From Methylibium sp. NZG (GTDB taxonomy: Bacteria; Pseudomonadota; Gammaproteobacteria; Burkholderiales; Burkholderiaceae_C), in the NCBI GenBank assembly GCA_001263235.1, contig LGRD01000002.1:496001-560000 (forward strand): DNA of 64,000 bases, in the 5' to 3' direction. Below are positions 1-64,000 of the stretch, piece by piece (the stretch's first letter is position 1; each line of letters starts with the position of its first letter). The position numbers were made by a program, and so were the translations under genes. The notes beneath the pieces are model-generated. The model ran no database searches, was not told the origin of the DNA, and was given only the letters and a program-made list of their open reading frames with translations.

Positions 1-265
1 AGCGCTTGACCGACATCAGCGTGTTGAGCGGGTCGGTGGCCGCATCGGCCAGCGCCGCAAAACCGATCTGGCGGCGACCGCCAGGCAAGTAGCGCACGAC
101 CGACGGCAGGATCACGCGGCCGGCTTCATCGGGCAGGCATTCGGCCACGCCGTTGCGCACGGCCGCGACGAGCGAGTGCGTGGTGCCCAGGTCGATGCCC
201 ACGGCAATGCGGCGCTGGTGCGGGTCGGGTGCGCCGCCGGGTTCAGAGATTTGCAAAAGGGCCAT
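1..265 (-). CDS. hscA: Fe-S assembly chaperone HscA, N-terminal part (runs off the left edge)
   Basis: This is the first 88 codons of an Hsp70-family chaperone; the rest lies outside the window. The start of the nucleotide-binding domain is visible, with the phosphate-loop motif [10 protein letters not shown] at residues 22-31, preceded by a short lead ([10 protein letters not shown]) typical of HscA rather than DnaK. HscA uses ATP to drive cluster release from IscU with its co-chaperone HscB. The gene begins 17 bases after the hscB stop, in the order iscR-S-U-A-hscB-hscA, which supports HscA over DnaK. The start is ATG at 263-265; no strong ribosome site is seen, so translation is probably coupled to hscB. 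Confidence 0.93.
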
Positions 266-282
266 GGAGCTTCGTCGGGAAG

Positions 283-801
283 TCAGGGGGTCAGCGCTTC
301 GATTCGCTGTTCAACGTCGTTCAGAAATCGTTCGACAAACATCAGCGCCCTGACCTCCTGCGCAGCAGCGGAATAGTCACGGCGCTCGTCGATCAGGCTG
401 GCAAGGCGGGCGAGCGCGCCACTGCGGTGGTCGGCAACTTGCGCCGACAGCGCCTCCACCCGCTCGGCAGTGGTCGCCTCGTCGAGCGCCTCGCGCCACT
501 CCATCTGCTCCACCAGAAAGCCCGCCGGCATGGCGGTATTGTTTTCTGCGTCGATCGGAGCGCCTTGCAGCTCGCACAGGTAGGCCGCACGGCGCAGCGG
601 GTCCTTCAGGCGCTGGTAGGCCTCGTTCACGCGCACCGCCCACTGCATAGCCACGCGCTGGCCCGCCGCCGCTGCAGTGGCGAAACGGTCGGGGTGCACC
701 TCGGCCTGCAGCTCACGCCAGCGGCGGTCGAGCTGCTGGCGGTCCTGCGCAAAGCGGCGCGGAATGCCGAACAGTTCGAAATCGTCGCTGTCGAGTTTCA
801 T
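283..801 (-). CDS. hscB: Fe-S co-chaperone HscB (J-domain protein)
   Basis: HscB is the J-domain partner that brings IscU to HscA and stimulates its ATPase. With the start used here the protein has 172 residues, the usual length for the family. The opening residues [12 protein letters not shown] and the HPD motif (residues 36-38, EVHPDRF) mark the J domain; the C-terminal helical part that binds IscU follows ([14 protein letters not shown]). In-frame ATG codons at 822 and 837 would add 7 or 12 residues, but homologues start near MKLDSDDF, so 801 was chosen. It lies between iscA and hscA on the minus strand. Confidence 0.93.
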
Positions 802-915
802 GGGCAGGCCGTTGGCGGGCATGGGGCGGCTGGACATCAATCGCGCTGGACAAACCGCATTACGCAAGAAAAAGGCGCGACCGTCGGCCGCGCCTGCTGT
901 CGCGGCCGGGGGGTT

Positions 916-1239
916 TCAGACGCGGAAGGACTCTCCGCAGCCACAACGGTCTTTCTCGCGCGGGTTGTGGAACTTGAAACCTTCGTTCAGGCCCTCGCGC
1001 ACGAAGTCGAGCTCGGTGCCATCGATGTAGGGCAGGCTCTTCGGGTCGACCAGCACCTTCACGCCGTGGCCCTCGAAGACCACGTCCTCAGGCGCCAGTT
1101 CGTCGGCGTACTCCAGCTTGTAGGCCAGGCCAGAGCAGCCGGTGGTCTTCACGCCCAGGCGGACGCCGACGCCCTTGCCGCGCTTGCCGATGTAGCGCGT
1201 GACGTGGCGGGCCGCCGCTTCGGTCAAGGTGACGGCCAT
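916..1239 (-). CDS. iscA: Iron-sulfur assembly protein IscA
   Basis: A-type carrier of the ISC pathway that binds iron or an Fe-S cluster and passes it to target enzymes. The 107-residue protein has the three invariant cysteines: C35 in [11 protein letters not shown], and C99 and C101 in the C-terminal CGCGESF. It starts one base after the iscU stop codon, so the two genes are almost certainly translated from one transcript. Length and motifs match the family throughout. Confidence 0.97.
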
Positions 1240-1240
1240 T

Positions 1241-1654
1241 TCAATGCGTGACCGTGCCGGTCGGCGCCGCGCTCGTCATCTTCGCCTTGTAGTCGTTCAC
1301 GGCCGCCTTGATGGCGTCTTCAGCCAGGATGGAGCAGTGGATCTTGACCGGCGGGAGCGCCAACTCTTCGGCGATGTGCGTGTTCTTGATCGTCAGCGCT
1401 TCGTCGAGCGATTTGCCCTTGACCCATTCGGTCACGAGCGAGCTGGACGCGATCGCCGAGCCGCAGCCGTAGGTCTTGAACTTCGCGTCCTCGATCAGGC
1501 CGGTCACCGGGTTGACCTTGATCTGCAGCTTCATCACGTCGCCACACGCCGGGGCGCCCACCATACCGGTGCCTACTGTCTGATCGCCCTTGTCGAACGA
1601 GCCCACGTTGCGCGGGTTCTCATAGTGCTCGACCACCTTGTCGCTGTATGCCAT
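1241..1654 (-). CDS. iscU: Fe-S cluster scaffold IscU
   Basis: Scaffold protein on which [2Fe-2S] clusters are built from IscS-derived sulfur. The product has 137 residues with the cluster ligands C37 (APACGD, with D39), C64 (YGCGSA) and C107 (IHCSIL), and the LPPVK chaperone-recognition loop at 100-104 that HscA binds. The ATG at 1652-1654 follows AGGAG at a good distance. An open frame extends further upstream but lacks IscU-like sequence. The last nine residues ([10 protein letters not shown]) go slightly beyond the usual C-terminus. Confidence 0.97.
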
Positions 1655-1683
1655 GAACGTTGCTCCTGGAATGTCTTGTTGTG

Positions 1684-2904
1684 TCAGTGTGCGGACCACT
1701 GGATCGTGTTGAGGTCGATGCCTTCCTTGAACATGTCCCACAGGGGCGACAGTTCACGCAGCTTGGCGACGCGGTCCTTCAAGGTGGTCACGACGTAGTC
1801 GATCTCTTCGGCGGTGGTGAAGCGGCCGATCGTCATGCGCAGGCTGGAGTGCGCGAGTTCGTCGCTGCGGCCGAGCGCGCGCAACACATAGCTGGGCTCC
1901 AGGCTGGCTGACGTGCAGGCCGAGCCCGACGACACCGCGATGCCCTTGATTCCCATGATCAACGACTCGCCCTCGACGAAGTTGAACGACATGTTGACGT
2001 TGTGCGGCACGCGCTTTTCGGGGTGGCCGTTCAGGTACGTCTGCTCAATGTCGGACAGCCCGTTGATCAGGCGCTGCTGCAGCATGCGGATGCGTTCGCT
2101 CTCGGTGCCCATTTCTTCGCGCGCAATTCGGAAAGCCTCACCCATGCCGACGATCTGGTGCGTCGCCAACGTGCCCGAGCGCATGCCGCGCTCGTGGCCA
2201 CCACCATGCATCTGAGCTTCGATGCGCACACGCGGCTTGCGCCGAACGTAGAGGGCACCAATGCCTTTGGGACCGTAGGTCTTGTGCGAGGCCAGGCTCA
2301 TCAGGTCGACCGGCAGCGTGGCCAGATCGATCGCCACCTTGCCAGTGGCCTGCGCCGCGTCGACGTGGAAGATGATGCCGCGCTCACGGCACATCGCGCC
2401 GATGGCGGGGATGTCTTGAATGACGCCGATCTCGTTGTTGACGAACATCACGGCCACCAGGATGGTGTCCTTGCGCATCGCCGCCTTGAGCTTCTCGAGG
2501 TCGAGCAGGCCGTCTTCTTCAACGTCGAGGTAGGTCACCTCGAAGCCCTGGCGCTCCAGTTCGCGCATCGTGTCGAGCACCGCTTTGTGCTCGGTCCTGA
2601 CGGTGATCAGGTGCTTGCCACGGGTCTTGTAGAACTGCGCCGCACCTTTGATGGCGAGGTTGATCGACTCCGTGGCGCCCGAGGTCCAGACGATCTCGCG
2701 CGGGTCCGCGCCGACCAGCGCCGCCACCTGCTCTCGCGACTTCTCGACCACCGCCTCCGCTTCCCAGCCCCAGGCATGACTGCGGGAAGCCGGGTTGCCG
2801 AAATGCTCGCGCAACCACGGGATCATTGCGTCGACGACGCGCTGGTCCACCGGGCTGGTGGCGCCGTAGTCCATGTAGACGGGGAAGTGCGGGGTCATGT
2901 CCAT
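1684..2904 (-). CDS. iscS: Cysteine desulfurase IscS
   Basis: PLP enzyme that converts cysteine to alanine and delivers persulfide sulfur to IscU and other acceptors. The 406-residue product is the normal IscS length. Visible features are H106 (TEHKAVL), which stacks on PLP, the PLP lysine K208 in SHKTYGPKG, and the catalytic cysteine C330 in [10 protein letters not shown] on the mobile loop. A second ATG two codons in (2898) is an equally possible start. It lies between iscR and iscU on the minus strand, 32 bases downstream of iscR. Confidence 0.97.
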
Positions 2905-2936
2905 GAAAAGTCAGGGGCGGGTGCGTGAGTTCGGTG

Positions 2937-3473
2937 TCACTTGTTGGCGAAGGCGTTGCCCAGCGCGAACACCGAGTTCGGCGCGGTGATCTTGATCGGC
3001 TTGACCACCGGTTGCGTCGAAATGGCGCGCTTGACAGGGTGCTCTTCGATCGACACACCCTTGGCGAGCTGCTCATTCACCAGCTTGCGCAGCGACACCG
3101 AGTCGAGGAACTCGATCATCTTGGAGTTGAGGCTGGCCCACAGGTCGTGCGTCATGCAACGGCCTGAGTCTTCCCCCATGCAGTTGTCCTTGCCGGCGCA
3201 ACCAGTGGCGTCGATCGGCTCGTCGACCGCCACGATGATGTCAGCAACAGTGATCTCTTCGGCCTTGCGACCCAGGGAATAGCCGCCACCCGGGCCGCGC
3301 GTGCTCTCCACGAGGTCGTGGCGGCGCAGCTTGCCGAACAGCTGCTCGAGGTAGGAAAGCGAAATCTGCTGGCGCGCGCTGATGGCCGCCAGAGCCACCG
3401 GACCGCTGTGTTCGCGCAGTGCAAGATCGATCATCGCGGTGACTGCAAACCGACCTTTGGTGGTCAAACGCAT
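2937..3473 (-). CDS. iscR: Rrf2-family Fe-S regulator IscR
   Basis: Transcription factor that senses Fe-S status and represses the isc operon when it carries a [2Fe-2S] cluster. The 178-residue protein begins MRLTTKGRFAVTAMIDLA, the standard winged-helix start, with the DNA-contact helix around SLSYLEQLFGKLR. The cluster ligands are C92, C98 and C106, probably with H109; two extra residues lie between the second and third cysteines compared with E. coli. The ATG at 3471-3473 has a clear AAGGAG upstream. A longer open frame to 3611 was rejected because it is not IscR-like and passes through the promoter region. Confidence 0.96.
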   Translation of the reverse strand: MRLTTKGRFAVTAMIDLALREHSGPVALAAISARQQISLSYLEQLFGKLRRHDLVESTRGPGGGYSLGRKAEEITVADIIVAVDEPIDATGCAGKDNCMGEDSGRCMTHDLWASLNSKMIEFLDSVSLRKLVNEQLAKGVSIEEHPVKRAISTQPVVKPIKITAPNSVFALGNAFANK

Positions 3474-3610
3474 GGGTTTCTCCTTGAGGCCAATGGGCAA
3501 ATCAAAAGTAATCCAGGGGCTACTCGACTTCCCGATTCCGCAACCTCTTTTGGAGGCTGCGGATGCACTCGAAACGGCCGTGGCCGGTGGCCCAGGCAGA
3601 TGGCCTGGCA

Positions 3611-3660
3611 ATGTCCGAGTTGTTTAGTCGAGTATACCTGAAGCTGACTGATTTGGTCAA
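3611..3660 (-). promoter_or_regulatory. isc operon promoter with IscR type-1 binding site
   Basis: On the minus strand a -35 element TTGACC (3655-3660) is followed after 18 bases by a -10 element TATACT (3631-3636). Overlapping the -10, positions 3611-3635 match the E. coli IscR type-1 consensus (ATASYYGACTRWWWYAGTCRRSTAT) at 20 of 25 positions by direct comparison, with the left part ATACTCGACT fully matched. Holo-IscR bound here would block RNA polymerase, giving autorepression of the operon when clusters are plentiful. The site lies about 140 bases upstream of the iscR start codon. Confidence 0.82.
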
Positions 3661-3768
3661 CATTGACCGGCGAAGTTCCCTGCCTTTGCCGAGTTTACGA
3701 AGCGGTTTTGCAATGCCCGCGAATCGTGGTCAAAGCGCTGCATTCAAGAGCTACCGGGCGGAGCGTCG

Positions 3769-5889
<2,121 letters not shown>

Positions 5890-6004
5890 GGCAGATAAAC
5901 TCCCTGAGTTGACCGGCCCCAGGGTGTGCCTGGGGCAACCGCACAGAGTAGCCGAAATCACGTCTTCGCCACAACCTGCCCTCATCTCCTCAGGACGCTT
6001 TCCC

Positions 6005-7204
6005 ATGACCTCGCTGTTTTCCGCTGTCGAACTGGCCCCGCGCGACCCGATCCTCGGCCTGAACGAGCAGTTCAACGCCGACACCAACCCCGCCAAGGTG
6101 AACCTCGGCGTCGGCGTCTACTTCGACGAAAACGGAAAGCTGCCGCTCCTGAAGTGCGTGCGCACCGCCGAAGCACAAATGATGGAGTCGCCCAGCGCGC
6201 GCGGCTACCTGCCGATCGACGGCATCGCCATTTACGACAAGGCGGTGCAGGGCCTCGTCTTCGGCGCCGACAGCGCGGCGGTCCGGGCCGGCCGCATCGC
6301 CACCATCCAGGGCCTGGGCGGCACGGGCGGGCTGAAGGTCGGGGCCGACTTCCTGAAGCGCTTGAGCCCCAACGCGCAGGTGTTGATCAGCGACCCGAGC
6401 TGGGAGAACCACCGCGCCCTGTTCGAGAGCGCCGGCTTCAACGTCGCCACCTACCCGTACTACGACGCCACCACGCGCGGCCTGAACTTCGCGGCGATGC
6501 TCGCAGCGCTGGAGCGCGCCAGCGCGGGCACCATCGTCGTGCTGCACGCCTGCTGCCACAACCCGACCGGCTGCGACTTGTCGCCCGCGCAATGGGCGCA
6601 GGTGGTTGCCACGGTCAAGGCACGGCAGCTGACACCGTTCCTCGACATGGCCTACCAGGGCTTCGGCGAGGGCATCGCCGAGGACGGCGCGGTGGTCGGG
6701 CTGATGATGGCCGCGGGCCTCGAATTCCTCGTCGCCACCAGCTTCTCGAAGAGTTTTTCGCTCTATGGCGAGCGCGTCGGCGCGCTGAGCGTCATCTGCC
6801 CGACGCAGGAAGAAGCTGGCCGCGTGCTGAGCCAGCTCAAGCGGGTGATCCGCAGCAACTACTCCACCCCGCCAACGCACGGCGCTCAGGTGGTGGCCGC
6901 GGTGCTGACGACGCCCTCGCTGCGTGCGCTCTGGGAAGAGGAGCTTGCCGCCATGCGCCTGCGCATCAAGGACATGCGCCGCGCCTTGCGCGAGCAACTC
7001 CAGGCGGCTGGCCTGAAGCAGGACTTCTCGTTCATCACCACCCAGAAAGGCATGTTCAGCTACACCGGCATGAGCAAGGAGCAAATGCACCGTTTGCGCA
7101 GGGAATTCGGCGTCTACGGCGTCGATTCGGGTCGCATCTGCGTGGCGGCGCTGAACCAGAAGAATCTGGGCGCTGTGGTGCATGCGATCGCCAAGGTGGT
7201 CTGA
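6005..7204 (+). CDS. tyrB: Aromatic amino acid / aspartate aminotransferase
   Basis: Fold-type I PLP transaminase of the AspC/TyrB family, transferring the amino group of aspartate or aromatic amino acids to 2-oxoglutarate. The 399 residues match the family length. Visible markers are [13 protein letters not shown] near residue 33, [11 protein letters not shown] at 181-191, the PLP lysine K249 in [14 protein letters not shown], and the substrate-carboxylate arginine near the C-terminus ([11 protein letters not shown]). Which substrate is preferred cannot be told from sequence alone; the symbol tyrB is tentative. An in-frame extension upstream was rejected, since family members start near [16 protein letters not shown] weak terminator follows at 7211-7230. 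Confidence 0.92.
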
Positions 7205-7210
7205 AACTGG

Positions 7211-7230
7211 CCCCGGATTGCGGGGGTTTT
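7211..7230 (+). terminator. Short intrinsic terminator after the aminotransferase
   Basis: The inverted repeat CCCCG-GATTG-CGGGG is followed by GTTTT six bases after the tyrB stop codon. The stem is only five GC pairs and the T tract short, so termination may be partial. Confidence 0.55.
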
Positions 7231-7348
7231 CGGGTCAACCCGATTGAAATGAACCGGCAACATCAAGGCATTGTTTGTAGAATGTTGCAGTGCACCAATT
7301 TCGTCGGCCTGCCCTTCGCCGCCGGCCAAGAACAAAAGGTTCGACGCC

Positions 7349-8716
7349 ATGCTTTACCAGTTGTATGAATCCCAGCGCGCTCTGCTGAGCCCATTTGCCG
7401 AATTCGCCAGCGCGTCTTCGAAGCTCTACAACCACCCGTTGTCGCTGTTCACGCACACACCGCTGGCGCAGCGTGTCTCGGCCGGCCTGGACCTGATGCA
7501 CCGGTTGGCCAAGGAATACGAGAAGCCCGAGTTCAATATCACTTCGGTCAGCATCGACGGGGTGGACGTGGCGGTGCAGCAGCAGACCGCGCTGAAGAAA
7601 CCCTTTTGCAGGCTGCTGCGCTTCAAGCGCTTCACCGACCACCTGCCGATGCTGTCGCGCATGAAGGACCAGCCCACCGTGTTGGTCGTGGCGCCGCTGT
7701 CGGGCCACCACGCCACGCTGCTGCGCGAGACCGTGCGCGAACTGCTGCGCGATCACAAGGTCTTCATCACCGACTGGACGGACGCGCGCATGGTGCCGGT
7801 CCAAGACGGCCCGTTCCATCTCGACGACTACGTGACCTATGTGCAGGAGTTCATCCGCCACATCGGCCCCGACGTGAACGTGATCTCGGTCTGCCAACCC
7901 ACCGTGCCGGTGCTGGCCGCTGTGTCGCTGATGGCCAGCGCGGGCGAACCCACGCCGCGCACGCTGACGATGATGGGCGGCCCGATCGACGCGCGCAAAA
8001 GCCCGACCGCGGTGAACAACCTGGCGATGAACAAGAGCCATTCCTGGTTCGAGCACAACGTGATCTACCGCGTGCCGGTCAACTACCCCGGCAGTGGGCG
8101 ACGTGTGTACCCCGGCTTCTTGCAGCACGCCGGGTTCATCGCGATGAACCCGGACCGGCACCTGAAGTCGCACTACGACTACTTCCTCGACCTGATGCGC
8201 GGCGACGACGGCAATGGAAGCGCCGAATTCCACCGCGACTTCTACGACGAGTACAACGCCGTGCTCGACATGCCGGCCGAGTACTACCTCGACACCATCA
8301 AGGTGGTGTTCCAGGACTTCGCGCTCGTCAACGGCACCTGGTCGGTCAACGGTGACCTGGTGCGTCCGCAAGACATCAAGACCTCGGCCCTGCTGACGAT
8401 CGAAGGCGAGCTCGACGACATCTCCGGCGCCGGGCAAACACGCGCCGCGCACGGCCTGTGCACCGGCATACCGAAGAGCCGCCAGTTCCACTACGACGCG
8501 GTCGGCGCAGGCCACTACGGCATCTTCTCGGGCCGCCGCTGGCGCGACAACGTTTACCCGCAGGTGCGCGACTTCATTGCTGCACACCAGTCTGGCGCTG
8601 TGCAACCCGCGGCAACGCTGCGACGCGCTGCGGCACGGAAGGCAGCTGCGCCGCAGGTGGCGGTGGCGGCCAAGAAGGCCGTGGCCCACAAGGCAGCAAG
8701 GCGCAAGCCGAAGTGA
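7349..8716 (+). CDS. phaZ: Intracellular polyhydroxybutyrate depolymerase (PhaZ)
   Basis: Mobilises stored PHB granules inside the cell by thiolytic or hydrolytic cleavage. The protein has 455 residues and opens MLYQLYESQRALLSPF, characteristic of PhaZ1-type enzymes. The nucleophile is C182 in SVCQPTVP; the acid residue lies in EGELDDISG and the histidine in GAGHYGIFSG. After the catalytic domain there is a tail of about 35 residues rich in Ala, Lys and Arg, resembling histone-H1/AlgP-like tails and probably absent from the Cupriavidus enzyme (about 419 residues). Such a tail could bind DNA or the granule surface (inference). The start ATG at 7349 is preceded by AAAAGG. Confidence 0.94.
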   Translation: MLYQLYESQRALLSPFAEFASASSKLYNHPLSLFTHTPLAQRVSAGLDLMHRLAKEYEKPEFNITSVSIDGVDVAVQQQTALKKPFCRLLRFKRFTDHLPMLSRMKDQPTVLVVAPLSGHHATLLRETVRELLRDHKVFITDWTDARMVPVQDGPFHLDDYVTYVQEFIRHIGPDVNVISVCQPTVPVLAAVSLMASAGEPTPRTLTMMGGPIDARKSPTAVNNLAMNKSHSWFEHNVIYRVPVNYPGSGRRVYPGFLQHAGFIAMNPDRHLKSHYDYFLDLMRGDDGNGSAEFHRDFYDEYNAVLDMPAEYYLDTIKVVFQDFALVNGTWSVNGDLVRPQDIKTSALLTIEGELDDISGAGQTRAAHGLCTGIPKSRQFHYDAVGAGHYGIFSGRRWRDNVYPQVRDFIAAHQSGAVQPAATLRRAAARKAAAPQVAVAAKKAVAHKAARRKPK

Positions 8717-8726
8717 TGATCCTGCG

Positions 8727-9320
8727 GTGACCACGCCCTCCGATGGTGCCCAGGGTGTGGTCCGCGCTGACCGCGCCGACACGTCTGCCCTCGCCGAGCG
8801 CTTGAACGATGCGCTGCCGCAGACGCAGTGCACCCGATGCGGCTACCCCGATTGCAGCGCGTACGCGCAGGCCATGGCGCAGGGCGACGCAGAGATCAAC
8901 CAATGCCCTCCGGGCGGCGCCGAGGGCATTGCACGGCTGGCGCGGCTGACGGGTCGGCCACTGATCGCGCTGAACGCAGCCAACGGCACAGAGGGCCCGC
9001 GCCGGCTGGCCGTCATCGACGAATCGTGGTGCATCGGTTGCACGCTGTGCATCAAGGCCTGCCCGGTGGACTGCATCGTCGGCGGCCCGAAGTTGATGCA
9101 CACCGTCATCAACGACGCTTGCACCGGCTGCGAGTTGTGCCTCCCGGTGTGCCCGGTCGATTGCATCGAGATGGTGGCCGTCACTGGCGACAAGAGCGGC
9201 TGGCAGGCCTGGAGCCCCGAGCAGGCCACCACCGCGCGCCAGCGTTACGCGTTCCACCAGTTCCGGATCGAGCGCGACGATGCCGAACGCAACGCCCGGC
9301 TCGCGGCCCGGTCACGCTGA
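8727..9320 (+). CDS. RnfB-like ferredoxin (electron transport complex subunit B family)
   Basis: The 197-residue protein carries an Fe-S domain with the spacing C-x2-C-x4-C-x16-C (TQCTRCGYPDCSAYAQAM ... QCPPGG), then two bacterial 4Fe-4S ferredoxin motifs (CIGCTLCIKACPVDC and CTGCELCLPVCPVDC). This is the RnfB/RsxB cytoplasmic arrangement, but the N-terminal membrane anchor of true RnfB is absent and no other rnf genes are nearby, as is usual for the orphan RnfB-like protein of Burkholderiales. It probably acts as a soluble electron carrier; the partner is unknown. The start is taken as GTG at 8727, since no suitable in-frame ATG exists before the conserved sequence. It begins 10 bases after phaZ. 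Confidence 0.88.
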   Translation: MTTPSDGAQGVVRADRADTSALAERLNDALPQTQCTRCGYPDCSAYAQAMAQGDAEINQCPPGGAEGIARLARLTGRPLIALNAANGTEGPRRLAVIDESWCIGCTLCIKACPVDCIVGGPKLMHTVINDACTGCELCLPVCPVDCIEMVAVTGDKSGWQAWSPEQATTARQRYAFHQFRIERDDAERNARLAARSR

Positions 9321-9374
9321 CGCAGGCTGCAATGACGCGGGTCGCGTTGAGCCGGGCTGCGGCCTGAGCGGCCG

Positions 9375-11342
9375 TCAGTTCTTCTCGGCCAACTGCGTCA
9401 GGATCGCCGGGTTCTCCAGCGTCGAGGTGTCCTGGGTGATCACCTCGTCCTTGGCCACCGAGCGCAGCAGCCGGCGCATGATCTTGCCGGAGCGTGTCTT
9501 GGGCAGGTTGTCGCCGAAGCGGATGTCCTTCGGTTTGGCGATCGGGCCGATCTCTTTGCCGACCCAGTCGCGCAACTCCTTGGCGATGCGCTTGGCTTCA
9601 TCGCCCGTCGGGCGGGCGCGCTTGAGCACGACGAAGGCGCAGATCGCCTCGCCGGTGGTTTCGTCCGGCCGGCCCACGACCGCGGCCTCGGCCACCAGTT
9701 CGGTGTGCGAGACGAGCGCCGATTCGATCTCCATCGTGCCCATGCGGTGGCCGCTGACGTTGAGCACGTCGTCGATGCGGCCGGTGATGGTGAAGTAGCC
9801 GGTGTCCTTGTCGCGGATCGCACCGTCGCCGGCCAGGTAATACTTCCCTTTGAAGTCTTCCGGGTAGTAGCTCTTCTTGAAGCGCTCCGGGTCGCCGTAG
9901 ATCGTGCGGATCATGCTGGGCCATGGCTTCTTCACCACCAGGATGCCGCCCTGCCCCCACGGAACCTCTTTGCCAGTCTCATCGACCACTGCAGCAGCGA
10001 TGCCCGGAAACGGCAACGTGCACGAACCCGGCACCAGCGTTGTTGCTCCCGGCAGCGGCGTGATCATGTGGCCGCCGGTTTCGGTCTGCCAGAAGGTGTC
10101 GACGATCGGGCAGCGGCCACCGCCGATGTGCTTGTGGTACCACTCCCACGCCGCCGGGTTGATCGGCTCGCCCACCGAGCCGAGGATGCGCAGCGACGTC
10201 AAGTCGTAGCGGTCGGGGTGCACGGCCGCATTGCCCTCGGCCGCCTTGATGAGCGAGCGGATCGCCGTCGGCGCGGTGTAGAAGATGTTGACCTTGTGGT
10301 CCTGGATCGTCTTCCAGAAGCGACCGGCGTCGGGATAGGTCGGCACGCCTTCGAACACGATCTCGGTGCCGCCGAGCGCGAGCGGGCCGTAGGCGATGTA
10401 GGTGTGGCCTGTCACCCAGCCGATGTCGGCGGTGCACCAGAACACGTCGTCAGGCTTGAGGTCGAAGGTCCACTTGGTGGTGAGTGCCGCATGCAGCAGG
10501 TAGCCGCCGGTCGAGTGCTGCACGCCCTTGGGCTTGCCGGTGGAGCCGGAGGTGTAGAGCAGAAACAGCGGGTGCTCGGCGCCGACCCACTCGGGCTCGC
10601 ACGTCGCGGGCTGCGCGGCGGTGAGCTCGTGCATCCACTTGTCGCGCTTCGGGTCGAACGCGACCTTGCCGCCGGTGCGCTGGTAGACGATGACTGATCT
10701 GATGCTGTCGCAGCCGCCCAGCGCCAGCGCGTCGTCGACGATCGCCTTCAGCGGCAACTGCTTGCCGCCGCGCAACTGCTCGTCGGCGGTGATCACCATC
10801 ACCGCGCCGGCGTCTTCAATGCGGTCGCGCAGGCTCTGCGCCGAGAAGCCGCCGAACACCACCGAGTGCGTCGCACCGATGCGCGCGCAGGCCTGCATCG
10901 CCACCACGCCCTCGACCGACATCGACATGTAAATGACGACCCGGTCGCCTGCTTTCACGCCGCTGGCCTTCAGCGCGTTGGCCATGCGGCAAGTGCGCTC
11001 CAGCAGCTCGCTGTACGTGACGCGGCTGACCTTGCCGTCGTCGGCCTCAAAGATGATCGCCACCTTGTTGCCCAGGCCGGCCTCGACCTGCTTGTCCAGG
11101 CAGTTGTAGGACACATTCAACGTGCCGTCCTCGAACCACTTGAAGAACGGCGCACCGCTGTCGTTGAGCACCTTGGTGAACGGCGTCTTCCACGCCACGA
11201 ACTCGCGCGCGAGCCGAGCCCAGTAGCCCTCATAGTCGGCCTCGGCCTCGGCGCACAAGGCGTTGTAGGCCGCCATGCCGGACACATGGGCTGCCTGGGC
11301 CAGCGCGTCGGGGGGAAGGTAGGTTGCGGCGGCGGTGGTCAT
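9375..11342 (-). CDS. acsA: Acetyl-coenzyme A synthetase
   Basis: Converts acetate, ATP and CoA to acetyl-CoA, allowing growth on acetate. The 655-residue enzyme has the AMP-binding motif [15 protein letters not shown], the WWQTETGG-type motif ([15 protein letters not shown]), and the C-terminal [10 protein letters not shown] in which the lysine near residue 620 is the site of regulatory acetylation in this family. The length matches bacterial Acs. The ATG at 11340-11342 follows GGAG. The gene is convergent with the RnfB-like gene and divergent from the YqhA-like gene. Confidence 0.97.
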
Positions 11343-11497
11343 GAGGTCTCCAATCAGGTTGAATCGTTGGCTCTGGCGGCACCATAGAGCCACGCTCTTA
11401 CGAACGCCTTACGCAGTCTCCTTGCTGCGTGGTCCGCGGCGCCGATGGTGCCGCAACTACAATTTCGTTCAATCGGACCAACCCTGAAAGCCCTTTG

Positions 11498-12142
11498 ATG
11501 GCCGAAATTCCCGAGCCTGCCAGCGCCAAGCTGCGTCCGATTCCCAACTTCATTTTCATGAGCCGCTGGCTGCAGCTGCCGCTGTACGTCGGGCTGATCC
11601 TGGCGCAATGCGTCTACGTGTTTCACTTCTGGGTCGAGCTGGTTCACCTGATCGAAGCGGTGATGGGCGACAAGAGCGCGCTCGACACACTGGTCAAGAG
11701 CATCGGCTACAAGGGCGACTTCGGCGGCGGTGCGCCCAAGTTGAACGAGGTCATCATCATGCTGGTGGTGCTCGGGCTGATCGACGTGGTGATGATCTCC
11801 AACCTGCTGATCATGGTCATCGTCGGCGGCTACGAGACCTTCGTCTCGCGCATGAACCTGGAGAGCCACCCCGACCAGCCCGAGTGGCTGAGCCACGTCA
11901 ACGCCTCGGTGCTGAAGGTCAAGCTGGCTACGGCCATCATCGGCATCAGCTCGATCCACCTGCTCAAGACCTTCATCAACGCCGAGAACTACAGCGAGAA
12001 GGTGCTGCTGTGGCAGACGCTGATTCACGTCGTCTTCCTGCTCTCGGCCGTTGCCATTGCCTATACCGACAGACTGATGCAGCCGAGCGAGGCCTCCGCA
12101 CGCGCCCGCGATGGGCGCACCTCCAACGACAACGTGCATTGA
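11498..12142 (+). CDS. YqhA / UPF0114 family membrane protein
   Basis: Predicted inner-membrane protein of 214 residues with three to four hydrophobic segments: about 22-45 (LPLYVGLILAQCVYVFHF), 85-110 (VIIMLVVLGLIDVVMIS), 135-160 and 170-190. The segment LLIMVIVGGYETFVSRM and the ISSIHLLKTFIN region are hallmarks of the UPF0114 (YqhA) family, whose function is not established. The ATG at 11498 was chosen because the residues before it are not conserved in character; a TACAAT box lies at 11458-11463. The C-terminal tail is polar. Confidence 0.85.
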   Translation: MAEIPEPASAKLRPIPNFIFMSRWLQLPLYVGLILAQCVYVFHFWVELVHLIEAVMGDKSALDTLVKSIGYKGDFGGGAPKLNEVIIMLVVLGLIDVVMISNLLIMVIVGGYETFVSRMNLESHPDQPEWLSHVNASVLKVKLATAIIGISSIHLLKTFINAENYSEKVLLWQTLIHVVFLLSAVAIAYTDRLMQPSEASARARDGRTSNDNVH

Positions 12143-12264
12143 CACCCGACGGGCGTCAACACCCGCCGCACGCCGCACACCGCACGACGAGCAAAGCCCC
12201 TGCCCGCCACGCCTCGCAAGAGGCTGCGCCCCTCACACACTTGATTGAACTGGAGACGTGAACC

Positions 12265-13356
12265 ATGGCATCCCTGATGCTCTTCGTCGGTGGCCTGATC
12301 GGCCTGGTGGTCGGCGCTGAGTTGCTGGTGCGCGGCGCCTCCAAGCTGGCGCTGTCGTTCGGCATATCGCCGCTGGTGGTGGGGCTGACGATCGTCGCCT
12401 TCGGCACCAGCGCTCCCGAGGTGGCCGTGTCGGTGGGCGCTGTACTCGACGGCAAACCCGATCTGGCCATCGGCAACGTCGTCGGCAGCAACATCTTCAA
12501 TGTGCTGTTCATCCTGGGCGTGTCGGCGTTGATCACGCCGCTGGTGGTCAACGTGCAGCTGATTCGGCAGGAGGTCCCGATCATGCTCGGTGCATCGATC
12601 CTGCTGCTGGCGTTGACGCTGGACGGCCAGCTGAGCTTTCTGGACGGGGCGCTGCTCTTCGCGCTCTTGATCGTCTACACGGTGTTTCTGGTGGTGCAGT
12701 CGCGCTCGGAGTCGAAGGCGGCGCGCGACGAGTACGCGGCGGAGATCAAGCCCGCCGCCGCCGGCGGCTGGGACTCGCGGCTGCCGGTGCAACTGCTGCT
12801 GATCGTGGTCGGGCTGGGCTTTCTGGTCGTCGGCTCGGAGTGGCTGGTCTCGGCCGCCATCACATTCGCCAAGGCGCTCGGTGTGAGCGACCTCGTCATC
12901 GGCCTGACCATCGTGGCTGCCGGCACCTCGATGCCCGAGGTCGCCACCTCGATCACCGCGGCGATCAAGGGCGAGCGCGACATTGCCGTGGGCAACGTGG
13001 TCGGCAGCAACACCTTCAACATCCTGGGCTGCCTCGGGGTGTCGGGCCTGGTGTCGGGCAGCATGGGGCTGACGATGGCGCCCGCGCTGCTCAACTTCGA
13101 CATGTGGGTGATGATCGCAGTGGCATTGGCCTGCCTGCCCATCTTCATGAGCGGCCATGAGATCGCGCGCTGGGAGGGGGGTGTCTTTCTGGCGTACTAC
13201 GTTGCCTATGTGGTCTACCTCGTCCTGGCCGCGCAGCAGCACGACGCGCTGGGCCCCTTCTCCAAGGTCATGATGAGCTTCGTGGTCCCAATCACAGTGA
13301 TCACGATGATCGTGGTCCTGCTCAGGCGCGACAAGCGCGCTGCCGACGCACCATGA
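12265..13356 (+). CDS. Na+/Ca2+ exchanger family protein (YrbG-like)
   Basis: Member of the CaCA cation antiporter superfamily, 363 residues with about ten membrane segments. The two inverted alpha repeats are plain: GTSAPEVAVS (47-56) with GNVVGSNIFN (70-79), then GTSMPEVATS with GNVVGSNTFN in the second half. These acidic and asparagine-containing motifs line the ion path. A GGAG ribosome site precedes the ATG. It is followed after 58 bases by the mrp operon, so the neighbourhood as a whole concerns cation homeostasis; whether they share a transcript is unclear. The ion actually carried is inferred from the family. Confidence 0.93.
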   Translation: MASLMLFVGGLIGLVVGAELLVRGASKLALSFGISPLVVGLTIVAFGTSAPEVAVSVGAVLDGKPDLAIGNVVGSNIFNVLFILGVSALITPLVVNVQLIRQEVPIMLGASILLLALTLDGQLSFLDGALLFALLIVYTVFLVVQSRSESKAARDEYAAEIKPAAAGGWDSRLPVQLLLIVVGLGFLVVGSEWLVSAAITFAKALGVSDLVIGLTIVAAGTSMPEVATSITAAIKGERDIAVGNVVGSNTFNILGCLGVSGLVSGSMGLTMAPALLNFDMWVMIAVALACLPIFMSGHEIARWEGGVFLAYYVAYVVYLVLAAQQHDALGPFSKVMMSFVVPITVITMIVVLLRRDKRAADAP

Positions 13357-13414
13357 TCCTGGCCGAACGGCCTGAGGATTCGATCCTGACGCGCCGAGGG
13401 TCAGGGACCGTCTT

Positions 13415-16333
13415 GTGACGACCTCTGGTGCTCTTCTGCCGTGGCTCGCGGCCGGGCCCTTCGCGGCGGCCGCGCTGCTGGCAGGCGTTCGAAACACGGC
13501 GCCGCGCCTGGCCGCTTGGCTGGCCGGCGCGTTCGCGCTGGCGGGCTGTGCCGGCTTGGCGGCCCTTGCGCCAGGGGTGTTCGATGGTGAGGTGCTGCGC
13601 TGGAGCATCGAGTGGCTGCCCGCGCTCGGGCTGCGGCTGGGCTTTCGGCTCGATGGGCTGGCCTGGATGTTCGCGCTGCTGGTGCTGGGCATCGGCGCGC
13701 TGGTGGTTCTGTACGCGGCCTACTACCTCGACGCGAAAGACCCGCCCGCTCGATTCTTCATGTTCCTGATGCTGTTCATGGGCGCGATGCTCGGCGTGGT
13801 GCTGGCCGACAACCTGGTGCTGTTGGTGGTGTTCTGGGAGCTCACCAGCCTCGCCTCGTTCCTGCTGATCGGCTATTGGCATGCTGACCCGAACAAGGGC
13901 CAAGAGGCGCGCGAGGGCGCACGCATGGCGCTCACGATCACCGGCGCGGGCGGCCTGTGCCTGCTGGCCGGCGTGCTGCTGCTGGGGCACATCACGGGCA
14001 GCACCGACCTCGACGTGGTGCTCGCCTCGGGCGCGTTGATCCGCAGCCACGCACTCTACGAAGTGGCGCTGGTGCTGGTGCTGCTCGGCTGCTTCACCAA
14101 GAGCGCGCAGTTCCCGTTCCACTTCTGGCTGCCGCATGCGATGGCCGCGCCCACGCCGGTGTCGGCGTATCTTCATTCAGCGACGATGGTCAAGGCCGGG
14201 GTCTTCCTGCTCGCGCGCTTGTACCCGGCGCTGGGCAACAGCGAGCCGTGGTTGTGGATCGTCACGCTCACCGGGCTGGCGACGCTGATGCTGGGCGCCT
14301 ACACCGCGCTGTTCAAGCACGACCTGAAGGGGTTGCTGGCCTACTCGACCATCAGCCACCTCGGGCTGATCACGCTGCTGTTCGGGCTGGACGAGCCGCT
14401 GGCGGTGGTGGCCGGCGTGTTCCACATCCTCAACCACGCGGTGTTCAAGGCCTCGTTGTTCATGGCCGCCGGCATCATCGACCACGAGACCGGCTCACGC
14501 GACATGCGGCAGTTGAACGGCCTGTGGAAGTACATGCCGTGGACCGGCGCGCTCGCCATGGTCGCCTCGGCGGCAATGGCCGGCGTGCCGTTGGCCAACG
14601 GCTTCCTGAGCAAGGAGATGTTCTTCGCCGAGACGCTGAGCAAGGACGGCCACCTGGCGATGGAGTGGGTGCTGCCGATCGGCGCCACGCTGGCGGGTGC
14701 GTTCAGCGTGGCCTACAGCCTGCGCTTCATACACGACGTGTTCTTCAACGGCGAGCCGGTTGGCCTGACCTGGACTGCGAAAAACCCGCCGCACGAACCG
14801 CCGCGCTTCATGCTCGTGCCGGTGGAGCTGCTCGTGGTGGTGTGCCTGGCGGTCGGGTTGCTGCCGGGCATCGTGGTGGCGCCGCTGCTCGCGGTGGCGG
14901 CGCGGGCCGCGCTGTTCGGGCCGCTGCCAGGCGAGATGCCGGTCTATCAATTGGCGTTGTGGCACGGCTTCAACCTGCCGCTGCTGATGAGCGCCCTCGC
15001 CCTGGCCGCCGGCACCGCGCTGTACTTCGGCCTGCAGCGCCGCGTCAACCTGCACCGGCTCGACCACGTGCCCGCCACGCCGCGCACCGGTGGGCGCGAC
15101 CTGTTCATGGCGGCCCTGCGGCGCGGCGTGCGGCAGGCCATCAGCACCACCGGCGGCTTGCAGAACGGAAAACTGCAGCGGTACCTGCTGGTGCTGGTGC
15201 TGGTGGCCATCGCGGCCGGCGCGTTGCCGTTCTTGAGCAGCACGCAGCAGGCCGGGCCGTCGGTTGCCGGGGCCGACGCCGACTTCGGATTCATCGTCGT
15301 CTGGGCCATCGGCATCGCCGCCACGCTGGCCTGCGTGGTTCTGCACCGGCAACGGCTGGTCGCGCTGTTGCTGATGGGCGCGGTCGGGTTGGTGGTGAGC
15401 CTGGTGTTCGTGCACTTCTCGGCGCCGGACCTGGCGCTGACGCAATTGCTGGTCGAAGTCGCCACCGTCATCCTGATGATGCTGGCGTTGCACTGGCTGC
15501 CCGAGCACTCGCCCGCTGCATCGACCGAGCCTGCGTGGCGGCGCGGCCGCGATGCCGTCGTCGCCTTGGCCGCCGGAGCCGGCCTGGCCGCGCTGGCGTG
15601 GATGGTGCTCGGCCGGCCGTTCGACTCGATCTCGCCGTTCTATCTGGCCAACACGCTGCCGCTGGGCGGCGGCGCGAACGCGGTGAACGTGATCATCGTG
15701 GACTTCCGCGGCTTCGACACGCTGGGCGAGATCACCGTGATGGGCATTGCCGCGCTGGTGATCAGCGCGCTGCTCGCCGGCTGGCAGCCCACCGACCGGC
15801 GCGCGCTGCCACCGCGCGCCGAGGACAGCCACCCGCTGATGCTGCGCGCGGTGAGCGAATGGCTGCTGCCGCTGGCGGCGGTGGTGTCGATCTACCTGTT
15901 CTTGCGTGGCCACAACCTGCCCGGCGGTGGCTTCATCGCCGGGCTGGTGCTGGCGGTGGCGCTCACGCTGCAATTCGTGGCGGCGGGCGAGGGCCGCGCC
16001 GGCGCGCACCTCGGTCTGGACTTCAAGCCGTGGATCGGATGGGGACTGCTGGTGGCAGGCGCCAGCGGCATCGCAAGCTGGTACTTCGGCGCGCCGTTCT
16101 TGACCAGCACTTACGACTACCCGGTCTGGCCGCTCGTCGGCGACGTGCCGCTGGCCAGCGCCTCGCTGTTCGACCTGGGTGTGTTCATGACGGTCACCGG
16201 GTCGACGATGGTGGCGCTGCTGGCGATCGCTCGGGTAACTCGGGTCGCGCGGGTGGCGAGTGCGCGACCGATGGCAACACCACGGGCCGACGCGGCCGTC
16301 GCGCCCGACAACGAGCGAGAGGACCGCGCATGA
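13415..16333 (+). CDS. mrpA: Mrp Na+/H+ antiporter subunit A-B fusion
   Basis: Largest subunit of the multi-gene Mrp cation/proton antiporter, related to complex I subunit NuoL. The 972 residues contain the proton-translocation domain (KSAQFPFHFWLPHAMAAPTP around 230, with the conserved Lys and the HILNHAVFKA region), the MrpA C-terminal domain with a NuoJ-like part, and then, from about residue 800, an MrpB domain (LRGHNLPGGGFIAGLV). The fusion explains why no separate mrpB exists. The start is GTG at 13415 with AGGGA upstream; there is no in-frame ATG nearby. The stop overlaps the mrpC start (ATGA). Confidence 0.95.
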   Translation: MTTSGALLPWLAAGPFAAAALLAGVRNTAPRLAAWLAGAFALAGCAGLAALAPGVFDGEVLRWSIEWLPALGLRLGFRLDGLAWMFALLVLGIGALVVLYAAYYLDAKDPPARFFMFLMLFMGAMLGVVLADNLVLLVVFWELTSLASFLLIGYWHADPNKGQEAREGARMALTITGAGGLCLLAGVLLLGHITGSTDLDVVLASGALIRSHALYEVALVLVLLGCFTKSAQFPFHFWLPHAMAAPTPVSAYLHSATMVKAGVFLLARLYPALGNSEPWLWIVTLTGLATLMLGAYTALFKHDLKGLLAYSTISHLGLITLLFGLDEPLAVVAGVFHILNHAVFKASLFMAAGIIDHETGSRDMRQLNGLWKYMPWTGALAMVASAAMAGVPLANGFLSKEMFFAETLSKDGHLAMEWVLPIGATLAGAFSVAYSLRFIHDVFFNGEPVGLTWTAKNPPHEPPRFMLVPVELLVVVCLAVGLLPGIVVAPLLAVAARAALFGPLPGEMPVYQLALWHGFNLPLLMSALALAAGTALYFGLQRRVNLHRLDHVPATPRTGGRDLFMAALRRGVRQAISTTGGLQNGKLQRYLLVLVLVAIAAGALPFLSSTQQAGPSVAGADADFGFIVVWAIGIAATLACVVLHRQRLVALLLMGAVGLVVSLVFVHFSAPDLALTQLLVEVATVILMMLALHWLPEHSPAASTEPAWRRGRDAVVALAAGAGLAALAWMVLGRPFDSISPFYLANTLPLGGGANAVNVIIVDFRGFDTLGEITVMGIAALVISALLAGWQPTDRRALPPRAEDSHPLMLRAVSEWLLPLAAVVSIYLFLRGHNLPGGGFIAGLVLAVALTLQFVAAGEGRAGAHLGLDFKPWIGWGLLVAGASGIASWYFGAPFLTSTYDYPVWPLVGDVPLASASLFDLGVFMTVTGSTMVALLAIARVTRVARVASARPMATPRADAAVAPDNEREDRA

Positions 16334-16719
16334 CGGCGCTGCTGGTCTGCATCGCGCTGGGCGTGCTCTGCGCCGGCGGCATCTACCTGATGCTGCGCCC
16401 GCGCACGTTCGACGTGATCCTGGGCCTGACGCTGCTGTCCTACGCCGTCAACCTGTTCATCTTTTTCATGGGCCGGCTGCGCGTGGGCGCGGCGCCGATC
16501 GTCGACGGCCAGCGCGCCGCCACGCTGGCCCAGTATGCCGACCCGCTGCCGCAAGCGCTGGTGCTCACCGCCATCGTCATCAGCTTTGCAATGACGGCGG
16601 TGCTGCTGGTGATTGCGTTGCGGGCGAACGCCGAGGGCGACTCGGATCACGTGGACGGCTTGGACGCCGCGCGTGACGACGTACCCGACGCCACCACCAA
16701 CCCGCGGGCGCACCCATGA
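16330..16719 (+). CDS. mrpC: Mrp Na+/H+ antiporter subunit C
   Basis: NuoK-like small membrane subunit, 129 residues with three hydrophobic segments. The family signature is seen in GGIYLMLRPRTFDVILGL (residues 16-33) and DPLPQALVLTAIVISFA (near 70-86). It overlaps the preceding and the following gene by four bases each (ATGA), a sign of translational coupling in the operon. The last 30 residues are polar and not conserved in character. Confidence 0.95.
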   Translation: MTALLVCIALGVLCAGGIYLMLRPRTFDVILGLTLLSYAVNLFIFFMGRLRVGAAPIVDGQRAATLAQYADPLPQALVLTAIVISFAMTAVLLVIALRANAEGDSDHVDGLDAARDDVPDATTNPRAHP

Positions 16720-18350
16720 TGTGGCCCCACGCCACCGCCCTGCCGATCGTGCTGCCGCTGCTGTGCGGCGCGCTGTTGGTGCTGCTCGAACGCAGCGCCC
16801 CGCGCTGGGTGCCGTGGCTCGCGGGGGCGGCCACTGCCATCGGCGTGCTCGTCGCCATCTGGCTGGTGCGTCAAGCCGACAGCGGCACGGTGCACGTCTA
16901 CCTGCTGGGCAACTGGGCCGCACAGTTCGGCATCGCGCTTGCGCTGGACCGCCTCTCAGCGCTGATGGTGCTGCTGACCGCCGTGCTCGGTTGCGCGAGC
17001 CTGCTCTATGCGGCCGGCGGCGACGCCAAGCGCGGCAAGCACTTCCACAGCCTGTTCCAGTTCCAGCTGATGGGCCTGAACGGCGCGTTCCTCACGGCCG
17101 ACCTGTTCAACCTGTTCGTCTTTTTCGAGGTGCTGCTGATCGCCTCGTACGGCTTGCTGCTGCACGGCGCCGGCGCGGCGCGGCTGCGTGCCTCCATTCA
17201 CTACGTGAGCTTCAACCTCGTCGGCTCGGCGCTGTTCCTGATTTCGGTGAGCCTGCTTTACGGCCTGACCGGCACGCTCAACATGGCCGACCTGGCGATC
17301 CGCGTGCCGCAGGCCGCGCCCGACCGCGCGCTGCTGGTGCAGAGCGCGGCGCTGATGCTGATCGTCGTCTTCGGCGTGAAGGCGGCGCTGTTGCCGCTGT
17401 ACTTCTGGCTGCCCGCCACCTACGGCGCCGCCAGCGCACCGGTGGCCGCGCTGTTTGCGGTGATGACCAAGGTGGGCGTGTACGCGATCCTGCGCGTGAC
17501 CACGCTGATCTTCGGCGCCACCGCGGGCCCGGCGGCGATGGTCGCGTCGCCCTGGCTCGAAGGGCTGGCGCTGGCCACGCTGCTGCTCGGCGCGGCCGGC
17601 GCGCTGGCGGCACAGCACCTGCGTGCGCTGGTCGGCAACCTGGTCATCGCATCCGCCGGCACCTTGCTGCTGGCGGTCGCGCTGGCGCAGCCCGACTCGG
17701 TGGCCGCCGGCTTGTTCTACCTCGTCAACAGCACGCTGGCGACGGCTGCGCTCTTCCTGCTGGCCGACCGCGTGCGAGCCGCGCGCGGTGCGGCACAGGA
17801 CGGCTTCGAGCCTCTGGTGCAGCCCTTTTCAGCCCCGACGCTGCAACGCCTGGGCGTGCTGTTCTTCATCTTCGCCATCGCCGCGGCCGGCCTGCCGCCA
17901 CTGGCGGGTTTCATGGGCAAGGCGATGCTGCTGCAGGCCGCTGGGCAAACGCCGTGGGCCGTGTGGGCCGTCGCGATCATCCTTTCGAGCAGCCTGCTCA
18001 CGATGGTCGCGTTTGCGCGGGGCGGGAGTAATCTGTTCTGGAAGCATGGCGGCGCTGCGCCGGGCCGTTCACCACCTGGCCCACACGCTGTGCCGGCCGA
18101 CGCGGCAATGCCGAACCACCTCGCCCACGGCGCTGCGCTGCTGGCCTTGCTCGGCCTGCTCTACGCCTGCGCGGTGTTCGCCGCACCGCTCTCGCGCTAC
18201 ACGCAGGCCACGGCGCAGCAGTTGTTCGAGCGCACCGCCTACCTGCGCGCGGTGCTGGAGGCCCAACCCGTGCCCGCCGCGATCGACGTGCGCCGCGAGA
18301 TGCGGGAGCGCGCGGCGGGCCGGGTCGCCCCACCGGCGAGCGCACCATGA
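16716..18350 (+). CDS. mrpD: Mrp Na+/H+ antiporter subunit D
   Basis: NuoM/N-like proton-channel subunit of the Mrp complex, 544 residues with about 14 membrane segments. Recognisable parts are FQLMGLNGAFLTADLFNLFVFFE (shared by MrpD proteins), the FGVKAALLPLYFWLPATYG segment with the key lysine, and GLPPLAGFMGKAMLLQ. A poorly conserved hydrophilic stretch (about 440-465) precedes the last helix. It overlaps mrpC at its start by four bases, and its own stop overlaps the start of a tiny open frame (18347-18412) that leads to mrpE. Confidence 0.95.
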   Translation: MMWPHATALPIVLPLLCGALLVLLERSAPRWVPWLAGAATAIGVLVAIWLVRQADSGTVHVYLLGNWAAQFGIALALDRLSALMVLLTAVLGCASLLYAAGGDAKRGKHFHSLFQFQLMGLNGAFLTADLFNLFVFFEVLLIASYGLLLHGAGAARLRASIHYVSFNLVGSALFLISVSLLYGLTGTLNMADLAIRVPQAAPDRALLVQSAALMLIVVFGVKAALLPLYFWLPATYGAASAPVAALFAVMTKVGVYAILRVTTLIFGATAGPAAMVASPWLEGLALATLLLGAAGALAAQHLRALVGNLVIASAGTLLLAVALAQPDSVAAGLFYLVNSTLATAALFLLADRVRAARGAAQDGFEPLVQPFSAPTLQRLGVLFFIFAIAAAGLPPLAGFMGKAMLLQAAGQTPWAVWAVAIILSSSLLTMVAFARGGSNLFWKHGGAAPGRSPPGPHAVPADAAMPNHLAHGAALLALLGLLYACAVFAAPLSRYTQATAQQLFERTAYLRAVLEAQPVPAAIDVRREMRERAAGRVAPPASAP

Positions 18351-18412
18351 GCCCAGCCCGGCCGCCCGAAGGGGCTCGCACCGCAGTGCGCAGCACGAAG
18401 GTTCTCCAGTGA
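18347..18412 (+). CDS. Possible 21-codon coupling ORF between mrpD and mrpE
   Basis: An ATG overlapping the mrpD stop (ATGA at 18347-18350) opens a frame of 21 codons, MSPARPPEGARTAVRS..., whose TGA overlaps the GTG start of mrpE (GTGA at 18409-18412). It therefore bridges the only gap in an otherwise fully overlapping operon. It has no recognisable domain and may serve only to carry ribosomes to mrpE, or may be chance in GC-rich DNA. Confidence 0.35.
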   Translation: MSPARPPEGARTAVRSTKVLQ

Positions 18413-18942
18413 GGCTGCTGACGCGCCGCCTGCTGCCTGCGCCGCTCACGTCGCTCGTGCTGGCGTTGTTGTGGCCGGTGCTCAACCAGTCGTGGTCGCT
18501 CGGCCACCTGATGCTCGGGCTGGCGCTGGCGCTGCTGGTGCCGTGGGTCATTGCGCCAGCGCACGAGGCTTCGCCCAAGTCGGCAGCCGACGCGCCGCGC
18601 GCGCCACAACCGCTGCCCCGTCGCCTGTGGATCGCCGTGCGCCTGACGTTCATCGTGCTGAAGGACATCGTCACCTCCAACATCGACGTGGCCCAACTCA
18701 TCCTGGGCCGCGAGTCGAGCATCCGACCCGCCTTCGTCTGGGTGCCGCTGTCCATCACCGACCCGCACGGCATCGTCGTGCTGGCCGGCGTGATCACGAT
18801 GACACCGGGCACGCTGTCGGCCGACCTGTCCGACGACCGCAAGCACCTGCTGGTGCACGCGTTCAACGTCGACGACGAGGCGGCGCTCGTCGCCACGATC
18901 AAGGCCCGCTACGAAACGCCGCTGAGGGAGATCTTCGAATGA
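18409..18942 (+). CDS. mrpE: Mrp Na+/H+ antiporter subunit E
   Basis: Small membrane subunit of the Mrp complex, 177 residues, with N-terminal hydrophobic segments (about 9-47) and the family segment VLKDIVTSNIDVAQLIL followed by ITMTPGTLSADLSDD. The start is GTG at 18409; it is supported because the conserved sequence begins directly after it and no in-frame ATG is closer. The stop overlaps the mrpF start by four bases. Confidence 0.93.
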   Translation: MRLLTRRLLPAPLTSLVLALLWPVLNQSWSLGHLMLGLALALLVPWVIAPAHEASPKSAADAPRAPQPLPRRLWIAVRLTFIVLKDIVTSNIDVAQLILGRESSIRPAFVWVPLSITDPHGIVVLAGVITMTPGTLSADLSDDRKHLLVHAFNVDDEAALVATIKARYETPLREIFE

Positions 18943-19214
18943 ACCTGCTGGCCACCGTGCTGCCCTGGGCGATCGGCGGATTTGCGCTGGCGCTGCTGCT
19001 CAACGCGTGGCGGCTGCTGCGCGGGCCCAGCGCGGCCGATCGCATCCTTGCGCTCGACACGCTCTACATCAACACGTTGGCACTGCTGGTGCTGCTGGGC
19101 ATCGGGCTGGGCACCGAGCTGTACTTCGAGGCGGCGCTGCTGATTGCGATGCTCGGCTTCATCGGCACGGTGGTGCTGTCCAAGTACCTGCTGCGCGGCA
19201 ACATCGTGGAGTGA
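18939..19214 (+). CDS. mrpF: Mrp Na+/H+ antiporter subunit F
   Basis: 91-residue membrane subunit with three predicted helices. The segment LRGPSAADRILALDTLYIN (residues 27-45) is the MrpF signature. ATGA overlap with mrpE. It is essential for antiport in systems studied elsewhere. Confidence 0.94.
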   Translation: MNLLATVLPWAIGGFALALLLNAWRLLRGPSAADRILALDTLYINTLALLVLLGIGLGTELYFEAALLIAMLGFIGTVVLSKYLLRGNIVE

Positions 19215-19222
19215 CGCTTGAG

Positions 19223-19570
19223 ATGAACCCGATGCTCACCCAACTTCCCCTCTGGCTCGACGCCCTGCTCGCGCTGCTGGTGGTCGGTGGCACGCTGTTC
19301 GCGCTGGTCGGCTCGTGGGGCTTGGCCAAGCTGGGCGACTTCTTGAAGCGCCTGCACGGGCCGACCAAGGCCACCACGCTGGGCGTGGGCTGCGTGCTGA
19401 TCGCCTCGGCGCTGTGGTTCAGCGTGGCGCGCGGCAGCCCGAGCCTGCACGAGTTGCTGATCACGCTGTTCCTGTTTCTCACCGCGCCGGTGTCGGCGCA
19501 CCTGCTCATCAAGGCCGCGCTGAAGCTCGAGCCGGGCACGCGCCCACCGCCACCGCCTTCAGTAAACTGA
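19223..19570 (+). CDS. mrpG: Mrp Na+/H+ antiporter subunit G
   Basis: 115-residue last subunit of the Mrp operon. The family signature is seen in GLAKLGDFLKRLHGPTKATT (about 34-53) and in TAPVSAHLLIKAAL near the C-terminus. It begins eight bases after mrpF. The polyproline end (RPPPPPSVN) is unusual but short. fumA follows 26 bases later on the same strand with no clear terminator between them. Confidence 0.94.
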   Translation: MNPMLTQLPLWLDALLALLVVGGTLFALVGSWGLAKLGDFLKRLHGPTKATTLGVGCVLIASALWFSVARGSPSLHELLITLFLFLTAPVSAHLLIKAALKLEPGTRPPPPPSVN

Positions 19571-19596
19571 TCTCACTCCCAACCCACCGACACACC

Positions 19597-21120
19597 ATGA
19601 CCACCATCCGGCAACAAGACCTGGTCGAGAGCGTCGCCGCCGCGCTGCAGTACATCAGCTACTACCACCCTGCCGACTACATCGCGCACCTCGCCCGCGC
19701 CTACGAGGGCGAGCAGAGCCCGGCCGCCAAAGACGCGATCGCGCAGATCCTGACCAACTCGAAGATGTGCGCCGAAGGCAAGCGCCCGATCTGCCAGGAC
19801 ACCGGCATCGTCAACGTGTTCCTGAAGATCGGCATGGACGTGCGCTGGAGCGGCTTCACCGGCAGCATCGAAGACGCCATCAACGAAGGCGTGCGCCAGG
19901 CCTACAACCACCCCGACAACAAGCTGCGCGCCTCCATCGTGGCCGACCCGCACTTCGCGCGCAAGAACACGCAGGACAACACGCCGGCGGTCGTGCATAT
20001 GACGGTCGTGCTCGGCAACACCATCGATGTCCAGGTGGCGGCCAAGGGCGGTGGCAGCGAGAACAAGAGCAAGTTCGTGATGCTCAACCCGAGCGACAGT
20101 CTGGTCGATTGGGTCATGAAAACCGTGCCGACCATGGGCGCTGGCTGGTGCCCGCCGGGCATGCTGGGCATCGGCATCGGCGGCACGGCTGAGCGCGCGA
20201 TGCTGATGGCCAAGGAAAGCCTGATGGAGACGATCGACATGTTCGAGCTGAAGGCCCGCGGCCCGCAGAACAAGCTTGAGGAACTGCGCATCGAGCTGTG
20301 CGACAAGATCAACGCGCTGGGCATCGGCGCGCAAGGTCTGGGCGGGTTGACGACCGTGCTCGACGTGAAGATCGCGATGGCGCCGACGCACGCCGCCAGC
20401 AAGCCGGTGGCGATGATCCCGAACTGCGCCGCCACGCGCCACGCGCACTTCGTGCTCGACGGCAGCGGCCCGGCCTACATCACCCCGCCGAGCCTGGACC
20501 TGTGGCCCGACGTGCAATGGACGCCCGACTACGTGAAGTCGAAGAAGGTGAACCTGGACACGCTCACCAAGGCCGAGGTGGCGAGCTGGAAGCCCGGCGA
20601 CACGCTGCTGCTCAGCGGCAAGATGCTGACCGGCCGCGACGCCGCGCACAAGCGCATCCAGGACATGCTTGCCAAGGGCGAAAAACTGCCGGTGGACTTC
20701 ACCAACCGCGTCATCTACTACGTCGGCCCGGTCGATCCGGTGCGCGACGAAGTCGTCGGCCCGGCCGGCCCGACCACCGCCACGCGCATGGACAAGTTCA
20801 CCGAGATGATGCTGGCGCAGACCGGGCTGATCGGCATGGTCGGCAAGGCCGAGCGCGGGCCGACCGGCATCGAGGCCATCAAGAAGCACAAGTCCGCTTA
20901 CCTGATGGCGGTGGGCGGTGCGGCCTACCTCGTGTCGCGTGCGATCAAGCAGTCCAAGGTCGTCGGCTTTGCCGACCTCGGCATGGAGGCGATCTACGAA
21001 TTCGAGATCGCCGACATGCCGGTCACGGTGGCGGTGGACTCCCAAGGCACCTCGGTGCACACCACCGGGCCGCGCGAGTGGCAGGCGCGCATCGGCAAGA
21101 TTCCGGTCGCGGTGGCCTGA
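19597..21120 (+). CDS. fumA: Class I (Fe-S) fumarate hydratase
   Basis: TCA-cycle enzyme hydrating fumarate to malate with an oxygen-sensitive [4Fe-4S] cluster. The 507 residues cover the N-terminal alpha domain (KMCAEGKRPICQDTGIVNVF, with a cluster cysteine in ICQDTG) and the C-terminal beta domain (DTLLLSGKMLTGRDAAHKR, GPTTATRMD, KAERGPTGIEAIKKH). Domain order and length match one-gene class I fumarases. The start at 19597 has no obvious Shine-Dalgarno. Being iron dependent, its activity would rely on the ISC system at the left of the window. Confidence 0.96.
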   Translation: MTTIRQQDLVESVAAALQYISYYHPADYIAHLARAYEGEQSPAAKDAIAQILTNSKMCAEGKRPICQDTGIVNVFLKIGMDVRWSGFTGSIEDAINEGVRQAYNHPDNKLRASIVADPHFARKNTQDNTPAVVHMTVVLGNTIDVQVAAKGGGSENKSKFVMLNPSDSLVDWVMKTVPTMGAGWCPPGMLGIGIGGTAERAMLMAKESLMETIDMFELKARGPQNKLEELRIELCDKINALGIGAQGLGGLTTVLDVKIAMAPTHAASKPVAMIPNCAATRHAHFVLDGSGPAYITPPSLDLWPDVQWTPDYVKSKKVNLDTLTKAEVASWKPGDTLLLSGKMLTGRDAAHKRIQDMLAKGEKLPVDFTNRVIYYVGPVDPVRDEVVGPAGPTTATRMDKFTEMMLAQTGLIGMVGKAERGPTGIEAIKKHKSAYLMAVGGAAYLVSRAIKQSKVVGFADLGMEAIYEFEIADMPVTVAVDSQGTSVHTTGPREWQARIGKIPVAVA

Positions 21121-21214
21121 GTCAACGCCGATCAGGCGCCTCGCAGCGCTGGCGCTTGCCCTGCGACCGAGCCGGTTGACGTAGCGGCTGGCCGACGACC
21201 CAAATGTCGGGCGC

Positions 21215-22123
21215 TCACCCCCGAGGGTGGTGAGCGGCGTGCAACGACCGCAGCCGCTCGCGCGCCACGTGGGTATAGATCGTGGTCGTGGAGATGTCGG
21301 CATGGCCGAGCAACATCTGCACCGCGCGCAGGTCGGCGCCGTGGTTCAGCAGGTGGGTCGCAAACGCATGCCGAAGCGTGTGCGGCGACAGCGGCACGGT
21401 CACACCCCCCTTCAGCGCGTGCGCCTTGATGAGTTTCCAGAACATCTGGCGCGACATCGCGCCGCCCCGGGCAGTGACAAACAACGCATCGCTGGCCTGG
21501 CCCTTCAGGATGGCCCCGCGCGCGTCGGCCAGGTAGCACTTGAGCCAGGCGTGCGCTTCCTCACCGAACGGCACCAGCCGCTCCTTCGCGCCCTTGCCCG
21601 TCACATGCAGTGCGGCTTCGGTCAGGCCGACGTGAACCGTCTTCAGCCCGACCAGTTCGCTCACGCGCAGGCCGCTGGCGTACATCAGCTCCAGCATCGT
21701 GCGGTCGCGCAGACCGAGCGGGGCATCCACGTCGGGGGCGGCGAGTAAGGCCTCGACCTGCGCTTCGCTGAGCGTTCTGGGCACGCGAAGCGATTGTCTT
21801 GCCGCCAGCAGCTTCAGCGTCGGGTCGGCGGCCACGCGCTGCTCGCGCAGCGCCCAGCGAAAGTAGCGCTTGAAGACGGTGAGGCGCCGGTTGGTGCTGG
21901 TGGCCTTGCTGCTGGCGTGCCGCGCGACGGCGTAGTCGCGCAGCAGCAGCTCAGTGCTGTCGTCCAGGCTTTGCTGCCGGGTCAGCGCCAGCCACTGCGC
22001 GTAGAGCGTCAGGTCGCGCCGATAGGCGGCCAGCGTGTTGGCGGACAGCCCGTCCTCGATCCACAACGCGTCGACGAACGCGTTGATCGCCGCGAGGCTG
22101 GGCTGCAGCGAAACTGCGGTCAA
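21215..22123 (-). CDS. xerD: Site-specific tyrosine recombinase XerD
   Basis: Resolves chromosome dimers at dif together with XerC and FtsK. The 302-residue protein has the full catalytic set: R153 (SGLRVSEL), K177 ([11 protein letters not shown]), H248 and R251 ([10 protein letters not shown]), H274 (LGHADIST) and nucleophile Y283 (TIYTHV). The N-terminal SAM-like DNA-binding domain is intact. Its length and sequence fit chromosomal XerD, not a phage integrase. The start overlaps the stop of the upstream Bug receptor gene by four bases, an unusual partner. Confidence 0.93.
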
Positions 22124-23091
22124 TCGATCTTCAGGTTCTGCTGTGCGACGACCTTCTTGTAGACGTCGAACTCGGCAGCGATCTGCGCCGCGAACTGCTC
22201 GGGCGTGTTGCCCACGATCAGCGAGCCGGTGTCCTCGATGCGCTTGCGCACGCTCGGGTCTTCGAGTGCCTTGCGCACGGCGGCGTTGACCTTGTCGACC
22301 ACCTCGCGGGGCGTCCCCTTGGGGCCGAGCACGCCGTAGTAGGCCATGCGGTTCACCGGCTCCAGGCCCACCTCCTTGAAGGTCGGCACGTTGGGCAGCA
22401 CCGCCAGCCGCTCGGGCGCGGCGACGACGATGGCGATGAGCCGCCCGTCCTTGATGAACGGAAGCGCCGACGGGATGTTGTCGAAGATGATCGGCACCTG
22501 CCCCGCCACGGTGTCGTTCAGCGCCGGGCCGGCGCCGCGGTACGGGATGTGGGTGATGAACGTGCCCGACAGGCTCTTGAACAACTCGGTCTGCAGGTGG
22601 CCGATGCCGCCGGTGCCCGAACTGGCGTACGAATACTTGCCCGGGCTCTTCTTGACCTCGGCGATGAAGCTCTTGTAGTCACGCGCCGGGAACGACGGGT
22701 GCACCGCGATCACGTTCGGCGTGGCGGCGATGTTGATGATCGGCGTGAAGTCGGTGATCGGGTTGTAGGCAATCTTCGGGTTGATGGCCGGGTTGGCGGC
22801 GGTGGTGGACACCGTGGCCATGCTCAGCGTGTAGCCGTCGGCCGGCGACTTGATGACCTCCATCGCCCCCACCGTGCCGCCGCCACCGGCCTTGTTCTCG
22901 ACGATCACCTGCTGGCCCAGCGCGGCGCCCATCTTCTCGGCGACGATGCGGGCCACGATGTCGGTCGTGCCGCCCGGCGCAAACGGCACGACCAGGCGCA
23001 CCGGCTTGTTCGGATAGGCCTGCGCCCAGGCGCCGGTGGCCGCGCACGACAGGAACAGCGTGCTGGCGGTGATCAGGGTTCTGCGTTGCAT
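22120..23091 (-). CDS. Bug-family solute-binding receptor (TTT/TctC-like)
   Basis: Periplasmic binding protein of 323 residues in the large Bug (Bordetella uptake gene) family. The signal peptide [16 protein letters not shown]...AWAQ is followed by [20 protein letters not shown], the family opening with the PGG carboxylate-binding loop, and by [12 protein letters not shown]. These receptors bind small carboxylates or amides; the ligand here is unknown. The matching TctA/TctB membrane genes are not nearby, which is common for this expanded family. It overlaps xerD by ATGA. The ATG follows AAGGAG. Confidence 0.93.
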
Positions 23092-23178
23092 GGAAAAAGT
23101 CTCCTTCTGGGGTGGTGAAAAACGAAAGAAGCGGCAAACGAAAGAAGCAGTGGTTCGGGACGTGACGGTTTCAGGCGT

Positions 23179-23796
23179 TCACCCGGGCGCGCCGCCCAGC
23201 AGCCCAGCCTTGAGCTTGGGATCCACGGGACGCTCGCCGATGAACACCTTGAGCAGGCTCCCGTAGAGGTCGTCGCCCTCGACCGGGCGGCCCCGGGGCG
23301 TGCCGTTGATGGACAGGACCAAGCCCCGGCCGGGAATGAAATCGAGGTTGACCACGTCACCCTTGGCCAGCTTGCCGATCTGCTCGAGGTTGCGGTTGAA
23401 CTGCGCGGCCCGGCCGGCGAGCGCCGTGCGTTCGGCGTCGGTGTGGTTTCGGCTGAGGCTTTTATCGTAGGCCTTGATGAACTCTCTGGTTTCGACATCC
23501 AGGATCATCTTCATTTGCAGCCGCTTCGGCCCCGACTGTGCCAGCGCGCTGGCCGGCGCGGCCGTCTTCTCGCGCAGGTACAGGGCGGCGGCAAACCCCT
23601 TCAGCCAGGCCACCGACCGCAGGCCCATGCCGTTGAGCACCAGCTCGCTGCCGGCCACCTGAACCCGGTCGTCGAACGTGAACTCGTCGATGCGCGCGGC
23701 CGTGGCGCCGAACGAACCCAGCAGCAGCAAAGCGCAGGCCAGCGAGCGGGCGACACCGAGATGGAGGGCGGGGACGGACGGTTGCACGGGCGGCAT
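23179..23796 (-). CDS. Secreted chalcone isomerase-like protein
   Basis: 205-residue protein with a signal peptide (cut likely after FGATAA, near residue 34) and the layout of the bacterial chalcone isomerase-like domain: GSELVLNGMGLRSVAWLKGFAAALYL, then MKMILDVETREFIKAY and a C-terminal SLLKVFIGERPVDPKLKAGLLG. The bacterial family is periplasmic and its substrate is not known; it is not expected to act on flavonoids. It lies 87 bases upstream of the Bug gene on the same strand. Confidence 0.85.
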   Translation of the reverse strand: MPPVQPSVPALHLGVARSLACALLLLGSFGATAARIDEFTFDDRVQVAGSELVLNGMGLRSVAWLKGFAAALYLREKTAAPASALAQSGPKRLQMKMILDVETREFIKAYDKSLSRNHTDAERTALAGRAAQFNRNLEQIGKLAKGDVVNLDFIPGRGLVLSINGTPRGRPVEGDDLYGSLLKVFIGERPVDPKLKAGLLGGAPG

Positions 23797-23861
23797 GGTG
23801 ACACAACGCCGAGGCCACCGATCCGGCCGACCGCGTGCAGCCCGAATGGCACACTCGGCCG

Positions 23862-24767
23862 ATGTCGAACGCGCTGCTGCTGTTGCCGGACTTCCTGCTG
23901 ATCGTCGTGGGCTGGCTGGTGTGCCGCCACACGCCGCTGGACCGGCCGGTGTGGGACGCTGCCGAGCGGCTCGTCTACTACCTGCTGTTCCCGGTGCTGT
24001 TGTTCAACTCGATCCTGAAGAGCCCGCTGCAGCCGACGCAAACCGCCGCCCTGGCCTTTGCCGGCGTGGCCACGCTGATGTGCGGCATCGCGCTGGCGTA
24101 TGCGCTGCGGCTGGCACCAGGGGTCGATGCGCGGCTGCACGCCTCGGGCGCGCAGACGGCGTTCCGCTTCAACTCGTTCATCGCGCTGGCGCTGGCGCAG
24201 CGGCTGGGCGGTGAGCAGGGCGTGGCCTGGATCGCACTGCTGATCGCGCTGTGCGTGCCGCTGTGCAACGTGGCCGCCGTGTGGCCGCTGGCGCGCCAGG
24301 GCGGGCATTCGTACTGGCGCGAGCTGGTGCGCAACCCGCTGATCCTGAGCACGGTGGCCGGGCTGGTATGCAACCTGGCGGGGCTGCGCTTCCCCGAGTC
24401 GGTGGACACCACCTTGCAGCGCATCGGCCTGGCTGCGCTGCCGGTCGGGCTGATGGCGGTCGGCGCCGGGCTCAAGCTCGGCGGCCTGAAGGCGTCGCCC
24501 GGCCTGGCGGCGGCGTTGCTGGGCATTCGCCACGCGGTGCTGCCGTGCGTGGCGATCGGCCTGTCGCTGGCGGTGGCGTTGCCGCCTGCGCAGCGCACGA
24601 TCGTGGTGGCGTTCGCTGCGCTGCCCACGGCGTCGAGCGCCTACGTGCTGGCCGCGCGCATGGGCGGCGACGGCAGCTACGTGGCCGGGCTGGTGACGCT
24701 GTCCACCATGCTCGGCATGCTCAGCGTGCCACTGTGGCTGGCGGTGCTGGGCTGGCTGCCCGGCTGA
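23862..24767 (+). CDS. AEC-family transporter (auxin efflux carrier type)
   Basis: Predicted membrane carrier of 301 residues with ten hydrophobic segments in two halves. The N-terminal LLLPDFLLIVVGWLVCRHTPL and the second-half RNPLILSTVAGLVCNLAGL and ALPTASSAYVLAARMGGD are typical of AEC proteins, which export or import organic anions. The start at 23862 is placed at the first Met of the conserved part. It is divergent from the chalcone isomerase-like gene. Confidence 0.9.
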   Translation: MSNALLLLPDFLLIVVGWLVCRHTPLDRPVWDAAERLVYYLLFPVLLFNSILKSPLQPTQTAALAFAGVATLMCGIALAYALRLAPGVDARLHASGAQTAFRFNSFIALALAQRLGGEQGVAWIALLIALCVPLCNVAAVWPLARQGGHSYWRELVRNPLILSTVAGLVCNLAGLRFPESVDTTLQRIGLAALPVGLMAVGAGLKLGGLKASPGLAAALLGIRHAVLPCVAIGLSLAVALPPAQRTIVVAFAALPTASSAYVLAARMGGDGSYVAGLVTLSTMLGMLSVPLWLAVLGWLPG

Positions 24768-24829
24768 GCGCTCGAACGTGGACGAGGGCCGCGGCGCCGC
24801 CCCCGCCCCCGAAACCACTCACGGTGGTA

Positions 24830-27157
<2,328 letters not shown>

Positions 27158-27284
27158 GGGGAGTCTCCGTTGTGGGGTGCAAGGTGGCACCGGCGCATCC
27201 TTCGCAATCGGCATGCCACCGTCAAGGGCGGCGGTGGGGCGAGCGCGTGGTCGTGTCGCCGAAGCAACGCGTCGCGCGCGCCCC

Positions 27285-28415
27285 CTACCGTTCGAGCGCC
27301 CAGTCGATGTGCTCTCGCACCAGCGCACCGGCGGCGTCGCGCCGTGCACTCAAAGCGTGCCTCATGTGCTGGCCCGTCCCCTCGCTCACCGCATCGCCCG
27401 GTGCTTCACACGCCTCGCCCCGCAGCGCGTTGCCCAGCGCCACCGCCAGGTTGCGCTGCCAGCGCACGAAGCCGATGCGGCGGATCGCGCTGCCTTCGGT
27501 CAGGCGCAGAAAGTCGGCCTCGCTCCAGGCCCAGAGCTGCAGCAGGCTCGCGTGGCCGGGGTCGGCACGCACGTCGAAGTCGGGCAGCGTGCTTTTGCGC
27601 GCGTACTTGTTCCAGGGGCACACGAGCTGGCAGTCGTCGCAGCCGTAGATGCGGTTGCCGATCGGCGCGCGCAGCCCGACCGGGATCGGCCCGTCGTGCT
27701 CGATCGTCAGGTAGGAGATGCAGCGCCGCGCGTCGAGCCGGTACGCATCGACGATCGCCTGCGTCGGGCAGACGTCGATGCAGGCGCTGCAGCTGCCGCA
27801 ATGCGGCTGCACCGGCGGCGTGAGCGGCAGCGCGAGGTCGACGCAGATCTCGCCGAGGAAGAACATCGAGCCGGCCTCGCGGTCGAGCGCCAGCGTGTGC
27901 TTGCCGCGCCAGCCGATGCCGCTGCGCGCGGCGAGTTCCACTTCGAGCAGCGGCGCCGAGTCGGTGAAGACGCGGTGGCCGAACGGGCCCACCGCCTCGG
28001 CGAGTCGGTCGGCCAGTTGCTGCAGGCGTTGGCGCAGCACCTTGTGGTAGTCGCGGCCGCGGGCGTAGATCGACACGTTGGCGCGGGCCGGGTCGTGCAG
28101 GCCACGCCACTCGACGGCTTGCCAGCCCTCGGGCGTGTCGCGCGGCAGGTAGTCCATGCGCGCGGTGATCACGCGCACGCTGCCCGGCACCAGCTCGGCC
28201 GGCCGCGCGCGCTTCAGGCCGTGCGCCGCCATGTAGGCCATGCTGCCGTGAAAACCGTTGTCGAGCCACGCCAACAAGCCGGGCTCGGCTGAGGTCAAGT
28301 CCACATCGGCCACACCGATCTGGGAAAATCCGAGCGTTGCGGCCCAACTGCGTAGATCACTCAGCAAGGCCTGTCCGTCCAAATCTGGTTCATCCACGCG
28401 CAGAGCATCGGTCAT
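27285..28415 (-). CDS. queG: Epoxyqueuosine reductase QueG
   Basis: Cobalamin- and Fe-S-dependent enzyme for the last step of queuosine formation in tRNA. The 376-residue protein has the N-terminal DUF1730 domain (ARDYHKVLRQRL-like GRDYHKVLRQRL) and two 4Fe-4S motifs (CGSCSACIDVCPTQAI and CDDCQLVCPWNKYA), plus RRCISYLTIEHDGPIP. Its start codon directly abuts that of the divergent tsaE, so its promoter must lie inside tsaE. Confidence 0.95.
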   Translation of the reverse strand: MTDALRVDEPDLDGQALLSDLRSWAATLGFSQIGVADVDLTSAEPGLLAWLDNGFHGSMAYMAAHGLKRARPAELVPGSVRVITARMDYLPRDTPEGWQAVEWRGLHDPARANVSIYARGRDYHKVLRQRLQQLADRLAEAVGPFGHRVFTDSAPLLEVELAARSGIGWRGKHTLALDREAGSMFFLGEICVDLALPLTPPVQPHCGSCSACIDVCPTQAIVDAYRLDARRCISYLTIEHDGPIPVGLRAPIGNRIYGCDDCQLVCPWNKYARKSTLPDFDVRADPGHASLLQLWAWSEADFLRLTEGSAIRRIGFVRWQRNLAVALGNALRGEACEAPGDAVSEGTGQHMRHALSARRDAAGALVREHIDWALER

Positions 28416-28889
28416 TTGTCCATTCTAGAAACCCGCCACCAGCTCTGGCCCGACGAGGCCGCCTGTGCCTCCAGCGCCGCCGCGCTGGCGCAGCGGCCGG
28501 GCATACACCTGGCGTTCATCGAGTTGCGCGGGCCGCTGGGTGCGGGCAAGACGACGTTCGTGCGCCACCTGCTGCACGCGCTGGGCGTGACCGGCCGCGT
28601 GAAGAGCCCGACCTACGCAGTGATGGAGCCCTACGAGCTGCCCGGTCGCACCCCGAGCCACAAGGCCTGGCACTTCGACTTCTACCGCTTCAACGACCCG
28701 CAGGAATGGGAAGACGCCGGCTTTCGCGACGTGTTCGCCAGCCCCGGCCTGAAGCTCGCCGAGTGGCCCGACAAAGCGGCCGGCCTGCTGCCGGTGGCCG
28801 ACCTGCAGATTGCCATCGAGCCCCAGCAGGGCGAGCAACGCAGCGCCGAGATCACGGCCCACACCGCACTCGGCCGGAGCCTGCTGTGA
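28416..28889 (+). CDS. tsaE: tRNA t6A modification ATPase TsaE (TTG start)
   Basis: ATPase that supports TsaB-TsaD in making threonylcarbamoyladenosine at position 37 of tRNAs reading ANN codons. 157 residues; the Walker A is GPLGAGKTTFVRH (about 39-51), followed by SPTYAVMEPYEL and the family motif HFDFYRFNDPQEWEDAGF, then EWPDKA. The only plausible start is TTG at 28416; in frame, a stop lies about 65 bases upstream with no ATG or GTG between. Its first base touches the queG start codon. The stop overlaps the amiC start (GTGA). Confidence 0.92.
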   Translation: MSILETRHQLWPDEAACASSAAALAQRPGIHLAFIELRGPLGAGKTTFVRHLLHALGVTGRVKSPTYAVMEPYELPGRTPSHKAWHFDFYRFNDPQEWEDAGFRDVFASPGLKLAEWPDKAAGLLPVADLQIAIEPQQGEQRSAEITAHTALGRSLL

Positions 28890-30364
28890 GCCAGCGCCCT
28901 CGCCTAAACCTCGACCGCCGCCGCGCCTTGCGCTCGATGGGCGCGGCCGTGCTGCTGCTCGGCGCACGCGACATCGCCTTCGGCGCGACCATCATCGCCG
29001 TGCGGGTGTGGCCGGCGGCCGACTACACGCGCGTGACGATCGAGTCTGACGCACCGTTGGTCGAGCGCCACTTTCTCGTCGCCGACCCGGGCCGCTTGGT
29101 GATCGACGTCGAGGGCCTGGAGCTGAGCCCCGAGTTGCGCGAGCTCGTCGGCAAGGTCAAACCCGACGACCCCTTCATCGAACGCCTGCGCGTGGGGCAG
29201 AACCTGCCGCGCGTCGTGCGCCTGGTGATCGACCTGAAGCAGCCGACCGCGCCACAGCTCTTCACGCTCGCCCCGGTGGCGGCCTACCAGCACCGGCTGG
29301 TCTTCGACCTGTACCCCACGCAGCAGCGCGACCCGCTGCTGGCGCTGCTGCGCGACAAAGAGGCCGCCGAGCAGAAAGCGGCCAAGGCGGTGCAGGACTC
29401 GCTGGGCGAGTTCATCGGCAAGGTCGAGAAGATCGAGAAGGGACAGGCTGCGCAGGGTGCACCGGGTGCAACTCCTGCCGGGCCGAACGCAGGTGCGTCG
29501 GCGAATGCGCCACCCGCGGCGCCGACCTTTCCGTCGCAGGGTACTCCGCCCGGCCCTCAGCCGACGCCCCCGGGTGTCGCCGCAGGCCCCACAGCACCGA
29601 AGCAAACCCCGTCGCCGCCCAGCGCGGCCACGCAGGCCACGCAGGCCAAGCTCGACCGGCTCATCGTCGTGGCGCTCGACCCCGGCCACGGCGGCGAAGA
29701 CCCCGGCGCCATCGGCCCCAGCGGCCTGCGCGAGAAGGACGTCGTGCTCGCCATCGCACTGCAACTGCGTGAGCGCATCAACGCCACGCCCGGCATGCGC
29801 GCGATGCTCACGCGCGACGCCGACTTCTTCGTGCCGCTGCAAGACCGCGTGCGCAAGGCACGCCGGGTGCAGGCCGATCTGTTCGTGTCGATCCACGCCG
29901 ACGCCTTCCTCACGCCCAAGGCGCGCGGCGCGTCGGTGTTTGCGCTCAGCCAGAACGGCGCCACCAGCTCCGCCGCGCGCTGGATGGCCGACCGCGAGAA
30001 CGCCGCCGACCTGGTGGGCGGCGCCAACATCAAGGCGCGCGACCCGGCGGTGCTGCGCACGCTGCTCGACATGAGCACCACCGCGCAGATCAACGACAGC
30101 ATGAAGGTCGGCAGCGAGGTGCTGGGCCACATCGGCAAGGTGGGCAAGCTGCACAAGGCGCAGGTCGAGCAGGCCGGGTTTGCGGTGCTGAAGGCGCCGG
30201 ACATTCCGTCCATCCTGGTCGAGACGGCGTTCATCTCCAACCCCGAAGAAGAAGCCAAGCTGCGAGACCCGAAGTACCAGCGCCAGCTGGTGGACGCACT
30301 GGCCACTGGCATCAAGCGCTACTTTGCGAAGAACCCGCCACTGACGCGGCAGCGCACGCTGTAG
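28886..30364 (+). CDS. amiC: N-acetylmuramoyl-L-alanine amidase AmiC
   Basis: Periplasmic hydrolase that cleaves the peptide from murein during cell separation. The 492-residue protein starts with a twin-arginine-type signal (DRRRALRSMGAAVLLLGA), then an AMIN domain for septal targeting (about 35-140), a proline- and alanine-rich linker (about 190-255) and the Amidase_3 domain with zinc ligands in DPGHGGEDPGAIG, the VSIHAD motif and the ETAFISNPEEE end. The start is GTG at 28886, overlapping the tsaE stop. The tsaE-amiC pair is a common order in proteobacteria. Confidence 0.95.
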   Translation: MSQRPRLNLDRRRALRSMGAAVLLLGARDIAFGATIIAVRVWPAADYTRVTIESDAPLVERHFLVADPGRLVIDVEGLELSPELRELVGKVKPDDPFIERLRVGQNLPRVVRLVIDLKQPTAPQLFTLAPVAAYQHRLVFDLYPTQQRDPLLALLRDKEAAEQKAAKAVQDSLGEFIGKVEKIEKGQAAQGAPGATPAGPNAGASANAPPAAPTFPSQGTPPGPQPTPPGVAAGPTAPKQTPSPPSAATQATQAKLDRLIVVALDPGHGGEDPGAIGPSGLREKDVVLAIALQLRERINATPGMRAMLTRDADFFVPLQDRVRKARRVQADLFVSIHADAFLTPKARGASVFALSQNGATSSAARWMADRENAADLVGGANIKARDPAVLRTLLDMSTTAQINDSMKVGSEVLGHIGKVGKLHKAQVEQAGFAVLKAPDIPSILVETAFISNPEEEAKLRDPKYQRQLVDALATGIKRYFAKNPPLTRQRTL

Positions 30365-30418
30365 CCTGCACCGATCGCCTCCACCGACAACCCGATCTTC
30401 AACAGAGGAACGCCCTCG

Positions 30419-31360
30419 ATGCTGCACCCCCAGGCGAAGGCCCTGCTCAAGCTGATGGAAGAACGCGGCGTGCCGCCGACCCACACCCTGTCGCCGCCGG
30501 AGGCGCGGCGCTTCTACCTGGAGCGGCGCCACGTCACGCAGCCGCCACCACCTGAGGTGGCCGAGGTGAAGGCGCTGCAGGCGCCGGGGCCGCAGGGTTC
30601 GATCCCGCTGCGCTTGTATCGCCCGCTGAAACAAGGCGTCGGCGCAACACCCGTGCTCGTGTACTTTCACGGTGGCGGCTGGGTCATCGGTGATCTGGAC
30701 ACGCACGACACCCTGTGCCGCCAACTCGCCAACGGCGCTGGTATCGCCGTGATTTCGGTCGACTATCGGCTGGGGCCCGAACACCGCTTTCCGGCCGCCG
30801 TGGACGACAGCATTGCCGCCACGCGCTGGGTGCATGCGCACGCGGCCGAACTCGGCCTGGACGCCGGCCGCATCGCCGTCGGTGGCGACAGCGCCGGTGG
30901 CAACCTCGCTGCGGTTGTGGCACTGACCCTGCGCGGTGATGCAAGCCTGAGACTGGCCTACCAGTTGCTGATCTACCCCGCCACAGACATGCGCCGTACC
31001 GCACCCTCGCACACCCACAACGGCCAGGGTTACCTGCTGACGCGCGACACGTTGGACTATTTCCACGACCACTACATCAGCAACCCTGCGCACGACCTCG
31101 ACTGGCGCGCCTCGCCGCTGCTGCACCCCGACCATTCCGGCCTGCCGCCGGCGCTGGTGCTGACCGCTGGCTACGACCCCCTGCGCGACGAAGGCCTGCA
31201 GTACGCACAGGCCCTCACCGAGGCCGGCACCCGCTGCACGCACCTGTGCTTCGAGCGCCAGATCCACGGGTTCATTTTGATGGGGCGTGTGATCGACGAA
31301 GCGAACACCGCGGTGGCCGTTTGCGCGGCGGAGTTGCGGCGGGAGTTGGTGGCGGGTTGA
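30419..31360 (+). CDS. Alpha/beta hydrolase, HSL-type esterase/lipase
   Basis: Predicted carboxylesterase of the hormone-sensitive lipase class, 313 residues, cytoplasmic (no signal peptide). The oxyanion-hole motif is VYFHGGGWVIGD (about 81-92), the nucleophile Ser is in GGDSAGGN (about 154-161), the Asp in AGYDPLRDEG and the His in IHGFILM. A good AGAGGA ribosome site precedes the ATG. The natural substrate is unknown. It is convergent with the stress-protein gene at 31389. Confidence 0.92.
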   Translation: MLHPQAKALLKLMEERGVPPTHTLSPPEARRFYLERRHVTQPPPPEVAEVKALQAPGPQGSIPLRLYRPLKQGVGATPVLVYFHGGGWVIGDLDTHDTLCRQLANGAGIAVISVDYRLGPEHRFPAAVDDSIAATRWVHAHAAELGLDAGRIAVGGDSAGGNLAAVVALTLRGDASLRLAYQLLIYPATDMRRTAPSHTHNGQGYLLTRDTLDYFHDHYISNPAHDLDWRASPLLHPDHSGLPPALVLTAGYDPLRDEGLQYAQALTEAGTRCTHLCFERQIHGFILMGRVIDEANTAVAVCAAELRRELVAG

Positions 31361-31388
31361 GCAGACCCCTCGCCCTTCGCTCTGCGCT

Positions 31389-31811
31389 CTACCGCACCAG
31401 CAGCAATGGCACCTTGCAGCCCGCCAGAACCTTCGTCGCGACCGAGCCGAGCACCAGGCTGCCCAGCAGGCCATGGCCGTGGGAGCCCATCATCAGCAGG
31501 TCGTAGCGGCCGGAGTCGGCCTCCTTGGCGATCACGTCCGAGGGGTGGCCGACTTTGCTGACAAAGCCCGCATCGATCCCCTGCGCCTTCATGAAAGTTC
31601 GGATTGGCTTGAACACCTTGTCGGCTTCATCGGCGTAGTAGCTTCTCATCAACTCGCGGTCGATCATCTTCGCGGCGTGTGCCGGGACCGGCAGCGCAAC
31701 CGTCAGCACGGTGTACTGGTGGTGCGGTCCGAGCCATTCGTCGTGCGCTGCCAAGTAGCCGAGCATGCGTTTGGTGAAAGGGCTTCCGTCGGCAGCGACA
31801 AGGATCTTCAT
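31389..31811 (-). CDS. Universal stress protein (UspA family)
   Basis: 140-residue single-domain Usp protein. The N-terminal MKILVAADGSPFTKRML and the nucleotide-binding C-terminal motif GSHGHGLLGSLVLGSVATKVL (G-2x-G-9x-G-S type) indicate an ATP-binding member. The start at 31811 follows a strong AGGAGG; an open frame extends upstream but is not conserved in character. Confidence 0.93.
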   Translation of the reverse strand: MKILVAADGSPFTKRMLGYLAAHDEWLGPHHQYTVLTVALPVPAHAAKMIDRELMRSYYADEADKVFKPIRTFMKAQGIDAGFVSKVGHPSDVIAKEADSGRYDLLMMGSHGHGLLGSLVLGSVATKVLAGCKVPLLLVR

Positions 31812-31989
31812 CGAGACCTCCTGAACCAGAAAACGACAGTGTGCGAGAGGATGCTGCGCCTCGCGTTGACGCACGTCAAGGCCCGGCCTTGTCACATCAG
31901 TTCACCGAGACGGCGGCATTCGAACCCGCGCGGATAGGGCACACTGCGCGCGATCGGCGACATACCTCTTTCCCCGCCGCGATGTAGTC

Positions 31990-33639
31990 ATGCGCCCAGT
32001 GAACGACCTCGATACCGCGTGCCAGCAGCTCGAAGAACTGATACGCCTCGGGCGTGAAGAGGAAGCGGTGCACTTCGGCGAGGCAGCGATCGACGCTGCC
32101 CTGCGAGCCGCTCACCCAGCGCACGCGCGGCTGATGTCGGACCTGGCGGCGCTGCTGGCGCGGCGCCGCGAGATCGAGCCCGCGCTGCGACTGGCGCAGC
32201 AGGCCGAAGCGGCGGCCGCGCTGGCCGGGGACACACTCACCCAGGGGCTCGCGCGTTGCGTGATGTCGCACGTGCTGCGCTACCTCGGCCTGCACAGCGA
32301 AGCCAGCGACGAGGCGCGTGCCAGCCTTGAGCTCGGCGACCGGCTCGGCAGCGAGCTGCTGCGTGCGCGCGCGCTGTTTGCGCTGTCGCTGCATCCGACG
32401 GATGCCGATGAGTTCGTCCAAGCGGAGCACCTGCTGGCCCGCAGCCTGGCTGCGGCCCGCGCGGCGCACTCGGGCGTCGATGCGTTCTGGGCCGTGAACA
32501 ACACGATCCACGTGCTCGGTGTGCAGGCAGCGCATCAACACGCCGCTGGCGATGCCAGCGCGGTGGCCGCCACGGTGACTCGCATGAAGCCGCTGCTCGA
32601 CCAAGCCTTTGCACTGGCGGCGGCCGACGGCAGCCCGCTGCACGAGGCGTACACCGTGTCGAACCTCGCCGACGTGCACATCGTGCAGGGCGACGAGGCT
32701 GCCGCGCGTCAGGCCATCCAGCGCTACGCATCGATTTCGCGGGCGCACGGCTACACGCGCCTGCTCGCCTACGCTGCGCTGGACGAAGCAAGACTGGCTC
32801 GGGCTGCGGGCCGGCACGCCGACGTGCTGGCCGTGCTCGGCACCGCTGAACACGCCGACGCCGTACGTCCACACCGCGATCAGCGGTCAGCGAGCGAACG
32901 AGCGCTCTACGAGGCGTGTAAAGCGCTGGGAGACCCCGCCGGGGCGCTCGCTCACTTCGAGGCCCACACCGCGATCGAACGCCAGTTGCTGGAGCAGCGG
33001 GCGCAGTTGAGCACCAGCGTATTGCTGGCGCGGCTCGACCTTGCGCAGGCACAGGCAGCGACAGGCCGAGCGCGGATCGAGGCCGATCAGCAGCGCCGGG
33101 CGCTTGCCTCCCTGACCGAGGAGCGGCAGCGCCTGGACGAGCAGGCGCACCAGGACCCGCTCACTGGCATCGGCAACCGGCGTGCGGCGGACAAGGCGCT
33201 GACCCAGGCGCTGCAGGCCGGGGCCACCCCGTGCGTTGCGCTGCTGGACATCGATCACTTCAAGCAAGTGAACGACGCGCACGGCCACGGCATCGGCGAC
33301 CGTGTTCTCAAGGCGCTGGGCGGGCTGGTCCAAGGCCAGTTGCGCGGCTCCGACCAGGTCTTCCGCGTCGGCGGCGAGGAGTTCGTCGTGGTGATGGGCG
33401 CGATCCCCATCGAAGGCGCGCGCGCGGTCTGCGACCGCCTGCGCGAGGCGGTCGCTGCGCATCCTTGGACGGCAGTGGCTCCTGGCCTCGCCGTCACGGT
33501 GAGTGTGGGCGTCGCCATTGCGCGCCTCGGTGAAGAGCAGTCCGCGCTCGTGGCGCGCGCTGACGCCGCGCTTTACGCGGCAAAGCACAACGGACGCAAT
33601 CGGGTCGTCTGCGACGAGTCTGAGCCGCAAGTGCGCTGA
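31990..33639 (+). CDS. Diguanylate cyclase with helical TPR-like sensor region
   Basis: 549-residue protein predicted to make cyclic di-GMP. The N-terminal 370 residues are alanine-rich paired helices of TPR type with no membrane segment or signal peptide, ending in a coiled coil (about 330-385, QQRRALASLTEERQRLDEQA). The GGDEF domain starts at DPLTGIGNRRAAD and has the active GGEEF motif (VFRVGGEEFVVVM). An inhibitory RxxD site is not obvious. This architecture implies cytoplasmic regulation through protein contacts. Its output targets are not in the window. The terminator at 33708-33740 lies 68 bases downstream. Confidence 0.92.
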   Translation: MRPVNDLDTACQQLEELIRLGREEEAVHFGEAAIDAALRAAHPAHARLMSDLAALLARRREIEPALRLAQQAEAAAALAGDTLTQGLARCVMSHVLRYLGLHSEASDEARASLELGDRLGSELLRARALFALSLHPTDADEFVQAEHLLARSLAAARAAHSGVDAFWAVNNTIHVLGVQAAHQHAAGDASAVAATVTRMKPLLDQAFALAAADGSPLHEAYTVSNLADVHIVQGDEAAARQAIQRYASISRAHGYTRLLAYAALDEARLARAAGRHADVLAVLGTAEHADAVRPHRDQRSASERALYEACKALGDPAGALAHFEAHTAIERQLLEQRAQLSTSVLLARLDLAQAQAATGRARIEADQQRRALASLTEERQRLDEQAHQDPLTGIGNRRAADKALTQALQAGATPCVALLDIDHFKQVNDAHGHGIGDRVLKALGGLVQGQLRGSDQVFRVGGEEFVVVMGAIPIEGARAVCDRLREAVAAHPWTAVAPGLAVTVSVGVAIARLGEEQSALVARADAALYAAKHNGRNRVVCDESEPQVR

Positions 33640-33707
33640 CGCTGGCCTGCGCCAGCCTGGGCAAATCTCGCCAGTCGTCGAGCGAGCGAGAGAGCCCGAA
33701 AAAGCAA

Positions 33708-33740
33708 AACGCCTCAGCTCCTTGTGAGAGCTGAGGCGTT
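33708..33740 (-). terminator. Intrinsic terminator after tRNA-Pro (possibly bidirectional)
   Basis: A perfect 13-base-pair stem, AACGCCTCAGCTC with GAGCTGAGGCGTT, loop CTTGTGA. Read on the minus strand it is followed by TTTGCTTTTTC, as expected for the end of the tRNA-Pro transcript eight bases upstream. On the plus strand it could also end the diguanylate cyclase transcript. Confidence 0.85.
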
Positions 33741-33748
33741 GACTTCTT

Positions 33749-33826
<78 letters not shown>

Positions 33827-33852
33827 CTGACTGCTGCATTATAGGGCGCGAA

Positions 33853-34302
33853 TCATTCAGCCAGCAGCGCGCGCAGGGCGACGAGTTCGCCTCTGACAGC
33901 CTCAAGCGACAACGGCGCGCCCCTGTCGGACGAGGCAGGCGAACTCCCCGGCACTTGGGGCATGGGCGCGAGCATCGCGGCCAGGTCGATCACCTCGTCG
34001 GCTTCGACATCCACTTCGTAGGGCGTGGCCAGCCCGGTTGCGACGCTGTGGCCGTCGGACAGGCGGTTGCGCGCGCCGCTGATCGTGAAGCCCTGTTCGT
34101 AAAGCAGGTCGCGAATCCGGCGAATCAGCAGCACCTCGTGGTGCTGGTAGTAGCGCCGGTTGCCGCGCCGCTTCATCGGCTTGAGCTGGGTGAATTCCTG
34201 CTCCCAGTAGCGAAGAACGTACGGCTTCACACCGCACAAATCGCTGACTTCACCGATCGTGAAGTAGCGTTTGGCTGGAATGGCGGGAAGCGCTTTCTCC
34301 AT
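33853..34302 (-). CDS. MerR-family transcriptional regulator
   Basis: 149-residue regulator with a MerR winged-helix domain at the N-terminus (KRYFTIGEVSDLCGVKPYVLRYWEQEF, residues ~12-38, then KRRGNRRYYQHHEVLLIRRIRDLLYEQGFTI). The C-terminal third has no cysteine-rich metal site, so it is a MlrA/YcgE-like orphan, as usual in the Burkholderiales gene order ihfA-merR-tRNA-Pro. Function unknown. Start taken as ATG at 34302; an in-frame TTG lies three codons earlier. No Shine-Dalgarno is seen. A CTAG-N6-CTAG dyad lies about 20 bases upstream and might be an operator. About 200 bases separate it from ihfA, in which no other feature was recognised. Confidence 0.9.
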   Translation of the reverse strand: MEKALPAIPAKRYFTIGEVSDLCGVKPYVLRYWEQEFTQLKPMKRRGNRRYYQHHEVLLIRRIRDLLYEQGFTISGARNRLSDGHSVATGLATPYEVDVEADEVIDLAAMLAPMPQVPGSSPASSDRGAPLSLEAVRGELVALRALLAE

Positions 34303-34505
34303 AAGAATCAATAAGATCGCTAGAGAAAGCTAGACTTTACTCGAAGGAATCCGGGCGCTGAGATAGGGCACGCGGCGCCCGCTGCGGTGTGTGGAATGTT
34401 CCGCGCTTGCAACGCTTGCCTGCTGTGGCCGGGCCTGCGCCGCCCGACGGGGCCGACCGCTGGCGGGGGTGTACCGGGCGGGTCGGGCCATCGACCGACG
34501 CCGGT

Positions 34506-34868
34506 CTACTCCGGGGTGTCGCCCGCCGCCAGGTCGCCTTGCACCACGCCCTTGAGCTTGTGGCTGGCGTGGAAGGTGACGACGTCGCGTGCCTTGATCG
34601 GGATGGCCTCGCCGGTGCGCGGGTTGCGCCCGGGCCGCGGCGCCTTGCGGCGGATGTTGAAGTTGCCGAAGCCCGACATCTTGACGTCTTCGCCGGCCAC
34701 CAAGGTCGTGTGGATGATGTCGAAGAAGGCCTCGACCATGTCCTTCGACTCGCGCTTGTTCAGCCCGAGTTTGTCGAACAGCAGCTCGGCCAATTCCGCC
34801 TTGGTCAGCGTCGGTGTCTCCAGGGTGGACAGCATCACCTTGTCGTCGGCCTTATCAATCGGGGTCAT
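34506..34868 (-). CDS. ihfA: Integration host factor subunit alpha
   Basis: DNA-bending protein that pairs with IHF-beta. The 120-residue product has the HU/IHF fold: [22 protein letters not shown], then [25 protein letters not shown], the arm with the intercalating proline in GRNPRTGE. The N-terminus is about 18 residues longer than in E. coli. A strong AGGAGG precedes the start. It lies 16 bases after pheT on the same strand, the order pheS-pheT-ihfA known from many proteobacteria. Confidence 0.96.
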
Positions 34869-34884
34869 CGGTGGCGCCCTCCTG

Positions 34885-37320
34885 TCAGGCGCGCAGGCGC
34901 ACGCCCAGGCGTCGCTTCAGCGCCTGCAGCACATCGGCCACCACGCTGTCGATGCGCGGGTCGGTCAGCGTCGCTTCGTCGTCGAGCAACTCCAGGCGGA
35001 TCGCCAGGCTGCGCTCGCCGGGGCCGATGTCAGCCGCTGGGTTGGCGGGCCTGTAGATGTCGAACAGGCGCGCGGAACGCACCAGGCCGGCGTGTGACGC
35101 CGACAGGTCGGCAGTGATCGCCTGCATCAACGCATCGTGCGTCACGCCGTCGCCGGCGATGACGGAGAGGTCTCGCCATGCCGACTGCTGGCGCGGCAGC
35201 GGTGCAAACGTCGGCACGTCGCGCGCCAGCAGGGCTGCGCTGTCGAGTTCGAACAGCACCGGTGCGGAAGGCAGTTCGTAGGCCTGGCGCCACTTCGGGT
35301 GCAGTTCGCCGACGAAGCCGATCGGCTCGCCGTCGATTTCGACGCGCGCGCAGCGCCCCGGGTGCATCGCTGGGTGCTCTGCCGGCACAAAGCGCGCCGC
35401 GTGCGGGGCCAGCAGGGCTTCGATGTCGCCTTTGACGTCGAAGAAGTCGACCGGTCGTTCCTGGGCGCCCCACTGCACTGCGTCGGCGCTGCCGTAGGCC
35501 AGGCCTGCCAGCCGCATCGGCTGATGCACGCCAGCCACGCTGAGCGGGCCGTCGGCAGCATCAGCGGCGCGCATGAAGACGCGACCCGACTCGAACACGC
35601 GCACCCGTGTCGCCTTGCGCGCCAGGTTGACGCGCAGCACGTTGACCAGGCTGCCGAGCAGGCTGGAGCGCATCACCGCCAGCGGGCTGGCGATCGGGTT
35701 GAGCACACGGATCGGGTCGGCGTTGCCGGCCAGCTCGTGCTCCCAGCGCTCTTCGACGAAGCTGAAGTTGATCGTCTCCTGGTAGTCCAGTGCCGCCAGA
35801 CTGCGGCGCACGCTGCCCAGGCTGCGCGACGCTTCGCTGCGCAGCCGCGCAGTCACGGGTGCCAGCGGTGGCGTGTTCGGCAGGCTCTGGTAGCCGATCA
35901 CGCGCACCACTTCTTCGATCAGGTCTTCCTCGATCTGCAGGTCGAAGCGCCAGCTCGGCGGTGCGACCGTCAGCAGCCCCGGCGCGCTTGTGAACTGCAA
36001 GCCCAGGCGCTGCATCACGCCCTCGCACTGCGCTTGGGAGACCGGCATACCAATGACCTTGGCCGCGCGCGCCACGCGCAGCGTGACGGGCTTGCGCTCG
36101 GGCAGGCTCGGTGCTTGGTCGTCGATCGGCCCAGCTTCTCCGCCGCAGATGTCGATGATCAGCCGCGTGATCCGCTCAATGTGTTCGACCGTCAGCGCCG
36201 GGTCCACACCGCGCTCGAAACGATGACCGGCGTCGGTCGAGAAGTTGAAGCGCCGCGAGCGCCCCGACACGGCCTCGGGCCACCAGAATGCGGCCTCGAC
36301 GTAGATGTTGCGCGTGTCGTCGGACACCGCGGTGGCGTCGCCGCCCATGATGCCGGCCAGCGACTCGACCGCCTCGTCGTCAGCGATCACGCCGACTGCG
36401 CCATCGAGCTCGATCGTGTTGCCGTTGAGCAGCTTCAGCGACTCGCCCGCCCGGCCCCAGCGCACCGTCAGGGCACCGTGGATCTTGTCGAGGTCGAAGA
36501 TGTGCGACGGGTGGCCGTACTCGAACATCACGTAGTTCGAGATGTCCACCAGCGCCGTGACAGAACGCTGGCCGCAGCGCGCCAGTCGATCGACCATCCA
36601 CGTCGGAGTCGTCGCCTTCGGGTTCACCTTGCGAACGATGCGGCCCGAGAAGCGGCCGCACAGGTCGGTGGCTTGAACCTTCACCGGCAGCGTATCGCGA
36701 TGCGAAGCGGCGACCGGCGGGAATGCGGGGGTCTTCAGCGGCGCACCGGTCAGCGCCGCGACCTCGCGCGCGATGCCGTAGACGCTGAGGCAGTGGCCGA
36801 GGTTGGGGGTGAGCTTCAGCGTGAACAGCGTGTCGTCGAGGCGCAGGTGTTTGCGGATGTCCTCGCCCACGGTGGCGGTGTCGGAGAGGATCAGCAGGCC
36901 ACCGTGGTCGTCCGACAGCTTGAGTTCACGCGCCGAGCACAGCATGCCCTGGCTCTCGACGCCGCGCAGCTTGCCGAGCTTGATGACGAAGGGCTTGCCG
37001 TCCTTGTCGTCGGCAGCGGGAGGGAGTTCCGCGCCCACCAGTGCGCACGGCACCTTGATGCCGGCACGCACGTTCGGCGCGCCGCAGACGATGTTCAGCG
37101 GGCTGCCGCGGCCCACATCGACCTGGCACACATTGAGCCGGTCGGCACCCGGGTGTCGCTCGACGCCGAGCACCTGCCCGACGACAACCTGGGTGAACGG
37201 CGGCGCCGCGGGGCGCGCCTCTTCCACTTCCATGCCGGCCATCGTCAGCAGATTGGCCAACGCGTCTGTTGTGATCGGCGGGTTGCAGAACTCGCGCAAC
37301 CAGGACTCCGGGAATTGCAT
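34885..37320 (-). CDS. pheT: Phenylalanyl-tRNA synthetase beta subunit
   Basis: Large subunit of the (alpha-beta)2 enzyme that charges tRNA-Phe. The 811 residues include the N-terminal tRNA-binding EMAP/OB domain ([26 protein letters not shown]), B3/B4 editing domain, B5 domain ([15 protein letters not shown]), the core with [15 protein letters not shown], and a C-terminal ferredoxin-fold anticodon-binding domain ([18 protein letters not shown]). The start [11 protein letters not shown] is the family start; an upstream open frame was rejected. It is 55 bases downstream of pheS. Confidence 0.97.
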
Positions 37321-37375
37321 CGGTGCGGTCTCGGCTGAGTGCTCGGCGGAAGGCTTGTGAAGTGGCTGGTCGGTG

Positions 37376-38431
37376 TCAACGGAACTGCGAAAGAAAGCGC
37401 AGGTCACCGTCGAAGAACAGGCGCAGATCATTCACGCCGTAGCGCAACATCGTCAGCCGGTCCGGGCCCATGCCGAAGGCAAAGCCGATGTAGCGCTCCG
37501 GGTCGAGGCCGAAGTTGCGCACCACGTTCGGGTGTACCTGGCCCGAACCTGCCACCTCCAGCCAGTGGCCCTTCAGCGGCCCGCTGGCAAAGGCGATGTC
37601 GACCTCGGCCGACGGCTCGGTGAACGGGAAGAACGACGGGCGGAAGCGCAGTTCGAGCTCGTCGGTTTCGAAGAAGCGACGGCAGAAGTCGCCGAACACC
37701 ACCTTCAGGTCCTTGAAACTCACGTTCTCGCCGATCCACAAGCCTTCGCACTGGTGGAACATCGGCGAGTGGGTGGCGTCGCTGTCCACGCGGTAAGTGC
37801 GGCCGGGCGCGATGACGCGGATTTCGGGCATCGCCTGGCCACGCGCTACCGCTTCAGCGTGCTTCGCGGCGTGCGCGCGGGCGTAGCGCACCTGCATCGG
37901 CGAGGTGTGCGGGCGCAGGTTCAGCCAGCGACCCTCGGCATCTTTCACGTCGACGTAGAACGTGTCCTGCATCGAACGCGCGGGGTGGTTCTCGGGGTTG
38001 TTCAGCGCGGTGAAGCTGTACCAGTCGGTCTCGATCTCGGGCCCGTCAGCCACGTCGAAGCCCATCGAGCCGAAGATCGCTTCGATGCGCTCCATCGTCA
38101 GTGACACCGGATGCAGCCCGCCCGTGCCGCGCTGGCGGCCGGGCAGGCTCACGTCGAGCGCCTCGGCCTTGAGTTGGGCCAGCAAGTCGGCATGGGCCAG
38201 CGCTTCGCGCCGGGCGTTCAAGGCCGCTTCGATCTGCTGCTTGGCGGCGTTGATCAGCGCGCCGCGCGCCTTTTTGTCGTCCGGCGTCAGCGCACCCAGC
38301 GCCTTGAGCTGCTCGGTGATCAACCCGGCCTTGCCCAGGTAGCGCGCCTTCGCGTTTTCGAGATCGGCCGGCGCCGCGGCTCGCTCGAAATCGGCCTGGG
38401 CGTCGTGTACCAAAGGTGCGAGATCGTTCAT
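37376..38431 (-). CDS. pheS: Phenylalanyl-tRNA synthetase alpha subunit
   Basis: Catalytic subunit, 351 residues, with an N-terminal coiled coil (about 1-85, [18 protein letters not shown]) that binds tRNA, and the class II core: motif 1 around [19 protein letters not shown], motif 2 [16 protein letters not shown] preceded by [10 protein letters not shown], and motif 3 [17 protein letters not shown]. The ATG at 38431 is chosen because homologues start there; an in-frame GTG 14 codons earlier would read through the upstream terminator hairpin. No clear Shine-Dalgarno. Confidence 0.97.
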
Positions 38432-38453
38432 GACGTGATCAAAGAGAGCCGCA

Positions 38454-38483
38454 AGAAAAAAGGCCGAACACACCGTCGGCCTT
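38454..38483 (-). terminator. Intrinsic terminator between rplT and pheS
   Basis: On the minus strand the stem AAGGCCGA/TCGGCCTT with loop CGGTGTGT is followed by TTTTTTCTT. It lies 23 bases before the pheS start and about 85 bases after the rplT stop. It could simply end the infC-rpmI-rplT transcript, or act as an attenuator for pheST; no phenylalanine-rich leader peptide precedes it. Confidence 0.8.
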
Positions 38484-38568
38484 GGAGGGGCTTGCCCGTC
38501 ACGCGTTGCGGCGTTCTGGGCGCGCCGCGCAGGCCTGGCGCGTTACGCGCAAGGCCCGCGGGCGACAT

Positions 38569-38925
38569 TCAAGCGGTCTGGGCCTTCACCTTCTCCACGA
38601 TGCTGCCAAAAGCGGCAGGATCGTTCACGGCCATGTCGGCAAGGACCTTGCGGTCGATGTCGATCGAGGCCTTCTTCAGGCCGGCCATGAACTTGCTGTA
38701 GGTCAGGCCCAGGCCCCGGCTAGCCGCGTTGATGCGGGCGATCCAGAGGTGGCGGAAGACGCGCTTCTTGGTACGGCGGTCACGGTACGCATACTGCCCA
38801 GCGCGCATGACGGCTTGCTTGGCGATGCGAAACACGTTCTTGCGCCGGCCGCGGTAACCCTTGGCGAGCGCGAGGATTTTCTTGTGACGGGCACGGGCTG
38901 TGACACCACGTTTGACGCGAGGCAT
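38569..38925 (-). CDS. rplT: 50S ribosomal protein L20
   Basis: 118-residue large-subunit protein binding 23S rRNA, needed early in 50S assembly. The basic N-terminus [28 protein letters not shown] and the globular C-terminal part ([37 protein letters not shown]) are typical. L20 represses translation of rpmI in E. coli; whether the same holds here cannot be seen. It lies 26 bases after rpmI. Confidence 0.98.
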
Positions 38926-38951
38926 GGTTTTCTCCTTGGGTCAGCAGTTGT

Positions 38952-39155
38952 TTACAGGCCAGCAAAGGGCAGCATTTGCTTGATGTGCCCCATGTTGGTC
39001 TCATGCACGGCGACGGCACCACGCAGGTGGCGCTTGGTCTTCGTGGACTGCTTGGTCAGGAGGTGGCGCTTGTACGCCTGGCCCCGCTTGACGGTGCCTC
39101 CCGGTCGAACGCGAAAGCGCTTGGCAGCGCTCTTCTTGGTCTTCATCTTGGGCAT
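38952..39155 (-). CDS. rpmI: 50S ribosomal protein L35
   Basis: 67-residue basic ribosomal protein, [20 protein letters not shown], of full family length. The ATG at 39153-39155 follows a strong AAGGAG. It stands between infC and rplT, the universal order. About 155 bases separate it from infC; they hold a 12-base tandem repeat. Confidence 0.98.
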
Positions 39156-39298
39156 GACTGCTCCTTCTAGGTTGCGTGCTGCAGGCGCCGGCAAAGGTCT
39201 TGCCGTCTTGTAGGCCTGCAGTCGCTTCTGGCAGCGCCTCGGTCGACCAGACCGGGACACTGAACTCTCTTCAAGCTGCTTTCGCTTCTGCTTCCGCT

Positions 39299-39322
39299 GC
39301 TATTTCCGCTGCTATTTCCGCT
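39299..39322 (-). repeat. 12-base tandem repeat across the infC stop codon
   Basis: CAGCGGAAATAG-like unit (GCTATTTCCGCT on the plus strand) is present twice in direct succession, so the infC TAG stop occurs again 12 bases later in the same frame. In a different frame the same stretch would read as an Ala/Glu-rich tail. Probably simple slippage. Confidence 0.7.
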
Positions 39323-39860
39323 TTGGCGCCAGCACCATGATCATCTGCCGCCCTTCGAGCTTGGGCATGTGCTCCACCACCGACACATCCGCCAGTTCGT
39401 CGCGAATGCGCTCCAGCAGCCGCATGCCGATGTCCTGGTGGGTGATTTCGCGGCCGCGGTAGCGCAGCGTGACCTTGCCCTTGTCTCCGTCTTCTTCGAT
39501 GAAGCGGCGCAAATTGCGCATCTTGATCAGGTAATCGCCTTCGTCGGTCCCGGGCCGGAACTTCACTTCCTTGACCTCGATGACCTTCTGCTTGGACTTG
39601 GCTTCCGCCGCCTTCTTCTGCTCCTGGTACTTGAACTTGCCGTAGTCCATCAGGCGGCACACCGGGGGGTCGGCCTGGGCGACGATCTCCACCAGATCGA
39701 CGTCCTGCTCGCCTGCCAGACGCAGGGCTTCGGCGATGCTCACGATGCCCAGCGGTTCGTTCTCGGGTCCGTTCAGCCGGACTTCGGGCGCCATGATCTC
39801 CCGGTTGAGGCGGTGTTTACGCTCTGCGTTGGGGGTACGGCGGTCAGCAAAAGTAGCGAT
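39312..39860 (-). CDS. infC: Translation initiation factor IF-3 (AUC start codon)
   Basis: IF-3 binds the 30S subunit and discriminates against non-canonical start codons. From the AUC codon at 39858-39860 the product has 182 residues, close to the E. coli 180. It begins IATFADRR, continues with the conserved [14 protein letters not shown] segment, the linker [21 protein letters not shown], and the C-terminal domain ([34 protein letters not shown]). AAGGA lies eight bases before AUC. The internal ATG (39794) would cut off the conserved first 22 residues. E. coli infC uses AUU in the same way, which lets IF-3 repress its own synthesis. Confidence 0.93.
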
Positions 39861-39927
39861 GGTTCAAATCCTTCAATCGGACTCCAAGGCGACGGAACCC
39901 ACAAAAACAAAACGCGCGGCCAGAGCC

Positions 39928-41847
39928 TCAGGTCTTGGCGGCGATGTCCTTGGCGATCAACGTGGAGAAGTCTGCCAGGGGCATCACACCCAGATCCCGG
40001 TTGCCCCGGGCGCGCACCGCGACGGTTCCGTTTGCCTTTTCCTTGTCGCCCACGACGAGGATGTACGGAACCTTCTGCATAGAATGCTGACGGATTTTAT
40101 AGTTAATCTTCTCGTTGCGCAAATCGGACTCGACCCTAAGTCCTTGTTTTTGCAGCGATTTGACAACCTCGGCGGCATAGTCGGCCTGCGCTTCGGTGAT
40201 GTTGAGCACATCGACCTGCACCGGTGCCAGCCAGGCCGGCAGCGCACCGGCGTGCTGCTCGATCAGGATGCCGATGAAGCGCTCGAAGCTGCCGATGATC
40301 GCGCGGTGCAGCATCACCGGGTGGGCGCGGCCGCTCGACTCGGTGACGTACTCGCCGCCCAGCCGCTCGGCGGTGTTGAAGTCGACCTGCATCGTGCCGC
40401 ACTGCCACTGGCGGCCGAGCGCGTCTTTGAGCGTGTATTCGATCTTCGGCCCGTAAAAGGCGCCATCTCCGGGCGACACGATGAATTCGCAGCCGGACCG
40501 GCGCATCGCCTCCATCACCGCGAACTCTGCCTTGTCCCACAGCGCGTCGGAGCCGACGCGGTGTTCTGGCCTGGTGGCGACCTTGTAGATGATCTCGGTG
40601 AAGCCGAAGTCGGCGTAGACCTTCTGCAGCAGCGTCGTGTAGGCCACGCATTCGTCGAGGATGTGGTCCTCGGTGCAGAAGATGTGGCCGTCGTCCTGCG
40701 TGAAGCCGCGCACCCGCATGATGCCGTGCATCGACCCGCTGGGCTCGTTGCGGTGGCATTGGCCGAACTCCCCGTAGCGCAGCGGCAGGTCGCGGTAGCT
40801 GCGCATGGCCGAGCTGAAGATCAGCACATGGCCGGGGCAGTTCATCGGCTTCAGCGCGTACTCGCGCTTCTCCGACTCGGTCGTGAACATGTTGTCGCGG
40901 TAGTTGTCCCAGTGGCCGGTCTTCTCCCACAGGCTCTTGTCCAGGATCTGCGGGCCCTTGACTTCCTGGTAGCCGTTGTCGCGGTACACCCGCCGCATGT
41001 ACTGCTCGACGTTCTGCCACAGCGTCCAGCCGCGCGGGTGCCAGAACACCAGGCCCGGCGCATGTTCGTCGATGTGGAAGAGGTCGAGTTCGCGGCCCAG
41101 TTTGCGGTGGTCGCGCTTCTCGGCCTCCTCCAGCATGTGCAGGTGCTGCTGCAACTCGTCCTTGGTGGCCCAGGCCGTGCCGTAGATGCGTTGAAGCATC
41201 TCGTTGCGGTGGTCGCCGCGCCAGTAGGCGCCGGCCACCTTCATCAGCTTGAAGTGCTTCAGCCGCCCGGTGCTGGGCACGTGCGGGCCGCGGCACAGGT
41301 CTTCGAACGCGCCCTCGCGGTACAGCGACACATCCTCGTTCGACGGGATGCCGGCGATGATCTCGGCCTTGTAGTGCTCGCCGATGCCCTTGAAGTACGC
41401 CACCGCCTCGTCGCGCGGCAGCACGCGGCGCTCGACCTTCTCGTCCTTGCGGGCCAGCTCGGCCATCTTCGCTTCGATCGCCGCCAGGTCTTCGGGCGTG
41501 AAGGGGCGCTTGTACGAGAAGTCGTAAAAGAAGCCGTTCTCGATCACCGGGCCGATCGTCACTTGCGCGTCGGGAAACAGCTCCTTCACCGCATACGCCA
41601 ACAGGTGGGCCGTCGAGTGGCGAATCACCTCCAGCCCGTCGGCGTCCTTGTCGGTGACGATGGCAAGCGGCATGTCGCGGTCGATCACGAAACTCGTGTC
41701 CACCACGCGAGGCTGGCCGTCCTGCGTCACCCGGCCAGCGAGTGCCGCTTTGGCCAGTCCGGAACCGATGGAAGCGGCCACTTGGGCCACCGTCACCGGC
41801 GCGTCGAACTCACGCCGCGAACCGTCGGGCAGTTCAATCGAGATCAT
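39928..41847 (-). CDS. thrS: Threonyl-tRNA synthetase
   Basis: Charges tRNA-Thr and edits Ser-tRNA-Thr. The 639-residue enzyme has the TGS domain ([19 protein letters not shown]), the editing domain with [16 protein letters not shown], the class II core with zinc-ligand regions ([28 protein letters not shown]) and the C-terminal anticodon domain ([35 protein letters not shown]). The ATG follows AGGAG. A terminator hairpin lies just upstream, after a threonine-rich leader ORF. It heads the thrS-infC-rpmI-rplT(-pheST-ihfA) block. Confidence 0.97.
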
Positions 41848-41860
41848 GGGAAGCTCCTGC

Positions 41861-41896
41861 AGAAAACAAAAAAGCGCGGGCCATGCCGCGCTTTTT
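41861..41896 (-). terminator. Terminator hairpin in the thrS leader (candidate attenuator)
   Basis: On the minus strand AAAAAGCGCGG and CCGCGCTTTTT form an 11-base-pair stem with loop CATGGC, followed by TGTTTTC, then the thrS ribosome site 8 bases on. Its position between promoter and start codon means it must be read through for thrS to be expressed. The upstream segment GCCGCGC (41935-41941) is fully complementary to GCGCGGC of the first arm (41885-41891), giving a possible antiterminator. Confidence 0.82.
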
Positions 41897-41914
41897 GAGG
41901 GTCGATGAAAGGAT

Positions 41915-41992
41915 TCAGTGCATTGGGTCAAGGCGCGCGGCCGACCATGCCTTCCGTCGGAAGGTGGTAGTTCGCGGTGTCATAACCAGCAT
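41915..41992 (-). CDS. Threonine-rich leader peptide upstream of thrS
   Basis: A 25-codon open frame reading [10 protein letters not shown] at its start, with four threonine codons (ACA, ACT, ACC, ACC) among residues 5-10. An AAGGG lies ten bases before the ATG. The frame stops at TGA (41915-41917), 19 bases before the terminator hairpin. A small hairpin (CCTTCC-GAC-GGAAGG) follows the Thr codons. The arrangement is that of a classic attenuation leader: stalling at Thr codons when charged tRNA-Thr is low would favour antitermination. Not experimentally known to me for this group. Confidence 0.6.
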
Positions 41993-42025
41993 GCCTTTCT
42001 CGCCCTTGTGATTACCAGTTCGCAG

Positions 42026-42031
42026 ATTGTA
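42026..42031 (-). promoter_or_regulatory. Probable -10 element of the thrS promoter
   Basis: GGCTACAATCTGCG on the minus strand supplies a good -10 box (TACAAT). A transcript starting about seven bases further would carry a leader of about 170 bases before thrS. The -35 region is poor (TGAACC at 19-base spacing), so the assignment rests on the -10 and on context. Confidence 0.45.
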
Positions 42032-42053
42032 GCCGCGACCTCCCGTGCGCGGT

Positions 42054-43304
42054 TCAGAACGGCAGCAGCTTGACGTCCGCCGTGCGTTCGACCAGCCACA
42101 GCACCGCCAGCGCCATCGCGGCCACCGAGCCGCCGCGGATGACCACGGGCACGTAGCGCCCGCTGTTGCGCGCCAGGAACATGGCAGAGACAGCCACCAG
42201 CACGATCACCACCTGCCCCAGCTCCAGCCCGATGTTGAACTGCAGCAGCGCCCACGCGAACTGCGCTGCCGGCAAGTTCAACTCGCCCAGCACACCGGCA
42301 AAACCGAAACCGTGCAGCAGACCGAACGCAAACGTGACCAGCACGACGCGCCCGCCGAAGATCGGCCACAGGTTGTTCAGCGCCGCCAGGATGATCGTCG
42401 CGGCAATCGCCGGCTCGATGAACCACCCCGGCAGCGCCACCCAGCCCAGCGCCGCCAGCGCCAGCGTGATCGAGTGGGCCACGGTGAAGGCGGTGACGAT
42501 GCCGATCACCGGCCACAGCGCCTCGCGCAGGTTGCCCAGCGGCCGCCAGCCTTGCGGCGTGCGCCGCATCACGGAAGGGAACAGCAGGCACATGAGGAAC
42601 AGCACGTGGTCGTAGCCGGTCACGATGTGGTGGATGCCTTCGCGCAGGAAGCCCGCCGGTGCCTCAGCGGTCTGCGCCAGCACCGAGCCGGCGGCGGCCC
42701 CCGCACTTGCGAGGGTTGCAGAACCCGCAGACACGCCGGCCGCATCGACAGCCAACGCCTGCGGCCGACGCGGGTCGAGCACGCGAACGACCTCCGCCTG
42801 CCCGGGCAGCGCAATGCGGGCGATGCCGCGATGCGTCGGGTCTACATCGGCAAACGCGGTGTAGCGGATCACCGGTGACGGGGGTGCAGCGCAGGCCGAT
42901 GAATAGGTGAGCACCGCATACACACCGTCGCTGCGCCGCTCCAGCGCGTGTGTCGGTGCAGCCAGCACACAGCCTTCGACCTGCAGGTGTGCTCCCACGT
43001 AGCCGTCGATCGACGGCCAAGCCGCGCGCACCTCGCCCCAGGTGAGTTCACCGTTGCCATCGGCATCGATGTCGAGCACGGCGTCGAGGTCGCGCAGCGC
43101 GATGTCCACGCGCATCGTCAGGCCTGCGGCGTCGCCGCCGACCTGCACATACGCGTCGCTCGCCTTGTGTGCGGCCACCTCGGCCGTGGCAACCAGACCC
43201 AGCAGGGCGAGCGCGCATGCGCGCCAGCCGGCGCCGGCCCGCGCGACCACGGCGGCGGGCAGCACCACCCAGGCGGGGCTACAAAAGTGCATCGAGGCGA
43301 ACAT
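42054..43304 (-). CDS. HupE/UreJ-type membrane protein with EF-hand loop
   Basis: 416-residue protein with an N-terminal signal (about 14-45), a periplasmic domain holding a canonical EF-hand loop D80-A-D82-G-N84-G-E-L-T-W-G-E91, and a C-terminal HupE/UreJ_2-like region of about six to seven membrane segments (GIHHIVTGYDHVLFLMCLLFPS, TAFTVAHSITLALAALG, FAFGLLHGFGFAGVLGEL). The His residues in GYDHVLF, VAHSIT and LHGFGFA are the family's likely metal ligands. HupE and UreJ proteins carry nickel; this subfamily is uncharacterised. The start at 43304 overlaps the TPR gene by 26 bases; ATG at 43292 is an alternative. Last gene of the DUF4331 cluster. Confidence 0.85.
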   Translation of the reverse strand: MFASMHFCSPAWVVLPAAVVARAGAGWRACALALLGLVATAEVAAHKASDAYVQVGGDAAGLTMRVDIALRDLDAVLDIDADGNGELTWGEVRAAWPSIDGYVGAHLQVEGCVLAAPTHALERRSDGVYAVLTYSSACAAPPSPVIRYTAFADVDPTHRGIARIALPGQAEVVRVLDPRRPQALAVDAAGVSAGSATLASAGAAAGSVLAQTAEAPAGFLREGIHHIVTGYDHVLFLMCLLFPSVMRRTPQGWRPLGNLREALWPVIGIVTAFTVAHSITLALAALGWVALPGWFIEPAIAATIILAALNNLWPIFGGRVVLVTFAFGLLHGFGFAGVLGELNLPAAQFAWALLQFNIGLELGQVVIVLVAVSAMFLARNSGRYVPVVIRGGSVAAMALAVLWLVERTADVKLLPF

Positions 43305-44445
43305 CCTTGATCCCCATGTCGTCACGCAAGCGGGTGGCCTCGCGCACCGCTTGCGGCGCGCCCGCTGCCCGCGCGGCCTGCGCCAGCAGCAGCAGGTCGA
43401 TCGGTTCGCGCTGCAGAGCGACATTCAAACGCGCGAGCTCGAGCGCGCGTTCGGGCTGTTGGTCGACGACCAGCGCGAACATCGCTTGCTCGCGTGCGTG
43501 CTGCATCTGCGCGTCGGGCCGCAGGTTGGCCTGAGCGACGCGGGCGCGCATCTCCTGCGCGTCGCGCGCGGCGCCGGGTGTCTTGAGCCGCGTTCCCGCC
43601 ATGGCCAGGCGCAGCACCACCGCGTCGGTGCGGGCCAGTGGCTTGAGGATGGCCAGCGCGTCGGCATGGCGGCCAGCTTCGGTCAGGAAATCGACGAAGG
43701 ACAGCGAGGTGTATTCGTCCGGCTGCAAACGAAGCGCAGCGCGGTACGCCTTTTCGGCGTCGGCATTGCGGCCGGCGCGGGCCTCGGTTTCGGCCAGCGT
43801 GGTGAGCAGCCAGACCTGTGTGGCGGCCGGCAACTGCCCGCCCAGAAGTGTGCGCATCGACGCACGCGTGGCGGCAAAGTCGCCACGCAATCCTTGGTTC
43901 TCCGCGCTGCACGCCTGCGCGTAAAGCGCGGCGGTCGGGATGCCGGCGAGCGCGCGGCAGGCCTTGTCGGAGTCCGCGTACCGGCCCTGCACTCTGCGGA
44001 TCGTGGCCAGCGTGAGCCAGGCCTGCGCATGGCCGGGTTGGCGCGCCACGAGCCGCTCGAGGTTGGCGGACGAGCCGTCGAAGTCGTGCAGAAACTGCTG
44101 CACCGTCGCCAGCATCAGCAGCACGTCGTCGGGCGCCTTGTCCGCGTCGGGCCAGGCTTGCAATGCGGCCAGCGCGCGGCCGGCGAAGCGCGGCTCGCCC
44201 TGCTCGCGCGCCTGGTCGAGGTAGCGCCGTGCGAGCGCGGCGGCCAGCGCCGGGTCGCGCGGGTTGGCGGCCCATTCGCGGCGCAGCTTGCGCTCGTCGG
44301 CGCGGCTGCCGATCACGCCCGGCAGCGTCTCGACGACCTCGGCATCGCTTTGTGGCTGCAACGGTTGGGCGTGCGCCGCAACGCCTGACCAGCCCAGGAC
44401 GACGGCGCATGTCAGGACGCGCAAGGCAATGAAGGGTGTCGTCAT
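43279..44445 (-). CDS. Secreted TPR-repeat protein of the DUF4331 cluster
   Basis: 388-residue protein with a signal peptide (cut likely after AAHAQ, residue 27) and about eight TPR-type helix pairs, for example AWLTLATIRRVQGRYADSDKACRAL and WLLTTLAETEARAGRNADAEKAY. TPR arrays mediate protein contacts; here they would act in the periplasm. It lies between the small lipoprotein (112 bases upstream) and the HupE-like gene, which it overlaps. The motif DDMGIKDVRLDALL closes the protein. No enzymatic domain is visible. Confidence 0.82.
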   Translation of the reverse strand: MTTPFIALRVLTCAVVLGWSGVAAHAQPLQPQSDAEVVETLPGVIGSRADERKLRREWAANPRDPALAAALARRYLDQAREQGEPRFAGRALAALQAWPDADKAPDDVLLMLATVQQFLHDFDGSSANLERLVARQPGHAQAWLTLATIRRVQGRYADSDKACRALAGIPTAALYAQACSAENQGLRGDFAATRASMRTLLGGQLPAATQVWLLTTLAETEARAGRNADAEKAYRAALRLQPDEYTSLSFVDFLTEAGRHADALAILKPLARTDAVVLRLAMAGTRLKTPGAARDAQEMRARVAQANLRPDAQMQHAREQAMFALVVDQQPERALELARLNVALQREPIDLLLLAQAARAAGAPQAVREATRLRDDMGIKDVRLDALL

Positions 44446-44557
44446 GTTGAGTCGAGCGCGTGGATTCGGGTGGGATGGCGTGAGCGTGGCGGAGGGCGCC
44501 GCCCGCGCTCGGCACCCCGTTGCCGGGGCGCCGAGGCGAGCGCTGCTTTTCCTCCGA

Positions 44558-44824
44558 TCAGTCCACGGTTCGCGGCTCGGCCGTGTCGTCGGTGCCCAGA
44601 CTGTCGGGCACCGGGTTGACAGGCTCCAGCGCGTCGGTCTGCTCGGCCGGCACGGCGCTCAAGGCAGCGATGTACTGCGTCGCCGCGCTGGCCGACGTGG
44701 ACGCTTCAGCCGGCACCGCCTCGGTGACGGCCGGCGTCACGACGACCGCATCGTTGCGCCCGCCGCAGCCTGCCGCCAGTACCGAAGCGCCGACGGCCAT
44801 GATCCACAGGTGATGTTGTTTCAT
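44558..44824 (-). CDS. Small lipoprotein, DUF4331-associated (copy A)
   Basis: 88-residue protein with a lipobox LAAGC (Cys at 20) and a short, Ala-, Glu- and Pro-rich mature part. Its C-terminal sequence ends SLGTDDTAEPRTVD; the second lipoprotein of the cluster (46751-47083) has QDDAEPVAAP at the same place, so the two appear to be diverged copies. It starts ten bases after the DUF4331-A stop, so the two are probably co-translated. Function unknown. Confidence 0.8.
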   Translation of the reverse strand: MKQHHLWIMAVGASVLAAGCGGRNDAVVVTPAVTEAVPAEASTSASAATQYIAALSAVPAEQTDALEPVNPVPDSLGTDDTAEPRTVD

Positions 44825-44834
44825 GCGTTGCTCC

Positions 44835-46550
44835 TCAACGGGTGCCGCCGAGCGGCGTGGCCAGGTACGGGAAGGTCTCGGTCAGCACGACGGTCGCCTG
44901 GTCCACCGCATCGTGCAACGCGGCCGACGTGGCGCCCAGCGGCACTTTGCCGATGCGGCACTCCGAGCTCAGCGTGGTGGGCGTCGTGCCGGGGATCGTG
45001 AAGCTGTTCAGCCCCAGCACGTTGTTGTTGTCGGCCGGCTGAATGGCACCGATCGACGCATTGCTGTTAATCACGCACAGGCCGCCCGCCACTGCCACCA
45101 GCGCGATGTCGACCACATCGTCCTTCGGCCGCCGGCCGTTTGGAAAGCCCGCCAGGTCGGTCGCCTGCGCCAGGTTGCCGGCGCCGCCCACGCGCAGGAT
45201 CTCGCCCGCCACGCCCAGCCGGTTCTGCTGCGCGAACGGCACCGCCGCGATCGCGGTGTTCAGGCGCAGCATCTCGGCCGGCGTGACCGTGCCTTGCGGC
45301 TTGTTCACACCGCCCAGGCCGGTCAGGAAGACGTTCAGCAAATCGGTGCGCGGCAGGTTGGTCGGCGCCAGGAAGGCGGCGTCCGACGCGAGCGCGATGC
45401 CCAGCAGCGCCGGCAACGTCGGGTTGGTCACGTAGGTGGCGAACTGCAGGTCGTCCTTCGGCTTGGAGCCGTTGAAGCGGTCCTTGTCGGGCAGGCCGAT
45501 CACCACCTCGTTGACGAGCGGGTTGCCCAGGCGCGAGACCTGCGTCCACGCGCCGCCGCTGATGGCGGTCGTCTGGTGGCCCTTCTTGGGCACCGGGTTG
45601 AGCAGGGTGCCCTGGCGCAGGCTGGCCGTGGTCCAGCCGCCGATCACCGGGTCGTAGGTCGTGTCGGTGGAGGGTTTGGCGGTCAGGCAGTCCTTCGGCA
45701 CTTCGAGCGCGAAGGTGGTGACGTTGGCGCCGGCCAGGTCGCCCGCGCCCGCGGCGCCGATGTTGGCCGGGTTGGTGATGACCGCGGCCGGCGCGTTCAC
45801 CAGGTCGAAGATCGTGCCCAGGTTGACCGCGAACGGGTCCTTGCGCTGGCCGACGAACAACTTGGCGGGCAGACTGCAACCGGGAATGTCCACCGTGTAC
45901 AGGTGCCGCGCGGCGTAGCCGGCGTAGTCGGGGATCGTCTTCACGCCGATGTTGTCGACGGGCTTGTCGAACGAGGTGGCACCGGCCGTGCCGTTGACTG
46001 ACGAGGCCGCCACCTTCAGCGCCGCCTTGGTGCCGGTGCGGCGGTCGCCGCGCACCACATCGACGGTGAAGCTCTCGTTCAGGTTCAGCACCGCCGAGTT
46101 GCGCACCGCGTTGGCGCCGGTCAGCGTGCCGGCCTGGATCAGCGGAATGGCGACCATCGTGCCGCCGATGTCGAGCTCGATGCCTTTGGTGCCGTTCTTC
46201 AGCGTGTTCTTGGCGCGGAACTGGAAGGTGATGTCTTCCTTGGCGTCGCCGTTGTTGTCGATGTGGATCTCGTACAGCGCGTTCGGGTCGAGCGAGAAGT
46301 AGTTCGGGCCGCCGTACGGGGCCTGGATCGGGATGTAGTTGGCGATCAGGCTCACATAGGCGGTGCGGCCGGCCTCGTAGCTGTTGAACATGTAAAAGTC
46401 GGTCGCATCGACCTTCGGCGTGGTGGTGATCGACGGGGCCTCGCGGTGGCTGGAGGCCAGCACAGCAGGTGCGGTGAAGCCGGCCACGGCCGCGCACAAC
46501 AGGCTCAGCGCCGGCAATGCGCGAGGGCAACGCAACGAATGAACTTTCAT
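44835..46550 (-). CDS. DUF4331 secreted protein (copy A)
   Basis: 571-residue exported protein. The signal peptide ends near residue 32 (APAVLA), and the mature chain starts SSHREAPSITTTPKVDATDF, the hallmark of DUF4331. Further conserved parts are NALYEIHIDNNGDAKEDITF, FVGQRKDPFAVNLGTIFDLV, GNPLVNEVVIGLPDKDRFN, GRRPKDDVVDIALVAVAGG and LHDAVDQATVVLTETFPYL. Many conserved Asp and Asn residues hint at metal, perhaps calcium, binding, in keeping with the EF-hand in the HupE-like neighbour (inference). The family has no known function. It differs from copy B by extra loops (571 against 519 residues). The ATG follows GGAAGGAAGAG. Confidence 0.93.
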   Translation of the reverse strand: MKVHSLRCPRALPALSLLCAAVAGFTAPAVLASSHREAPSITTTPKVDATDFYMFNSYEAGRTAYVSLIANYIPIQAPYGGPNYFSLDPNALYEIHIDNNGDAKEDITFQFRAKNTLKNGTKGIELDIGGTMVAIPLIQAGTLTGANAVRNSAVLNLNESFTVDVVRGDRRTGTKAALKVAASSVNGTAGATSFDKPVDNIGVKTIPDYAGYAARHLYTVDIPGCSLPAKLFVGQRKDPFAVNLGTIFDLVNAPAAVITNPANIGAAGAGDLAGANVTTFALEVPKDCLTAKPSTDTTYDPVIGGWTTASLRQGTLLNPVPKKGHQTTAISGGAWTQVSRLGNPLVNEVVIGLPDKDRFNGSKPKDDLQFATYVTNPTLPALLGIALASDAAFLAPTNLPRTDLLNVFLTGLGGVNKPQGTVTPAEMLRLNTAIAAVPFAQQNRLGVAGEILRVGGAGNLAQATDLAGFPNGRRPKDDVVDIALVAVAGGLCVINSNASIGAIQPADNNNVLGLNSFTIPGTTPTTLSSECRIGKVPLGATSAALHDAVDQATVVLTETFPYLATPLGGTR

Positions 46551-46615
46551 TTGCTCTTCCTTCCTGGGGTGACAACGAGCCCGGCCCGAGGTCCGGGTGC
46601 GGTGCTGGGCTTGGA

Positions 46616-46643
46616 TACGCAGCGCGTTGCCCAATGGATGCAG
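46616..46643 (-). promoter_or_regulatory. Candidate ECF-type promoter for DUF4331-A
   Basis: Minus strand reads CTGCATCC, 13 bases, CTGCGTA, 65 bases upstream of the start codon. The same two blocks with the same spacing, and a partly shared spacer (RTTSGGC), occur before DUF4331-B. The distance between CATCC and GCGTA (15 bases) suits an ECF sigma factor promoter. The sigma factor itself is not in the window. Confidence 0.6.
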
Positions 46644-46680
46644 CCGCGAATGACTTTCCGAGACGAGGCGCGAAACAACG

Positions 46681-46710
46681 CAAAACGGCGGCAGCTCCCG
46701 CTGCCGCCGT
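46681..46710 (-). terminator. Intrinsic terminator after lipoprotein B
   Basis: Perfect 10-base-pair stem ACGGCGGCAG/CTGCCGCCGT with loop CGGGAG, followed on the minus strand by TTTTG. It lies 40 bases after the stop of the lipoprotein B gene and upstream of the second promoter element, separating the two DUF4331 units. Confidence 0.75.
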
Positions 46711-46750
46711 CACAGGCCTGGTGGCCCGCCATTGCGCTGTTCGGCCAGGC

Positions 46751-47083
46751 CTACAGCGGCGCCGCGACGGGTTCGGCGTCGTCCTGCACCGTCGGCGTGA
46801 AGGTGCGGGTGTTCATCGCGTCTTTGCCGTCCATGGACTCGGCAGACATCTGCTTGAGCCAGCCGGCAAAGACCGACACGCCGTCGCTGGCCGCCGCAGG
46901 CACGTACTCCACGCTTTGCTGCGCCGGTGGCGGCGCGGCCGCGGTGCCACCGCTGCCACCGCCACAGGCGACGAGCAGGCTCGTCAGCGCGATCAGCGTC
47001 GTCAGCGTCAGCAGGCCGGTCGCACGCCGATCGGCACGCGAGGCGTTCGTGCAGTTCGTGGGCTTCATCAAGGTGTTGCTCAT
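46751..47083 (-). CDS. Small lipoprotein, DUF4331-associated (copy B)
   Basis: 110-residue protein with a long N-terminal lead, a hydrophobic segment (LLTLTTLIALTSLLVAC) and lipobox cysteine, then a Gly/Ala/Pro linker. The mature part holds VFAGWLKQMSAESMDG and ends TFTPTVQDDAEPVAAPL, resembling copy A. It starts ten bases after the DUF4331-B stop, the same spacing as in copy A, and has a GAGGAG ribosome site. Function unknown. Confidence 0.78.
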   Translation of the reverse strand: MSNTLMKPTNCTNASRADRRATGLLTLTTLIALTSLLVACGGGSGGTAAAPPPAQQSVEYVPAAASDGVSVFAGWLKQMSAESMDGKDAMNTRTFTPTVQDDAEPVAAPL

Positions 47084-47093
47084 GGGGCGCTCC

Positions 47094-48653
47094 TCATTGC
47101 GCGCCAGGCGTCGGCGTGAACAGGTACGGGAAGTTGGGCAGCAGCTTGACCACCGCCTGGTCCACCGCGTCGTGCAGCTTGAACGCCACCGCGCCGAGCG
47201 GGACGGCCGACGGCTTGCAAGCTTCGCCGAAGCCGAGCGCGTTGGTGTCGCCATTGGCCAGGCACAGCCCGCCACTCACCGCCACGAGCGAGATGTCGAC
47301 CACGTCGTCCTTCGGGCGGCGCCCGTTCGGGTAGCCCGCGTTGTCGGTGCCGCCGGCGAGGATGTTGCCGACGATGCCCAGGCGGTTCTGCATCGCAAAG
47401 GGCACAGCCGGGATAGCGGTGTTCAGCCGTAGCATCTCCGACGGCGTGACCTTGGCCGGCTGGTTCACGCCCTTGATGCCGGTCAGGAAGGTCGTCACCA
47501 GGTCGGTGCGCGGCAGGTTTTTCGGCGCGGTGCCGGGGATCGCCAGGGCGATCTCGAGCAGGGCCGGCAGCGTCGGGTTCGTCACGTAGTCGGCGAACTG
47601 GCCGTCGTCTTTCGGCTTGGAGCCGTTGAACTTGTCCTTGTCGGGCAGGCCGATCACCACCTCGTTGACCAGCGGCATGCCCAGGCGCGAAACCTGCACC
47701 CACGGGCCGGCGACGATCTCGGTCGCCTGCAGGCCCTTGCGCGGCGTCGGGTCGAGCAGCCGCGCCTGGCGCAGGCTGGCCGTCGTCCAGCCGCCGATCA
47801 CCGGGTCGTTGGTGTTGCGCGCCAGCAGGCAGCTCTTGTGCACTTCGAGCGCCAGCGTGGTGACGTTTTTGTCGTCGATGGTGTTGGGCGCGGCGTTGAT
47901 CAGCGCCGGGTCGGTGATGACGGCCAGCGGCGCGTTCACCAGGTCGAAGATCGTGCCCAGGTTGACCGCAAAGGGGTCTTTGCGCTGGCCGACGAACACC
48001 TTGCCCGGCTGGCTGCAGCCCGGCACGTTGACGTTGTAGACGTGCTTGCCGGCGTAGCCCGCGTAGTCGGGAATCGTCTTGGTGCCGATGTTGTCCACCG
48101 GCTTGTCGAAGCTGGCGCTGCCGCCGACCGCGTTGGTCAGGCTGCTGCGCCGTTCCCAGTCGTGGCGGCGGTCGCCGCGCACCAGATCAACGGTGAACGA
48201 CTCAGTGACGTTCAGCGAGGCTGAGCGCACGTCGGTCACCTGCCCGGCCTGGATCAACGGGATCGCGATGTTCTTGTTGCCGATCGGCAGCGTCACGCTG
48301 TTCAGCTTGTTGCGGAAGCGGAACTGGAAAGTGAGGTCTTCTTTCGCGTCGCCGTCGTTGTCGAGGTGGATCTCGTACAGCGCGTTCGGGTCGAGCGCAA
48401 AGTAGTTCGGGCCGCCATACGGGTCTTGCAGCGGCAGGTAGTTGGCGATCAGCGTGACAAAGCCCTCGCGGCCGGGCTCGTAGCTGTTGAAGAGGTAGAA
48501 GTCGGTCGCGTCCACCTTGGGCGTGGTGGTGATGAAGGGCGCCTCGCGGTGGCTCGACGCCTCGGCGGGCGCGGCCAGCAGGCCGGCGAGTGCAGCGCAC
48601 AGCGCAGCGGCGAGGGGCAGCTGCTGCCCCGGGGTTTCACGGTGGGATGTCAT
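47094..48653 (-). CDS. DUF4331 secreted protein (copy B)
   Basis: 519-residue exported protein with a signal peptide ending near residue 32 (AAPAEA) and mature start SSHREAPFITTTPKVDATDF. It shares long identical stretches with copy A: KPVDNIGTKTIPDYAGYA, VFVGQRKDPFAVNLGTIFDL, PLVNEVVIGLPDKDKFNGSK and LPRTDL. Both copies appear intact, so they are paralogues, not a pseudogene pair. The ATG at 48651-48653 follows AAGGAAGAG. A promoter-like element identical in core to that of copy A lies 89 bases upstream. Confidence 0.93.
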   Translation of the reverse strand: MTSHRETPGQQLPLAAALCAALAGLLAAPAEASSHREAPFITTTPKVDATDFYLFNSYEPGREGFVTLIANYLPLQDPYGGPNYFALDPNALYEIHLDNDGDAKEDLTFQFRFRNKLNSVTLPIGNKNIAIPLIQAGQVTDVRSASLNVTESFTVDLVRGDRRHDWERRSSLTNAVGGSASFDKPVDNIGTKTIPDYAGYAGKHVYNVNVPGCSQPGKVFVGQRKDPFAVNLGTIFDLVNAPLAVITDPALINAAPNTIDDKNVTTLALEVHKSCLLARNTNDPVIGGWTTASLRQARLLDPTPRKGLQATEIVAGPWVQVSRLGMPLVNEVVIGLPDKDKFNGSKPKDDGQFADYVTNPTLPALLEIALAIPGTAPKNLPRTDLVTTFLTGIKGVNQPAKVTPSEMLRLNTAIPAVPFAMQNRLGIVGNILAGGTDNAGYPNGRRPKDDVVDISLVAVSGGLCLANGDTNALGFGEACKPSAVPLGAVAFKLHDAVDQAVVKLLPNFPYLFTPTPGAQ

Positions 48654-48742
48654 GGTCTCTTCCTTGTTGGGTCCGTCAGGCGGCCCCTTGTCACCGGGGC
48701 CGGGCGCGGCACCCGCTGAAATTGCGGGTGCCTGGACCGGGT

Positions 48743-48770
48743 TACGCAGGAAGGCGCCGAACGGATGCAG
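48743..48770 (-). promoter_or_regulatory. Candidate ECF-type promoter for DUF4331-B
   Basis: Minus strand CTGCATCC, 13 bases, CTGCGTA, as before DUF4331-A. Flanking sequence downstream also shares a CCAG-CACC pattern. An additional inverted repeat GGCACCCGC/GCGGGTGCC (48708-48732) lies in the leader. Confidence 0.6.
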
Positions 48771-48802
48771 GCCCGCCCCAGCCGGCTGCCGAGCCCGCGG
48801 AA

Positions 48803-49963
48803 TCAGCGCAAGGGCTGCACGCCCGACGCGTCGCCGCGCTGCACCCACGCCGCGAACTCGTCGCGCAGGCGCGCGCTTTCGCGGACGACGCGCGACCACA
48901 CGGCCACGCGCGCGGGCGTGTCGTCGTTGTAGCGCTTGAAGTCTGCGCGGTCGGGCAGCTTGCCGTTGGGCAGCGAGGCCACCCACTGCGGCGTGGGCGA
49001 CAGCAGCACCACGTTGTCGAGTTGCGCGGTGGCGCGGTGGCGGTGCTTCAGGCTCTTGTCGAGCCAGCCGGGGATGACGCTGGGCTGGAAGTGCGGGTAG
49101 AGAACCAAGTCGGCGCCGTGCGGCTCGGGCACAAGGTCGCCCGCCGTCGCCAGCGACAGGCCGGCACCCGGCGGCGCGCCGCCATCGTCGGCCGCTCCGG
49201 CATGCAGCCCGGCGTAGTCGAGGTGCAGGTGGTAGTCGGTGATGCCGCCGTCCCAGTAGGCGCCGGTCGGCGCGCCGGGAATGTCGTTCACGGCCTCCAG
49301 CAGGAACGGGATCGAACAACTCGCCAGCAGGCTCAGGCGCAGGTTGGCAGCGCTCAGCGCCACGCTGTGCGTGCGGTAGGCGTGCAGGTGCAGCGGCAGC
49401 GGCTCGCGCGGGTCCGAGAACACCACCCGCTCAAGCCAGCCGCCCATCGCGCGCCGGCTCACCGCGTTGGCGGCAAATGCCCCCAGGTAACCCAGTGGCG
49501 TGCGCACGCGCCCCTCGCGCCGCAACAGGTGCAGCCCGCGGCTGGTGAACACGTGCAGCCGGTAGCGCGGGTGGCACAGCACCTCGGCTTCGCGCCCGCC
49601 GAAGCGCTGCTGCAGCTTCGCGCCGAACACCTCGCTAACGTGCCGCAGGGCCGGCGCCTTGCCGGGGCGGTGTTCGTAGTCCTGGTGGATGTAGTCGTGC
49701 GCCATTTGCGCCAGGGCCGGCGCCGGGTCGTTCATGCACGCCGTGGCCATGCGCCACGCACCGATCGACGCGCCGAGCAGGTGCACGGTGTGGCGGCTGC
49801 TGCTCAGCCAATCGCCGAAGATGAACTGGTCGAGCGGGTTCAGCACCAGCCCCTTGGGGCCACCGGCCGCGGCCGGGATCACGCGCACATCGTGCGGGCG
49901 CAAGCCGTGCTCACGCAGCGCCGACATCGCGCGCGGGCCGGCGTGGATGGAGAGGGCCTGCAT
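48803..49963 (-). CDS. Patatin-like phospholipase domain protein
   Basis: 386-residue protein with the Ser-Asp dyad layout of patatins: oxyanion-type AAAGGPKGL near residue 33, nucleophile in LGASIGAWRM (GxSxG) and the Asp in WDGGITDYH. Predicted lipid acyl hydrolase, cytoplasmic, no signal peptide. The start MQALSIHAGPRA (49963) is placed where the fold begins; an in-frame start 12 codons earlier is possible. It is divergent from nitrile hydratase (80 bases apart) and lies upstream of DUF4331-B on the same strand, 149 bases away. Substrate unknown. Confidence 0.87.
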   Translation of the reverse strand: MQALSIHAGPRAMSALREHGLRPHDVRVIPAAAGGPKGLVLNPLDQFIFGDWLSSSRHTVHLLGASIGAWRMATACMNDPAPALAQMAHDYIHQDYEHRPGKAPALRHVSEVFGAKLQQRFGGREAEVLCHPRYRLHVFTSRGLHLLRREGRVRTPLGYLGAFAANAVSRRAMGGWLERVVFSDPREPLPLHLHAYRTHSVALSAANLRLSLLASCSIPFLLEAVNDIPGAPTGAYWDGGITDYHLHLDYAGLHAGAADDGGAPPGAGLSLATAGDLVPEPHGADLVLYPHFQPSVIPGWLDKSLKHRHRATAQLDNVVLLSPTPQWVASLPNGKLPDRADFKRYNDDTPARVAVWSRVVRESARLRDEFAAWVQRGDASGVQPLR

Positions 49964-50043
49964 GGGCCGGACTGTATCGGCCGGTGCGACGGCCTGCATC
50001 GGACGGGCTTCTGGCGCGCTGCCTTCCGGCGTAGCATGGAGCG

Positions 50044-50676
50044 ATGGACGAACACGCTCACGACCACGCCCACGACGACGACCACAGCGAGCTCGGCGAG
50101 ATGGACCTGCGCGTGCGCGCGCTCGAAACCGTGCTCACGCAAAAGGGCTACATCGACCCGGCCGCGCTCGACGTGCTGATCGACACCTATCAGACGAAGA
50201 TCGGCCCGCGCAACGGCGCGCGTGTGGTGGCGCGTGCGTGGGTGGACCCGGCCTTCCACGCCTGGCTTCTGCGCGATGCGAGTGCCGCGATTGCCTCGCT
50301 CGGCTACACCGGCCGCCAGGGCGAACACATGGTGGCGGTGCCCAACACCGCCACGCGCCACAACCTGGTGGTGTGTACGTTATGCAGCTGCTACCCGTGG
50401 CCAGTGCTCGGCCTGCCGCCCACCTGGTACAAGAGCGCGCCGTACCGATCGCGCGCTGTGAAAGACCCGCGCGGCGTGCTGGCCGACTTCGGCGTGGCGC
50501 TGGCCGAAGCCATCGAGATCCGCGTCTGGGACTCGACCGCCGAGCTGCGCTACCTCGTGATCCCGCAACGCCCCGCCGGCACCGAGGCCTTCAGCGAAGC
50601 GCAGCTTGCCGCGCTGGTGACCAGGGACTCGATGATCGGCACCGGCTTGCCGCGGACGCCTGGGGCGGCAGCATGA
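50044..50676 (+). CDS. nthA: Nitrile hydratase alpha subunit, cobalt type
   Basis: Hydrates nitriles to amides. The 210-residue alpha subunit carries the metal claw C111-T112-L113-C114-S115-C116 followed by [15 protein letters not shown]; Thr at the second position and Tyr after the last Cys mark the cobalt rather than the iron class. C114 and C116 are the residues oxidised to sulfinic and sulfenic acid. The N-terminus is strikingly rich in His and Asp ([16 protein letters not shown]), which could capture metal (inference). The stop overlaps the beta start by four bases. Confidence 0.96.
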
Positions 50677-51344
50677 CCGGCACGACTTACACCAGCCACG
50701 CCGACCTGGGCGGCCAGCCCGGCCACGGCCCGGTGATGCCCGAGCCCGAAGCCGAGTTGTTCCATGCCGACTGGGAGCCACGCGTGCTGGCGTTGACGCT
50801 GGCGATGGGCGGCACCGGCGCCTGGAACATCGACATGAGCCGCAGCGCGCGCGAGACACTGCCCGACTACGCGGCGCTGAATTACTACCAGGTCTGGATC
50901 GCCGGGTTGGAGAAGCTGCTCGCCGATCGCCGCCTGGTGCTGGCCGACGAACTGCGCGCAGGTCGCTTGCTTCACCCCGCGGCACCGGTGCCGCGCGTGC
51001 TGATGGCCGACGCGGTGCCGGCCGCGCTGGCGAAGGGCTCGCCAACCCTGCGCTCTACGAATGCGCCGGCACGCTTTCAAACGGGCCAGGCCGTTCGCAC
51101 GCGCGCTCGACCGGCCGGGCACCACTCGCGCCTGCCTGGCTATGCGCTCGGCAAGCGCGGTGTGGTCGAACAGGTGCACGGCACGCATGTGTTTGCCGAC
51201 GCGCACGCCCAAGGCCTGGGCGAGCAACCGCAGTGGCTCTACACCGTCGTCTTCGACGGCACCGAGCTGTGGGGCGCCAATGCCGCGCCGGGGCTGGCGG
51301 TGTCGATCAACGCGTGGGAGCCGTACCTGGAGGCAGCGCCATGA
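50673..51344 (+). CDS. nthB: Nitrile hydratase beta subunit
   Basis: 223-residue partner of the alpha subunit. Family features are the early GG-G ([13 protein letters not shown]), [55 protein letters not shown], and [12 protein letters not shown]-type [20 protein letters not shown]. Overlaps the alpha gene and the activator gene by ATGA on both sides, so the three form one coupled operon. Confidence 0.95.
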
Positions 51345-51769
51345 CGCCGCCAGCTTCAGAAGCGACCGGCTCGTCCGTCTCGGCCGCCTCGTCAGTGTCG
51401 GTCGACGCCCTGCCCGGCCTGCCGCAAGACGGCGACGGCCCCGTCTTCGCCGAACCCTGGCAAGCGCAGGCGTTTGCGATGTCGTTGGCGCTGCACCAGA
51501 AGGGCCTGTTCACCTGGTCCGAATGGGCGCAAGCGCTGGCTGAACGCATTACCGCGGCGCAAGCTGGAGGCGACGCCGACCTGGGCGACACCTACTACCA
51601 CCACTGGCTCGCCGCACTCGAAACGCTGGTCGCCGCCAAGGGCGCGAGCACGGCCGACGAACTGCAAACGTACCAGCGCGCCTGGGACCACGCGGCCGAC
51701 CGCACGCCGCACGGTCAGCCGATCGAATTGGTCGCAAGCGACTTTTCGACTCGGGGTCGTGAACGATAA
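51341..51769 (+). CDS. Nitrile hydratase activator / accessory protein
   Basis: 142-residue accessory protein related to the N-terminal part of the beta subunit (FAEPWQAQAFAMSLALHQKGLFTWSEWAQAL, then YYHHWLAALETLVAAKG). In cobalt enzymes this self-subunit-swapping chaperone inserts cobalt and matures the claw cysteines. Directly overlaps nthB (ATGA). No amidase gene follows, so further amide breakdown must be encoded elsewhere. Confidence 0.92.
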   Translation: MTPPASEATGSSVSAASSVSVDALPGLPQDGDGPVFAEPWQAQAFAMSLALHQKGLFTWSEWAQALAERITAAQAGGDADLGDTYYHHWLAALETLVAAKGASTADELQTYQRAWDHAADRTPHGQPIELVASDFSTRGRER

Positions 51770-51777
51770 CTCTGTCC

Positions 51778-51975
51778 ATGCAGCGCATCGCACGGCGTGT
51801 CCCGAAGCAGGACCAGCAGGCAAGCGACCTCGCTCTCTGGCTCGCCCAGCCCATGGCCGACCGAATCGCCGCGGTCGAAACCTTGCGTGCGCAGGCACAC
51901 CCGCCACTGGGCTCCACCGATGCTGAACCGCGCCTTCAGAGAGTTTGCCGAGTTGCTCAACGCGAAAGGCGTTGA
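51778..51975 (+). CDS. Small protein usually paired with a nucleotidyltransferase gene
   Basis: 65-residue protein, MQRIARRVPKQDQQASDLAL...LQRVCRVAQRERR. As I recall, short proteins of this form (starting with a basic stretch, containing QASDLAYW-like text, ending R-L-Q-R-V-x-R-V) often precede nucleotidyltransferase-like genes, perhaps toxin-antitoxin type. The partner here is broken. It is therefore likely a leftover; its own frame is complete. It overlaps the start of the pseudogene by 56 bases. Confidence 0.55.
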   Translation: MQRIARRVPKQDQQASDLALWLAQPMADRIAAVETLRAQAHPPLGSTDAEPRLQRVCRVAQRERR

Positions 51976-52234
51976 GTACCTGCTCGTCGGAGGCTCGGCC
52001 AGCCACCGCGCCGAATCGATTTGCTGACCGCCATCGACGGCGTCGAGTTCGACTTGCTTCCTGCGCCGCGAGCAGGTTGAACTCTCTGGTGTCCGCTTGA
52101 ACATCATCGGCCTCGACGACTTTAAGCTCAACAACGTGGCCAGTGGCCGACACAAAGACCTGGCCGACCTGGAGAGCCTGGGCCTCACGCCCGCCAGCGG
52201 CCAACCGACCTCTGGCTCAGCAGAAACGCATTGA
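51920..52234 (+). pseudogene. Broken nucleotidyltransferase-like gene
   Basis: The first 25 codons read MLNRAFREFAELLNAKGVEY-LLVGG, the beginning of a nucleotidyltransferase/AbiEii-like protein. The frame then meets a stop at 52027. In two other frames the end of such a protein is readable: RIDLLTAIDGVEFD (near 52014-52055), then after a frameshift FLRREQVELSGVRLNIIG and LDDFKLN...GRHKDLADLESLGLTP up to a stop at 52232-52234. The central part, including the catalytic GG...DxD region, is deleted. So at least one internal deletion and one frameshift are present. Confidence 0.75.
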
Positions 52235-52240
52235 CGCGGC

Positions 52241-54718
<2,478 letters not shown>

Positions 54719-54802
54719 GGCGAGGGCGGAAAACGAAAGCGGCGCAGTGTGCCACAGGGCCGGATCTGCCCGAGGCCGCCGCGCGACCGGCGGTGCCGAG
54801 GC

Positions 54803-55210
54803 TCAACGTCGCCCGAACAGCCGCCGCGCCGCCCGCCACGCCAGCTCGAACGTGAGCCGGTGGTTGGCCGCGATGAACCACAGCGGCGAGAAGTCCTTGC
54901 GCAAGACCCGCACGTCGCCGACCTTCGCATCGCGCTCGAACAAACGGTGCCCCACCAGCCCCGGCGCGGCATGTACCACCGGGAACAGCAGGGCCAGCCA
55001 CGGCAGCGGGCTCCAGAGCGCCAGCGGCAGCCACACCAGGCCCGCCACGGTGCCCGCCACATGCAGCCCCCGGTTGAGCGCGTGCCGATGCTCGGGGAGG
55101 AAGTGGTGGCGGTAGAAATGATCAAACGAAATCGCGCCCGGTGCGACCGGCTCGCCGGGGGGTTGCGAGGGCTGAGGGGCGGACGAGGCAGAGCTTGGTG
55201 GCGTGGGCAT
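54803..55210 (-). CDS. DUF962 (Mpo1-like) membrane protein
   Basis: 135-residue protein with the family text FYRHHFLPEHRHALNRGLHVAGT (a His-rich region that in yeast Mpo1 binds iron), two hydrophobic segments (LVWLPLALWSPLPWLALLFPVV) and a late KDFSPLWFIAANHRLTFE. Yeast Mpo1 is a fatty-acid alpha-dioxygenase; the bacterial role is not known. The start at 55210 has AAAGG upstream; ATG codons at 55243 and 55240 would add 10-11 residues but overlap the operator. Divergent from a TetR gene that may control it. Confidence 0.85.
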   Translation of the reverse strand: MPTPPSSASSAPQPSQPPGEPVAPGAISFDHFYRHHFLPEHRHALNRGLHVAGTVAGLVWLPLALWSPLPWLALLFPVVHAAPGLVGHRLFERDAKVGDVRVLRKDFSPLWFIAANHRLTFELAWRAARRLFGRR

Positions 55211-55241
55211 GATGAACCTTTCGGTTGACGATGTCGTCATC

Positions 55242-55274
55242 ATGCGAGCCTTTGCTCGTATTGCATACTCGCAT
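55242..55274. promoter_or_regulatory. Palindromic operator candidate between DUF962 and tetR genes
   Basis: ATGCGAG (55242-55248) and CTCGCAT (55268-55274) are exact inverted copies; a third half-site CTCGTAT (55255-55261) sits between them. It is located between the divergent genes, 21 bases before the tetR start, a usual place for a TetR autorepressor site. Confidence 0.5.
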
Positions 55275-55295
55275 TCTCAGCCAGGCCCGACGCCG

Positions 55296-55997
55296 ATGAA
55301 GAAGAGCGACCTCAAACCCCGAAAGGCGCCCCGCCAGCAGCGCTCGCAGGCGATGGTGGTGCTCATCCTGCAGGCGGCGGCTCGCGTTCTGGCGCGCGAT
55401 TCGCTGGCCGGCTTCAACACCAACCGGGTGGCCGAGGTGGCGGGCATCAGCGTTGGCTCGCTGTACCAGTACTTCCCGAACAAGTCGGCGCTGGTCACGG
55501 CGCTGATCCACGAGGCGCACCGGGACTTCACGGCCGCGCTGGACCGGCTGTTCCACCAGGTCGATGGCCAGCCGCTGGAGCCCACGCTGCGGGCGGTGGC
55601 ACGGCTGGCCATCGAGCAGCAATACGCCAACCCGGTGCTCGCCGCCGCACTCGACCACGAAGAGAAGCGCTTGCCGATCCAGGACCACCTGCAGGCCTTC
55701 GGCGCCATGCTGCTGAGTCGGGTGGGCACGCTGCTGCAGCGGCACGCCGACGCGCTGGCGCCCAGCCTGCCCGCATCGGCGGCGGCCGACTGCCTGACCC
55801 TCACCAAAGCCCTCGTCGAGGCCGATGCCGAGCAGGGCCGAAAGCCCGCTGCCGACCTGGAAGACCGCATCGTGCGCGCGCTGCTCGGCTACCTGACGCT
55901 GCCGGCGCCACCCGCTCGACTGACCCCGAATCGAACGACGACCGCTCGGCGCAAGCCGCAGCGCTCGCTTCGGGCGCCGTCGGCCCAGCGCCGCTAA
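55296..55997 (+). CDS. TetR-family transcriptional regulator
   Basis: 233-residue regulator. The N-terminal HTH reads RVLARDSLAGFNTNRVAEVAGISVGSLYQYFPNKSALVTAL (positions about 30-70), the standard TetR DNA-binding domain; the C-terminal ligand domain is helical and unrecognised. The basic C-terminal tail ([20 protein letters not shown]) is unusual. Start taken at ATG 55296 (MKKSDLKPRK); an upstream in-frame ATG at 55242 would run through the palindrome. The stop overlaps that of the convergent hslO. Confidence 0.9.
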   Translation: MKKSDLKPRKAPRQQRSQAMVVLILQAAARVLARDSLAGFNTNRVAEVAGISVGSLYQYFPNKSALVTALIHEAHRDFTAALDRLFHQVDGQPLEPTLRAVARLAIEQQYANPVLAAALDHEEKRLPIQDHLQAFGAMLLSRVGTLLQRHADALAPSLPASAAADCLTLTKALVEADAEQGRKPAADLEDRIVRALLGYLTLPAPPARLTPNRTTTARRKPQRSLRAPSAQRR

Positions 55998-56977
55998 TTG
56001 ATCGAACTCGACCCCGGCATCTGATCAGTCACCGGCGTGAACAACCCACCCACATCGACCGAATCGAAGTGGTACTTCAAACCGCAAAAGTCGCACCCGA
56101 CTTCGGCGCGGCTTTGTTCTGCGACGATGCCGTCGACCTCCTCGCGGCCAAGGCTGCGCAGCATGTTGCCCACGTGCTCGCGCGAGCAGGTGCACGCAAA
56201 GCGCGGGCCGTTGGCGCCGGTCTGCGGCTCGAAGCGGCGCAGCGGCTCTTCCCAGAACAGGCGGCGCAAAACGGTGTTCACATCGAGGCCGAGCAGTTCG
56301 TCGCGCGTCAGCGTGGCAGCGAGGTGGGCGATGCGGTTGTAGGCTTCATTGACGCCGATTTCATCCTCGTTGCGCTGGCTCGCCGATGAGCCGCCGATGT
56401 TGCCCGCGCCCTGGACTGGCAGACGCTGGATCAGCAGGCCAGCGGCCACCTTGTCGTCCGCTGCGAGGATCAGTTTGGTGTCGAGCTGCTCCGACTGCAG
56501 CATGTAGTGCTCCAGCACCTCGCTCAACTGCTGCAGCGGTTCGCGCGCATCGCCGTGCAGCGGCACGATGCCGGTGTAGGGCTGCTGGCCGGGGTGCCGG
56601 TCTTTCGGGTCGAGCGTGATCGAGCAGCGGCCCTGGCCACCGGCGTTCAGCATCGCCTCCAGCCGATCGCCCGGCCGGACCTCGCCCACCACCTTGGCGG
56701 TGACGCGAAAGGCCAGGTCGGGCTGCACCTGCGCCACCGCGAGCTTCACCGGGCCGTCGCCGAAGACCTGCAGGATCAGCGAGCCGCTGAACTTGATGTT
56801 GGCCTGCATCAGCGTGGCCGCGGCGGCCATCTCGCCCATGAGGACGCGTACCGGCACCCCAAAAGAGTCGTCGGCCGCCTCACGCCGGCGAAGTACCTCC
56901 TGCCAGCTGTCGGTCAACCGCACCAGCATCCCGCGCACGGGAAAGCCTTCAAAAATGAACCTGTGGAGCTCGCTCAC
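55994..56977 (-). CDS. hslO: Redox-regulated chaperone Hsp33
   Basis: Holdase activated by oxidative unfolding. 327 residues; the C-terminal zinc site is present as C-x-C (ACTCSREH) and C-x2-C (GCDFCGLKY), with the linker region before it and the N-terminal core ([23 protein letters not shown]). The start is GTG at 56977, overlapping the stop of the gamma-carbonic anhydrase gene by four bases; the conserved sequence [11 protein letters not shown] begins right there. Confidence 0.95.
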
Positions 56978-57522
56978 CAGCCAGTTTCTCCGCTGTCCAC
57001 CGCGACCGGAATCAAGCCGGCGCGAAAGCGCCTCGCGTTGCTGACGTAGTGCTTGGCCGAGCGCTGCAGGCCTTCGATCTGCTGCGCAGTGAGCGGGCGC
57101 ACCACCTTGGCGGGCGAGCCCATGATGAGTGAGCCGTCGGGGAATTCCTTGCCCTCGGTCACGAGCGAGGCCGCGCCGACGAGGCAGTTGCGGCCGATCT
57201 TCGCGCCGTTGAGCAGCACGGCGCCGATGCCGATGAGCGAGCCGTCGCCCACTGTGCAGCCGTGCAGCATGGCGCGGTGGCCCACCGTCACGTTCTCGCC
57301 CAGCGTGACGGGGAAGCCGGGGTCGGAGTGCACCACGCTGCCGTCCTGGATGTTGCTGCCGCGGCCGACGCGCAACTCCTCGTTGTCGCCGCGCATCACC
57401 ACGTTGAACCACACACTGGTGTTTTCGCCCAGGTGCACGTTGCCGACGACCTGCGCGCTCTCGGCCACCCAGGCGGAGCTGGCCACACGGGGAATCAATT
57501 GATCGACTTGGTAGACCGCCAT
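56974..57522 (-). CDS. Gamma-carbonic anhydrase family protein
   Basis: 182-residue left-handed beta-helix protein of the YrdA/CaiE type. Hexapeptide repeats run from [21 protein letters not shown] to [20 protein letters not shown]. Metal ligands are His in GSVVHSD and the pair in VGHRAMLHG. Whether it is an active carbonic anhydrase is uncertain, since many family members are not. The start at 57522 ([11 protein letters not shown]) is the usual one; overlaps hslO by GTGA. Divergent from the DUF455 gene. Confidence 0.9.
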
Positions 57523-57571
57523 GGTGGTGTGCGAGGGTGTCGCCGGAGAGAGGAAGCCGATAATTCTAGAG

Positions 57572-58420
57572 ATGAAGTCCCCGAACGCGCCGGTGGAGGT
57601 GGCCGCAACTGCGCAGGCCACGCCCTCCGAGCTGCCTCGCGAAGCCCGAGCCGCGGCGCTGCAAGTCTTGCAGCAGGCCGACCCGGCGCGCAAGGTTGTG
57701 CAAACGCGCGCGCTGTTTGCAGGCGTCGGCGCGGCAGACATCGACACCCACGTCGTCTTCGACGAGCCCGCCTCCCTGCCCGGTCGCCCCACGCTGCCGC
57801 GGCTGGTGCCGCCCAAAGCCGTGCCCACCCGCTCGCCCTTCACGCTCGAAGGCCGCGCCGCGCTGCTGCACGCCATCACGCACATCGAGTTCAACGCCAT
57901 CAACCTGGCGCTCGATGCGGTGTGGCGCTTTCCCGGCATGCCACCGGCCTACTACACCGACTGGCTGCGCGTGGCCGCTGAAGAAGCGCTGCACTTCACG
58001 CTGATGCGCGAGCACCTGCAAAGCCTGGGCTTCGACTACGGCGCGTTCGATTCGCACGACGGCCTGTGGCTGATGGTGCAGCGCACCGCGCACGACGTGA
58101 CGGCGCGCATGGCGCTGGTGCCGCGCACGCTGGAGGCGCGCGGCCTGGACGCGTCGCCGCCGATCCAGGCCAAGCTGCGCCAGGCGGGCGATCTGCGCGC
58201 GGTGGACATTCTCGACGTGATCCTGCGCGACGAGGTCGGCCACGTCGCCATCGGCAACCACTGGTACCGCTGGCTGTGCGCGCGCGACGGATGCGACCCG
58301 GTGACGCTCTACCCTGCGCTCGCGCAGACGTACGACGCCCCTCGCCCTCGCCCGCCGTTCAACATCGAGGCGCGGCTCGCCGCAGGCTTCACGCTGGCCG
58401 AGCTCGATCTGCTCGCATGA
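57572..58420 (+). CDS. DUF455 ferritin-like protein
   Basis: 282-residue protein of the DUF455 family. The ferritin-like di-iron signature is visible: [37 protein letters not shown], and [17 protein letters not shown], giving Glu and His ligands in E-x-x-H pattern. Members include MiaE-like hydroxylases in outline, but the role here is unknown. The ATG at 57572 lacks a Shine-Dalgarno; TAATTCTAGAG just before it could be part of the promoter, so the message may be nearly leaderless. Confidence 0.85.
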
Positions 58421-58483
58421 TGTGCGATGAACGAGCGGCCTGAACCAGCAGACCGCGACGACAACTCGAATCGCAGGAACCCC

Positions 58484-60001
58484 ATGAACATCTTCGTCGC
58501 CGGCTTTCACCACGAGACCAACACATTTGCGCCGTCGCCGGCCGACTGGGCCGCGTTCGAGTCGGGCGCTGGTTACGCGGCGTACTCGCGCGGTGCCGTG
58601 ATGCTCGAACGCATGCAAGGCAGCAGCCTGGCCATCGGCGGTTTTGCGCAGGCCGCGCGCGAGCGCGGCTGGACGCTGCTGCCCTCGGTGTGGGCCGGCG
58701 CGGTGCCGTCCAACCGCGTCACTGCGGCGGCGTTCGAGCGCATCTGCGCCGAGATCGTCGACGACCTGCAGCAAGACGATCTCGATGCGATCTACCTCGA
58801 CCTGCACGGCGCGGCGGTGGCCGAGGGCTGCGACGACGCCGAGGGCGAACTGCTGCGGCGCATCCGCGCGGTGGTCGGGCCCAACCTGCCGATCGTGGCC
58901 AGCCTGGACCTGCACGCCAACGTGACCGCGCAAATGCTGCGCCTGAGCAGCGCCATGACGGCCTACCGCACCTACCCGCACGTGGACATGCGCGAGACCG
59001 GCGCGCGCGCCGCGCAGATGCTGGCGCATCGCCTGGGCGACGCAACCGGCCTCACCCAGGCCGAGCGCCACCAGCACAGTGAACGCGTGCCGTTCCTGCT
59101 GCCGCTGAACGCGCAGTGCACGCTGATGGAGCCCGCCGCATCAATCATCCAGCTGCTCGAGCGGCTGGAAAACGAGCACAAGGTCGAGCTGAACTTTGCG
59201 ATGGGCTTTTCGGCCGCCGACTTCTCCGAGTGCGGGCCGGTGCTGTTCGGCTACGGCCCCGACGCCGACGAAGTGGCAGGCGCTGTGAAGCGGCTGTACG
59301 ACGAGGCGGTCGTGCAGCGCCGAGGCGATTGGGCGTTGGAGCTGCTGCCACCCGCCGACGCGATCGAGCAGGCCATCGCGCTGGCCGCCGACGCGAGCGG
59401 CCCGGTGGTCATTGCCGACACGCAGGACAACCCCGGCGCCGGGGGCGACTCCAACACCACCGGCTTGCTGCATGCGCTCGTCCACGCGCGCGCCGGCGAG
59501 CGGCTCGGCGGACGTGTGGCACTGGGCTTGTTGTTCGACTCCGAGTCCGCCCGCGCCGCGCACGCTGCGGGCGTGGGCGCCACGCTGGCGTTGAGCCTCG
59601 GCCGATCGGTGCCCACCTGGTCGGGCGCGATGACCGAACCGCCGCTGCAGGCGCAAGTCACGGTGCTGGCGCTGAGCGACGGCGTCGTGCCGCTGCACGG
59701 GCCGATGACCGCCGGCATGACGACGACGCTCGGGCCCTGCGCCTGCGTCGAGCTTGCCGGCATCCGCGTGCTGCTCAGCAGCGCCAAGGCGCAGATGCTC
59801 GACCTCGACCTGTACCGCTTCCTCGCCGTGGAGCCGGCGCAGATGAAGCTGCTGGTCAACAAGAGCTCGGTGCACTTTCGGGCTGCGTTTGCACCGATCG
59901 CATCGCACATCCTGGTCGCCAAGGCGCCGGGGCCGATGGCGGCCGACCCGGCCGACCTGCCGTGGCAGCACCTGCCCGAGGGCATGGCGCGGCGGCCCTG
60001 A
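58484..60001 (+). CDS. M81-family metallopeptidase (MlrC-like)
   Basis: 505-residue enzyme related to microcystinase C. The N-terminal MNIFVAGFHHETNTFAP, the metal motif DLHAN (SLDLHANVTAQM) and HVDMRETG, and DTQDNPGAGGDSNTTGLL are typical. In cyanotoxin degraders MlrC cleaves linear peptides, but most members in non-degrading bacteria have unknown substrates. No mlrA, B or D lies beside it. AGGA precedes the ATG at 58484. Confidence 0.9.
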   Translation: MNIFVAGFHHETNTFAPSPADWAAFESGAGYAAYSRGAVMLERMQGSSLAIGGFAQAARERGWTLLPSVWAGAVPSNRVTAAAFERICAEIVDDLQQDDLDAIYLDLHGAAVAEGCDDAEGELLRRIRAVVGPNLPIVASLDLHANVTAQMLRLSSAMTAYRTYPHVDMRETGARAAQMLAHRLGDATGLTQAERHQHSERVPFLLPLNAQCTLMEPAASIIQLLERLENEHKVELNFAMGFSAADFSECGPVLFGYGPDADEVAGAVKRLYDEAVVQRRGDWALELLPPADAIEQAIALAADASGPVVIADTQDNPGAGGDSNTTGLLHALVHARAGERLGGRVALGLLFDSESARAAHAAGVGATLALSLGRSVPTWSGAMTEPPLQAQVTVLALSDGVVPLHGPMTAGMTTTLGPCACVELAGIRVLLSSAKAQMLDLDLYRFLAVEPAQMKLLVNKSSVHFRAAFAPIASHILVAKAPGPMAADPADLPWQHLPEGMARRP

Positions 60002-60067
60002 ACTTGCTTGGGCTGCTGCCGGCGTGGCCTCGCCAGCCCCGCGCTCTTTGGTGCGAGCGCATGGCGG

Positions 60068-60093
60068 GTGCGTGGGGCGAGTGCGTGGGGCGA
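60068..60093 (+). repeat. 13-base tandem repeat upstream of the ABC binding-protein gene
   Basis: GTGCGTGGGGCGA occurs twice head to tail in the 179-base gap before the binding-protein gene. A TACACT box (60113-60118) follows and may be the -10 of its promoter. Confidence 0.6.
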
Positions 60094-60180
60094 GCCCACG
60101 TTCGGCCCGCACTACACTCGCGTCCTTCACGGTGTGCGCACCGACGCCGCCGTTCCACATTCCTATCGATGAGGTTTTTC

Positions 60181-61059
60181 ATGACCACCCTGACCACCCG
60201 CCGCTTTCTGCAAACCGCCGGCCTGATGGCGGCCGGGCTCATCCTGGCCGCCTGCGGCAAGAGCGAACCGCCGCCGGCACCGACGGCGACTGCGCCCGCC
60301 CCCGCCGCCACGCCCGCGCCGCCGCCACCGGCACCGCCCAAGGTCTACGTCGTGGGCACCGACGCCGCCTACGCCCCGTTTGAATCGCAGAACGAGAAGG
60401 GCGAGATCGTCGGCTTCAACATCGACGTGATGAACGCCATTGCCAAGAAGGCCGGCATGGAAGTGAAGTTTGTCAACACGCCGTGGGAAGGCATCTTCAA
60501 CACGCTCGCGCAGGGCGACCGCGACCTGCTGATCTCCTCCATCACGATCACCGAGGAGCGCAAGCAGACGATGGACTTCAGCGCCCCGTACTTCGACGCA
60601 GCGCAACTCATCGCTGTCAAGCAGAACTCCAAGGTCGCCAAGTTCGACGACCTGAAAAAGCTCAAGGTCGGCGTGCAGACCGGCACCACCGGTGACGAGG
60701 TGGTGAGCAAGCTGCAAGGCAAAACCAGCACCAACATCAAGCGCTTCGAGTCGACCCCGCTGGCGCTGAAAGAGCTGGAGGCCGGCGGCGTGGACGCGGT
60801 GGTGGCCGACAACGGTGTGGTCATCAACTACGTGGCCAACAACGCCGGCGGCAAGTTCAAGACCGTCAGCGACACGGCGTTCGCGCCCGAGCAATATGGC
60901 ATCGCCGTCAAGAAGGGCAACACCGAGCTGCTCGCCAAGCTGAACAAGGGCCTGGCCGACATCAAGGCCGACGGCACCTACGACCAGATCTACACGAAGT
61001 ACTTCGGCAAGCCGGCTGGGGCCGGAGCCTCCGCACCGGCGCCGGCTGCGTCCAAGTAG
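60181..61059 (+). CDS. Amino-acid ABC transporter substrate-binding lipoprotein
   Basis: 292-residue family 3 binding protein. The start carries TTRRFLQTAG followed by a hydrophobic run and lipobox LAAC, suggesting a lipoprotein exported by Tat. A 30-residue Pro/Ala linker follows, then the domain: YVVGTDAAYAPFESQNEKGE, GFNIDVMNAIAKKAG, TEERKQTMDFSAPYF, LKVGVQTGTTGDEV. Ligand probably a polar amino acid. Start at 60181 has GAGG upstream; ATG at 60169 is an alternative. Followed by a permease gene after 41 bases. Confidence 0.92.
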   Translation: MTTLTTRRFLQTAGLMAAGLILAACGKSEPPPAPTATAPAPAATPAPPPPAPPKVYVVGTDAAYAPFESQNEKGEIVGFNIDVMNAIAKKAGMEVKFVNTPWEGIFNTLAQGDRDLLISSITITEERKQTMDFSAPYFDAAQLIAVKQNSKVAKFDDLKKLKVGVQTGTTGDEVVSKLQGKTSTNIKRFESTPLALKELEAGGVDAVVADNGVVINYVANNAGGKFKTVSDTAFAPEQYGIAVKKGNTELLAKLNKGLADIKADGTYDQIYTKYFGKPAGAGASAPAPAASK

Positions 61060-61100
61060 CTCGCCGCGTCAGTCTCGCCAAGGCGCCAGGCGTCGCTGAA

Positions 61101-61853
61101 GTGGACCTTCGCTGGGAGATCCTCGCTGGCTATGGGCCGCTGTTCGTCAGCGGCCTGTGGATGACGATCCAGCTGACCATCGTGTCGATCAGCCTGGGCC
61201 TGGTGCTCGGTGTGTTCCTCGGCCTGGTCAGCAGCTCGCGCGACGCGCCGCAGCCCAAGCCCAGCGGACTGCGCTGGGGCTTGAAGGCGCTGCGCGCGGT
61301 CACGCTGGCGTACGTGACGTTCTTCCGCGGCACGCCGCTGTTCGTGCAGATCCTGCTCGTGCACTTTGCGCTGATGCCGGCCCTGGTCCACCCCGACCAC
61401 GGGCTGCTGCTGGCGGGCGAGGTGGCGCGCGAGTTCCGCCAGTCGCACGGCGCGTTCTTCTCGGGCGCGCTGGCGCTCACGCTGAATGCGGGCGCGTACA
61501 TCTCAGAGATCTTCCGCGCCGGCATCCAGAGCATCCACCAGGGCCAGACGCAAGCGGCCTACAGCGTGGGGCTGAGCTACCCTCAGGCGATGCGCTTCAT
61601 CGTGCTGCCGCAGGCGTTTCGCCGCATGATGCCGGCGCTGGTGAACGAGGGCATCACGCTCATCAAAGACTCGTCGCTCGTCTCGGCCATCGGCCTGGCC
61701 GAGCTGGCGCTGGCGGCGCGCACGGTCGCCGGGGCGTACTCGCGTTACTGGGAGCCCTACCTCGCGATCTCGGCGATGTACCTCGTCTTGACTTTGCTGC
61801 TGTCTGGCCTGGCCAAACGGCTCGAAGCGCCCCAGCACTTGCGCGGCCGGTAG
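61101..61853 (+). CDS. Amino-acid ABC transporter permease
   Basis: 250-residue HisM/GlnP-type permease with about five membrane segments. The start is GTG at 61101 (no better ATG). Conserved YVTFFRGTPLFVQILLVHFAL and the EAA loop (AAYSVGLSYPQAMRFIVLPQAFRRMMPAL) contact the ATPase. An insertion of about 30 residues (PALVHPDHGLLLAGEVAREF) lies after the first conserved block. No ATP-binding gene is present in the window, so it must be supplied from elsewhere. Confidence 0.93.
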   Translation: MDLRWEILAGYGPLFVSGLWMTIQLTIVSISLGLVLGVFLGLVSSSRDAPQPKPSGLRWGLKALRAVTLAYVTFFRGTPLFVQILLVHFALMPALVHPDHGLLLAGEVAREFRQSHGAFFSGALALTLNAGAYISEIFRAGIQSIHQGQTQAAYSVGLSYPQAMRFIVLPQAFRRMMPALVNEGITLIKDSSLVSAIGLAELALAARTVAGAYSRYWEPYLAISAMYLVLTLLLSGLAKRLEAPQHLRGR

Positions 61854-61925
61854 CCTGCCGTTCCGTTCAGGGCGCGCGATGTGGCAGGGTCACAACGCAT
61901 TCGGGTTTCCCCGTGAATCGCTGCC

Positions 61926-61931
61926 TACAAT
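61926..61931 (+). promoter_or_regulatory. Probable -10 element of the porin promoter
   Basis: TACAAT 70 bases before the porin start, in an AT-richer stretch (TACAATGAAATTACG). A -35 of normal form is not clear. Confidence 0.4.
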
Positions 61932-62000
61932 GAAATTACGTCGATACGAAACCAGATGTCGCACCGCCTCAACGATCTGAAAACTCCTTAGGAATCCAAG

Positions 62001-62942
62001 ATGATGAAGAAGTCGCTTCTCACGGTCGCCCTGGCCACCGTGGCCGCCGGTTCGGCGCTCGCCCAAAGCTCGGTCACGATCTACGGCCGCCTGAACCAGA
62101 GCGTGGAGCGCCAAAAGACCGGCACCGCCGAGCCGGTCTGGGTGCTGCAGAACAGCTCGTCGCGCATTGGTTTCAAAGGTGCCGAAGACCTGGGTGGCGG
62201 CCTGAAGGCAGGCTTCCAAATCGAGCACGGCTTCAGCCCCGACACCGGCGCGGCGGCTGGCACGTTCTGGGGTCGCCAGTCTGAAGTGAACCTCGGCGGT
62301 AACTTCGGCCTGCTGCGCCTGGGCAACTTCACGAGCGAGGCCTACTTTGCCACGGCTGACTACATCAGCATGCACAACCACGACACGGGCACGTCGTCGG
62401 ACGCGCTGTACGCCTACCTGGGTCGGGACATCAACAAGATCGCCTACCGCACGCCCGACATCAAGGGGCTGACGGTCGAAGGTGCTGTTGCGTTGAGCGA
62501 GGCTTCCGGCTTCGGCCGCACGATCGACCTGGCAGCCAACTACGCCATCGGCCCGCTCCAGCTCGGTGCTGGATACCAGCGTGTCAGCACGACGGCTCAG
62601 AAGCAGTTTGCGATCCGCGGCTTGTACGAGATCGGCTCCTTCGTCATCGGCGCCTACGTGCAGCGCGACGAAAACGGCTACGCCGCCGGCAAGCGCACCA
62701 CCACGCGACTGTCGGGCATGTACACGCTGGGCAGCTCGGAGCTGCACCTGAACTTCGGCAACGCCGGCAAGTACAGCAGCGTGCCCGACAGCAGCGCCAA
62801 GCAGTTCACCGTGGGCTACAACTACAACATGAGCAAGCGCACCAAGGTGTACAGCTTCTACACCAAGGTCGATGCGGCCGCCGGCAACACCTACCTGACC
62901 GACTTCAGCTCCTTCGCGGTCGGCGTGCGCCACAACTTCTGA
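62001..62942 (+). CDS. Gram-negative porin (Burkholderiales type)
   Basis: 313-residue outer-membrane trimeric porin for small hydrophilic solutes. The signal peptide ends ALAQSS (cut near residue 22), then SSVTIYGRLNQSVE, SSRIGFKGAEDLGGGLKAGFQIEHGF and GRQSEVNLGGNFGLLRLGNF, the usual opening, and a final strand FAVGVRHNF with C-terminal Phe for BAM recognition. It is slightly shorter than many (about 340-380). It ends with a strong terminator. Confidence 0.95.
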   Translation: MMKKSLLTVALATVAAGSALAQSSVTIYGRLNQSVERQKTGTAEPVWVLQNSSSRIGFKGAEDLGGGLKAGFQIEHGFSPDTGAAAGTFWGRQSEVNLGGNFGLLRLGNFTSEAYFATADYISMHNHDTGTSSDALYAYLGRDINKIAYRTPDIKGLTVEGAVALSEASGFGRTIDLAANYAIGPLQLGAGYQRVSTTAQKQFAIRGLYEIGSFVIGAYVQRDENGYAAGKRTTTRLSGMYTLGSSELHLNFGNAGKYSSVPDSSAKQFTVGYNYNMSKRTKVYSFYTKVDAAAGNTYLTDFSSFAVGVRHNF

Positions 62943-62961
62943 TCGCGGCTGACGCTGCAGT

Positions 62962-62988
62962 AAAGCCGGTCTCAGGACCGGCTTTTTT
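62962..62988 (+). terminator. Intrinsic terminator after the porin gene
   Basis: Stem AAAGCCGGT/ACCGGCTTT with loop CTCAGG and a run of six T, 19 bases after the porin stop. Confidence 0.92.
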
Positions 62989-63021
62989 CATGGTGCCTCG
63001 ACTTGGAGAGCCGCTGCGGCG

Positions 63022-63615
63022 CTAACCGAGAAAGTAGCGCTTCAGCCCGGCCAGGATCATCTCGACCGCAATCGCGGTGAGCACCAGGCCCATCAGTTTT
63101 TCAAGCGCAGCGACGACCGAGTCGCCGAGCAGACGGCGGATGCGCTCGCACAGCAACAGCACCGCGCCCGACACCAGCATCGCGCAGCTGAGCGCGCCCA
63201 CCCAGGTCATCACTCGCTCGGGCTGGCGCGACGCGAGCAGCAGCACGGTCGCCATTGCCGACGGGCCGGCGAGCAGCGGGATGGCCAGCGGAAAGACGAA
63301 CGGCTCCTTGCCGTCGGACGTGCCGTACACGCCGTCCGCGTGGCTGAAGATCATGCGAATCGACACCATCAGCAAGATCACGCCGCCGGCCACCTCGAGC
63401 GAACGCTCGGACAGGCGCATCACGCGCAGGAACGCATCGCCGAAGAACATGAACGCGAACAGCACCAGGAAGGCGATGCCGACCTCGCGCAGCGCCACCC
63501 AGCGCCGCCGCGCTGCCGGCACGTCGCGCATGATCGGAATGAACACCGGCAGGCTGCCCAGCGGGTCGAGCACCAGCAACAGCAGGATGAAAGCGGAGAG
63601 AAAGCTGTGGTCCAT
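63022..63615 (-). CDS. MarC-family integral membrane protein
   Basis: 197-residue protein with six membrane segments. FILLLLVLDPLGSLPVFIP at the start and FPLAIPLLAGPSAMATVLLL in the middle mark the MarC/YhgN family. Function is unknown; the name derives from a link to the mar locus that was later withdrawn. It lies 42 bases after the TRAP permease stop on the same strand. Confidence 0.92.
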   Translation of the reverse strand: MDHSFLSAFILLLLVLDPLGSLPVFIPIMRDVPAARRRWVALREVGIAFLVLFAFMFFGDAFLRVMRLSERSLEVAGGVILLMVSIRMIFSHADGVYGTSDGKEPFVFPLAIPLLAGPSAMATVLLLASRQPERVMTWVGALSCAMLVSGAVLLLCERIRRLLGDSVVAALEKLMGLVLTAIAVEMILAGLKRYFLG

Positions 63616-63657
63616 CGGGCCCTTGTGTTCGGTGAAGCCCCGGCCAATGTGGGCTCG

Positions 63658-64000
63658 CTACTTCAGGAACTCCGGTGACACCAGGCGCGGCAGCCACAGG
63701 ATGATCTCGGGGAACATGATGGTCGCCGCCAGCACGCCGAGCATCGGCATCAGCATGATCATCACGTCCTTCAGCACGTACATCAGCCGCACCTTGGCGA
63801 TCGCGCACGAGATCATCAGGCACAGGCCGTACGGCGGCGTCACCAGCCCGAAGGCGAGCGAGATGATGCCCACCATCGCGAAGTGCACCGGGTCCATGCC
63901 CACCGCGCGCGCCAGCGGCTCCAGGATGGTGCCGACGATGATGATGGCCGGGATGGCGTCCAGAAAGCACCCCACCACCAGGAAGCAAAGGGCAATGAAG
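63658..64000 (-). CDS. TRAP transporter large permease (DctM), C-terminal part
   Basis: The last 113 codons of a DctM-type permease; the rest lies outside the right edge. FLDAIPAIIIVGTILEPLARAVGMDPVHFAMVG and SLAFGLVTPPYGLCLMIS are signatures of the large subunit, which forms the sodium-coupled transport channel with DctQ and DctP. Substrate unknown. Confidence 0.92.
   Translation of the reverse strand, partial: FIALCFLVVGCFLDAIPAIIIVGTILEPLARAVGMDPVHFAMVGIISLAFGLVTPPYGLCLMISCAIAKVRLMYVLKDVMIMLMPMLGVLAATIMFPEIILWLPRLVSPEFLK

Follow-up and report, generated by a model that had tools for sequence, protein, structure and literature searches.

A predicted threonine attenuator with a fixed rare-codon core ahead of thrS in Methylibium and related Burkholderiales

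Organization of the thrS upstream region

The DNA analyzed here, referred to as the window, is a stretch of 64,000 nucleotides from Methylibium sp. NZG. On its minus strand lies thrS (39928..41847, ATG at 41847), preceded by a Shine-Dalgarno sequence AGGAG at 41858-41854. A profile match to the TIGR00418 equivalog (E=4e-213) identified its product as threonine--tRNA ligase (ThrRS), and thrS is the gene that the element described below is predicted to regulate. Downstream of thrS are infC, rpmI and rplT, followed by pheS, pheT and an ihfA-like gene; infC was assigned by TIGR00168, and the remaining genes were read by eye. Read in the same way, the infC frame seems to continue on the minus strand upstream of 39794, with IF-3-like residues extending from an ATC codon, as would be expected of an infC that begins at an unusual start codon.

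A sequence-only reading of the region ahead of thrS had listed a TACAAT box, a small hairpin, a GCCGCGC segment and a strong terminator, and all of these are present on the minus strand, which carries every feature given here. The -10-like box TACAAT is located at 42026..42031 and predicts a transcription start near 42019; no convincing -35 was found for this box. It is followed by a Shine-Dalgarno sequence AGAAAGG (41994..42000) and by a leader ORF, placed on the basis of conservation and Shine-Dalgarno spacing at 41915..41983 (22 codons from ATG 41983). The near-invariant core of this ORF, GGTTATGACACCGCGAACT (41969..41987), holds the start codon, Thr ACA, Pro CCG, Arg CGA and Thr ACT. The putative sensing Thr codons span 41963..41980 and correspond to residues 2, 5, 6 and 7 of the 22-codon leader (ACA 41980-41978, ACT 41971-41969, ACC 41968-41966, and ACC 41965-41963). 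A small hairpin, CCTTCC-GAC-GGAAGG (41950..41964), overlaps the Thr run; its counterpart in the relative L030 reads CCTTCGGTCCGAAGG, with both sides altered. Further along is a candidate antiterminator segment GCCGCGC (41935..41941), complementary to the 5′ arm GCGCGGC (41891-41885) of a predicted intrinsic terminator, AAAAAGCGCGG-CATGGC-CCGCGCTTTTT, that is followed by a T-rich tract (41869..41896).

The Leader ORF and Its Threonine Codons

The earlier reading had described a leader of 25 codons with Thr codons ACA, ACT, ACC, and ACC. The ORF and its Thr codons were confirmed, while the start it had assigned, ATG 41992 (in frame, stop at 41917-41915), is less likely on both conservation and Shine-Dalgarno spacing. 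The second ATG, at 41983, is most likely the true start, because it lies 10 nt from the Shine-Dalgarno sequence as compared to 1 nt for 41992, because two relatives (L047 and L077) carry GTG instead of ATG at exactly this position, and because the codons upstream of ATG 41983 vary among relatives while GGTT-ATG-ACA-CCG-CGA-ACT is kept. A Shine-Dalgarno sequence resembling GAGAAAGG was present in 160 of 193 distinct leaders; the usual GAGAAAGG block is absent from L008, L083, L119, and L132, in which the core is present, suggesting another mode of leader translation initiation in these loci. In the near relatives L022 and L030 the leader stops with TAG at codon 13. Codon 13 of the window leader (41947-41945) is TGG, so reading runs to the TGA at codon 23, and this extension may alter basal read-through.

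Codons 6-11 of the 193 leaders encoded 35% Thr in frame, compared to 1 and 3% in the other two frames. Thr occupied codon 6 in 160/193 and codon 7 in 100/193 leaders, the figure for codon 6 being mildly biased since the leader set was partly chosen with a 20-mer whose match extends over the first two bases of this codon. An in-frame stop occurred within 35 codons in all 193 leaders (comparison value, 34-41%). The peptide showed no conservation beyond codon 7, making a functional small protein less likely. The ORF is thus short and rich in the amino acid to be sensed, as in known attenuators, with its translation predicted.

Conservation in the Family and Order

Of 151 same-family genomes, 149 yielded a thrS locus, and upstream DNA was taken from 118 loci. 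Loss of the leader ORF or of its Thr codons in close relatives had been named beforehand as the outcome that would speak against an attenuator. The core and leader were found in 105 of the 118 upstream regions, and one of the 13 regions scored as lacking the leader proved to be a truncated contig that does carry the core; the leader is absent from about a tenth of family genomes. Leaderless loci of the same family include L025, L055, L058, L066, L096, L101, and L106, which have no leader ORF and in which a GC hairpin and T-tract remain before thrS; in some leaderless loci of the family these lie near a -10-like box. Counted over whole genomes, the 16-mer TRTGACACCGCGRACK occurred at most once per genome and was present in 119/151 family genomes, as compared to two matches for a reversed control pattern; of the 273 class-sample genomes outside the family, one contained it. 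A search of a named bacterial genome collection for an exact 20-mer gave at least 119 stretches, with titles that include Cupriavidus (Cupriavidus necator), Delftia (Delftia acidovorans), Variovorax, Massilia, Janthinobacterium, and Comamonas. Eighty of these stretches were examined and 78 could be assessed, and in 78/78 the 20-mer lay just upstream of a thrS-like start.

In the order sample, the MTPRT core or the forms MTPLT and MRPPT were common to several families outside that of the window. Among 52 upstream regions of other families without the full core, 18 carried CGA-AC[T/G] in frame near the start of a short ORF, as compared to 0.48 (sd 0.74, maximum 3) in a shuffled control; since these ORFs were searched by CGA-AC[T/G] itself, the evidence is the excess over shuffles together with the additional Thr residues, as in MSFRTTTTGTLNQG, MFRTCTTTWC, and MNTNTTRTTTTRHT. 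Other Burkholderiales families retain CGA-ACT alone of the core, in many cases with a tRNA-Val gene immediately ahead of it. thrS is directly preceded by a tRNA-Val (GAC) gene in L127, L128, L138, L154, L157, L162, L165, L172, L173, L175, L181, L186, and others, and some other-family loci consist of tRNA-Val, hairpin, and thrS only. The element is conserved over most of the family, and a related form over much of the order.

Conservation of the core down to the nucleotide, including the GGTT before the ATG, goes beyond a mere need for Thr codons, and could be accounted for if ThrRS recognized a tRNA-like structure in its own leader RNA and bound there, as for E. coli thrS, the core then being a binding site and not a run of codons. 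We regard this as very unlikely, given that the Thr codons past the core are strictly in frame, the start codon is exchanged only for GTG, an intrinsic terminator follows, and no Rfam family is matched. Furthermore, the CGA-AC[T/G] in a short ORF that is all the 18 other-family regions retain would leave little for a protein site.

Terminator and Alternative Pairing

An intrinsic terminator was predicted between the leader and the first gene in all 193 leaders, with a median of -16.0 kcal/mol and at a position 69-100 nt (5th-95th percentile) past the leader ATG. When 1 kb of sequence was scanned for terminators alone, one was found where 1.1 were expected by chance, which is not significant; it is the conservation in 193/193 leaders at 69-100 nt that raises the terminator above chance. 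That same chance expectation, together with the GC hairpin and T-tract kept in several leaderless genomes, would also fit a terminator that merely ends transcription of the upstream gene, with thrS served by its own promoter. The probability of this explanation appears minimal, as the terminator keeps its distance to the leader ATG in every leader, and a TANAAT-type box precedes the leader in 114/193 (scrambled motif, 45), clustering about 50 nt 5′ of the ATG; it would also leave the Thr enrichment and the co-varying antiterminator unexplained.

To score the alternative pairing, the sequence that separates the Thr codons from the terminator was paired with the terminator 5′ arm. The resulting duplex had -14.3 kcal/mol as compared to -11.8 kcal/mol in dinucleotide shuffles (Wilcoxon p=5e-26, a value weakened by the relatedness of the leaders). 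The segment also fitted its own terminator arm better than those of other species, none of 2000 permutations doing as well (0/2000), which indicates co-variation among what are related leaders. The alternative pairing that the sequence-only reading expected to find preserved in relatives is thus borne out, both in exceeding shuffles and in co-varying with the terminator arm. The partner segment lies a median of 9 nt past the leader stop, so it would be hidden by a ribosome located at the stop codon.

Folding of the full hairpin at equilibrium was weak as a test and depended on the ribosome edge: the terminator mostly wins even with a stalled ribosome (mean P 0.82 vs 0.90), and the value for the window ranged from 0.35 to 0.99 with the edge assumed. 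In its place, the RNA was folded only as far as the terminator loop. The results showed that before synthesis of the 3′ arm the 5′ arm is predicted to be sequestered with a probability of 0.88 for a ribosome at Thr5 and 0.61 for one at the stop, with 0.77 for shuffled spacers; the same fold gave 1.00 (Thr5) vs 0.34 (stop) in the window. The predicted antiterminator is thus blocked by a ribosome at the stop codon and freed by one at the sensing codons, an effect that is weaker under equilibrium folding. Since equilibrium favors the terminator, the switch would need kinetic commitment during transcription, as in known attenuators.

Fixation of Rare Codons in the Core

The thrS genes of 37 relatives with full thrS served as the reference for codon usage. 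Leader codons 2-5 were ACA in 34/36, CCG in 36/36, CGA in 35/36, and ACT in 34/36, whereas in the reference genes ACA, CGA, and ACT account for only 2.4, 2.4, and 3.1%, respectively, of the codons for their own amino acids. At the invariant Thr columns of thrS itself, the frequency of the major codon in the 37 genomes had a median of 0.64 and did not exceed 0.86. That the leader codons are fixed though rare points to selection on nucleotides or codons, beyond amino acids alone, and this codon-by-codon fixation of ACA-CCG-CGA-ACT despite the rarity of ACA, CGA, and ACT is new here.

The fixed rare CGA also bears on what is sensed. Attenuation could be real and yet respond to general translation stress, such as ribosome-targeting antibiotics or slow decoding of CGA, rather than to threonine; Arg-Thr is the only part common to the leaders of other families, and some bacterial uORFs sense antibiotics (PMC12121999). 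We consider such a signal improbable, as the residue enriched past the core is Thr and the gene controlled is thrS, both of which argue for threonine as the signal. Within a threonine-sensing leader, it is conceivable, and we put this forward tentatively, that ACA-CCG-CGA-ACT and the lone CGA-ACT pair of other families constitute a dedicated stall element, the sensor being the codon pair and not the Thr run. A rare, slowly read CGA in the P site would, in this proposal, render the next Thr codon extra sensitive to a shortage of Thr-tRNA.

Proposed Mechanism of Regulation

The earlier reading had recognized here the architecture of a ribosome-mediated attenuator responding to charged tRNA-Thr, and the frame-specific Thr codons, the terminator, and alternative pairing above shuffles uphold it. 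Judging from these sequence features, the element is very probably a ribosome-mediated transcription attenuator of thrS that senses charged tRNA-Thr. Weighing on the other side are the equilibrium preference for the terminator, the loss of the usual codon-13 stop in the window, and the family genomes that have no leader. When Thr-tRNA is ample, a ribosome would traverse MTPRTTT... to the stop codon and cover the antiterminator segment, so that the GC hairpin and U-tract could form and transcription would end before thrS. When Thr-tRNA is scarce, the ribosome would pause on the early Thr codons; the antiterminator segment, now uncovered, could pair with the emerging terminator 5′ arm, and RNA polymerase would continue into thrS until charging is restored. 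For this scheme we infer promoter use, leader translation, ribosome stalling, and threonine-dependent read-through, and infC-rpmI-rplT would come under the same control if co-transcribed.

If correct, this would place an essential enzyme under a control unlike that of the E. coli textbook case in many common environmental and industrial bacteria, and would predict how Cupriavidus necator, Delftia acidovorans, Variovorax, Comamonas, and Massilia respond when threonine is limiting or a ThrRS inhibitor is present. The fixation of rare codons makes the choice of codons by attenuators testable.

Comparison with Known Systems

In E. coli, ThrRS binds a tRNA-like RNA in the thrS operator and blocks the ribosome, with no terminator or Thr leader ORF involved; the gene is the same as here, and in both cases the level of ThrRS would be controlled. 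The thrS T-box of B. subtilis attenuates transcription according to tRNA-Thr charging by reading the tRNA directly. The element described here is likewise predicted to attenuate thrS transcription on tRNA-Thr charging but would do so through translation, which the T-box does not need; neither the window nor any of 20 related upstream regions gave a match to the T-box covariance model of Rfam.

The contrast that the sequence-only reading drew with E. coli thrS holds for the leader and terminator architecture, but the leader is not the first to be proposed for thrS, as a leader peptide, thrL, was proposed ahead of this gene in Streptomyces lividans (PMC8079986). The S. lividans thrL (MKRVRPFLETTPGFVPAR) has a leaderless transcript, only two Thr, and no clear terminator (PMC8079986). 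Both organisms would thus have a Thr leader peptide ahead of thrS, but the MTPRT core is not visible in thrL.

The attenuators of the E. coli thr, his, trp, and leu operons, including RF00506 Thr_leader, resemble the present element in the leader ORF rich in sensed codons, in antiterminator/terminator pairing, and in the U-tract; they control amino acid operons, whereas the element in the window is predicted to control a tRNA synthetase. No Rfam match was obtained in the window even at E<=1, and a search of 20 related upstream regions returned no curated family that explains the element. The gathering score of RF00506 was not reached, the best relative, L165, scoring 24.4 vs 55 bits. The E. 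coli thr leader has eight ACC codons, a major codon (PMC1183508), whereas the thrS leader here fixes the rare ACA and ACT. In the main text of Naville and Gautheret 2010 the symbol thrS does not occur, and the enzyme is mentioned only for E. coli. Our sequence analysis appears to add an order-wide family that is missing from Rfam, together with a fixed core of rare codons, and the element may have been predicted earlier elsewhere; Lopatovskaya et al. reportedly made a comparative survey of attenuation in 2010.

Attenuation of synthetase genes is already known from pheST: the E. coli pheM-pheST operon is a classical case of attenuation of a tRNA synthetase operon, with Phe codons and pheST in place of the Thr codons and thrS considered here. 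No Phe-rich, pheM-like leader ORF was seen ahead of pheS in the 64-kb window. Between rplT and pheS, at about 38497-38465 on the minus strand, there is a GGCCGA...TCGGCC hairpin followed by a T-run.
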